NCBI GenBank assembly: GCA_018057705.1
Contig: JAGPDF010000007.1
Location: 65,125 to 106,111, forward strand
Direction: 5' to 3'
DNA from: Thermoanaerobaculia bacterium
GTDB lineage: Bacteria; Acidobacteriota; Thermoanaerobaculia; Multivoradales; JAGPDF01
Length of the DNA: 40,987 nucleotides
Of this stretch, positions 1 through 40,987 are shown piece after piece. The notes under the pieces were generated by a model. It did no database searches. It saw only the letters and a program-made list of their open reading frames with translations, and was not told where the DNA came from. Positions within the stretch are counted from its first letter, which is position 1. Every line of letters starts with the position of its first letter. Made by a program: the position numbers and the translations under genes.

Positions 1-2
1 CG

Positions 3-1655
3 GCCGGTTTCGAGCTTACCCGTGGCACCCAGCATGCGCTGCATCGACTGCAGGAGTCCTGGCTCCAGTGGGTCGGCAGCTTCTACCAGGACAATCCGGC
101 AAAGGCCGACGAAGCCCTGCGCGCGCTCGACGCCAGCGCCCGGCAGGTCGGTATGACGCGGCTGGTGGATTTTTCGCTCGGCGCCGCGGCGCTGGGTCTG
201 CAATCGGGCCGGGAGGGCCGGTTCGACCGCGCGCAGTGGGCGCTCGCGGCGGCGGAGAGGCTCGATCCGAAGCGCCCCGAGATCGCCTTCGCCCGGGCTG
301 CGCTGGCCGAGGAGCAGGGCTCCTACCTGACTGCGGCCAGGCAGACGGCCGCCGGTTTCGTCCGCCTGCTGAGCTCGACGGAACGCGGCCTCTTTCTCGC
401 CAACCTCACCTTCTGGCTACTCGCCGTCCTGCTCCTCGCCGCGGCGCTCTTCGTGCTCGTCCAGGTGGCGACGAAAGGCAGCGCGGTGGTCGCTGACCTG
501 CATCGGACCCTGCTGCGCAAGATGGCCCCGGCAAGCGCCGTGCTGTGCGTGGGGCTCGCGCTGCTCTGGCCGCTCGCGCTGCCGGGGGGGCCGCTCTGGC
601 TGTTGCTCTACTGGTCGGCACTGCTCTGGGGCTACGAGAGTCCCAGTGAACGGTGGGCGACTGTGGTTGTCTGGCTCCTCGCCGGATGCGTGCCGTGGAT
701 CGCGGCCATCGAGCAGCAACGCATCGCCGTCGCGCTCTCTCCGCCGATGCGGGCCCTCGCCAATCTCTCCGAAGGACGGCTCTACGGCGGCCTGTTCGCC
801 GATCTGCAGGTCCTGCGGGCAGCGATCGGCGGCGAACCGGCGGTCCTCGAACTGGTCGCGGACGTGAATCGGACCCTCGGCCAGTGGGACGAAGCCCGGG
901 TGATCTACCGCAAGGTGCTGGAGCTCGAGCCGCAGAACGTCTCGGTGCTGCTCAATCTCGGCGCCTACCACTTCCGCAAGGCGGACTTCGCGATCGCCAA
1001 CGAGTACTTCCTGCGTGCGGCGAGCCTGGTCCCGCCGGCAGCCGGGGCGTTCTACGACCTGTCGCTCTCGTACTCCGAGACCTACCAGTTCGAGGAGTCG
1101 CGCAAGGCGCTCGCCCAGGCCAAGGAGATCGATGCGGAGCTCGTGGACCGCTGGGTGCGGACGCCGAATCCCGACCGCGTGCTGGCGTTCAACGGGGGCC
1201 TGGCGCGCCGGGACGAAATCCGTCGGCTGCTCGTCGACGCCTGGGCAGATGCCCCGGCGGGTGGCTCCACGGCCTCTCGCCGGGACGCCGGCTGGGCCTC
1301 CCTGGCGGGCGCCGGCCTCGCTGCTGCCCTGGGTGTGGCGCTCTACTTCGTGCGTCGCAAGAGAGGGTTCGGCCAACCCAGTTCCTGGCTGGCCTGGCGC
1401 TCGGATCCGTTTTCGCGCTGGCTGCGCGCCTTCTTTCCGGCGCTCTCGCAGGCGGAGCTGGGGGAAGGCGGCAAGGTCGGGCTGAGCGTCCTCGTCTTCT
1501 CGCTGGTGGCGATGCTGCCGCTCCTCCTGTCGCTCGGTGTCGTGCTGCCGCTCGGCAGCAGCCTCGCGGCTGCGCTGCCTTGGGCGCTCTTCGCCCTGGG
1601 ACTCCTGCTCTACGTCGGGTTCCGCTTGCGCAGCGAGCTCGGAGAGAGAGAGTAG
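3..1655 (+). CDS. Membrane-anchored TPR protein, 5' end outside window
   Basis: The frame is open from the first bases of the window, so the true start lies upstream; an internal ATG at 153 is not a likely start because the codons before it read as ordinary helical protein. Visible are a hydrophobic pair around nt 390-650, a soluble TPR-like stretch around nt 850-1150 (paired helices containing ARVIYRKVLELEPQN and ANEYFLRAASLVPP, typical TPR consensus), and two further hydrophobic regions near nt 1285-1350 and 1480-1640. TPR proteins usually scaffold protein contacts; the partner is unknown here. The stop is 11 bases before the next gene, so the two are probably co-transcribed. The function is not recognised. 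Confidence 0.8.
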   Translation, partial: AGFELTRGTQHALHRLQESWLQWVGSFYQDNPAKADEALRALDASARQVGMTRLVDFSLGAAALGLQSGREGRFDRAQWALAAAERLDPKRPEIAFARAALAEEQGSYLTAARQTAAGFVRLLSSTERGLFLANLTFWLLAVLLLAAALFVLVQVATKGSAVVADLHRTLLRKMAPASAVLCVGLALLWPLALPGGPLWLLLYWSALLWGYESPSERWATVVVWLLAGCVPWIAAIEQQRIAVALSPPMRALANLSEGRLYGGLFADLQVLRAAIGGEPAVLELVADVNRTLGQWDEARVIYRKVLELEPQNVSVLLNLGAYHFRKADFAIANEYFLRAASLVPPAAGAFYDLSLSYSETYQFEESRKALAQAKEIDAELVDRWVRTPNPDRVLAFNGGLARRDEIRRLLVDAWADAPAGGSTASRRDAGWASLAGAGLAAALGVALYFVRRKRGFGQPSSWLAWRSDPFSRWLRAFFPALSQAELGEGGKVGLSVLVFSLVAMLPLLLSLGVVLPLGSSLAAALPWALFALGLLLYVGFRLRSELGERE

Positions 1656-1666
1656 CGGGTCCCGCC

Positions 1667-3013
1667 ATGGCGCTCGAAGGTGACCTCCAGGTCTTCCGGC
1701 TGCCGGACATCCTGCAGCTGATCGCACAGCAGCAAAAGACCGGCATTCTGACCGTCCAGGGGGAGCACGACATCCTGGCCGTCTCGTTCCTGCGCGGCGA
1801 GATCGTCGCCGCCGACGCGCTCAACCAGAATTTCGAGGAGGGCCTGGGGGAGGTGCTGGCCAGTCAGGGCCTCGTCCGCCCGGAGGATTTCGCGCGCGTC
1901 TCGGAGGGTCACAAAGTGTCCGGACAGCGGCTGGCCGACTACCTCGTCGATCAGTCGATCCTGTCGCGGCAGCAGCTGCTCGGAGCCCTGCGCCACCAGA
2001 CGTACCGCTTGCTGTTGCAGGTCCTGCGTTGGCGCGAAGGCGAGTTCAAGTTCTATTCCGGTGAAGAGGTCTCGTTCGAAGAGGGCGTTCAGCCGATCTC
2101 GATCGAAGAGCTGCTCATGCGGTCGATCGGCGACCTGTTGGGTGAGGGAACTCTCTCCGGTACCCTGCCGCACGGCTTCGTCGCCTACGAGCGCCTTCCT
2201 TCCGCTCGCGCTCTTCGCCTCCTCGGTCGCGATGGCGACCTCCCGGGGACCTCTCCGGATGAGGTCTGGATCAGCGCCGACGACGAGAGGGTGCTCGGCC
2301 TCCTGGACGGCCGGGCGACCGCCGCCGAGGTCGCGCAATCCAGCGGCCTGGGCGAGTACAAGACGCTCTATAGCCTCTTCCGCCTCCTCCAGGCCGGACT
2401 CGTCCGGCCCCGCTCGGCGACCCCTCCGGGAGGGCAGCCCGGGGTCGAACCGGAGCCGGAGGAGCCGGCACCGGCACCGGCGCCGCTGCCGCCGCGCCGA
2501 CGGGCCGCTGCCATCGAGAAGATCGAGCTGCCGGTCGAGTCCGCCAGCTCCTCCAGCGGAGCGCGGGTCGGCCGTCTCCTTGGGGTCGCCTGTGCGGGTG
2601 GCCTGGCAGCTCTCCTCTTCCTGGCGACGGCCTACTCCGTCCACCTGCTCTTCTCCTTTCCCTGGCTGCGCGGTGAGCGCCTCGCCTTCGAACGCCAGGT
2701 GAGGGTCTCCCAGGCGCTGCGGATCGATCGCGCGGCGCGCACTTACTTCCTCCTGGAAGGCGAGTACCCTCCCCGGCTCGAGGAGCTCGTCGAGCGACGG
2801 CTCCTGCCGCGGCGGGCCCTGACGGGTTCCTTCGGCGACGGCCTGGGCTACGAGGTGGATGCGATCTCCTACACCCTCCGGCCGCGCGCCGGGGCCTCCG
2901 GCGAGAGCCCGAGGATCGTGACCGAGACCATCTCGGGCGATTTCGCAGTCGATCCCGAGTTCTTCCGCGGCTTGCGGGAGGAAGAGGGGATTCCGCTCGT
3001 CCTGCTCGACTGA
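1667..3013 (+). CDS. DUF4388 (PATAN-type) protein with TM and pseudopilin-like C-terminus
   Basis: The 448-residue protein opens with MALEGDLQVFRLPDILQLIA, the typical beginning of DUF4388 domains, which occur in gliding, chemotaxis and gene-control proteins of Acidobacteriota and Myxococcota. A low-complexity Pro/Ala/Glu linker lies near residues 255-290. A single membrane helix follows at about residues 302-325, then a segment resembling the tail of type IV pilin-like proteins (RIDRAARTYFLLEGEYPPR, then LEELVERRLLP). The ATG at 1667 is chosen because the domain starts there; the open frame runs far upstream but only as a shadow of the preceding gene. Family role is inferred; a link to surface motility or secretion is possible but not shown. 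Confidence 0.82.
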   Translation: MALEGDLQVFRLPDILQLIAQQQKTGILTVQGEHDILAVSFLRGEIVAADALNQNFEEGLGEVLASQGLVRPEDFARVSEGHKVSGQRLADYLVDQSILSRQQLLGALRHQTYRLLLQVLRWREGEFKFYSGEEVSFEEGVQPISIEELLMRSIGDLLGEGTLSGTLPHGFVAYERLPSARALRLLGRDGDLPGTSPDEVWISADDERVLGLLDGRATAAEVAQSSGLGEYKTLYSLFRLLQAGLVRPRSATPPGGQPGVEPEPEEPAPAPAPLPPRRRAAAIEKIELPVESASSSSGARVGRLLGVACAGGLAALLFLATAYSVHLLFSFPWLRGERLAFERQVRVSQALRIDRAARTYFLLEGEYPPRLEELVERRLLPRRALTGSFGDGLGYEVDAISYTLRPRAGASGESPRIVTETISGDFAVDPEFFRGLREEEGIPLVLLD

Positions 3014-3032
3014 TTCCACCTTCGGCCTCTCT

Positions 3033-3051
3033 TCGTTCCGCATCGGAACGA
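3033..3051 (+). terminator. Candidate stem-loop after DUF4388 gene
   Basis: TCGTTCCG and CGGAACGA form a perfect 8-bp stem around the loop CAT, 20 bases after the stop codon. No run of T follows, so it is at best a weak or Rho-assisted terminator or an mRNA-end protector. Confidence 0.3.
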
Positions 3052-3061
3052 GAGTCGGGAA

Positions 3062-3130
3062 TAAATCTAAGCGCCAGATTGTCAACAATGGTAGAAGCAG
3101 GGTTGACTCCCTGCGACTTAGATTTAGAAT
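3062..3130 (+). promoter_or_regulatory. dnaK promoter with long-armed inverted repeat
   Basis: TTGACT (3103-3108) and TAGAAT (3125-3130), 16 bases apart, form a good sigma-70-type promoter; TAGAAT ends 24 bases before the ATG. A strong ribosome site, GGGAGGAG, lies just before the start. TAAATCTAAG at 3062-3071 is repeated exactly in inverted orientation as CTTAGATTTA at 3117-3126, the second arm overlapping the -10 box. ATTGT-CA-ACAAT (3078-3089) is a further small palindrome between the arms. This AT-rich block contrasts with the GC-rich surroundings. Neither CIRCE nor the HAIR box of HspR was found. The repeat is a plausible operator, perhaps for the HspR-like product of the downstream gene. 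Confidence 0.6.
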
Positions 3131-3154
3131 CGACGGACGACAGGGAGGAGTTAC

Positions 3155-5074
<1,920 letters not shown>

Positions 5075-5082
5075 AGCCGGTT

Positions 5083-5116
5083 CGGGCCGGGGCGGGCTCG
5101 CGCCCGCTCCGGCCCG
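5083..5116 (+). promoter_or_regulatory. 15-bp stem-loop between dnaK and hspR-like gene
   Basis: CGGGCCGG pairs with CCGGCCCG, then one G-T (G-U in RNA) pair, then GCGGGC with GCCCGC, closing a TCGC loop. It starts 9 bases after the dnaK stop and ends 13 bases before the next ATG. No U-run follows, so partial termination, mRNA processing or 3'-end protection are all possible. It could set unequal dnaK and regulator levels. Confidence 0.55.
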
Positions 5117-5129
5117 TGGAGTCTTCGCG

Positions 5130-5513
5130 ATGCCGCGCAAGAAGCCTTCCGACTCGCCGCGCTACGTCATGATCTCGGTGGTCGCCGAGCAGTACGGAAT
5201 TCACCCTCAGACCTTGAGGCTCTACGAGCGCGAAGGGCTGATCGTGCCCGCACGGAGCGCCGGCAACACCCGGCTCTATGACCAGCGGGCGATCGAGCGT
5301 CTGGAGGCGATTCTCACCCTCACCCGCGACCTCGGCGTGAATCTCGCCGGGGTCGAGGTCATCCTCAACCTCCGCGACCAGCTGACCACGCTCGAAGCCG
5401 AGATGTCCCGGGTCGCCGCCGAGCTGCGTCGCGAGCTCCGCTCGCGGCCACCCGAGATCGACCGTGCCCGGGCCCTCGTCCCCGCCGCGCCTCGCGCCCT
5501 GGTGCGGCGGTAG
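5130..5513 (+). CDS. hspR: MerR-family regulator, HspR-like
   Basis: The 127-residue protein has a MerR-type winged helix near its N-terminus: YVMISVVAEQYGIHPQTLRL continuing into YEREGLIVPARSAGNTRLY. The helix-turn-helix and the RLYEREGL turn are diagnostic. HspR in Actinobacteria and several other phyla represses dnaK, using DnaK as co-repressor. The position directly after dnaK supports that role. A predicted coiled segment (TTLEAEMSRVAAELRRELRS) follows, as in dimerising MerR proteins. No cysteine sensor is present. The ATG is chosen because the conserved region starts soon after it. The dnaK promoter carries no classical HAIR box, so its operator may differ; the gene symbol is by family and context. 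Confidence 0.82.
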   Translation: MPRKKPSDSPRYVMISVVAEQYGIHPQTLRLYEREGLIVPARSAGNTRLYDQRAIERLEAILTLTRDLGVNLAGVEVILNLRDQLTTLEAEMSRVAAELRRELRSRPPEIDRARALVPAAPRALVRR

Positions 5514-5597
5514 CGGCTCCATCGCCCCCCGCGTGCTGCAGCGGACCCGCACCGTGGTGTGCCCGGCGGGAGATGGAGCGCGGGGCCGCCACGCTGT

Positions 5598-5603
5598 TAC
5601 GAT
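5598..5603 (+). promoter_or_regulatory. TANNNT -10 box for DnaC-like gene (leaderless type)
   Basis: TACGAT ends 6 bases before the GTG at 5610 and no ribosome site is visible. No matching -35 was recognised. This is one of six similar cases in the window. Confidence 0.4.
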
Positions 5604-5609
5604 CTCCGG

Positions 5610-6398
5610 GTGGCGGATCCGATAGCGAAACCCGACTGTCCGCAATGTGAGGGGAGAGGATGGCTGGTCGCCGCCGATGGTGGCGCCGGCACGGCTCGCC
5701 CCTGCCCCTGCCGCAAAGAGATGCTCATTCCCCGGTTGCTCGAGACCTCCGGCATTCCGCCGCGCTACAAGGACTGCACTCTCGGGGGGTTCAAGCTGAC
5801 CGGCCACTCGACATCGACGGTCCTGCCGCTGCACGAGGCGAAAGAGCGCTGCACCCGGTATGTCCACGAATTCCTGAACGCCGACGGGACCTTCCGGCAG
5901 ACCGGACTTCTGCTGGTCGGGCCGCCGGGAACGGGAAAGACCCATCTGGCGGCGGCGATCCTCGGGGCCCTGATCCGCAAGTACAGCGTGCGCGGACGCT
6001 TCGTCGACTTCTCGTCGCTGATCAGCCAGATCCAGTCCACCTTCGACCCCTCCTCGCCGGAGTCCAAGCACGATGTCCTCGATCCCGTGATGAATGCGGA
6101 GCTCCTCGTGATCGACGAGCTGGGCGCGCAGAATCCGACGCCGTTCGTGAAGGACACCCTCTATCTCGTCCTCAACCATCGCTATACCCACCGGCTGCCA
6201 ACGATCTTCACCAGCAATTTTCGCCTCCAGCTCGCCCAGAATTCGAACCTGGGCAGCCGGGATCTGCTCGAGGAGCGATTGACCGCGCCCCTGCTGTCGC
6301 GCCTCTTCGAGATGGCCGAGGTGATCGCGCTCGACGCGGATGACTATCGCCGGGCGCCGGGTGCGAAACCGGGTCGCGCCGAAGCGGGTCGCGCGTGA
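5610..6398 (+). CDS. DnaC/IstB-like AAA+ ATPase with N-terminal zinc-binding cysteines
   Basis: The 262-residue protein begins with a probable zinc site (CPQC at residues 10-13 and CPC at 32-34), then an AAA+ core: Walker A GPPGTGKT (104-111), Walker B LLVIDELGAQ (from 165) and sensor-1-like TIFTSNF. This layout matches DnaC/DnaI-type helicase loaders and IstB-type ATPases. No transposase partner is adjacent, so replication helicase loading or a related DNA role is more likely than IS21 transposition. The GTG start is preferred over an ATG at 5559 because the conserved cysteines follow closely and a TACGAT box precedes it. The stop overlaps the next start by 4 bases. Confidence 0.85.
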   Translation: MADPIAKPDCPQCEGRGWLVAADGGAGTARPCPCRKEMLIPRLLETSGIPPRYKDCTLGGFKLTGHSTSTVLPLHEAKERCTRYVHEFLNADGTFRQTGLLLVGPPGTGKTHLAAAILGALIRKYSVRGRFVDFSSLISQIQSTFDPSSPESKHDVLDPVMNAELLVIDELGAQNPTPFVKDTLYLVLNHRYTHRLPTIFTSNFRLQLAQNSNLGSRDLLEERLTAPLLSRLFEMAEVIALDADDYRRAPGAKPGRAEAGRA

Positions 6399-7357
6399 CA
6401 CCGACGCGACTCCCGGCGCTCGACGCGCTGGCCCGCGGGTTCGTCAACGTGCGCGCGAATCGCGAGCTGATCGTCGTCCAGCTCGCGGCCGGGCTGCTTC
6501 TCGCGGCGTCGATCGTCGTGCCGTTCCTGCTGCTCTTCGCCCGGCTCGGCATTCCGCTCCAGCTCGTCTCGGCGGGGGACCCCGACGCTCTCGCCAAGGC
6601 CTTCGCAGCGATCGACCTCACCCGGCTCGCGCCCATGCTCGGCATCGGATTGCTGCTCATGCTGGTCGTCGGCACGCTGGTGTTCATCCTCTACTGCTGG
6701 TTCCAGGCCGGGACGCTCGCGGTTCTGCTGGCGGGAGAGGCCCAGGCGCCGCTCGCCCGGAGCGCTCCTGCGGCCGTCTTCCGGACCTTCTCCTGGGCCG
6801 GTTTCGTCGGCTGGGCGAGCCGCCACGGTATGCGCATCTTCTGGATCAACAATCTCTTTCTGATCTTCCTGACCCTGCTGCTGTTCGCCTTGGCCCTGCC
6901 GTTCCTGCTCGGAGCGTGGCTCTCGGAGGGCACGTTCTCGGCGGTCGGCTGCGCCGTCGGCTGCGGCCTCGCACTGCCGCTCGGCTTCGTCGCGGCGGTG
7001 CTTCTGCTCGCCATGATGGTGGCGCAGATCTGCGCGGTCGAAGAAGGGGCCACCGTCTGGCGCGCGACCCGTCGAGCCTTCGCCATCACCGGCAACCGGC
7101 TGGGCGGGCTCCTGCTGCTCTACCTCCTGCTCATCGTCGGTTCGATTGCCGTCACCACCTTCTTCGGTGGCCTGGGGCTCATCCTCAATCTGGCGCTCGC
7201 TCGACTCGAACTGTTGCAGAACGTGCTGGCCGCCGTGCTCGGCCTCGTCGAGTTCATTACGAGCGTCGGGTTGACGCTCGTAATGACGGCGGCGATCGTC
7301 GCCCTGGTGCGCTCCGAGATGCGGATGGAGTCGGCCGCACCGCGAACCGGCGCGTGA
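6395..7357 (+). CDS. Multi-pass membrane protein, about six helices
   Basis: The 320-residue protein starts at a GTG that overlaps the preceding TGA. About six hydrophobic segments are visible, the first LIVVQLAAGLLLAASIVVPF and the last near VGLTLVMTAAIVALV. Between helices lies CAVEEGATVWRATRRAFAIT, a pattern seen in the membrane domain of glycerophosphodiester phosphodiesterase-like and related uncharacterised proteins. No catalytic motif is seen. Translation is coupled on both sides (GTGA overlaps), placing it with a helicase-loader-like ATPase and a SpoIID-type wall protein. A perfect 14-bp inverted repeat lies in its last codons. The function is not recognised. Confidence 0.8.
   Translation: MTPTRLPALDALARGFVNVRANRELIVVQLAAGLLLAASIVVPFLLLFARLGIPLQLVSAGDPDALAKAFAAIDLTRLAPMLGIGLLLMLVVGTLVFILYCWFQAGTLAVLLAGEAQAPLARSAPAAVFRTFSWAGFVGWASRHGMRIFWINNLFLIFLTLLLFALALPFLLGAWLSEGTFSAVGCAVGCGLALPLGFVAAVLLLAMMVAQICAVEEGATVWRATRRAFAITGNRLGGLLLLYLLLIVGSIAVTTFFGGLGLILNLALARLELLQNVLAAVLGLVEFITSVGLTLVMTAAIVALVRSEMRMESAAPRTGA
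7254..7286 (+). repeat. Perfect 14-bp inverted repeat inside a coding region
   Basis: TCATTACGAGCGTC and GACGCTCGTAATGA are exact reverse complements separated by GGGTT. They encode part of the last membrane helix (FITSVGLTLVMTA), 68 bases before the start of the SpoIID-type gene. Such a stem in RNA would be very stable and may affect the mRNA between the two genes. Confidence 0.75.
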
Positions 7358-9798
7358 AACGGCAACTGCGCCCGGGCGCCGTCGGACTTGCCCTGCTCGC
7401 CGCGATGGTGGCGCTCCTCGCAGGCGGCTCCTGCGCGCGCGCCGGCAAGCGAGCCGAGCTTCCCCCGGTCGCGCCGGCAGCGAACGACGCCGTTGGCGCA
7501 GCGGCGGCCGGAGCGGAGGCGGCCAGTGACTCGGCCGTCCCGGTGCCGCCCCTGCCAGAACCCGCCGCTCCCGCGCCGGCTCCCGCGCCTGCGAAACCGA
7601 CCGCCGCGCTGACCCGGCCGCTCTCCGGTTGGGTGCGGATCGGCCTGGCGACCGACCTCGAAACCCTGACGCTGCCCTGCTGCGAGGGCGAGCTCTCGGT
7701 GGATGTCGGCGGCAACCGGCTCGACGTCGCCTCGCCGATGCGGATTCGCCCCGCGGCGACCAGCGTCGGCGGCTCCTTTTTCCGCGTGCAGATCGCCGCG
7801 CTCAAGGACGAGCTGCAGGCGAAAGAGCTCGCCCGCCGCCTCGGAAAGCTCGCCGCCGAGCCCGCCGACGCGCGCTTCGATGCCCAGGCCGGAATCTACC
7901 GCGTGCGCCTCGGCCGCTATGCCGACCGGGCGGCGGCGGAAGAGGCGGGCCGCCGTCTGGTGCGCTTCGGGGTGGACCGGTCATGGATCGTCTCCGAAGG
8001 GGGGGAGTTGGCCGAGGCGGCGCTCGAGCTCGCCCATCGGGGCAAGAGCTACCGCGTCGAGGGCCGCCGTTTCGTCCTCGAGGCGCCCTCGGACTCCGGT
8101 GTGCGCTGGGAAGGCCGGCGCTATCGCGGGCGGCTGGAGGTCTACTTGAACGACCGCGGGCGCCTGAACCTGGTGAACGAGCTGCCGATCGAGCAGTACC
8201 TGCGCGGTGTCGTGCCGCGGGAGCTCGGCCCCGGCGCCTACCCGGAGCTCGAAGCGCTCAAGGCCCAGTCGATCGCGGCCCGCAGCTATACGCTGCGCAA
8301 CCTCGGAGAGTTCGCCGACGAGGGCTACGACCTCTGCGGCACGCCGCGTTGCCAGGTGTACGGTGGCATGGACGACGAGCACCCGCTTTCCGACCGTGCG
8401 ATCCGGGAGACTGCGGGCGAGATCCTCGCCTACGCTGGACAGCCCATCGATGCGCTCTACAGTGCGACCTGCGGCGGCCATACCGAGAACGTCGAAGTCA
8501 TCTTCCCGCTCAAGCGCGCCCCTTACCTGCGCGGCGTGCCGTGCATCGAAGCCGGCGAGGTGAGGTTGCGCTCGACCTCTCGGGGCGGGCCGTCGCTGGC
8601 GTTGCCGCGGGTGATTCTCGAGCGCGTGCTGCCGGGGCTGCCGGCCGAGCTCGCGAGTGCGCCGGAGCTCGAACGGGGTCTCGTGCGGCTGGCCGACGCC
8701 GCTGGCCTCGCGACGCCGGTGGATCGGCTCGCGGCGCTCGACCGGCGCGAGGTGCAGCGGTTTCTGGGCTCGATGTTCGATCTCGCGGCCGACGCGCGCC
8801 TCTTCGTGCGTGCCGAGGAGCTCGGCTATCTGGTCGCGAACCCGCCGCCCGGCTGGAACGCCGAGGACCGGCGTCTCGCCGCCTATCTGGTCAAGAGCGG
8901 GTTGCTCGCCGCACCGCCAGCTGCGGATGCCACGTCGGCGAGGGCGGTGGTGACGCCGCGCGAGGCGGAGGAGCTGCTCGTGCATCTCGCACTTTTCCTG
9001 CGCCTCGTCGAACGGCGCGAGGCGAGCTTCTCGAAAGTGGCCGAAAGCAGCGGCGTCGTCGGACGCGGCGAGCTGGTGGCACGCGACAACGGCGCCGAGC
9101 TCCATCTGGCGATCCCTGCCGATCTCGCGACGTTCCGCACCGAGGCAGGAGCGATGCGGCCGGGCGACCTGGTGCTGGAGGCCGGCGACACCCTGCACCT
9201 CTATCTCGTCGGCGGCGGGCTCGTCGCCGTGGAACAAGAGGTGGATGCGCGCGGCACGAGCTTCGACCGCACCCACAACCTCTCGAGCTGGACGCGCTTC
9301 CGCAGCGACAGCGACCTCAGGGCGTCGGTGGCGAGCCGTCTGCCCGGCTTCGAGTTCCGCAGCTTCGACGTGCTGCTGCGCGGCGTCTCCGGGCGCGTCG
9401 GCAAGATCCGGCTCATGGGCAGGGATGCGGAGACGGTCGAGGTCGAGGGTCTCGCCGTGCGCTGGACGCTCGACGTGCCCGACACTCTGTTCACCGCACG
9501 GCGGCTCACGCCGGAGAAGGGGGTGCCGGGTTGGCAGTTTTCGGGGCGCGGCTGGGGCCACGGCGTCGGTCTCTGCCAGGTCGGCTCTTACGGCATGGCG
9601 CGGCGGGGCCATGACTATCGCGCCATCCTCGGCCACTACTATGGCGGCGCGATGTTGCAGAAGATCGCCTACGCGGCGCCGGCGCTCGCCGCGCAGCCGC
9701 GCATCGTTCCGGTCGTTGCGGTCGTTTCGGTCGTTTCGGACCATCCGCTCGTTCCGCTCGACCCGCCGCCGATTGCCGCTCCGGAAGCGGCGCGGTAG
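7354..9798 (+). CDS. Exported SpoIID/LytB-domain protein with SPOR domain
   Basis: The 814-residue protein starts at a GTG overlapping the previous stop. An N-terminal hydrophobic segment (LALLAAMVALLAGG) is a probable signal peptide; GSC follows but is a poor lipobox. A Pro/Ala linker leads to a SPOR domain at about 140-215 (FFRVQIAALKDELQAKELAR), which binds denuded septal glycan. The SpoIID part follows: VNELPIEQYLRGVVPRELG, AQSIAARSYTLRN and SATCGGHTENVEVIF, then the closing signature GRGWGHGVGLCQVGSYGMA near residue 730. Some 350 residues separate the last two motifs, much more than in plain SpoIID, so an extra domain is inserted. SpoIID proteins are lytic transglycosylases acting on peptidoglycan; a division or wall-remodelling role is inferred. 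Confidence 0.9.
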   Translation: MKRQLRPGAVGLALLAAMVALLAGGSCARAGKRAELPPVAPAANDAVGAAAAGAEAASDSAVPVPPLPEPAAPAPAPAPAKPTAALTRPLSGWVRIGLATDLETLTLPCCEGELSVDVGGNRLDVASPMRIRPAATSVGGSFFRVQIAALKDELQAKELARRLGKLAAEPADARFDAQAGIYRVRLGRYADRAAAEEAGRRLVRFGVDRSWIVSEGGELAEAALELAHRGKSYRVEGRRFVLEAPSDSGVRWEGRRYRGRLEVYLNDRGRLNLVNELPIEQYLRGVVPRELGPGAYPELEALKAQSIAARSYTLRNLGEFADEGYDLCGTPRCQVYGGMDDEHPLSDRAIRETAGEILAYAGQPIDALYSATCGGHTENVEVIFPLKRAPYLRGVPCIEAGEVRLRSTSRGGPSLALPRVILERVLPGLPAELASAPELERGLVRLADAAGLATPVDRLAALDRREVQRFLGSMFDLAADARLFVRAEELGYLVANPPPGWNAEDRRLAAYLVKSGLLAAPPAADATSARAVVTPREAEELLVHLALFLRLVERREASFSKVAESSGVVGRGELVARDNGAELHLAIPADLATFRTEAGAMRPGDLVLEAGDTLHLYLVGGGLVAVEQEVDARGTSFDRTHNLSSWTRFRSDSDLRASVASRLPGFEFRSFDVLLRGVSGRVGKIRLMGRDAETVEVEGLAVRWTLDVPDTLFTARRLTPEKGVPGWQFSGRGWGHGVGLCQVGSYGMARRGHDYRAILGHYYGGAMLQKIAYAAPALAAQPRIVPVVAVVSVVSDHPLVPLDPPPIAAPEAAR

Positions 9799-9824
9799 CA
9801 TCGCAGGGCAGCTCAGGAGCCGAA

Positions 9825-10970
9825 ATGGACTTTGCCCTCACCGAAGAACAGCGCGCCATTCGTGACATGGCGCGAAAATTCGCCCTTGCCGAGGTCGATC
9901 CGATCGTCGACGAGATCGACGAAGCGCAACGCTTCCCGATCGAGGTGATGCGCAGGGCCGCCGACCTGGGCTTTCTCGGCATCATCTTCCCGGAGGAGTA
10001 CGGCGGCGCCGGCCTCGGCTACCTCGAGTACGTCCTGGTCGTGACCGAGCTCTCCAAAGTCGATCCGTCGGTCGGCATCAGCATCGCCGCCCACAACTCG
10101 CTCGGCACCAACCACATCTACAAGTTCGGCAGCCCCGAGCAGCGGGAGCGCTGGGTCAAGCCGCTCGCTACCGGTCAGAAGATCGCCGCCTGGGCCCTGA
10201 CCGAACCCGGCTCGGGCTCCGACGCGGCGGGTCTCCGCACGTCGGCCCGCAAAGTGGACGGCGGCTGGATCCTGAATGGCTCGAAGGCGTTCTGCACCCA
10301 TGGCACGGTGGGCGAGATCGCGGTGGTGCTGGCGATCTCCGACCCCGAGGGACGCAAGGGGCGCAACGTCTCGGCTTTCGTCCTCGAGAAGGGGATGCCA
10401 GGCTTCCGCGCCGGCAAGAAGGAGAACAAGCTCGGCATTCGCGCTTCCGACACCGCGGAGCTCGTGCTCGAAGAGTGCTTCGTCCCCGACTCCCATCTCC
10501 TCGGAAAGCCGGGCGAGGGATTTCGCCAGGCGCTCGCGGTACTCGACGGCGGCCGCATCTCGATCGCGGCGCTCGGCCTGGGAACGGCGATCGGCGCCTA
10601 CGAAACGGCGCTTGCCTATTCCAAGCAGCGTGAACAGTTCGGCCAGCCGATCGCCGAGTTTCAGGCGATCCGCTTCGCGCTCGCCGAGATGGCGACGCGC
10701 ATCGCTGCCGCCGAAGCGCTGACGTTCGCCGCCGCTACCGAGATGGACAACACCGGCAAAGTGACTCTCAAGGCTTCCGAGGCCAAGCTGATGACCGGCG
10801 AGGCGGCCGTCTTCTGCAGCGAGCGCGGCGTTCAGATTCACGGTGGCTACGGCTTCATCAAGGACTACCGCGCCGAGAAGTACTACCGCGACGCCAAGAT
10901 CTGCACGATCGGCGAAGGCACCAGCGAAGTGCAGCGGCTGGTGATCGCCCGCGAGCTCCTTCAGGCATGA
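9825..10970 (+). CDS. Acyl-CoA dehydrogenase
   Basis: The 381-residue flavoprotein introduces a trans-2,3 double bond into acyl-CoA and passes electrons to ETF. Family features are MDFALTEEQRAIRDMARKFA at the start, the FAD-contact motif WALTEPGSGSDAAGL, YSKQREQFGQPIAEFQ, and IHGGYGFIKDY near the end. The catalytic Glu is expected at E364 in IGEGTSEVQR, the short-chain/butyryl-CoA-type position. A good ribosome site (AGGAG) precedes the ATG. The stop overlaps the MeaB-type gene by 4 bases, and an epimerase follows, so a short- or branched-chain acyl-CoA substrate feeding propionyl-CoA and methylmalonyl-CoA is likely. Exact chain length cannot be read from the sequence. Confidence 0.95.
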   Translation: MDFALTEEQRAIRDMARKFALAEVDPIVDEIDEAQRFPIEVMRRAADLGFLGIIFPEEYGGAGLGYLEYVLVVTELSKVDPSVGISIAAHNSLGTNHIYKFGSPEQRERWVKPLATGQKIAAWALTEPGSGSDAAGLRTSARKVDGGWILNGSKAFCTHGTVGEIAVVLAISDPEGRKGRNVSAFVLEKGMPGFRAGKKENKLGIRASDTAELVLEECFVPDSHLLGKPGEGFRQALAVLDGGRISIAALGLGTAIGAYETALAYSKQREQFGQPIAEFQAIRFALAEMATRIAAAEALTFAAATEMDNTGKVTLKASEAKLMTGEAAVFCSERGVQIHGGYGFIKDYRAEKYYRDAKICTIGEGTSEVQRLVIARELLQA

Positions 10971-12067
10971 GCCGGGAGCCGTTCCGGGACCTCTCGGCCG
11001 AGGGTCTCGAGGATCTTCTCGCCCGGCTGGGTCGGCGCGAGACGCGCGCCGTCGCGCGGGCGATCTCGATCGTCGAGCGTGGAGGTCGCGGGCAGGCGGA
11101 GCTCCTCGGACGGGTCTACGCGGCGACCGGAAGGGCCCGGGTAGTCGGTATCACCGGCCCGCCGGGCGCCGGCAAGAGCACTCTCGTCGATCGCCTGGCG
11201 CAGGAGTGCCGGCGGCGCGGCGAGACGGTCGGCATCCTCTGTGTCGATCCGACCTCGCCGTTCACCGGCGGGGCGCTGCTCGGCGACCGGATCCGCATGC
11301 AGGGTCTGGCGACCGACCCGGGAGTCTTCATCCGCTCGATGGCGACGCGCGGCGCCATGGGAGGCCTGGCGCGGGCGACGCGCGATGCCGCCGATCTTCT
11401 CGACGCCGCAGGGTTCGACTGGGTGATCATCGAGACAGTCGGGGTGGGCCAGGACGAGATCGACGTGGTGTCGAGCGTGGATACGGTCCTGGTCGTCGCG
11501 GTGCCCGGACTGGGTGACGACATCCAGGCGATCAAGGCGGGGATCCTCGAGATCGCCGACATCTTCGTGCTCAACAAGGCCGACCGCGACGGTGCCGACC
11601 GGGTCGCGCACGACCTCGAGATGATGCTCTCGCTGGGGCATCACGGACATGCCGGGCACCGCGGCTTCCACGACGCCGACCCGCATGGTCACCATGGGCT
11701 GCAGGAGGGCGATGAAGACGACGCAGCCGAGGCGCAGCCAGCAAGATACTGGATGCCGCCGATCCTGCGCACCGTCGCGAGCCGCGGCGAAGGCATCGCC
11801 CCCCTCCTCGCCGCCATCGAGCGCCACCGTTCCCATCTCGCGGAGTCGGGGGAGCTTGCGACGCGCCGGCGCGGCCAGCTGAAGCTCCGGGTGGCGACGA
11901 TCCTCAAGGAGCGCGTGCTCGCTGCCGCTCGCCAGCATGCCGGCTTCGAACTCGCCATCGAACGCGGCCACGCTCTGCGTATCGATCCCTATGCGCTTTC
12001 GGCGGAGCTCTTCTCGGGAGTGCTCAAGGCCGAAGCGGCGCGTTCGGACTTCGGGGGGAGTGAATGA
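10967..12067 (+). CDS. meaB: MeaB/ArgK-type G3E GTPase with His-rich insertion
   Basis: The 366-residue protein is a GTPase that loads and protects adenosylcobalamin in methylmalonyl-CoA mutase. Walker A GPPGAGKS lies at 64-71, VDPTSPFTGGALLGDRIRMQ follows, FDWVIIETVGVGQDEIDVV is the switch region, and FVLNKADRDGAD the base-recognition motif. Residues 225-243 hold eight histidines (for example GHHGHAGH and PHGHHG) followed by an acidic run to about 255; most MeaB proteins pass straight from the LEMML helix to a short loop here. The insert recalls metal-storage tails of other G3E GTPases (HypB, CobW-like), but metal binding is inference. ATGA overlaps join it to both neighbours. Confidence 0.92.
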   Translation: MSREPFRDLSAEGLEDLLARLGRRETRAVARAISIVERGGRGQAELLGRVYAATGRARVVGITGPPGAGKSTLVDRLAQECRRRGETVGILCVDPTSPFTGGALLGDRIRMQGLATDPGVFIRSMATRGAMGGLARATRDAADLLDAAGFDWVIIETVGVGQDEIDVVSSVDTVLVVAVPGLGDDIQAIKAGILEIADIFVLNKADRDGADRVAHDLEMMLSLGHHGHAGHRGFHDADPHGHHGLQEGDEDDAAEAQPARYWMPPILRTVASRGEGIAPLLAAIERHRSHLAESGELATRRRGQLKLRVATILKERVLAAARQHAGFELAIERGHALRIDPYALSAELFSGVLKAEAARSDFGGSE

Positions 12068-12468
12068 TCCAGCGTATCGACCACATCGGCATCGCGGTGG
12101 TCTCGATCGCCGCGGCGCGCGTCTTCTACGAGGCGATGGGCCTCGTGGTGGAGGCGATCGAGGAGGTTCCGCAGGAGGGCGTGCGCGTCGCCATGATTCG
12201 CTGCGGCGAGTCGAAGATCGAGCTCCTCGAAGCGACTTCGCCCGACTCGGCGATCGCCCGCTTCCTCGAAAAGCGCGGCCCCGGCATCCACCACCTCTGC
12301 TTTGCCTCGGACGACCTCCAGCGCGACGACCGGATGCTGCGCGACGCCGGAGTGCTCCTCCTCCGGCCGGAGCCGACTCAGGGTGCCGGCGGCTGCTGGG
12401 TGCAGTTCGTCCACCCGAAGAGCGCCGGCGGTGTTCTGGTCGAGCTCTCGCAAGGGGAGCACGCGTGA
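12064..12468 (+). CDS. mce: Methylmalonyl-CoA epimerase
   Basis: The 134-residue vicinal-oxygen-chelate protein converts (S)- and (R)-methylmalonyl-CoA. It starts MIQRIDHIGIAV, giving the first metal ligand H7. GPGIHHLCFASDDL holds the second (H76 or H77), and GGVLVELSQ holds E127, the last ligand. Length and motif order match the family. Overlaps of 4 bases on both sides place it in one transcript with the acyl-CoA dehydrogenase and MeaB-type genes, a propionate/branched-chain acyl-CoA route to succinyl-CoA. The mutase itself is not in the window. Confidence 0.95.
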   Translation: MIQRIDHIGIAVVSIAAARVFYEAMGLVVEAIEEVPQEGVRVAMIRCGESKIELLEATSPDSAIARFLEKRGPGIHHLCFASDDLQRDDRMLRDAGVLLLRPEPTQGAGGCWVQFVHPKSAGGVLVELSQGEHA

Positions 12469-12827
12469 CCATCCGGCGCGGCGCCCTCGTGCTCGTGCAT
12501 CTGGTGAATCCGACGGAAAAGTTCTGGGGGGCGCTCGACCGGCTGGAGACCGTGGGAGTGACGTTCCGCGGCATCAGCCTCGACAGCTTCGAGGAGTGGG
12601 TGACCGAGCTCGCCCGCCGCGAACCCGGGGGTCTCGGTCTGGCGACGATGTTCGTGCCGCTCTTCCGGGTCGAGAGGATCTTCCTCGACGAGGAGGTCGG
12701 GGAGGTGGAGAGCTACCGCCGCCGCTTCGAACGCCGGGTTGGCGAGGGCGTCGAGAGCTTCGTGGCCTTGACGGGGGCGGAATCCGGCGATCCTTCGGAC
12801 CCCTCCGGATCCGCCCGTCCGTTCTAG
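12465..12827 (+). CDS. Conserved-looking small protein in the methylmalonyl-CoA operon
   Basis: The 120-residue protein starts at a GTG overlapping the epimerase stop. It reads as soluble and mixed alpha/beta, with VLVHLVNPTEKFWGALDRLE at the start and TMFVPLFRVERIFLDEEVGE in the middle. The tail is Ser/Pro/Asp-rich and probably disordered. I do not recognise the family. Strict translational coupling suggests a role with the acyl-CoA/methylmalonyl-CoA enzymes, perhaps regulatory, but that is inference from position alone. Its stop overlaps the end of the converging minus-strand gene by 4 bases. Confidence 0.75.
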   Translation: MTIRRGALVLVHLVNPTEKFWGALDRLETVGVTFRGISLDSFEEWVTELARREPGGLGLATMFVPLFRVERIFLDEEVGEVESYRRRFERRVGEGVESFVALTGAESGDPSDPSGSARPF

Positions 12828-13633
12828 AACACGACGTTCTGGACGAAGTAGGTCGGCAGGTCGACGCGCCCCGAGATGATCTCCGCAGCCTGCGCAGGCG
12901 TCAGCTGGAAACGGCCGCCGCGGCCGCCGGCAGGCCCGTCGCAGATCACTTCGAAGCCATCCACCCGGCCGGGGAACTTCTCGCGCGCACCGATCATCGC
13001 GCCGGCGCTCGCCCGGAGAGCATTGAAGACCTGAGTTTCCGAGGAGGTCTGGAAAACCAGACGCGGATTGCGTGCCGTCTCGCCCTGCTGGACTTCGAGG
13101 CTGGTGATGCCTCGTCCGAAGATGAATGTGCGGATCTCGGTGGACAGCGGCTCGTCACGCAGTGGCGCCTGGCCGGCGTTGTTGCGCGGCTCGCGCTCGG
13201 CCGCGCGACTGCCGGGCGTGGCGTCGAGAGCCACGGCGCCGGCGTCCTGCGATCCCTGGGCGGCGGCGCGCTGCTCGAGGAGGTCCTTGAGCGTCGACTT
13301 TCCGGGCGGCGGCGCGGTGTTCTTCTCGAGGCCGGTCGCCTTGCCGTTCTCGATCACGATCGCATTGCCCAGGTCGGTCCGGTTGGCGGCCTCGGTCTTG
13401 ACGAAGTCGATCTCCGCGAACGGCAACACCGTCTCGGTGCCGGAGGGCAACTGGAGGATCGCCTTGTCCCCTTTCACGACGTACTTCTTCTTGGTGATGA
13501 TGGTCGAGCCGTCCTTGAGGTGGACGGTATAGGCGGCGAGAGTTCCAGCCGAAAGAAGCCCCAGAACGGCGAGCAGCGCGAGCCGGAGCAGGAGACTGCC
13601 TGCCGGCCGGCGTGGGGGGAGCAGTCTTCGCAT
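12824..13633 (-). CDS. Exported hypothetical protein
   Basis: The 269-residue protein has an Arg-rich start and a hydrophobic core (LLLRLALLAVLGLLSAGTLA), a clear signal peptide. After it comes a small beta-rich segment (YTVHLKDGSTIITKKKYVVK, then LPFAEIDFVKTE), a fold frequent in exported Acidobacteriota proteins. A Pro/Ala/Gln linker and a C-terminal region (TFIFGRGITSLEVQQG to the end) follow. The ATG at 13633 is chosen over ATGs further upstream because AAGGAAAGG lies 6 bases before it. A TATACT box on the same strand lies about 30 bases upstream. The family is not recognised; a periplasmic or surface place is inferred. Confidence 0.75.
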   Translation of the reverse strand: MRRLLPPRRPAGSLLLRLALLAVLGLLSAGTLAAYTVHLKDGSTIITKKKYVVKGDKAILQLPSGTETVLPFAEIDFVKTEAANRTDLGNAIVIENGKATGLEKNTAPPPGKSTLKDLLEQRAAAQGSQDAGAVALDATPGSRAAEREPRNNAGQAPLRDEPLSTEIRTFIFGRGITSLEVQQGETARNPRLVFQTSSETQVFNALRASAGAMIGAREKFPGRVDGFEVICDGPAGGRGGRFQLTPAQAAEIISGRVDLPTYFVQNVVF

Positions 13634-13663
13634 GCGCGTCCTTTCCTTGACCATGAGAACGAT

Positions 13664-13669
13664 AGTATA
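13664..13669 (-). promoter_or_regulatory. Candidate -10 box TATACT for the exported protein
   Basis: TATACT on the minus strand lies in an AT-rich spot 30 bases upstream of the ATG, giving a short leader with a good ribosome site. No convincing -35 box was found. Confidence 0.35.
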
Positions 13670-13746
13670 AGGGCTTCGGACGGCCACCGCGGCCGGCCCG
13701 GCCAGGTTCGCCGACGCGTGTTTCTCCAGGAGGTTCCGTCCCGCCC

Positions 13747-14871
13747 ATGACCCCCATTCGCCCCGCCCTGCTCGTGCTCGAAGACGGCTCGGTCCATGAA
13801 GGGCGCGCCGTCGCCCGCGGCACGCGTTTTGGAGAGGTGGTCTTCAACACCGCCATGAGCGGTTACCAGGAGGTCCTTACCGACCCCTCCTATCGCGGGC
13901 AGATCGTCGTCATGACGCAGCCGCACATCGGCAACTACGGCATGAACCCAGGAAACGCCGAGTCGGAGCGCATCTGGGTGGAAGGCTTCATCGCCCGCCA
14001 GTTCACCGCTGTGCCCTCGAACTTCGCCAGCGAAGGCGGGCTGGTCGCCGACCTGCAGAAGAGCGGCGTTCCGGCGCTCGACGGCATCGACACCCGGGCG
14101 CTGGTCCGCAAGCTCCGCGAGCGCGGCGCCCTGCGCGGCGTCCTGACGACCGAACGCAGCGACGTCGCGGCACTCGTCGCAGAGGTGCGGGAGTTCCCGG
14201 TCATGACCGGTCGCGCCCTGGTCGACGAGGTCACCTGCAGCGCGGCCTACGAGCTCCCGGTCGATGCCGGGGTCGAGGAGCTCTGCCATCTCGCGGTCCT
14301 CGACTTCGGGATCAAGCGCAACATCCTGCGCTCGCTCTCCGCGCGTGGCGCCCGGCTCACCGTGCTGCCGGCGCGCACCCCGGCGGCCGACGTCCTTGCC
14401 CTCGACGTCGACGGCATCGTGCTCTCGAACGGGCCGGGCGATCCGGAGCCGCTCGTGGACGTCATCGCCGCGGTGCGCGAGCTCGCCGACTCCGGCCTCC
14501 CGACTTTCGGTATCTGCCTCGGGCATCAGCTGCTCGGGCTCGCGATGGGCGGCCGGACGTTCAAGCTCAAGTTCGGCCACCACGGCGGCAATCAACCCGT
14601 GGTCGACCTCGCCACGCGCGCGGTCACCATCACCAGCCAGAACCACGGCTTCGCGGTCGACCCGGACTCGCTTCCCCGGGGCTGCGTCGCGACCGAGATC
14701 AACCTGAACGACGGCACGGTGGAGGCGTTCGCGGTCACCGGACGGCCGATCCTCTCGGTGCAGTACCACCCCGAGGCAGCCCCCGGTCCGCACGACGCCA
14801 GCCCGCTCTTCGGCCGCTTCCTCGATCTCGTGGCGGCCAGGGCGCACGGCGCCCGTACCGCTCGGGTGTGA
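13747..14871 (+). CDS. carA: Carbamoyl-phosphate synthase small subunit
   Basis: The 374-residue protein hydrolyses glutamine and channels ammonia to CarB for carbamoyl phosphate, used for pyrimidines and arginine. The N-terminal domain shows the conserved [38 protein letters not shown] and [12 protein letters not shown]. The class I glutamine amidotransferase domain holds C257 in [13 protein letters not shown] and H341/E343 in [14 protein letters not shown]. An AGGAGGT ribosome site lies about 12 bases upstream of the ATG, slightly far. carB is not next to it; a LolC-type permease overlaps its stop by 4 bases. Divergent from the exported-protein gene. Identification is firm. Confidence 0.97.
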
Positions 14872-16115
14872 CCGCCTCGCCGAGGCCGCCCGCGGACCTC
14901 CCGACGCCGCTCTCGGGCTCCCTGCTTTACGCTCTCGCCCTGCGCTTCCTGCGCGGGAGGGGGAGCCGGCTGCTGTCGTCGACGGCGATGGCGGCGCTCG
15001 CCGCTTCGACGCTGGGCGTCACCGCCATGGGCGTGGCGATGGCGCTGATGACCGGCTACCGCGGCGATCTGCAGAAGAAGCTCGTGGGAGGCAACGCCGC
15101 CGTCCTGGTCTATCCGCCGCTCGAGCTCGAACGCAGCGATCGCGGCCTCCGCCTGGCGGAGGAGATCCGCCAACTTCCCGAAGTGACCCGGGTCGACCGC
15201 GTGGCCTACGTACAGGGGGTGATGGCGACCGGCCGGCAGGAAGCCGAAGTGACGCTGCGCGGCGCCGCGCCGGGCGCCGGGCTCCTGCAGGCGACCGCGG
15301 CCGAGCTCGCGGCAGACGCCGACGGCATCCCCGGAGTCGTCCTCGGAGTCGATCTCGCGCACGACCTCGGCGCCGCCCCCGGAGATCGTCTGCGGCTCGT
15401 CGTGGTCGCGATGGGGGAGGGCGCGCCGAAGTTCGTCTATCGCACGCTGCGCTTCGCCGGCACCTTCTCGACCGGATTCTCGGAGTTCGACCGCGAATGG
15501 GCGGTGGCTGCGCGCGAGACGGTGGCGGCGCTCGCACCGGAGGGGATGGAGAGCCTGGAGGTGAGCGTCGGCGACCTGGATCGCGCGCCGGCGGTGGCCG
15601 AGGCGATCCGGGCGCAGGCGCCTGAGGGCACGCTGGTGACCGACTGGAAGGAGCTCAACCGTGAGCTCTTCTCGGCTCTTGCGCTGCAAAAGGCGGCGCT
15701 CTTTCTGCTCCTCGGGCTGATCGTCCTGGTCTCGACCTTCAACGTGGCGTCGAGCCTGGTGGTGCTGGTGCGCGAGCGCCGGAGGGACCTCGGTGTCCTC
15801 GCCGCCCTCGGCCTCGCGCCGCAGCGCATGCGCTGGGTTTTCCTGCTCTACGGCGGCGCACTGGGGGCGACCGGCACGCTCGCCGGGCTGCTCCTCGCGG
15901 GGGCGATCTCCTGGGTGATGAACAGGTTCGAGCTCATCTCGTTCGGCCCGGAGATCGCCTCGATCTACTTCCTGCGCGCCGTGCCGTTCGAGTTGACCCT
16001 CGCCGACGCCGGCTGGATCGGCCTGTTCACCCTCGGCATCACCCTGGTCTCGTGCTGGCTCCCCTCGCGCCGCGCCCTCACCCTCGACCCCTCCGCCGCT
16101 CTGCGCTACGAGTAG
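14868..16115 (+). CDS. LolC/LolE-type ABC transporter permease (FtsX family)
   Basis: The 415-residue membrane protein starts at a GTG that overlaps the carA stop. It has one N-terminal helix ([20 protein letters not shown]), a large periplasmic MacB-PCD-type domain (about 60-270), and three C-terminal helices beginning [20 protein letters not shown] and ending near the [16 protein letters not shown] tail typical of FtsX/LolCE proteins. LolC/E pulls lipoproteins from the inner membrane for delivery to the outer membrane, powered by LolD; no lolD is next to it here. Which FtsX subfamily it belongs to is less sure than the fold. A candidate terminator lies about 215 bases downstream. Confidence 0.87.
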
Positions 16116-16329
16116 CGCGCGAGGCGGCTGCCTGCCGCAAGCCAGTCGGAAACCCGGAGCACGGGCAGGGACGAGTGACGGGGGGGCCTTGTGGGCCCCC
16201 CCGGCTCGGTTGGATCGCGCGACTCGCAGCGAGCGCGGAGTGGGAGGACTGCGACGAACGGAACGCTTCGTTCCGTCGGCGGGGACCCTTGAACCCGGAG
16301 CGGACGCCCCCGGTAGCTCCCCGGCGGGA

Positions 16330-16355
16330 AGAGCGGCCCGAAGGCCGCGCTCTTT
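16330..16355 (+). terminator. Candidate intrinsic terminator
   Basis: AGAGC-GGCC-CGAA-GGCC-GC-GCTCT folds into a GC-rich stem with a two-base bulge and is followed by a short T run (TTTGCT). It may end the carA-permease transcript, though it lies far from the stop codon. Confidence 0.35.
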
Positions 16356-16479
16356 GCTACATAGAGTCATACGCAACAGGTGGCGTTTGGGTTTGAGGGG
16401 GTGGAAAGATGTGGAGAATTTCACGCGGTGAAGCCATCTGCAGCCCTGCTCTTGCCGGAGAGAAATGTGAGAGATAGGC

Positions 16480-16500
16480 GCCAGCCGCTTTTTGGCTGGC
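16480..16500 (+). repeat. REP-like palindrome, left of transposase
   Basis: GCCAGCC and GGCTGGC form a perfect 7-bp stem around GCTTTTT. The 13-base segment GCCAGCCGCTTTT recurs exactly, inverted, on the other side of the transposase gene at 17742-17754. Confidence 0.65.
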
Positions 16501-16746
16501 CGTCTTTCGAAGGCTCCTTGGCTGCGAGGATGCCATTTGCGACGTGGAGAGGTGATCCTCTCTGCCTCACGCATCTGGGGGGGCCGAATCGAAGGAAACC
16601 AGGAGCCGCGGTGGCGGCGAAGTCGTCCTTGTGACTTCGGAAATCGACCTCGAGCGCGAAGGTCTGTATGGCAGGCGTACCTTAGGCCAAGGGAGGCCTG
16701 AGGAGGCCACCCGGTTGCGGAGCGCTTGCAGTTCCCTGCGGGAGTT

Positions 16747-17679
16747 CTAGCCGCTTCTGGCAGCAAATCGCACCGGGAGGGCTGGGGGGAAGGCCCCTTC
16801 GGGGAACTCGACCTCTCGCACCCCGGAGCGGAACAGCTGCGATGCGTGCCGGTAGGCGGCGAAAAAGCTGAAGTAGGCCCGGCGAAGGGCTCGCCGCACC
16901 TCCGGCGCGACGGCATGAACGAGCGGTGCCGGGGCTTTCTTGATCGGGTCCGGCTCGTGATGCGGGTCCTGGCGGCAGATCGCCTCGCAACCGAGCGGCG
17001 GAATGCCCGTCTCTTCTTCGCGCTGTCGCCCGTCGGCCTCGATCTCCTCGATCATTTCCTGGATGCGAGCGCGATAGACCTGAGGCTCCAGCTTCTCCCA
17101 GCAGGGCAGCGGAGCGAGCGTGAGCTGCTCGCGCTCGATGGAGGCTTCCGGATCCAGGGGCTGGCTCTTGCGCCGCGACTTGGATTCAAGGCTCCGGTTT
17201 CTCCAGAAACCGGAGACGGTCTTGCCTTCGGCGAGGGCCCGGGCGCAGTGGGCTCCGGGCCAGTCGTAGGGCGAGGCGACGAGCCCCTCCTTGACGCCTT
17301 GTGCCAGGAGATAGGAGAGCCGGCTCACCTGGGCCGATTCCTCGCTGGAAACTTGAATCGCCTGGTATCTGCGCCCCCAGAACTTCTCGCGCCAGCGCGC
17401 CAGGCGGCCGGCCTCGCGGGCGAGGTTGGAGTTGAAGTAGTTCATGAAGGAGGCGAGCTGCTGGACGTCGGCGACACTCACGAGGAGGTGGTAGTGGTTG
17501 GAGAGGAAGGCGTAGGCGTGCACCGCCACTCCAAAGAGGCGCGCGGCGCGGGCGAGTATGCCGAGCGTGATTTCGATAAGGAGGGCCGAAGGTCGCAGGA
17601 GCAGGCGACCCTGGACCGTCCGGCAGGTGAGCTCGAACAGCGCCCCTCCGGGGGGTACGTAGCGCAGTCTTCTTGCCAT
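16747..17679 (-). CDS. REP-associated tyrosine transposase (RAYT, Y1/HUH family)
   Basis: The 310-residue protein is an IS200/IS605-related single-strand DNA endonuclease. The HUH metal motif is HYH (H62, H64) in AYAFLSNHYHLLVSV. The family frame FMNYFNSNLAREAG and KFWGRRYQAI surrounds candidate catalytic tyrosines (Y81 or Y105; the sequence alone does not decide). It starts MARRLRYVPPGGALFELTCR, typical of the family. RAYTs are single-copy, host-tamed enzymes that cut and spread REP palindromes instead of moving their own gene. The REP-like repeats on both sides fit this. The C-terminal part after residue 190 is charged and variable. A perfect 10-bp stem lies within the coding region. Confidence 0.9.
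   Translation of the reverse strand: MARRLRYVPPGGALFELTCRTVQGRLLLRPSALLIEITLGILARAARLFGVAVHAYAFLSNHYHLLVSVADVQQLASFMNYFNSNLAREAGRLARWREKFWGRRYQAIQVSSEESAQVSRLSYLLAQGVKEGLVASPYDWPGAHCARALAEGKTVSGFWRNRSLESKSRRKSQPLDPEASIEREQLTLAPLPCWEKLEPQVYRARIQEMIEEIEADGRQREEETGIPPLGCEAICRQDPHHEPDPIKKAPAPLVHAVAPEVRRALRRAYFSFFAAYRHASQLFRSGVREVEFPEGAFPPALPVRFAARSG
17192..17215 (-). repeat. Perfect 10-bp stem-loop within the transposase gene
   Basis: CTCCGGTTTC-TCCA-GAAACCGGAG (plus-strand view) is an exact inverted repeat inside the region encoding the transposase residues around FWRNRS. A smaller CTTG-GATT-CAAG palindrome directly precedes it. Confidence 0.65.
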
Positions 17680-17741
17680 GCAGGTAAGGACGGAAGAAGG
17701 CCCGGCTATCTGACAGGAGGGCGAAGATCAGTCGCCAGGTG

Positions 17742-17785
17742 AAAAGCGGCTGGCACCCTGCAGTGGAAAGCGGCTGGCACCCTGC
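17742..17785 (-). repeat. Two direct REP-like units, right of transposase
   Basis: AAAGCGGCTGGCACCCTGC occurs at 17743-17761 and 17767-17785, a 24-base period. The first 12-13 bases of each are the reverse complement of the GCCAGCCGCTTTT unit on the far side of the transposase. They lie upstream of the transposase start and of the ClC gene. Confidence 0.7.
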
Positions 17786-17820
17786 GGGCAGCAGCGGCCC
17801 CATCCCTCCCCCTGACTTGA

Positions 17821-17826
17821 TACATT
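17821..17826 (+). promoter_or_regulatory. TANNNT -10 box for ClC gene
   Basis: TACATT ends 10 bases before the ATG at 17837. A weak GGAG lies between, so the transcript is either leaderless or has a very short leader. No -35 was recognised. Confidence 0.35.
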
Positions 17827-17836
17827 CCGGAGCTTC

Positions 17837-19951
17837 ATGAGTCTCTCCCGGATCGAGTTCGTCCGCCGGCTGCGCCGGCTGTTCCGGCAGGTGGAGTTCC
17901 AGGTCTCGAAGCGGTTCGCGCTCTCGACGCGCGAGGACCGGATCTTCTTCGCGCTGGTGCCGACCGTGGGGCTCGTGGCGGGCGGGCTGGCGGTCATCGT
18001 GCAGCGGCTCTCCGAGTGGCTGCGGGTACTGCTCTGGGGGTACACCCCGAGCTTCGAGTTCGCAGTGCGGGCGGGCCTTTCGGGGTGGCGGGTACTCCTC
18101 GCCCTCGTCACCGGTGGCGTCCTGGTGGCGATTCTGCAGCGGCTGGCGAAAGCCCCGCTCGCCTCGCACGGGGTCTCGAGCCTCGTCGAGTCGGTGGCAC
18201 TTCATGGCGGGCGGCTGTCGGTGAAGCCGGTGCTCTTCTCGGCTGCGGCGGCGATCGCCACGGTCGGCTCCGGCGGGTCGCTGGGGCGCGAGGGGCCGAT
18301 GCTGCGCCTCGGGGCCGCCGTCTCCTCCTGGCTCGGGCAGCGCCTCGGGCTGTCGTCGCGGCGGCTCAAGATCCTTCTTGGCTGCGGTACTGCGGCCGGC
18401 TTCGCGGCGGCGTTCAACGTGCCGATCGGCGGCTCGCTGTTCGCCATGGAAGTGGTCCTCGGGAGCTTCGCGCTCGAGATCTTCGGACCGATCGTCGTCG
18501 CGGCGGTGCTCGCGACCCTGCTGTCGCGCGCCGCCGAGAGCGCCGCACCGATCTATCCGCTCGAGGGCTACGCGCTCGCCAGCCCCTGGGAGATCGGCTT
18601 TCACTTCGGCCTCGGGCTCGTCGGAGCCGTGGCGGCGGTCGCCTTCGTTCTCGGCGTGCGCCTCTTCGCCCGCCTCTTCCGCAAGATCGCGGTCGTGCCC
18701 GAGGCGGTCTTGCCCGTCTTCGGCCTCGCCCTCCTCGCCGGTCTCGGCTTCTTCTGGCCGGAGGTGCTCGGCAACGGATTCTCGACCATCACCTCGGCGT
18801 TGCGCGAGGAGTTCCCCTGGAGGCTCCTGGCGCTCCTCGCCGGTTTGAAGCTCATCGCCACGGCGCTCACCGCCGGAAGCGGTTGCCCCGGCGGCCACTT
18901 CACGCCATCGCTCTGCTTCGGCGCCCTGGTCGGCGGGGCCTACGGCGAGCTCGTCCACACCGCCTTCCCGCACGCCACCGCCTCGTCGGGCTCTTACGCC
19001 GCGGTCGGCATGGCGGCGGTCGCGGCGGGGAGCTCGCACGCGCCGCTGTCGGCGATCCTGATCCTCTTCGAGCTCACCGGCAACTACGACCTCATCCTGC
19101 CGTTGATGATCGCTGCGATCGTCTCCAGCATGGTGGCCAAGAGGCTCTATCCGTATTCGATCTACACCGAGCCGCTCGAACGCCGGGGCGTCGAGCTGTC
19201 GTGGCGGATGGAGGAGGCGGCGCTCGCCGGCCTGCGCGTCGAGGACCTGGTGCGCGACGATGCCGAGACCCTCCTGCCGACCGCGACCTACGCCGAAGTG
19301 GTGGACCGCTTTCTCGGCTCGAAGCGCCACCGCATTTTCGTCGTCGACGGCGAGCGGAACCTCCGCGGCTTCGTCTCCCTGCACGACATCAAGCATGCGC
19401 TACGCGCGACCGATTCGCTGTCGGTGAAGACGGCAGGCGATCTGATGGCGCCGGTGACCACGACGATCGGGATCGCCGACCGCCTGCACCGTGTCGCGGA
19501 GGATTTCGCGCGCAGTGATTTCGAGCGCCTGCCGGTGCTGGGAGATGACGGGCGATACCGCGGCGTGATCGCCAAGCGCGACCTGCTGGCGGTCTACGCG
19601 CAGGAGGTGCTCGGCCGCCCGGCGGTGCTCTCGACCTTCGTGGCGAGCGACCAGAACGGCACGCGCGGCACGGCCGTGGAGCTGCCGCCGGACTTCGCCT
19701 TGCGCTCGATCGCCGCGACCGAGGAGCTCGCCGGCCGCACCCTCGCCGAGTGCTCTCTGCCGCAGCGCTTCGCGGTACGCGTCATCGAGATCAAACGGCC
19801 GGGGCCGGCCGGGCCGGAGTGGATCGTCCCCGACGCCACGACCGTGGTCGGCTACGGCGACGAGCTCGTCGTGCTGGGACCCACGAAGCGAGTGGAGGCG
19901 CTCGCCGCCGGGCGATTCGACGATCCGATCGGCAGGGAAGGCGACGCGTGA
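17837..19951 (+). CDS. ClC chloride channel/antiporter with CBS and RCK-C-like domains
   Basis: The 704-residue inner-membrane protein carries ClC signatures: GSGGSLGREGPM with the gating Glu at E152 (GREGP), and GGHFTPSL (GHFTP at 353-357) as the third motif. The conserved Ser of GSGxP is replaced in part (GSGGS), as in the CBS-carrying bacterial branch. After the membrane part (to about 440) come two CBS domains (about 470-590; DLVRDDAETLLPTATYAEVV, then DLMAPVTTTIGIADRL), which bind adenine nucleotides, and a TrkA-C/RCK-C-like domain (about 615-695; VVGYGDELVVLGP). It moves chloride, perhaps in exchange for protons; whether channel or antiporter is not decided here. A small Cys-containing gene follows after 22 bases. 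Confidence 0.93.
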   Translation: MSLSRIEFVRRLRRLFRQVEFQVSKRFALSTREDRIFFALVPTVGLVAGGLAVIVQRLSEWLRVLLWGYTPSFEFAVRAGLSGWRVLLALVTGGVLVAILQRLAKAPLASHGVSSLVESVALHGGRLSVKPVLFSAAAAIATVGSGGSLGREGPMLRLGAAVSSWLGQRLGLSSRRLKILLGCGTAAGFAAAFNVPIGGSLFAMEVVLGSFALEIFGPIVVAAVLATLLSRAAESAAPIYPLEGYALASPWEIGFHFGLGLVGAVAAVAFVLGVRLFARLFRKIAVVPEAVLPVFGLALLAGLGFFWPEVLGNGFSTITSALREEFPWRLLALLAGLKLIATALTAGSGCPGGHFTPSLCFGALVGGAYGELVHTAFPHATASSGSYAAVGMAAVAAGSSHAPLSAILILFELTGNYDLILPLMIAAIVSSMVAKRLYPYSIYTEPLERRGVELSWRMEEAALAGLRVEDLVRDDAETLLPTATYAEVVDRFLGSKRHRIFVVDGERNLRGFVSLHDIKHALRATDSLSVKTAGDLMAPVTTTIGIADRLHRVAEDFARSDFERLPVLGDDGRYRGVIAKRDLLAVYAQEVLGRPAVLSTFVASDQNGTRGTAVELPPDFALRSIAATEELAGRTLAECSLPQRFAVRVIEIKRPGPAGPEWIVPDATTVVGYGDELVVLGPTKRVEALAAGRFDDPIGREGDA

Positions 19952-19973
19952 CCTCGTTCGGAGAAATGGGCCG

Positions 19974-20222
19974 ATGACGACGCCGGAGGCGGCGCTGCCG
20001 GTCGAGCCGGCGGAAGTCGCCCTGCTGCGGGCGAAAGCGGGCCTCTGTGGCTGCTGCCGGCACGGAGAGGTCCTGCGCTCGAAGCGCAGCGCTTTCCTGC
20101 GCTGCGCGCGCGCCGACCGCGACGAGCGCTATCCGCGCTATCCGGGGTTGCCGGTCGTCGCCTGCCGGGGGTTCGAAACTGCCGCCGCCGCGCAGCCCGC
20201 GGTGCAGGCTCCCGGCTGCTGA
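19974..20222 (+). CDS. Small Cys-containing protein
   Basis: The 82-residue protein has LCGCCRHGEVLRSKRSAFLR and then RYPRYPGLPVVACRGFE, giving a CGCC cluster plus later single cysteines. The arrangement (Cys pair, basic RSKRSAFLRC, RYP.YP.LPV..CRGFE) looks conserved and suggests a metal- or zinc-binding fold, though no named family is claimed. The ATG has GGAG about 12 bases upstream. It follows the ClC gene closely on the same strand and converges on the response regulator; TCCGC-AAAA-GCGGA between them may be a small shared terminator. Confidence 0.65.
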   Translation: MTTPEAALPVEPAEVALLRAKAGLCGCCRHGEVLRSKRSAFLRCARADRDERYPRYPGLPVVACRGFETAAAAQPAVQAPGC

Positions 20223-20240
20223 TCCGCAAAAGCGGAAGGA

Positions 20241-20900
20241 CTACTCGGAGTCTTCGGGCAACTCCACCATGCGGTGGCGCAGGGCGTAGCCCACGGCTTC
20301 GGCGCGATTGTTCAAGTGGAGCTTCTCGAGGATGTTGCGAAGGTGGAACTTGACCGTGTTCTCGCTGACGTTCAACTCCTTGGCGAGCTTGCGGTTGGAA
20401 GTCACGCCGCGGACCAGGAGCTCGAGCACTTCGCGCTCGCGCTCGGTCAGGTCGTCGGGATGGCGCTCCTTCTCGGCGCTGCGGCGAGGCTGGGCGAATT
20501 CGGCAAGCACCCGGCGGGCGAGTCCCGGGGTGAGCGCCGGTTCGCCTCGGGTGACGCCGTCGAGCAGCGCGAAGAAGCTCGCCGACTCCAGGTTCTTCTG
20601 CATGTAGCCCTGGGCCCCCGACTTGATCGCTTCGAACAGCGGCGCGTCGTCCTCGGAGGCGGTCAGGACCACCACCTTGACCTCGGGCGCTTCGGCCTTG
20701 AGCAGGCGCGTCGCGGCGATACCGTCGAGCTCGGGCATCGAGAGGTCCATCAGGATGACCTCGGGGCGCAGGCGCTTGCCGAGCTCGACCGCTTCACGGC
20801 CGTTCTTGGCCTCTCCCACGACCTCGTGGCCCCGGCTCTCGAGGAGGCTCTTCAGGCTGTCCCGGAAGAGGGCATGATCGTCTGCGATGAGTATTCTCAT
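20241..20900 (-). CDS. NarL/FixJ-family response regulator
   Basis: The 219-residue regulator has a receiver domain with the acidic pair D7/D8, phospho-acceptor D52 (VILMDLSMPELDG), T80 and K102, all key residues present. A LuxR-type helix-turn-helix follows (DLTEREREVLELLVRGVTSN and SENTVKFHLRNILEKL). It activates or represses genes when phosphorylated by the kinase encoded just upstream; the two genes overlap by 4 bases (ATGA). A good ribosome site (GGGAGG) precedes the ATG, and a TAGAAT sequence 13 bases before it could be an internal promoter. Targets cannot be told from this window. Confidence 0.96.
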   Translation of the reverse strand: MRILIADDHALFRDSLKSLLESRGHEVVGEAKNGREAVELGKRLRPEVILMDLSMPELDGIAATRLLKAEAPEVKVVVLTASEDDAPLFEAIKSGAQGYMQKNLESASFFALLDGVTRGEPALTPGLARRVLAEFAQPRRSAEKERHPDDLTEREREVLELLVRGVTSNRKLAKELNVSENTVKFHLRNILEKLHLNNRAEAVGYALRHRMVELPEDSE

Positions 20901-22318
20901 GATGCCTCCCGGGATTCTACTGGAGTGGGGAGTCTAAATGTCCACTGGGTCCCCTGGCCAGGGGCGGTCCGGAGCTCGACCCTGGCGCCGATGCTCTCGG
21001 CCCGTTCGCGGATGGTGAGCAGCCCGAAATGCGGGAACTCGCCGCGCGGCGGAATGGTCGGGTCGAAGCCGGCGCCGTCATCGTACACGACCAGCTCGAG
21101 GCCGGTCGGCAGCTGCCGCAGGCTTACCGAGACGAGATTGGCGCGCGAGTGCTTGCGGGCATTGGCGAGCGCCTCCTGGGTCATGCGCAGGAGCTGCAGC
21201 TCGGCGCCGGGGGTGAGGATCGGCACTCCCTCGGCCACGAAGGTGGCGTCGATTCCGGTCTCGGTCTCCCATTTCTCCACGAAAGTCGCCAGGGCCGCCC
21301 CGAAATCGAGGTCGGGATTGGCCGCCAGCCGCAGGCCGACGATTCCTTCGCGCACGTCGGAGTAGACCTCCCGGGCGGCGGCGGCGAGCTGGTCGAGCTG
21401 GCTGTCGGCCTCCTCGAGCCTGCCGCTGCGCAGGTAGCCCTGGACCGCTTGCGCCTTGGTGTTGACGTAGGCGAGCACCTGCGCCAGCCCGTCGTGCATC
21501 TCGTGGGCGAGGCGCAGGCGTTCTTCGGAGGCGGCGAGCTCGCCGGCACGCCGATGCAGCTCGGCGTTGTCGATGGCGATCGCCGCACTGACGGCGAAGT
21601 GCCCCAGCGTCGCCTCGTCATTGGCGTCGAACGGTGTGCCGTCGACCTTGTCGCAGAGGTAGAGATTGCCGCGGAACGGCATCTTGCAGGGGATCGGGAC
21701 GGCCAGCAGCGACTTCATCGGCGGATGGTTCGCCGGGAAGCCGACGCTCTCCGGATGCCCGGAGAGCTCGGAAACCCGCATCGCATGGCCGTGGTGCAGG
21801 GTGACGCCGAGCACTCCCCGGCCGACGGGTGGCGAACCGATCCTCGAGCGCTCTGCCGGATCGATGCCGGAAGTCACGAACGCCAGAATGCCGCCGGCTT
21901 CGGCCAGCACCGACAGCGCGCCGTATTTCGTGGCGACGAGCTGGCGCGCCTGGTCGACGACCTTCTGCAGCACGACCTCCTCGGAGAGCTCGGAGAAGAC
22001 CAGGAGGCCTGCCTGACGCAGCGCCGTGAGCTCGCGGTTCTTGCGCTCGAGCTGCAGGTGAATACGCTCGATCACGTCGAAGACACCACCCAGGAAAAAG
22101 AGCGTGGCGACGAAGACGAAGCCGTCGAGCAGGAGGTTCCCGCCCCACCCGGTGAGGTAGGGAAACAATGCGTGCCGGGCGGTCTCGAGCACCACCACGA
22201 AGCCCAGCGAAGCGGCGAACGCAATCCATTTGAGCCGCCGGATCGTGAGCGGCCTCGCGTCGTCGCTCGGGTGGCTCCTGGGGGAGTGCGGGTGGTGGGG
22301 GTGGGTGTCGGGGCTCAC
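20897..22318 (-). CDS. Membrane sensor histidine kinase (HisKA_3/NarX type) with GAF domain
   Basis: The 473-residue kinase has a His/Pro-rich start, two membrane helices (about 31-50 and 62-81), a GAF-type sensor domain (about 113-252), a HisKA_3 dimer helix with H275 in AHEMHDGLAQVLAYV, and an ATPase domain (EALANARKHSRAN for the N box, YDDGAGFDP for G1). It phosphorylates the adjacent NarL-type regulator. Only a short loop lies between the helices, so sensing is probably by the membrane or the GAF domain. It starts at a GTG overlapping the DUF2892 stop, with no ribosome site, so it depends on upstream translation; a strong hairpin covers this junction. Confidence 0.95.
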   Translation of the reverse strand: MSPDTHPHHPHSPRSHPSDDARPLTIRRLKWIAFAASLGFVVVLETARHALFPYLTGWGGNLLLDGFVFVATLFFLGGVFDVIERIHLQLERKNRELTALRQAGLLVFSELSEEVVLQKVVDQARQLVATKYGALSVLAEAGGILAFVTSGIDPAERSRIGSPPVGRGVLGVTLHHGHAMRVSELSGHPESVGFPANHPPMKSLLAVPIPCKMPFRGNLYLCDKVDGTPFDANDEATLGHFAVSAAIAIDNAELHRRAGELAASEERLRLAHEMHDGLAQVLAYVNTKAQAVQGYLRSGRLEEADSQLDQLAAAAREVYSDVREGIVGLRLAANPDLDFGAALATFVEKWETETGIDATFVAEGVPILTPGAELQLLRMTQEALANARKHSRANLVSVSLRQLPTGLELVVYDDGAGFDPTIPPRGEFPHFGLLTIRERAESIGARVELRTAPGQGTQWTFRLPTPVESREAS

Positions 22319-22518
22319 TCGCGCAGGGATCCGATACGCAACAGAGCGTATATCGGATCCCAGCCGAGGGCACCGGTAGCAAGGGGAACCCAGGAAAACA
22401 GCAGCAGGCCGACCCGCAGGATCCCCTCCACGGCGCCGGAGGTCGCCACCGCGATCATGGCGATTCCGACCAGGATGCGCAGGATTCGCTCCCAGCGTGC
22501 GATGTTTTTGGATGCCAT
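22315..22518 (-). CDS. DUF2892 (YgaP-type) small membrane protein
   Basis: The 67-residue protein starts MASKNIARWERILRILVGIA and has two hydrophobic segments (LRILVGIAMIAVATSG and VGLLLFSWVPLATGALGW), matching DUF2892 membrane proteins, which often accompany sulfur-transfer or redox genes. A GAGGAG sits about 14 bases upstream of the ATG. It is the first gene of the kinase/regulator operon with a GTGA overlap, so it may modulate or be sensed by the kinase; this is inference from position. The open frame continues upstream to 22680 but only this part matches the family. Confidence 0.8.
   Translation of the reverse strand: MASKNIARWERILRILVGIAMIAVATSGAVEGILRVGLLLFSWVPLATGALGWDPIYALLRIGSLRE
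22326..22361 (-). promoter_or_regulatory. 14-bp stem-loop over the DUF2892/kinase junction
   Basis: GGGATCCGAT pairs with ATCGGATCCC and ACGC with GCGT, around an AACAGA loop, with a two-base bulge (AT at 22350-22351). It lies in the last codons of DUF2892, 8 bases before the kinase GTG in transcript order. It may slow ribosomes, hide the kinase start, or mark an mRNA cut site. Confidence 0.6.
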
Positions 22519-22639
22519 GAAGTGGTCGCGTCTCCTCGGAGATGGAGTAGAGGGACCATGATTCACCCGAGGCTTCGGGAAAACGCTGAATCGGGTGGCG
22601 CAGGTGCTGCCCGCAGGGGTAGGAGTGCCCCGGGCGCGA

Positions 22640-22645
22640 TAGACT
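22640..22645 (+). promoter_or_regulatory. TANNNT -10 box for deoC
   Basis: TAGACT ends 9 bases before the ATG at 22655. No ribosome site lies between, which suggests a leaderless transcript. Confidence 0.4.
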
Positions 22646-22654
22646 CCAGGTGCC

Positions 22655-23587
22655 ATGTCAGGTCGAGCACCGCTGCGCACGTTGAATTACGGGCCCCTAC
22701 CTTCGTCCGAGAGCGTCAGGGTCGATGCCGTCGGCATCGAGGAGCGCGCCGCCGCGCTCGCCAAGCGCTCGATCAAGAAAGAGGCCAAGCGCGCCGGAAT
22801 CCGGCTGGCGATTTCGATGATCGATCTGACTACGCTCGAAGGCAAGGACTCGGAGGGCAAGGTCCTGCAGCTCTGCCAGAAGGCGCGCCACCCCCTGCCG
22901 GGCGACGCGAGCGTCCCGGCGGTCGCCGCGGTCTGCGTCTACCCCAACTTCGTGGCCGTCGCCCGCCGCGGGCTCGCCGGGACACCCATCCAGGTCGCCT
23001 CGGTCGCGACCGGCTTCCCGTCCGGGCTCGTGCCGCTGCCCGTGAAGCTCGATGAGACCCGGCGGGCCGTCGAGTTTGGCGCCGACGAAGTAGACATGGT
23101 CATCGACCGTGGCGCTTTCCTCTCGGGCGACTTCGCCCGGGTCGCCGACGAGATCTCCGCCGTGAAGGAGGCCTGCGGCCGGGCTCACCTCAAGGTGATC
23201 CTCGAAACCGGCGAGCTCCTGACCTACGACAACGTCCGCCGCGCCTCGGACCTGGCGATCGCCGCCGGGGCCGATTTCATCAAGACCTCGACCGGCAAGA
23301 TCCAACCTGCGGCGACGCCCGGAGTCGTCCTGGTGATGCTCGAAGCAATTCGTGACCACTACCTCGCCACCGGCCGAAAGATCGGCATGAAGCCTGCCGG
23401 CGGTGTGCGCACGACGAAGCAGGCGCTGCACATGCTGGTGCTGGTCAAGGAGACCCTGGGGGACGCCTGGCTCACTCCCGGCCTCTTCCGCATCGGAGCG
23501 TCGACGCTCACCAACGATCTCCTGATGCAGTTGGTCAAGGAATCCACGGGCGCCTATCAGAGTGCGGACTACTTCTCGAACGACTGA
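22655..23587 (+). CDS. deoC: Deoxyribose-phosphate aldolase
   Basis: The 310-residue class I aldolase splits 2-deoxyribose-5-phosphate into glyceraldehyde-3-phosphate and acetaldehyde. The Schiff-base Lys is K210 in DFIKTSTGKIQPAAT; K246 in IGMKPAGGVR and D147 in DEVDMVIDRG complete the site. It has about 40 N-terminal residues beyond the core, like the longer branch of the family. An aldehyde dehydrogenase gene 3 kb downstream could oxidise the acetaldehyde, as in known deoC-ALDH gene pairs, though other genes lie between. A TAGACT box just upstream suggests leaderless transcription. Confidence 0.96.
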   Translation: MSGRAPLRTLNYGPLPSSESVRVDAVGIEERAAALAKRSIKKEAKRAGIRLAISMIDLTTLEGKDSEGKVLQLCQKARHPLPGDASVPAVAAVCVYPNFVAVARRGLAGTPIQVASVATGFPSGLVPLPVKLDETRRAVEFGADEVDMVIDRGAFLSGDFARVADEISAVKEACGRAHLKVILETGELLTYDNVRRASDLAIAAGADFIKTSTGKIQPAATPGVVLVMLEAIRDHYLATGRKIGMKPAGGVRTTKQALHMLVLVKETLGDAWLTPGLFRIGASTLTNDLLMQLVKESTGAYQSADYFSND

Positions 23588-23651
23588 ACCCCCGGGCCCA
23601 CGAATCCGGACAGAGCGATAGGATCAGTTCGAGCACCGGACCTCCCCGACC

Positions 23652-24428
23652 GTGTATCGCCAACCCCGCAGCGGCTTCAGCCGCGTCCCCTTCATCCAGG
23701 CCTGCACCGTCACCTGGGACGGCCTCGAGACCGCCTGTCTGGTCTGCAACATTTCGATCCTCGGCGTCTACCTGCACCTCGAGGCGCCGCTCGAGCGCCG
23801 CCGCGAAGTGACGTTGCGCTTTCAGCTCGCCGACGGTGGCCCGGAGATCGAGGCCGCGGCCGTGGTCACCTGGGTGAACGAGATCCCTCCCGAAGGCGCG
23901 ACCGGTCTGCCGCTGGGCTGCGGGCTGCGCTTCTTGCGGGTTGCCGCTGACGACCTGCGGCGCATCGCGGCGCTGGTCGCGGCCTACGTCGCCGCTCCCC
24001 AGGAGCACGCCGGAGTCGGTGTCGGCCAGCCGTTCACCGGCCGGGTGCGGATTCCGTTCATCGCTACCTGCACGCTCACCGGCAGGTTCGGCATCCGGCA
24101 CGCAAGCCTCTGCAACCTGAGCGTCCTCGGGGTCTACGTGGCGCTCGAGGATATGCCGGCGTTGGGCGCCCGCGGCCGGATCTCGTTCCATCTCCCGCGC
24201 GCCAGCGAAGAGTTCCGCGCCGAGGTTCGGGTCTGTTGGCAGAACCCCGAGTTTCCGGCGCGCGCCCACGCGCTGCCACCGGGTTGCGGCCTCTGTTTCG
24301 AGAACCTCGAACCGAAACAGGAGGACCTGCTGCGCAGCCTGGTCGCCGAGTATCAGCGCAACCTGGTGCACTCCGCCAGGGCTGCGGGCGCCGAGGGTAC
24401 CGCCGGAGCTACCGGCACGGCCCGCTGA
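23652..24428 (+). CDS. Tandem PilZ-domain protein
   Basis: The 258-residue protein starts at a GTG and has two PilZ-like beta-barrel repeats (about 8-118 and 128-235). Each begins with a basic R.PF/R.R.PF segment and contains the second PilZ motif: CNISILGVYL in the first and CNLSVLGVYV in the second. The first motif (RxxxR), which binds cyclic di-GMP, is imperfect in both: RSGFSR has the wrong spacing and the second has only RVR. Both repeats end with GLPLGCGLRF or LPPGCGLCF, so they arose by duplication. Cyclic di-GMP binding is therefore uncertain. Its 3' end overlaps the converging glycosylase gene by 20 bases. Confidence 0.85.
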   Translation: MYRQPRSGFSRVPFIQACTVTWDGLETACLVCNISILGVYLHLEAPLERRREVTLRFQLADGGPEIEAAAVVTWVNEIPPEGATGLPLGCGLRFLRVAADDLRRIAALVAAYVAAPQEHAGVGVGQPFTGRVRIPFIATCTLTGRFGIRHASLCNLSVLGVYVALEDMPALGARGRISFHLPRASEEFRAEVRVCWQNPEFPARAHALPPGCGLCFENLEPKQEDLLRSLVAEYQRNLVHSARAAGAEGTAGATGTAR

Positions 24429-25227
24429 GCCCGCCGGCGTCGTCCAACCCGATCCCGGCCGCCCGCAGTGCCGCGTCGACCTGACCCGCCCAGTCGTGAT
24501 GGGCGGAGGGGGAGGCCGGGCTGGGGTGCGGGATCCGCGTCACCGTCGGAGCTCCTGCGGAACCGGCCTTCCGATCCTCCGAGCCAGCCGCGTCATTTCC
24601 GATTGCCCGGCGGACGGCTGCTTCGGCGACCGCTCCGACGGCGACGACGCGGCGTACCGCGAGCACCGCCACGACTTCGGCGAGGGCGGCGTCGCAGACC
24701 GCCTCGATGGCGGCGCGTTCGACGCGTGGCAGCTTCTCGGGCGTCAGGTTTCTTCCACCCGCCTCGAGGAATCCGAGCGGACACCAGTTCCAGACGAAAG
24801 CGCGGGCGAAGAAGCGCTCCGGCGTGCCGAATCGGGACCGCGCCCAGCCCCAGAGGCGCGCCCCCGAGACCTCGCTGCGCCGGCAGGCGAAGCCCTGCAC
24901 CGGGCGCTTCGGGTGTTCGGCGGGCGGACGCGAGACGGCGCCCTCGATGCCGAGCCAGTCGCGCACCATGCCGATCTCGCCGAACGGCACGCCGGTCTGC
25001 ATCATGCCGAACGGGCCGGGGTTCATGCCGACGAACAGGAGCTCCTTCGGGCCGCGCCCCCAGCGCTCGAGATAGAGCTCGAGCGGTTCGCGGGCGTAGA
25101 CCAGCGGGTTGTAGACGAACGCTACCGGCGGCGCGAAGTCGAGCGCGCCGGCCGCGCCGGCGAGGCGCCGCGTCAGAGGGACGAGCGACGGGGTCTGGCC
25201 TGCGGCGGGCAGGAACGGGTCGGGCAT
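24409..25227 (-). CDS. SMUG1-type uracil-DNA glycosylase
   Basis: The 272-residue enzyme removes uracil (and related bases) from DNA to start base-excision repair. The SMUG1 motif GMNPGPFGMMQTGVPFG lies at residues 67-83, holding the catalytic Asn. The second motif, RIPHPSPASP, holds the catalytic His near the C-terminus. Animal-type SMUG1 proteins also occur in scattered bacteria, so this is the less common uracil glycosylase family. The ATG is chosen for family length and because TACGCT precedes it by 8 bases; upstream in-frame codons overlap the divergent acyltransferase gene. No ribosome site is seen. Confidence 0.93.
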   Translation of the reverse strand: MPDPFLPAAGQTPSLVPLTRRLAGAAGALDFAPPVAFVYNPLVYAREPLELYLERWGRGPKELLFVGMNPGPFGMMQTGVPFGEIGMVRDWLGIEGAVSRPPAEHPKRPVQGFACRRSEVSGARLWGWARSRFGTPERFFARAFVWNWCPLGFLEAGGRNLTPEKLPRVERAAIEAVCDAALAEVVAVLAVRRVVAVGAVAEAAVRRAIGNDAAGSEDRKAGSAGAPTVTRIPHPSPASPSAHHDWAGQVDAALRAAGIGLDDAGGLSGPCR

Positions 25228-25235
25228 CGAGAAGG

Positions 25236-25241
25236 AGCGTA
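25236..25241 (-). promoter_or_regulatory. TANNNT -10 box for SMUG1-type gene
   Basis: TACGCT on the minus strand ends 8 bases before the ATG at 25227, with no ribosome site between. Confidence 0.4.
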
Positions 25242-25262
25242 ACAGGCGGAACGGGCGGTAGG

Positions 25263-25898
25263 ATGGCCTCCGTCTTGAGCTACGCACCGATCTCCGACTA
25301 CCCGCGACGGGCCCACTTCGACTTCTATCGCTCGCATCCGTCGCCGTTCTACTCGGTCACTTTCGAGCTCGACGCGGGGCGCCTGCGCGAGCGGCTCGCC
25401 GACGAAGGGGCGCCGGTCTACGCCGGCCTCTGCTGGCACTTCCACCGGGCGCTTCTCACGCTGCCGGCTTTCCGTGTGCGCCTGGCGGGCGATGAGCTCG
25501 TGCTCCACGACCGATTGCGAATGGGACTGACGGTGCCGGCGCCGCGCCGTACCTTCACTTTCGCCACCTTCGAATGGCAGCCGGACTGGGCGGCGTTCGC
25601 CGCCTCCGCCCGCGGCGTGCTCGCCCGCGCCTCCGAGACCATCGACTTGACCGGCGGCAGCGAGCCCGACTTCGCCTACTACACGGCGTTGCCGAAGATC
25701 CCCTTCGCCGCTTTCACGCACGTGACGCTCACCGACCCGACTGCCGGCCAGCCGGGCACGGCGTTCGGCAAGCTCGCCTCTCGCGAAGGGCGACTCGTGG
25801 TGCCGGCCGGCGTCCAGGTCAACCACCTGTTCATCGACGGTGGCGATCTGGGCGATCTCTACGAGGCCGTTCAGGCGAGTTTCAACAGCCCCGGCTGA
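25263..25898 (+). CDS. Chloramphenicol acetyltransferase-like acyltransferase (CatA fold)
   Basis: The 211-residue protein has the CAT fold. It starts ISDYPRRAHFDFYRSHPSPF, continues with PVYAGLCWHFHRALLTLPAF, and keeps the catalytic motif as NHLFIDGGDLGDLY, where H and D match the H-x3-DG of CAT. Classical CATs have HHAVCDG; here the first His is Asn and the Cys is Ile. Resistance activity is not implied; many chromosomal members have unknown acceptors. The ATG at 25263 is the upstream choice; a TTG at 25275 (LSYAPIS) lies 10 bases after TAGGAT and is an alternative. Divergent from the SMUG1-type gene by 35 bases. Confidence 0.85.
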   Translation: MASVLSYAPISDYPRRAHFDFYRSHPSPFYSVTFELDAGRLRERLADEGAPVYAGLCWHFHRALLTLPAFRVRLAGDELVLHDRLRMGLTVPAPRRTFTFATFEWQPDWAAFAASARGVLARASETIDLTGGSEPDFAYYTALPKIPFAAFTHVTLTDPTAGQPGTAFGKLASREGRLVVPAGVQVNHLFIDGGDLGDLYEAVQASFNSPG

Positions 25899-25923
25899 GC
25901 GGGGGCGCCCGACCGCCCGGGTC

Positions 25924-26553
25924 TCAGGGACGGCGGAAGGCGCGAACGATGGCGACCGGCGGCGTGAGGCTCTGGTCGGTTGCCGGTGAGGCCTGGATCT
26001 TCCGCACCACGTCGAGGCCGCTCGTCACCCGGCCGAACGCCGCGAAGCCCTGGCCGTCGGGATTCCTCGCGCCGCCGAAGTCGAGAACGGGCGAGTCCTC
26101 GAGACAGACGAAGAAGTCGGAGGTCGCGCTGTCGGGAGTGCCGCGGGCCATCGAGAGCGTCCCGGCGAGGTGGCGGAGGCCGGTGTCGCGGGTGCGCTCG
26201 AGGGGCACCGGCGGGAAGTCCTCCGTCTGCCGCAGCGGCGCGACGCCGGCCTGCACGACCGCGATCGGCACGTCGGGGCGCGTCTCGGTGTCCGGCCGAA
26301 CCGTGCGATGGAAGCGCCCGCCGTCGTAGCGCCCGGCGTCGACGTAGCGCAGGAAGTTCGCCGCCGAGAGCGGGGCGCGGACGAGGTCGATCTCGAGGTC
26401 GATCGCGCCCAGCTCCGTTTCGAGGCGGACGACGACAGGCGCGGCGCTCTCCGGTGCCGGTGCCGGCGGCGACGCCTGGGCGACCAGGGGACTGCCCAGG
26501 CAGGCGAGCAGCAGGAGGCTCCGGAGAGCGAGGGCAGGCGCCGGGTGTCTCAT
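25924..26553 (-). CDS. Exported cyclophilin-type peptidyl-prolyl isomerase
   Basis: The 209-residue protein has a signal peptide (LALRSLLLLACLGSPLVAQA) and a cyclophilin domain that catalyses cis-trans proline isomerisation, here in the periplasm. Motifs are VVRLETELGAIDLEIDLVRA, the active-site RFHRTV, and GTLSMARGTPDSATSDFFVC with FGRVTSGLDVVRKI near the end. The gene starts back to back with the ALDH gene. TAGGAT lies 8 bases before the ATG with no ribosome site, suggesting a leaderless transcript. Confidence 0.93.
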   Translation of the reverse strand: MRHPAPALALRSLLLLACLGSPLVAQASPPAPAPESAAPVVVRLETELGAIDLEIDLVRAPLSAANFLRYVDAGRYDGGRFHRTVRPDTETRPDVPIAVVQAGVAPLRQTEDFPPVPLERTRDTGLRHLAGTLSMARGTPDSATSDFFVCLEDSPVLDFGGARNPDGQGFAAFGRVTSGLDVVRKIQASPATDQSLTPPVAIVRAFRRP

Positions 26554-26561
26554 GGCCGGAG

Positions 26562-26567
26562 ATCCTA
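26562..26567 (-). promoter_or_regulatory. TANNNT -10 box for cyclophilin gene
   Basis: TAGGAT on the minus strand ends 8 bases before the ATG at 26553. Confidence 0.4.
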
Positions 26568-26588
26568 ACGGCTCCCGGGCTCCCGGAG

Positions 26589-26594
26589 TAGAAT
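26589..26594 (+). promoter_or_regulatory. TANNNT -10 box for ALDH gene
   Basis: TAGAAT ends 7 bases before the ATG at 26602, with no ribosome site between. It lies 22 bases from the divergent cyclophilin box. Confidence 0.45.
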
Positions 26595-26601
26595 TCGCGC
26601 C

Positions 26602-28119
26602 ATGCCAAAGGACGCGCCGATCGTTCTGGAGGGTGCCGCGCGGGTGCAGGCCGAGCGTCCGGCGCTCGAGTTCGGCGGTGCCTGGGAGTATTCGCCGGCG
26701 CCGGAGTCGACCAGCCATGTGAAGCTGGAGAAGCGCTACGAGCTGTTCATCGGTGGCAAGTTCGTGGCGCCTTCGTCCGGCCGCTACTTCGAGACCGTGA
26801 ATCCGGCGACCGAGAAGGTCCTGGCCGAGGTCGCGGAGGCGGGGGAGGCCGATGTCGAGGTAGCGGTGCGCGCCGCGGAGGCCGGATTCAAGGTCTGGTC
26901 GAAGCTCGCGCCGCTCGAACGCGGCAAGTACCTCTACCGCATCGCCCGCCTGCTGCAGGAGAAAGCGCGTGAGTTCGCCATCCTCGAGACGATGGACGGC
27001 GGCAAGCCGATCAAGGAGTCGCGCGACGTCGACATCCCGCTCGCCGCGGCGCACTTCTTCTACCACGCCGGCTGGGCCGACAAGCTGCACTACGCCTTCC
27101 CGGGACGCAGCGCCGGCTCGGTCCGGCCGCTCGGCGTCTGCGGCCAGATCATCCCGTGGAACTTCCCGCTCCTCATGGCGGCCTGGAAGATCGCGCCGGC
27201 GCTCGCCTGCGGCAACACGGTGGTTCTCAAACCGGCCGAGACGACGCCGCTCACCGCGCTCCACCTGGCGAAGATTTTCCAGGAAGCGGAGCTCCCGCCC
27301 GGAGTGGTGAACATCCTCCCGGGGGCCGGCGAGACCGGCGCGCATCTGGTCAATCATCCGCGAGTGAAGAAGATCGCCTTCACCGGATCGACCGAGGTCG
27401 GCAAGCTCATCCAGCGCACCACCGCCGCCTCCGGCAAGCGCCTGACGCTCGAGCTCGGCGGCAAGGCGGCCAACATCGTGTTTGCCGATGCCGCGCTCGA
27501 CCAGGCGGTCGAAGGGATCGTCAACGGCATCTATTTCAACCAGGGGCATGTGTGCTGCGCGGGCTCGCGGCTCCTGGTCGAAGAGTCGGTGGCCGACACG
27601 CTGATCGCCAAGCTCGACTGGCGGATCCGCCAGCTCCGGGTCGGCGACCCGCTGGACAAGAACACCGACGTCGGGGCGATCAACTCGCGCGCCCAGCTCG
27701 AGAAGATCCGCGAGATGACGGCCTACGGCGTCGAAGAGGGGGCCCACCTCCACCAGTCGCAGTGCGCGCTGCCGGCGAAGGGCTACTTCTTCCCGCCGAC
27801 CTACTTCACCGAGGTCGCGCAGTCGCACCGCATCGCGCGCGAGGAGATCTTCGGTCCGGTGCTGGCGGTGATGACCTTCCGCACCGCCGACGAGGCGATC
27901 GAGAAGGCCAACAACCTCGCCTACGGCCTCTCGGCCGGCGTCTGGACCGACAAGGGCGCCAAGATCTTCGCCATGACCAAGCGCCTGAAGGCCGGCGTCG
28001 TCTGGGCGAACACCTTCAACAAGTTCGACCCCACCAGCCCCTTCGGCGGCTACAAAGAGTCCGGCTTCGGCCGCGAAGGCGGCCTCCACGGCCTCGAGGC
28101 GTACATCGACCTCGCGTAA
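26602..28119 (+). CDS. Aldehyde dehydrogenase, NAD(P)-dependent
   Basis: The 505-residue enzyme oxidises an aldehyde to the acid. The N-terminus carries about 45 extra residues before the ALDH core. Visible motifs: GVCGQIIPWNFPLLMAAWKI (cofactor site), FTGSTEVGKLIQ, LELGGKAANIVF with the general-base Glu, and NQGHVCCAGSRL with the nucleophile Cys; KEEIFGPV-type REEIFGPVLAV and FGGYKESGFGREGG close the fold. With deoC upstream, acetaldehyde is a reasonable substrate. Its last 359 bases are repeated at 33022-33377, beyond an island of about 4.9 kb. The repeat indicates that a second ALDH gene once stood directly downstream. Confidence 0.95.
   Translation: MPKDAPIVLEGAARVQAERPALEFGGAWEYSPAPESTSHVKLEKRYELFIGGKFVAPSSGRYFETVNPATEKVLAEVAEAGEADVEVAVRAAEAGFKVWSKLAPLERGKYLYRIARLLQEKAREFAILETMDGGKPIKESRDVDIPLAAAHFFYHAGWADKLHYAFPGRSAGSVRPLGVCGQIIPWNFPLLMAAWKIAPALACGNTVVLKPAETTPLTALHLAKIFQEAELPPGVVNILPGAGETGAHLVNHPRVKKIAFTGSTEVGKLIQRTTAASGKRLTLELGGKAANIVFADAALDQAVEGIVNGIYFNQGHVCCAGSRLLVEESVADTLIAKLDWRIRQLRVGDPLDKNTDVGAINSRAQLEKIREMTAYGVEEGAHLHQSQCALPAKGYFFPPTYFTEVAQSHRIAREEIFGPVLAVMTFRTADEAIEKANNLAYGLSAGVWTDKGAKIFAMTKRLKAGVVWANTFNKFDPTSPFGGYKESGFGREGGLHGLEAYIDLA
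27761..28119 (+). repeat. Long direct repeat, copy A (ALDH 3' end)
   Basis: The bases from AGTGCGCGCTGCCGG to the ALDH stop match 33022-33377. The stretch 27820-28073 (254 bases) is identical in both; both ends show scattered differences and one 3-base gap (TAC present here, absent in copy B). Confidence 0.95.
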
Positions 28120-28139
28120 ACACCGGACCGCAGTTGTAG

Positions 28140-28664
28140 CGACCAGAAGTTCGAGCCGAGACCGGCCGCCGCATTGTCGGCTGGGCGATGTGCACCCATC
28201 TGCGCACCGAGCTCGTCGCGGAAGCGCTCGAGATGGCGCTCGCACGGCGAAAGCCGGAGGACGTGATTCACCACTCCGATCAAGGATGCCATTACACCTC
28301 GATCGAATTTGGCAGGCGCTGCCGTGAAGGGCATGTCCGGCCATCGATGGGCACGGTCGGCGAATACTTCGACAACGCCATCTGCGAGAGCTCCCTCGCT
28401 ACGCTCGAGTGCGAGCTGCTCGATCGAAGGACGTTTCGTACCCAGGTCGAGGCCCGGATGTCGGTCCCGTCCCATATCGAAGGCTTCTACAACCATCGAC
28501 GCCGGCGCTCGGCGATCGGGAACCTCAGCCCGATGCGCTGCGAAGTTTGTCACGGCGATGCGATCGCAGCCGGCGAGCTCGACAGCACGCCGCGTTTCCG
28601 TGGGACCGAAGGGCTCGTGGAGCCCCTGCAGGGCTCCCCGACAAGCCCACAGCCGGCCGTATGA
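28140..28664 (+). pseudogene. IS3-family transposase (OrfB), 5'-truncated
   Basis: The frame encodes the C-terminal half of an rve/DDE integrase-type transposase: GRRIVGWAM, then VIHHSDQGCHYTSIEFGRRC with the second catalytic Asp, VGEYFDNAICESSLATLECE with the catalytic Glu, and FYNHRRRRSAIGNLSP. The part holding OrfA and the first Asp is missing: in-frame stop TAG stands at 28137-28139, 18 bases after the ALDH stop. A small ATG at 28188 gives a frame but cannot encode a complete enzyme. This is a dead fragment and probably took part in the rearrangement that made the island. Confidence 0.88.
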
Positions 28665-28671
28665 GTGAAAG

Positions 28672-28704
28672 CCGAAAACTGTCCACCGAAACGGGGCGGC
28701 TCCA
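28672..28704 (+). mobile_element. Candidate right end of the IS3-type element
   Basis: The bases just after the transposase stop run through ACTGTCCACCGAAACGGGG to GGCTCCA, resembling IS3-family terminal repeats that end in CA. The left end is absent, consistent with truncation. Confidence 0.45.
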
Positions 28705-28886
28705 GTGCACGGCTACTCATGGAGGTCGCTCTGCTCGGCGACACATGGTTGTGTATGCTGTCTGTGGCTCAGGAATCCGGGCCAAATTGGCTGCTCTCTG
28801 AGGGGGGCGAGCGCCTGGTTCCGGGGGTCGGTGGTGGATGGGCGGCGTTACAAGGACTTGTTGCAAGGGAAAACCAAGGGGAAGGA

Positions 28887-30473
28887 ATGCTACTCCCATT
28901 GCGCGCTTCTACCCGCAGGCTGCGCTATTCGCTTCTAGCATGCTTGCTGTTCCTCGTCGAATCGAGAGAAGCGTTAAGTCAAACCACTCCAGAGCAGAGT
29001 TTTTCCGAAAACCTGATCGTGTCGGAGCTCGTGGTTTTCGTCGATGACTCCGTGTTGCCTGAAATGGAATCATTCTCACGCAAGGCGCCCTCAGATTTCA
29101 TGGTGCTAATCGACGGGCTTCCGGCTGAGATCTTCGTGCCGAGCCGCCTGGATGCGGCTGACGTCTCAATGGATCGCAAGAAGACTAATTTCGATGAGCT
29201 TCCAACGGTCGCGCATCTCGTCTGGGTCGATGCGGACTTGGCATCCCAGTCGCAGATTGCTGCTGCTGCGAGTCAGTTGGCCGCAGCTTTCAAGCACTTT
29301 CCAGAGAATGAGACCTTCTCGTTGGTTGAAGTCACTCGGGAGTTAGTCTCCGCGCATCGCAACATTTCGAAGACGGACCTTGTACTTCGTTTGCTTGCCT
29401 TGGCTTCTACTCGAGAGGCTCAAGTGCGGCCGACCATAGAGCAGCAAGTCGCGGCTTTGAATCGACTTGCGACCGAGATTCCGACCTTCGAGCCAGCAGA
29501 TATCGGTGCGATGTGGCTGGTCGTTGAGCCGTGGTCGCTTGATCCGGCTGCTGCTGAGGCAATATTTCGCCAGGACGCTGACGAAAGTTGCTCAAGGACC
29601 GCGCTTGGCGCATTACAGAGGGCCTTTCGAATCGTAGCCAGCTTCGGGTGGGTCGCCTTTCCCGTTACCGTCCGGACGGTAGGTTCTGCCCCGGCACTGC
29701 GGCCTGAGATTTCAGGCTACGACAAATTCATGGAACGGGAGCCAGCGACGCGAGCAAAGCGCTTTAAAGCGTTCACGTGGACGCTTTTTCGGAAGCGAGC
29801 TCGTGAGGCGCGCAAGACGCCCGGATCTAGCGTCGCGCGTTCCCTCGAAGTGGCTCTCGATGTTCAGCTTGCGCCCATGGCGATTCTGGCCCGCGAGACG
29901 TCAGGCTCAATTGCCGGAGACACCTTTCGAGTCGGCCGCCTGGCACAACAGCTCAGGCAGCGGCGGCGCCTTGTCGTTCGAGATGCGGCCGTCGTGGGTG
30001 CGAGTCTTCGAAAGCTCAAGGTCTTGTGGACGGCGGGCGATGGTCGAGCGGTCCCAGCGCTTCCGTGGCTCTCATCAACTAGTCCCCTCGAGCTGGGTAT
30101 CGCGCGCCTGCTAAGCGTCTTGCAAGAATCCAGGCCGCTTGTTGGCTCCCCTGTGACACTTCGCGCATCAAGAATGGGCGAAGCTGACGAACCCACACTC
30201 TGCTTCGCAGATCCAGGCAAGCGCCCAGCGAGGCGAGCGCTCTGGTGGGACGGCGCGCGCGAGAGGATTGGAGTAAGAACTTCAGAGCAGACTGCAGAGT
30301 CTGACGGTGGGTGCGTCCAGCTTCCCGGCGGACTCAAAGGCTCAGACGCCGCAGTGCTTGAATCGCTGAATTCGATGGAGTGGGGGGGCGGAAGCATCTC
30401 GGCCCTGTCTCGTCAAGACAGGACCGAGTCGACGATGTCTGGCGAATTCCAAGACAGTCCCCCCGACCGCTAG
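28887..30473 (+). CDS. Exported VWFA-related protein (Acidobacteriota type)
   Basis: The 528-residue protein starts at an ATG with AAGGGGAAGG upstream and has a signal peptide (RLRYSLLACLLFLVESREAL). The segment VSELVVFVDDSVLPEMESFS followed by SDFMVLIDGLPAEIFV resembles the N-terminal part of the VWFA-related family (TIGR03436-like), where a beta domain ends in DFxVxEDGxPxxI. A Rossmann-like part follows (VAHLVWVDADLASQ, AAAFKHFPENETFSLVEVTR), as does ILARETSGSIAG, like the LAxxTGG motif of that family. The metal site DxSxS is not intact (DADLAS), so metal-ion adhesion is doubtful. The family call is by pattern and moderately sure. Open frame upstream of 28887 crosses the IS remnant and is not included. 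Confidence 0.7.
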   Translation: MLLPLRASTRRLRYSLLACLLFLVESREALSQTTPEQSFSENLIVSELVVFVDDSVLPEMESFSRKAPSDFMVLIDGLPAEIFVPSRLDAADVSMDRKKTNFDELPTVAHLVWVDADLASQSQIAAAASQLAAAFKHFPENETFSLVEVTRELVSAHRNISKTDLVLRLLALASTREAQVRPTIEQQVAALNRLATEIPTFEPADIGAMWLVVEPWSLDPAAAEAIFRQDADESCSRTALGALQRAFRIVASFGWVAFPVTVRTVGSAPALRPEISGYDKFMEREPATRAKRFKAFTWTLFRKRAREARKTPGSSVARSLEVALDVQLAPMAILARETSGSIAGDTFRVGRLAQQLRQRRRLVVRDAAVVGASLRKLKVLWTAGDGRAVPALPWLSSTSPLELGIARLLSVLQESRPLVGSPVTLRASRMGEADEPTLCFADPGKRPARRALWWDGARERIGVRTSEQTAESDGGCVQLPGGLKGSDAAVLESLNSMEWGGGSISALSRQDRTESTMSGEFQDSPPDR

Positions 30474-30594
30474 GAAGATTGAAGAGTGCCAGCCCAGCTG
30501 AGGCGAAATGTCATAGCCTCAGGGCAATTGACTGGCGCCGTACAGGCCTCCCGCCACACCTCAGCTTTGTGATCTTGGGTTCTGGATCCTGCTT

Positions 30595-31191
30595 TCACGG
30601 GATCGTGTCGGGATTGCAGAAGCTATATCCTCCGACCGGATCGCAAATGAAGTAGTCGAGAAAAGTCGAGCAAGAGAGCTCGCAGCAGTCCGTCTCCGAA
30701 ATCGAGTAGAGACAGTGCGTTGTTACAGTGCGCCTGTCCCACCTGTCGGCGGCGTTACACGCACTTGTGTCCTCGTACTGTCGGTGTTCCTCGACCACCC
30801 CGTCGAAGAATCCTACGTGCTGATCTGTGTCAGACGCACAGGCTGTCCAGCGATCCGCAACAACAAAGTTGCCATTCATTGAGTCGCAGACGTCGCCCTT
30901 GCTGTCGCCATCGCAGTTGGCTTGATTGGTGTTGTTGGTGCAGACGCAGTTGTCACTAAGGTTAGCAATGCCGTCGGTATCGCCTGGGATTCCTTCTCCG
31001 ATCAGCCAAGCCTCACATGAACTCGTCGCCCCCCCGAGTTCCGGATCCGAGCAGTAGCGTGAGCAGAAGCCGACACAGTAGTTGGATGTGCACGTTTGAA
31101 TTGCGAAGGTCGGAGAAGCAATGAGGAAGAAAGTCGAAAGAACTGCCATCGCGGCCAAAATGGGGTGGTGAACTGCTTCTGCTCGTGTCAC
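30595..31191 (-). CDS. Exported Cys-rich protein with thrombospondin type 3-like repeat
   Basis: The 198-residue protein starts at a GTG preceded by AAGGAGA, which settles the start. The signal peptide (AAMAVLSTFFLIASPTFA) is clear. The mature part has about 18 cysteines, suggesting many disulfides. Its middle, GDTDGIANLSDNCVCTNNTN then DGDSKGDVCD, matches the thrombospondin type 3 pattern (D-x-D-x-DG...DNC...N..Q...D.D..GD.CD), a calcium-binding repeat found in surface and outer-membrane proteins. The C-terminus has more Cys pairs (DCCELSCSTF) but no recognised domain. A periplasmic or surface place is inferred. Only loosely spaced from both neighbours and divergent from the OmpW-like gene. 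Confidence 0.75.
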   Translation of the reverse strand: MTRAEAVHHPILAAMAVLSTFFLIASPTFAIQTCTSNYCVGFCSRYCSDPELGGATSSCEAWLIGEGIPGDTDGIANLSDNCVCTNNTNQANCDGDSKGDVCDSMNGNFVVADRWTACASDTDQHVGFFDGVVEEHRQYEDTSACNAADRWDRRTVTTHCLYSISETDCCELSCSTFLDYFICDPVGGYSFCNPDTIP

Positions 31192-31730
31192 GAGATTTCT
31201 CCTTCGATTCGGAAGTTGGAGATTAACGACGGCGTCCGTGAGTCGCGCGGCGTGCGCGAGACGACAGCGATCGGGCTAAAAGCCTCAATAGCTCTAAGGC
31301 GGGCTGCGAGCTGACATACCGTTGGAGACGTTCGGAGCCGTCATGCGAAGGGCTTTTGAGCCGGAAGTGCTGACACTTCTCTTGTGAGGAAGCGTAAGAA
31401 TGGCATCTGAGCGAACCTCCAGGGAGGCATCGCAGGCCTCGACAGGCCCAGTTTCCGTGGTGAGGCGAAGTTCCACCTACCTACTAGAAGAAACGAACGG
31501 CGAGCTCGGAATTAACAAGCGCAGAAGTGGAATCCTTGTGGAGCGGAGCGGCCGCGGGCGTGCGCGTGCCGTGTGTCCGTTGGAGTAGGATCCCGGCGCT
31601 TCGCTGATGGCGGAAGTGAATTGACTGGGAGCGTCGAGTCATGCGGGAACGCTGCAACCGAACACAAGCCTAGGATCGCGTTTCGTAGAGAATGCTATTG
31701 GTGGCCGCACCCTAACCTATGGAGGACGCG
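31192..31730. other. Intergenic region of the island
   Basis: About 540 bases between two divergent exported-protein genes. It holds a possible small frame (31400-31588), listed separately, and an AT-rich patch with TTGACT at 31621 without a matching -10. No RNA gene or strong terminator was recognised. Confidence 0.4.
31400..31588 (+). CDS. Possible small protein, uncertain
   Basis: The 62-residue frame has GAGGA about 11 bases before its ATG and reads RRSSTYLLEETNGELGINKR then RSGILVERSGRGRARA. The composition is Ser/Arg-rich and no family is recognised. It could be a real small gene, a remnant, or chance. Confidence 0.25.
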   Translation: MASERTSREASQASTGPVSVVRRSSTYLLEETNGELGINKRRSGILVERSGRGRARAVCPLE

Positions 31731-32342
31731 ATGCGAGCACTTCTAGTCGGGATCATGATTGGACTCAGTAGCTCGTCCATCTTGTTTGCCTCGGAAGCTC
31801 AGCGATTGCGACTGCAGATTGGTCATGTCTCTTCTCCCCTCGAGCTGACTGGCACTGTCGGCCTTGGCGCTGACAATGCGCTAGGCGCTCGAATTGCGTA
31901 CGAGCGACTCTTCACGGAGAGATTCGGTCTTGAAGTGGGTTTGGCATCGTCTCAGCATGATCTGACGCTCGTGATCGTGAACGGAGTGCCGAGAACGTCT
32001 TCGTTTCGAATGAGTCCGTTGACTCTAAGTGGAACTTTGCATGTAGGTGATTCGAATCGCGTGGACTCCTACTTTGGAGCGGGCCTGGCGTATGTGACCG
32101 TCAGCGACTACACGCCAGCTGGTTCCTCGGAAAGTATCTCGGTGGATTCGGAACTTACATGGACGGTGCAGTATGGGATGGATATTGCGTTGGGAAGAAA
32201 GCAAAGGCTTAGCGCAAAGAAAAAGCGATGGAGTCTCGGATTCTCAGTCTCGTACATGCAAGGGGAAGCCGAAGCGGGCTCTCTGTCGCTTCCTCTCGAG
32301 ACAGTCAACATTTCTGCGGGCGTTGTCTGGCAGCTGAGGTAG
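31731..32342 (+). CDS. OmpW-like outer-membrane beta-barrel protein
   Basis: The 203-residue protein has a signal peptide (MRALLVGIMIGLSSSSILFA) and alternating beta strands: RLRLQIGHVSSPLELTGTVG, ARIAYERLFTERFGLEVGLA, SYFGAGLAYVTVSDY, then the closing VNISAGVVWQLR with the terminal aromatic/hydrophobic pattern of outer-membrane barrels. Length and strand layout fit an OmpW-type eight-stranded barrel. GGAGG sits 5-6 bases before the ATG at 31731, so that start is preferred to the ATG at 31719, which overlaps the ribosome site. It converges on the sigma-factor gene. Confidence 0.75.
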   Translation: MRALLVGIMIGLSSSSILFASEAQRLRLQIGHVSSPLELTGTVGLGADNALGARIAYERLFTERFGLEVGLASSQHDLTLVIVNGVPRTSSFRMSPLTLSGTLHVGDSNRVDSYFGAGLAYVTVSDYTPAGSSESISVDSELTWTVQYGMDIALGRKQRLSAKKKRWSLGFSVSYMQGEAEAGSLSLPLETVNISAGVVWQLR

Positions 32343-32385
32343 GGGAGGTCGCCGCAAGGCAGCTCGAGGGGTGCCGGAACTTTGT

Positions 32386-32934
32386 TCAAGAGGAATAGGC
32401 CTGGGCGAGACGGAGTGCGGCTCGCTTCGCGGCAGCCCGCGCTGCGGTAGAAGTCGGTCGACCCGTCGCACGCGCAAGATCTTCGTACGAGAGGTGCTTG
32501 TCGAGGCGACCGACAAGAAGTATTTGATCGTCTTCTGAAAGTCTTGCGATAGCGGCGAGATACTTGCGTCGCTCTTGCGCATCTATGGCGTCATCGAGGG
32601 GCGAGTCGACCCCTGCTATTTCGATTTCCCCGTTGATGACTTCGCCGGTAGTCGAGCGCCGAATCTCATCGCGAACCAAATTGTCGACGCAAACCATGAG
32701 ATATCGCCTCAGCGCAGGCCCGTCAATAGCGCCAAGTTCGCCGATAGTGCGCAGCGCGCGATAGAGCGATTCCTGAACCAAGTCTCCTGTATCCATTCGA
32801 CGACGCGCGAACGGCGGCAGCCGGCAGTGCGCCCACCGTTTCAATACCGCAAGGAGCGCAGGCAGAAGATCTCGAGTGTGGGCGGCAGTCGCTTCCGCTC
32901 CGGAACTGTGAGTCCTATTCTTGCTGCTTCGCAA
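32386..32934 (-). CDS. ECF-type RNA polymerase sigma factor
   Basis: The 182-residue protein has sigma region 2 (MDTGDLVQESLYRALRTIGE, then VCVDNLVRDEIRRS), a variable acidic linker, and region 4 (LSEDDQILLVGRLDKHLSYE, LARATGRPTSTAARAAAKRA) with the helix-turn-helix that reads the -35. It has the look of ECF factors with long N-termini common in Acidobacteriota and Planctomycetes. The start is a TTG: the strong GAGGAGG sits a few bases upstream of it and no ATG fits. No anti-sigma gene is adjacent. A TTGACA-containing palindrome lies about 35 bases upstream and may be its control site. It may direct the island's own genes, but no shared promoter was found. Confidence 0.85.
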   Translation of the reverse strand: MRSSKNRTHSSGAEATAAHTRDLLPALLAVLKRWAHCRLPPFARRRMDTGDLVQESLYRALRTIGELGAIDGPALRRYLMVCVDNLVRDEIRRSTTGEVINGEIEIAGVDSPLDDAIDAQERRKYLAAIARLSEDDQILLVGRLDKHLSYEDLARATGRPTSTAARAAAKRAALRLAQAYSS

Positions 32935-32967
32935 GAGGAGCCTCCTCGGAAGGGTTCAGTTACATAA

Positions 32968-32981
32968 CAATTTGTCAATTG
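32968..32981 (-). promoter_or_regulatory. AT-rich palindrome upstream of the sigma gene
   Basis: CAATT-TGTC-AATTG is a perfect 5-bp inverted repeat; on the minus strand it includes TTGACA, a consensus -35. No good -10 lies 16-18 bases further, so the promoter is incomplete by eye. Confidence 0.35.
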
Positions 32982-33017
32982 CTTGCGATGAGTTCGTATG
33001 GATGTTAAAGCAAAGAG

Positions 33018-33377
33018 GCCGAGTGCGCGCTGCCGGCCAAGGGCTTCTTCCCGCCGACCTACTTCACCGGGGTTGCCCAGTCGCACCGCATCGCGCGCGA
33101 GGAGATCTTCGGTCCGGTGCTGGCGGTGATGACCTTCCGCACCGCCGACGAGGCGATCGAGAAGGCCAACAACCTCGCCTACGGCCTCTCGGCCGGCGTC
33201 TGGACCGACAAGGGCGCCAAGATCTTCGCCATGACCAAGCGCCTGAAGGCCGGCGTCGTCTGGGCGAACACCTTCAACAAGTTCGACCCCACCAGCCCCT
33301 TCGGCGGCTACAAAGAGTCCGGCTTCGGCCGTGAAGGCGGCATCCACGGCCTCGAGGCGTACGTCGACCTCGGGTGA
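33018..33377 (+). pseudogene. Aldehyde dehydrogenase, 3' remnant
   Basis: The frame encodes the last 119 residues of an ALDH: AECALPAKGFFPPTYFTGVA to FGREGGIHGLEAYVDLG, with its own TGA stop. Catalytic Cys and cofactor regions are absent; a TAA precedes it in frame at 33006-33008. Differences from the intact ALDH (one missing residue, GIHGLEAYVDLG versus GLHGLEAYIDLA) show that this is the tail of a distinct paralogue and not a fresh copy. The 254-base identical core points to gene conversion with the intact gene. Confidence 0.92.
33022..33377 (+). repeat. Long direct repeat, copy B (ALDH 3' end)
   Basis: Matches 27761-28119. Identity is complete at 33078-33331; differences cluster before and after it. 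Confidence 0.95.
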
Positions 33378-33398
33378 AGCCCCTCCTGCGCGGGTAGG

Positions 33399-34238
33399 CT
33401 ACTGCGTCTTCTCGAGCACCACCGGCAGCGCCAGGCGGTAGAAGAACCACGCGAGCGGTAGGGCGACGGCCGCGACCAGCGTCATCCAGAGGGCGGCGGT
33501 CCAACTCGTCGAAGTGCCCAGTGCTGCGAGGTCTCTCGCGAGGCCGAGGAGCGGGGTGACTGGGTTCCACGCGACGAGGGTGCGGAAGAGCCCTTCCTTC
33601 GGCACGGCATAGAACACCGGGGTCATGAAGAACCAGAAGGTGGTCACCGCCTGGAGGCCCTTGCCGACGTCGTGGTAGAGAGCGTGGAGCGGCGCGAGGA
33701 AGAGGCCGATGGCCGTGCCGAGGAGCGCCAGGACGACGAGCGGCAGCGGCGCCAGGACGACCGTCCACGGCACGCCCTGGCGAAGGAAGAGGAAGACCAC
33801 CGCGACCACCAGGATCTTCGGCGCGACGTTGACCAGCACGCGCGCCACCGCCGCGCCGATCAGGCTCTCCGGCGGCAGGTCGAGCTTGGCAAGGATCGCG
33901 CGCTCCGAGGCCAGGGTGTCGATCTGCACCGTGATCGACTCGACGAAGGTCTGCCAGGCGACCAGCCCGAGGAGCACGAAGGCGGCGTAGGGGATGCCGG
34001 TGTCGCCGGCGTCGAGGATCTTGGCGCGGTCGGCGAGCACCGCCCAGAAGACCATGCCGAGCGCCGGCAGGAAGGCGAGGAAGCCGCCGAGTAGGGTCTG
34101 CCGGTACTCGGCGTGCAGCTGGCGCGTGAGCATCTGGCGCGCCATCCCCGCCGAGGCGGCGAGGTCGCGCCGCATCTGGGCGAACAGGCGGCGATGGCGG
34201 TCTCGGCCGGCGTCGGGCTGGTAGACGATCTCTTTCAC
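33399..34238 (-). CDS. ABC-2 type polysaccharide/polyol phosphate export permease (Wzm-like)
   Basis: The 279-residue membrane protein has about six helices and the ABC-2 permease pattern: an amphipathic start (QMLTRQLHAEYRQTLLGGFL), AFVLLGLVAWQTFVESIT, and the closing FWFFMTPVFYAVPKEG with WNPVTPLLGLARD, typical of Wzm/TagG-type exporters of lipid-linked glycans. Its ATPase partner is probably the Wzt-like protein encoded on the opposite strand at 39332. It starts at a GTG overlapping the glycosyltransferase stop by 4 bases. Only 21 bases separate its end from the ALDH remnant, marking the right edge of the disturbed region. Confidence 0.9.
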   Translation of the reverse strand: MKEIVYQPDAGRDRHRRLFAQMRRDLAASAGMARQMLTRQLHAEYRQTLLGGFLAFLPALGMVFWAVLADRAKILDAGDTGIPYAAFVLLGLVAWQTFVESITVQIDTLASERAILAKLDLPPESLIGAAVARVLVNVAPKILVVAVVFLFLRQGVPWTVVLAPLPLVVLALLGTAIGLFLAPLHALYHDVGKGLQAVTTFWFFMTPVFYAVPKEGLFRTLVAWNPVTPLLGLARDLAALGTSTSWTAALWMTLVAAVALPLAWFFYRLALPVVLEKTQ

Positions 34239-35611
34239 GGCGCGGGCTCCGGTGTCTCGAGCGGATTCTGAATCTGGCTCTCGAGCCAGCGCCAGACCGC
34301 CCAGTCGCGGTCTCCCCAGTGATGGTAGACGTGCACGAGATACGGTCTCACGAAACCGGCCCGGCCGTCGAAGCTGAAGCCTCGGTCGGCATCGAAGTGG
34401 AGGCCGGGCTTGTGGTAGTCGGCGAGGAAATTGAACTCCTTCGGCAGCGTGGCCTGATCTTCGAGGCCGTGTTTCCAGGCGGCCGCGATCAGCGTCCCCT
34501 GATCGCGCGTCTTCCAGCGCGGCAGCTCGAAGCTCGCGAGCGTGAGCTCGTGCCAGCTGTCGAGGAACGGGGCCGCCGGGGAATCGGCGCCGGCTTCGAA
34601 GAGAAAGACGCCGCCGTTCCAGTGCTGCCAGTCGGGCTCGGTAATGACGACGCCGAAATCCTCGGCGATCGCTTCGCGCAGGTGGTCGCAGGGGCCGTGG
34701 AAGACCCGCTCGCCCTCGCCGTCGACCCACTCGCCGCGCGCCTCGTCGAAGCGGAATTCGCTCTGTGCGGCGACGTAGAACGGGACGTCGGTGAGGAGCA
34801 GGCGCCCGGCCTCGTCGTAGCCGCGCCGTTCGTCGAGGCGCCAGTCGAAGCCCGTCTCGCGCCGGATGTACTCCGGCAGCGTTCCCAGCGCGTCGTCGAT
34901 GACCGCGCGCGCCGCCTGCGCGGCGTCCGCGCCGCGCCAGAGCCGACGGGCCAGGCGCGCACCGTAACGCGGCCAGACGAAGGCGAGCAGAGCCGCCTTG
35001 CGCCGCCAGGGATGGCCGGCCGTGCGCTCGAGGAGGCGTACGACCGCATCGCGCCGCTCCACGAGCTCCGGCTCCACTGCGACATAGCGCCCGGAATAGG
35101 CCGCGAGCTTCGCCTCCAGCCGGCGCCGCTTCTCCGCGAGCTCCGGCGGACAGGCGTCGAGCGGTTCGATCAGGGCGTTGAGCGCCTCCGCCTGGGCGAG
35201 GCGGCGCACCGACAGGCAGCCGCACTCGACCGCCCACGGGCTGAAGTAGCGCATCCGGCAGTGATCGGTGGCGAAGGTGACTGGACCGCAGCGGTACATG
35301 AAGACCTGGTCGACACCCGGGCGCGCCGCGAGAACGTCGGTGTCGAGGTAGCAATAGGAGTGGCGCGGTTCGAGGATGCGGTGCAACGAGGTCTTGAGCC
35401 AGATCGCCGCCTGGGCGTCGGAGAGCGCCGCGGGCGTCGGGCAGTCGATCACCCGGTCGTGGTCGATCGGCAGGGCATTGCGTCGCGCATCGGTCACCAC
35501 GAAGATCGGACTCTCGGCGAATCGCCGCAGGTGGCGGAGCGCGACATGCAGCGACTCGATCTGCTCCGCCGCGCCGCAGACCACGAAGACGAAGCGCTCT
35601 TCGCGGCTCAC
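34235..35611 (-). CDS. Glycosyltransferase-like protein with DTD motif and large insert
   Basis: The 458-residue protein begins at a GTG overlapping the asnB stop. The N-terminal part is nucleotide-sugar-transferase-like: FVFVVCGAAEQIESLHVALR, IFVVTDARR, and the metal-binding DTD at residues 90-92 (YCYLDTDVLA). The acceptor-side motif WQHWNGGVFLFEAG and FLDSWHE, KTRDQGTLIAAAWK follow only near residue 340, so some 230 residues with Arg-rich helices separate two motifs that are usually close. It ends with HVYHHWGDRDWAVWRW. GT-A fold of the GT8/GT77 kind is likely; donor and acceptor are unknown. It sits between exporter and amidotransferase, fitting surface glycan assembly. Confidence 0.75.
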   Translation of the reverse strand: MSREERFVFVVCGAAEQIESLHVALRHLRRFAESPIFVVTDARRNALPIDHDRVIDCPTPAALSDAQAAIWLKTSLHRILEPRHSYCYLDTDVLAARPGVDQVFMYRCGPVTFATDHCRMRYFSPWAVECGCLSVRRLAQAEALNALIEPLDACPPELAEKRRRLEAKLAAYSGRYVAVEPELVERRDAVVRLLERTAGHPWRRKAALLAFVWPRYGARLARRLWRGADAAQAARAVIDDALGTLPEYIRRETGFDWRLDERRGYDEAGRLLLTDVPFYVAAQSEFRFDEARGEWVDGEGERVFHGPCDHLREAIAEDFGVVITEPDWQHWNGGVFLFEAGADSPAAPFLDSWHELTLASFELPRWKTRDQGTLIAAAWKHGLEDQATLPKEFNFLADYHKPGLHFDADRGFSFDGRAGFVRPYLVHVYHHWGDRDWAVWRWLESQIQNPLETPEPAP

Positions 35612-37353
35612 GTCAGCCACTCCCGGTACCAGAGCTCGAGCACCGCCACCTTCCAGAGGCGCCAATGGTCGGCGGCCGCGAGGAGAGCGGCGACCGCCGG
35701 CGCCTGGAGAACGCCGTCGCGCACCAGCCGCGAATCGCCGAGCAGCCCGGTGTACCAGGCGATGTTCTGGTAGTAGGCGTCCGGACCGACGAAGCCCTGC
35801 TTCCGGCGCTGCAGAATGGCCTCGGGGAGCCCCCCGAGGTTGGCGCGCAGCAGCGGCTTCTGCTCCCCGGGGCGGAAGTAGACCTCCGGGTCGAAACCGA
35901 ACAGCAGCTCGACCAGCCCGGGATCGAGGAACGGCACCCGCACTTCGAGCGAGTTGGCCATGCTGGCGCGATCGACCTTGGTGAGCACCAGCTCCCCCAT
36001 GAAGGCCCGGATGTCCAGCCACTGCAGACGCTGCAGCGGTGCGAGCTCGGGTCGCACCAGGCTGCGGTAGAACCACCAGGGATCGTCCGGCAGGTGGGCG
36101 TGGAGATCGGGGTGGAGGAGGCCTGCGAGACCGGCGCGGTCGAAACTGCCCATCGCCATCGCGCCGGCATAGAAGGCGACCAGGTCGTCGGCCGCCGGGT
36201 CGCCCGCTGCGCGGGCCGCCATGAAGTCGCGCTGCCAGGTGTAGCCGCAGAAGAACTCGTCGGCGCCCTCGCCCGAGAGCACCGCCTTGACGCTGCGCGC
36301 GGCGAGGTGGGAGACCGCGAAGGTGGGCACGATCGAGATGTCGGCGAGCGGCTCGTCGTAGGTCCACGCGAGACGGCGGACGAGCGCCAGGCTCTCCGGG
36401 CCGAGGATCCAGCTGCGATGCTCGAGGCCGAACCCGGCCGCCACCCGCTCGGCGTAGCGGTGCTCGCTCTCCGGCCAGTCGTCGAAGCCGATCGCGAAGC
36501 TCGGCCCGTCGGCGCCCAGGCGATGGCGATAGAGGGCGAGCGCCGAGGAGTCGTAGCCGCCGGAGAGGAACGAGCCGACGGTGACGTCGCTCAGCAGATG
36601 CCCGCCGACCGCTGCGGCGAGCCGTTCGTCGACGGCCGCCGCCGCGTCGGCGGCCGGCACCCGGCGCTCGCCGGGAGGCAGCGTCCAGTACTCCTGGACG
36701 CGCGCCTCGCCGCGCCGGTCGAGTCGCAGCCAGCAGGCCGGCGGCAGCTTCGCCATACCCTTCCAGATGCACTTCGGGCTCGGCACGTAGCGGTAGACGA
36801 GGAAGTCGCAGAGCGCCGACCAGTCGACCTCCCGCCGCACTGCCGGGTGGGCGAGGAGGCCCTTGGCCTCCGACGCGAAAAGCATCCGCTCGGAGTCGGA
36901 GAAGTAGTAGAGCGGCTTGATCCCGAAACGGTCGCGGGCGAGGAGCAGCTCCCCGGTGGAGTCGTCCCAGAGCGCGAAAGCGAACATGCCGTCGAGCCGC
37001 TGGAGCACGTCGATGCCCCATTCCTCGTAGCCGTGGAGCACGACCTCGGCGTCGCAGGAGGAGCGGAAACGGTGGCCGCGGGCCTCGAGTTGCCCGCGCA
37101 GCTCGCGATGGTTGTAGATCTCGCCGTTCAGGGTGAGCCAGAGGCGCTCGTCCTCGGACGGCATCGGCTGATGCCCGGCGGGTGTGAGGTCGACGATCGC
37201 CAGCCGGCGATGGCCGAGTCCCGCCCGCCCGTCGGCCGAGAGCCAGCTGCCGGCGTCGTCCGGGCCGCGGTGCTCGAGGGCGTCGCGCATGGCGGCGAGG
37301 CCGGCGGGATCGACGATTCCGCGATGCTCGACCTGTCCGACGATGCCGCACAT
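35608..37353 (-). CDS. asnB: Asparagine synthetase (glutamine-hydrolysing) family protein
   Basis: The 581-residue protein has the class II glutaminase domain with the nucleophile Cys2 (MCGIVGQVEHRG), then RGPDDAG and LNGEIYNHREL, and a synthetase domain with the PP-loop SGGYDSS (264-270). AsnB makes asparagine from aspartate. In glycan loci, AsnB/WbpS-type members instead amidate sugar carboxyl groups, and the neighbours (glycosyltransferase, exporter) point that way. The sequence alone does not separate the two roles. The stop overlaps the glycosyltransferase start by 4 bases. Confidence 0.93.
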   Translation of the reverse strand: MCGIVGQVEHRGIVDPAGLAAMRDALEHRGPDDAGSWLSADGRAGLGHRRLAIVDLTPAGHQPMPSEDERLWLTLNGEIYNHRELRGQLEARGHRFRSSCDAEVVLHGYEEWGIDVLQRLDGMFAFALWDDSTGELLLARDRFGIKPLYYFSDSERMLFASEAKGLLAHPAVRREVDWSALCDFLVYRYVPSPKCIWKGMAKLPPACWLRLDRRGEARVQEYWTLPPGERRVPAADAAAAVDERLAAAVGGHLLSDVTVGSFLSGGYDSSALALYRHRLGADGPSFAIGFDDWPESEHRYAERVAAGFGLEHRSWILGPESLALVRRLAWTYDEPLADISIVPTFAVSHLAARSVKAVLSGEGADEFFCGYTWQRDFMAARAAGDPAADDLVAFYAGAMAMGSFDRAGLAGLLHPDLHAHLPDDPWWFYRSLVRPELAPLQRLQWLDIRAFMGELVLTKVDRASMANSLEVRVPFLDPGLVELLFGFDPEVYFRPGEQKPLLRANLGGLPEAILQRRKQGFVGPDAYYQNIAWYTGLLGDSRLVRDGVLQAPAVAALLAAADHWRLWKVAVLELWYREWLT

Positions 37354-37380
37354 GAAGGTAGGCCTCGGTCCGGGTGCGTC

Positions 37381-38400
37381 TCAGAAATCGCCGGCGCTGG
37401 CGAAGTTCTCGCGCAGCACGGCGAACTGGCGCGGCAGCTTGGCGAGTCCCCTGGGAAACAGGGCGAAGTGCAGCGGCAGAAGGGGCCAGAGCTCGGTGTG
37501 GCGGGCGACCGCGATCGCCAACGCGGTGGGCGGTAGCCACTCCTCGTAGAAGTCGTTCAGGAAATAGAGGAACTTGAAGCGCAGTTGGCGCCTGGGCAGG
37601 TACGGGAACTTCCACGCCGAGAACATCAGCGCGGTGAAGGCGAGGAAGGCGGCGAACCCGACCCAGACCGGCGCCGCCGGAGCGAGGAGCACCAGGACGG
37701 CGGCGAGCGCGCCGAGCTCGAGCGGCAGGAGGAGGCGATTGACCAGGGCCAGCACGCGCACCGGACCGCGGGCGAGGACGAAAGTGCGGAGGCCGGCGCG
37801 GCGGTCGTTCTCCCGATCTCCGAGCTGGTGCAGCAGGATGTTGCGCAAGCCCTTGCAGGAAAGGGCCAGAACGACCAGCGTCGCAAGGCCCGGCGCGAGA
37901 CTTCCGAGTCTTCCCGCCGCCTGCGGAAAGAAGGTGAAGAGCGTGATCGCAACCGGCACGAGGTGCCCATACAGGGTGTCGGCGAGGACGCCGGCCAAGC
38001 CGCGCTCCTTGAGCCGGAACGGGCGAACCGAGTAGAGCGTCAGCAGGCTGAGCTGCATGGCCAGCAGGGTGAGATTGACCGGGTTGCGCGGCAGCAGGCT
38101 CCAGGGTGCGAGGCCCACCGTCAGGAGGCCGAACAGGATCGCGGCGCGCGTCAGGGGCCCTCTTGCGGCGGCGGCGTTGGCTTTTCCGGCGGCGCGATCG
38201 GCAGCGATGTCGCAGGCGTCGTTCAGGAAGTAGCCGAAGCCCGCGATGCCGACGACGCTCGCCAGGAAGAGCGGCAGCATGGCGAGGAGCTCGCCGCCGG
38301 GCAGCGCCCCCACGGCGGTCGCTGAGTAGGCGGCGGCGAGAACCGGCGGCACGATGTGCTGCCACCAGAGAGAGAAGCGAAGGAGCCCCGGGCCAGGCAT
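37381..38400 (-). CDS. UbiA-family prenyltransferase
   Basis: The 339-residue membrane protein has about eight helices and both Asp-rich motifs that bind prenyl diphosphate with magnesium: NDACDIAAD (N60, D61, D64, D68) and GDRENDRRAG (D195, E197, D199). YSVRPFRLKERG lies between. Within the family, DPPR-synthase-like (decaprenyl-phosphate phosphoribosyl transfer) and quinone-type members look alike at this level. The glycan-export neighbours favour a lipid-linked sugar, and the adjacent methyltransferase could equally suggest a prenylated small molecule. The ATG at 38400 is picked for family length. The next gene upstream is 14 bases away. Confidence 0.88.
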   Translation of the reverse strand: MPGPGLLRFSLWWQHIVPPVLAAAYSATAVGALPGGELLAMLPLFLASVVGIAGFGYFLNDACDIAADRAAGKANAAAARGPLTRAAILFGLLTVGLAPWSLLPRNPVNLTLLAMQLSLLTLYSVRPFRLKERGLAGVLADTLYGHLVPVAITLFTFFPQAAGRLGSLAPGLATLVVLALSCKGLRNILLHQLGDRENDRRAGLRTFVLARGPVRVLALVNRLLLPLELGALAAVLVLLAPAAPVWVGFAAFLAFTALMFSAWKFPYLPRRQLRFKFLYFLNDFYEEWLPPTALAIAVARHTELWPLLPLHFALFPRGLAKLPRQFAVLRENFASAGDF

Positions 38401-38414
38401 TGGGAGGCGGGAGT

Positions 38415-39251
38415 CTACGCGGTCCCGGCGCGGGGGGAGTGCGCGCCGCGTGGCGCGGGCTTGCGCGCCTTGAGCTCGAGCCAGTCGAGAAAGGTGACCG
38501 GCGGCCCTTCGTAGATGTCGATCGCGTTCGCCGCCACGAAGGCGTTGCCGAGATCGTGCTGGGTCGCGAGCGGCGGCTCGCGCAGGTACTCGAGAGCGAA
38601 GCCGGCGCCGGCGAGCGCCGCGAGGAACTCTTTCTGCGCCTTGATGTTCAGGCAGAAGTGGCGGTTGACGTTGGCGACGACCCTGCGAACGCGGGGGCGC
38701 TCGCTGCGATCCGGAATGCGGTCGCGCTGGAAAAGGTCCTTGGCGTAGAGCACGCCGCCCGGCTTGAGCACCCGAAGAGCCGATGCGAGGGCCACCTGCG
38801 GATGGTCCGAGTGCACGAGCGACTCGAGGAAGAGGACGGCATCGAACGATTCCAGAGGGTAGAGCTCCTCGAGGCGATGGAAGTCGCCCTGGGTGACGAC
38901 GACGCAGCTTTCCATCCCGGCGGCGGCGACCCGCGCCCGGGCCTCGGCCACCTGCACGCCGGAGATGTTGAGCGCCGCGACGCTCACCCCGCGGTGCCGT
39001 GCCAGCCAGAGTGCGGGGCCGCCGATGCCGCAGCCGGCGTCCAGGACGCGCATGCCGGGCGCGAGCTCGGCCTGGTCGGCGATGTGGGCGAAGAGCTCTC
39101 CGAGGTCGGTCGTGCGCTGCGACTGGAAGGTGTCGCCGAAGGCCGCCATGTAGCGCTCGTGCCAGGCGTCGTAGTAGCGCGCGACGCGCTCCGAGCTGAG
39201 CTCCTTCGGCGCGAGCCAGCGGCGGAGGAAGCGGGGCGCCCTCGGGATCAC
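38415..39251 (-). CDS. SAM-dependent methyltransferase
   Basis: The 278-residue class I methyltransferase has motif I VLDAGCGIGGPALWLA (from 69), the following acidic region with GVSVAALNISGVQVAEARA, and FDAVLFLESLVHSDHPQVAL (motif IV area). The layout, with YYDAWHERYMAAFGDTFQS before motif I, resembles sterol- and tocopherol-type C-methyltransferases. A prenyl or lipid substrate is thus plausible with UbiA next door. It starts at a GTG, 80 bases from the divergent Wzt-like gene. Confidence 0.88.
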   Translation of the reverse strand: MIPRAPRFLRRWLAPKELSSERVARYYDAWHERYMAAFGDTFQSQRTTDLGELFAHIADQAELAPGMRVLDAGCGIGGPALWLARHRGVSVAALNISGVQVAEARARVAAAGMESCVVVTQGDFHRLEELYPLESFDAVLFLESLVHSDHPQVALASALRVLKPGGVLYAKDLFQRDRIPDRSERPRVRRVVANVNRHFCLNIKAQKEFLAALAGAGFALEYLREPPLATQHDLGNAFVAANAIDIYEGPPVTFLDWLELKARKPAPRGAHSPRAGTA

Positions 39252-39301
39252 CAGCGCTCCGGCGGCACGCGGCCGCCGCCCGCGGCACCGGGGCCCCGGA
39301 C

Positions 39302-39307
39302 TAGAAT
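39302..39307 (+). promoter_or_regulatory. -10 box for the Wzt-like gene
   Basis: TAGAAT lies 24 bases before the GTG at 39332, giving a short leader with GGAGAG as ribosome site. No -35 was recognised. Confidence 0.4.
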
Positions 39308-39331
39308 GCCGGCTGTGAAAGCCGGAGAGTC

Positions 39332-40702
39332 GTGAGCGCGCCCGCGCTGGTCGCCGTCGAGGCGGTGTCGAAGAAGTACTGCCGGGATCTCGAGAAGTCG
39401 TTGCGCTACGGGCTGCATGACATCGGGCGGGCGCTCGTCGGGGGCGGGGCCGATCCCGGATCCCTGCGCGACGGTGAATTCTGGGCGCTCTCGCAAGTCT
39501 CCCTCGAGCTCGGCGCCGGCGAGTGCCTCGGTGTCATCGGCCCCAACGGCGCCGGCAAGAGCACGCTGCTCAAGCTGATCCAGGGGCGGCTGCACCCGGA
39601 CCGCGGACGCATCGTGGTGCGTGGCAAGCTGGCGGCGATCTCGGAGCTCGGCATCGGTTTCAACCCCATCCTCTCAGGTCGCGAGAACATCTTCCACAAC
39701 GCCGCGCTGCTCGGCCTGGCGCGCGACGAGACGCGCGGCCTTCTCGATCAGATCATCGAGTTCTCGGAGCTCGAGGAGTTCATCGACGCGCCGGTCTTCA
39801 CCTACAGCTCCGGCATGCGGGCGCGCCTCGGCTATGCGGTGGCCGCCCATCTCGATCCCGACGCTCTGCTGATCGACGAGGTCCTCACGGTCGGCGACCT
39901 CGCCTTCCGCAGGAAGTGCGTCCAGCACATGCAGCGCTTTCTCGCCCGCGGCAAGGCGGTGCTGCTGGTCTCGCACGAGATGTACAGCGTCCAGACGCTG
40001 TGCACGCGGGCGATCTACCTCGAGCGCGGCGAGGTCGTCTTCGCCGGCGCAAGCACCGAGGCCGTGAACCTCTACCTCAAGGCCCGCCGCGGCCTGGCAC
40101 CCCGGCCGCCTGCGGCGCGGGCGGACGGCCCTCCGCAGGCGGCCGACGCCGCAGTTGCGGGCGAACCGGCCGGAGACCTGGCGGCCGGGGCGAGCGCCGC
40201 GGCGGAGCCGAAAGGCGAGCGCCGTGGGCCGAGCGCCCGCGAGCCCGTCCTCATCACCGGCGTCGCGATCGAGGCGCTCGATCCCGGCGCCCCTGCGGGT
40301 CGCCCCGCGGGGGCCGAAGTGCGCAGCGGCGAGGCGGCGCGGGTCCTCGTGCGCTACCACGCCCACGAGAAGCGCGACCGGCTCTTCTGGGCGTTCCGCA
40401 TCGCTACCGCCGACCTGCTGGTGCAGATCACCTCCGGCATCCTGCCGGCCGAGAGCTTTCCCGGAAGCCGGCTCGTCGCCGGGGAAGGCACGCTCTCCTG
40501 CGTTATCCCGCGCCTGACGCTCACCGCCGGCACCTACGCCATGCGGGTCGTTCTCGCCGAGGCCGACGGGACGCTCCTCGCGATGTTCGGCTTCGAGGAC
40601 GCGCCGCTCTACTTCCACGTCGCCTCCGGCGCGAGCGCGGTCGACAACATGCACGAGATGTCCGGCGACCTCGTCACCCTCGCGGTCGAGGGCGACGCCT
40701 GA
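39332..40702 (+). CDS. ABC transporter ATP-binding protein, Wzt-like with C-terminal cargo domain
   Basis: The 456-residue ATPase powers export of lipid-linked glycan with a Wzm-type permease. Walker A is GPNGAGKST (70-78), signature YSSGMRARL (from 158), Walker B ALLIDE (178-183), and H-loop H215 (LLVSHEMYSVQ). An Ala/Pro/Gly-rich linker (about 257-300) leads to a beta-sandwich C-terminal domain (to 456) like Wzt-C, which in O9a/O12-type systems recognises the finished glycan chain end. The GTG start has GGAGAG upstream. It diverges from the methyltransferase and points away from its probable permease at 33399. Confidence 0.93.
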   Translation: MSAPALVAVEAVSKKYCRDLEKSLRYGLHDIGRALVGGGADPGSLRDGEFWALSQVSLELGAGECLGVIGPNGAGKSTLLKLIQGRLHPDRGRIVVRGKLAAISELGIGFNPILSGRENIFHNAALLGLARDETRGLLDQIIEFSELEEFIDAPVFTYSSGMRARLGYAVAAHLDPDALLIDEVLTVGDLAFRRKCVQHMQRFLARGKAVLLVSHEMYSVQTLCTRAIYLERGEVVFAGASTEAVNLYLKARRGLAPRPPAARADGPPQAADAAVAGEPAGDLAAGASAAAEPKGERRGPSAREPVLITGVAIEALDPGAPAGRPAGAEVRSGEAARVLVRYHAHEKRDRLFWAFRIATADLLVQITSGILPAESFPGSRLVAGEGTLSCVIPRLTLTAGTYAMRVVLAEADGTLLAMFGFEDAPLYFHVASGASAVDNMHEMSGDLVTLAVEGDA

Positions 40703-40737
40703 GGGCCGTGCGGGACCGTCCTCTGCCTCGCAGCGTG

Positions 40738-40987
40738 ATGGCCGCGGACCGGGCCCTGCGCGGGGCGAGGCTTCTCGCCGCCCTGAGCTTCGTGCTCGCC
40801 CTCGCGGCGCGCGCGGAGCGTCTGCCGGTGAAGCTCTACGACACCTCGGACGGACTCGCGGGCGACGCGGTGCAGAACCTCTTCCGCGACTCGCGCGGCT
40901 TCCTCTGGATCGCGACGAGCTCCGGCCTGTCACGCTTCGACGGTCAGATCTTCCGCAACTACGAGGGCGCGGAGGGTCTGCCGAGCC
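40738..40987 (+). CDS. Two-component regulator propeller protein, start only
   Basis: The frame is cut by the window end after 83 codons. A probable signal peptide (LLAALSFVLALAARA) is followed by LPVKLYDTSDGLAGDAVQNL and FRDSRGFLWIATSSGLSRFD, the classic first blades of Reg_prop propeller sensors, which continue into kinase or DNA-binding domains (hybrid or GGDEF type). The ATG at 40738 follows a GTG directly. The gene lies 35 bases after the Wzt-like stop. The output domain is outside the window. Confidence 0.85.
   Translation, partial: MAADRALRGARLLAALSFVLALAARAERLPVKLYDTSDGLAGDAVQNLFRDSRGFLWIATSSGLSRFDGQIFRNYEGAEGLPS

Follow-up and report, generated by a model that had tools for sequence, protein, structure and literature searches.

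A RAYT/TIRYT-type transposase gene of a Thermoanaerobaculia bacterium, bounded by inverted non-palindromic tags, is probably a single-strand-DNA transposon that stutters its tag heads

The window, as we call the whole 40,987-nucleotide stretch of DNA analysed here, carries an intact gene for a Y1 (HUH) transposase of the RAYT/TIRYT type (310 amino acids; positions 16747 to 17679, minus strand; Pfam Y1_Tnp, 31 bits). Together with its flanks this gene probably constitutes a transposon that moves as single-stranded DNA; it measures about 1.3 kb and has an 18-nt non-palindromic tag at each end, in inverted orientation, and both the dispersed tags and the local duplications at their heads would arise from nicking by the RAYT at GGTGC^C. 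Residue Y123 would nick single-stranded tag DNA at or next to this position and the 3' end would be joined again to a cut close by in the flank, a cycle that would produce local stutters of the tag head and more rarely carry tags, or the entire element, to a new place, as a rule not far away; we infer the cut site, the strand and the intermediate from the junctions. A wider reading, which we hold only tentatively, is that the family may form a distinct, order-specific branch of RAYTs with a linear non-hairpin tag, a GGTGC^C cut and fixed-end tandem head duplications, in which case these genomes would record many past events of RAYT cutting and rejoining in nature.

The protein belongs to the Y1 (HUH-tyrosine) superfamily, having both the HUH motif and a downstream tyrosine. 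The family alignment places NHYH at residues 61-64, the candidate catalytic tyrosine at Y123 and a conserved extension at the C-terminal end. N61-H62-x-H64 and Y123 are invariant across the 36 aligned family members, all of which match Pfam Y1_Tnp, and a Pfam search of the full-length family proteins, including their C-terminal part, returned no other domain. The tyrosine motif of these 36 proteins has the consensus YxLxQGxKEGLV, in place of Y---NP. The transposase aligns to both ISDra2 TnpA and TnpA-REP, and a profile search sets Y123 against the KYIESQ tyrosine of ISDra2 TnpA. The predicted structure (pLDDT 89.9) has its best match in the E. coli RAYT 4er8 (Foldseek E 4.6e-6), on which it superposes with a Z score of 14.3 and an rmsd of 2.8 over 158 aligned positions, and the protein as modelled thus has a RAYT fold. 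Its score against NCBIfam REP_Tyr_transpos, 44.8 bits, lies below the curated cut-off of 80 bits.

This 310-aa, multi-copy protein family is nearly confined to the order. It was found in 43 of 59 relatives, with at most 33 matches per genome, and at E <= 1e-30 in 6 of 297 genomes sampled across the phylum, five of them within this order. The sole phylum member outside the order with matches at this threshold (G269, 5.6e-42) possibly reflects horizontal transfer or an older relative. The window's own genome (5.08 Mb, 177 contigs) contains seven family members, of which the C16 and C38 copies are frameshifted. Four other Y1_Tnp genes in the same genome (L031-L034) belong to other subfamilies, and their flanks lack tag-like GGTGCCA units. 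Carriage on a plasmid was considered and rejected, the only matches being to distant transposases at about 25% identity.

The original prediction correctly placed a 13-base unit, GCCAGCCGCTTTT, and a 12-base version of it in inverted orientation around the gene. The plus strand carries one exact copy at 16480-16492 and the minus strand another at 17754-17742, and the 12-base version at 17778-17767 forms a 24-bp tandem with the neighbouring minus-strand copy. At up to one mismatch, GCCAGCCGCTTT has four matches in the window against 0.45 expected, a number reached in none of 100 shuffles. The true unit is longer than 13 nt, beginning with A-GGTGCC and ending at about TTTYC, and alignment of 76 copies from the sampled stretches gave the 18-nt consensus A-GGTGCC-A-[GC]CCG[AC]TTTYC. 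The upstream end tags of the window's element, both on the minus strand, are a proximal copy, GGGTGCCAGCCGCTTTTC, at 17741-17758, 78 bp before the ATG, and a distal copy, GGGTGCCAGCCGCTTTCC, at 17765-17782, 24 bp from the proximal one. Between the upstream tag and the ATG runs a leader (17680-17740, minus strand), which alignments show to be conserved among the genome's own paralogues, as is the downstream tag. That downstream, inverted end tag, AGGCGCCAGCCGCTTTTT, occupies 16476-16493 on the plus strand and lines up with the tags at the 3' end of four of these paralogues; its head is the variant GGCGCC, reading AGGCGCC from 16476 where AGGTGCC is usual. It happens to pair with GGCTGGC at 16494-16500, giving the perfect 7-bp stem GCCAGCC-GCTTTTT-GGCTGGC (16480-16500) that had likewise been reported from the outset. 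The 3' untranslated part, from the stop codon to the downstream tag (16494-16746, minus strand), spans about 250 bp, many relatives having about 200-280 bp. A conserved RNA in the element was considered and rejected, an Rfam search of the element having given no match and the 3' untranslated part aligning poorly among the paralogues.

We scored tag placement within 500 bp of the gene in 36 RAYTs across the order. A tag lay upstream on the same strand in 26 and downstream on the opposite strand in 19, with both present in 17, and ten had no recognisable upstream tag within this distance. Tags in the wrong orientation numbered three upstream and one downstream, and permuted-motif controls gave 0-4. 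The distance from upstream tag to ATG is often about 50-80 bp, and that from stop codon to downstream tag about 200-280 bp. The tags flanking one gene match each other more closely than in any of 20,000 permutations, and a weak correlation links tag distance to protein distance (Mantel test, rho 0.28, p 0.015). AGGTGCCANSCGMNT occurs 329 times in eight own-family genomes, against two occurrences of its reversed control. Among the 59 genomes the mean motif count was 14.0 where the RAYT is present and 0.25 where it is absent (p 5e-8, a value that overstates independence because the 16 RAYT-negative genomes are nearly all of one genus, so that the association of gene and tag draws on few independent contrasts). 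Tags are thus nearly absent from genomes without the gene.

The unit occurs well beyond this locus, so the outcome named as refuting the original prediction, a unit unique to the locus, did not arise. The 14-mer GTGCCAGCCGCTTT has 15 exact copies in the genome, and at up to one mismatch 30 copies against 10 for the reversed control, while the degenerate form of the tag, at up to three mismatches, occurs 150 times against 27. The copies are many and mostly intergenic: only 4 of 63 tags fall inside predicted genes, on a rough gene model under which 78% of the DNA is coding (binomial tail 1.6e-34). They are also clustered, 39 of 53 separate sites in the own genome having another tag within 5 kb (5.3 at random) and 21 of the 53 having a family RAYT no farther than 5 kb away (0.7 expected). 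Some contig ends of this assembly duplicate units. At G000:C5:99491-99801 (about 2030-2190 of L038) a run of N has identical tag-bearing sequence on either side; the ends of a scaffold gap are probably duplicated there, which may inflate local tag counts. Contig ends G000:C9:97693 and C170:5, and likewise C60:11 and C167:116, have tag-bearing sequence in common, so that assembly breaks coincide with tags.

To our knowledge, the RAYTs studied so far recognise hairpin REPs, and the units were originally taken for REP palindromes or REPINs moved by a standard RAYT. The RAYT fold, the cognate repeats with their intergenic dispersal and the perfect hairpin at the left window copy all agree with such a canonical REPtron. 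However, stems of at least 6 bp that pair the tag with its 3' flank were found in 11.8% of the own copies against 4.5% after shuffling, and in 3.9% of the relatives' tags against 6.6%. The tags are non-palindromic and hairpins are not consistently enriched; because of this lack of consistent enrichment over shuffled flanks, the perfect stem at 16480-16500 is a peculiarity of one copy, and we rejected the hairpin/REP model as a general rule. Neither GTAG nor GTGG appears at the foot of the tag in the consensus. A REPIN population, recognisable by frequent inverted pairs, had also been envisaged, but among 21 tag pairs less than 150 bp apart 17 were direct and only three convergent, where REPINs consist of closely spaced inverted units. 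With the Y---NP motif replaced as well, we consider a canonical REPtron improbable. What stands of the expected arrangement is a RAYT-fold gene with cognate, inverted, dispersed repeats; the repeats themselves are not REP palindromes.

Whole copies of the element point to its mobility. Genome G045 has two copies with 90.5% identity, 12 kb apart, and G016 two with 89.4% identity. Homology between the two copies extends no farther than the inverted tags: in G016 it stops a few bases from them at most, and in G045 inside or next to stuttered tag heads. The window's element lies between FtsX and ClC genes, whose orthologues stand side by side without it in four relatives; the simplest reading of this empty site is an insertion in the window's lineage, its junction short of single-base placement since the flanks in the other genus are too diverged, and a loss of the element in that genus is possible. 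Judged by these two findings, the homology bounded by the tags and the empty site, the element behaves like a TIRtron, a RAYT transposon with terminal inverted repeats. The intergenic placement of the tags would also suit protein- or RNA-level regulatory sites, such as transcription-factor boxes, with an incidental link to the RAYT. We regard this as very improbable: the tags stand inverted at both ends of the gene, their presence tracks the gene across genomes, the tags of the two sides co-vary, and the homology of the element ends at them. A separate sequence before the ClC channel gene, TTGATACATTC at 17817-17827 of the window, is retained in the four relatives with the empty site, at most one or two bases off, and is probably a promoter element.

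IS200/IS605 elements have subterminal hairpins and no inverted terminal repeats. The window's element resembles those of this group (ISDra2, IS608) in its HUH-tyrosine core, in the correspondence of Y123 to the ISDra2 KYIESQ tyrosine and in the apparent mobility of the element as a whole, whereas its ends are inverted copies of one tag. Class 2 RAYTs are defined by Y---NP, which subclass 2.3, similar in length and without REPs, also carries (Quentin et al. 2018, PMC6006769). The family shares with TnpA-REP class 2 the predicted HUH-Y fold (Z 14.3 to 4er8), the NHYH motif and cognate repeats for each gene, and differs in having no GT[AG]G foot and no conserved hairpin, Y-x-L-x-Q-G for Y---NP, and 310 aa with a long C-terminal extension; so, of the features that mark a class 2 REPtron, the RAYT fold is present, and the GT[AG]G hairpin foot, Y---NP and a score above the NCBIfam cut-off are absent.

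TIRtrons (Di Nocera et al. 2013, PMC3733652) consist of a Y1 gene, the TIRYT, lying between inverted repeats that have no relation to GTAG REPs, an arrangement that the window gene shares; the repeat families are moderately abundant and partly clustered, with three examples in Koribacter versatilis. TIRYTs are described as having a C-terminal HTH-type domain, as in subclass 2.1. Some described TIRtrons, not all, contain the motif GGGGWSAS (PMC3733652), which differs at two of eight positions from the GGTGCCAS seen here. The present family also shows as many as 33 gene matches in a genome, duplications of whole elements and head-stutter arrays, features that the covered text of that account does not describe. 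The arrangement fits TIRtrons better than REPtrons. Fixed-end head stutters are without description in the covered parts of the TIRtron and TnpA-REP accounts (PMC3733652, PMC6006769).

In front of many tags stands a tandem array whose unit is 6-14 nt of local flank plus GGTGC, broken right after GGTGC; in one example TGGACA|GGTGC is repeated and the full tag follows. A search that did not require GGTGC found 45 of 198 tags to have at least 6 nt of their flank repeated upstream. Of the 39 partial copies, 17 had their break directly behind GGTGC (uniform-break null, p 6e-9) and ten in front of it. With control anchors the own set yielded 0-5 hits but relatives 7-13, and some of the relatives' stutter list is accordingly background. 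The pattern GGTGCT-N(2-12)-GGTGCCANSC occurred 156 times against 45 for the reversed control in genomes with the RAYT, and three times against 16 in genomes without it. Within the loci examined, 14 of 33 stutter matches duplicate at least 4 nt of flank, as compared with 0.7% for the flanks of other loci. The stutter pattern is well supported. Its cause could be ordinary replication slippage on short repeats rather than RAYT cuts, with tags still spreading by way of the transposase, and in favour of slippage the local duplications measure 9-20 bp, within its reach, and some arrays extend by more copies of one unit. We think this rather unlikely, given the break fixed right after GGTGC in those 17 copies, an excess of the pattern confined to RAYT-positive genomes, and a junction homology that is limited to 0-2 nt in 26 of the 31 first copies and so speaks against simple slippage.

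Under the preferred reading, cutting by the RAYT at GGTGC^C, the choice of site may be compared with that of studied RAYTs, which cut at CT or CA as set by the GTAG guide, a GTGG guide having redirected the cut of one RAYT to CC (PMC8266576). By likeness to the GTAG guide, one may speculate that AGG/GG serves as a guide in these tags. How RAYT repeats spread is still poorly understood, and the present family has entire elements with apparent mobility, as well as matched end tags without hairpins; many loci supply fixed-breakpoint junctions, which predict a cut site and make the mechanism directly testable in vitro. Genome G013 has 19 head-stutter matches and yet a single family RAYT match.
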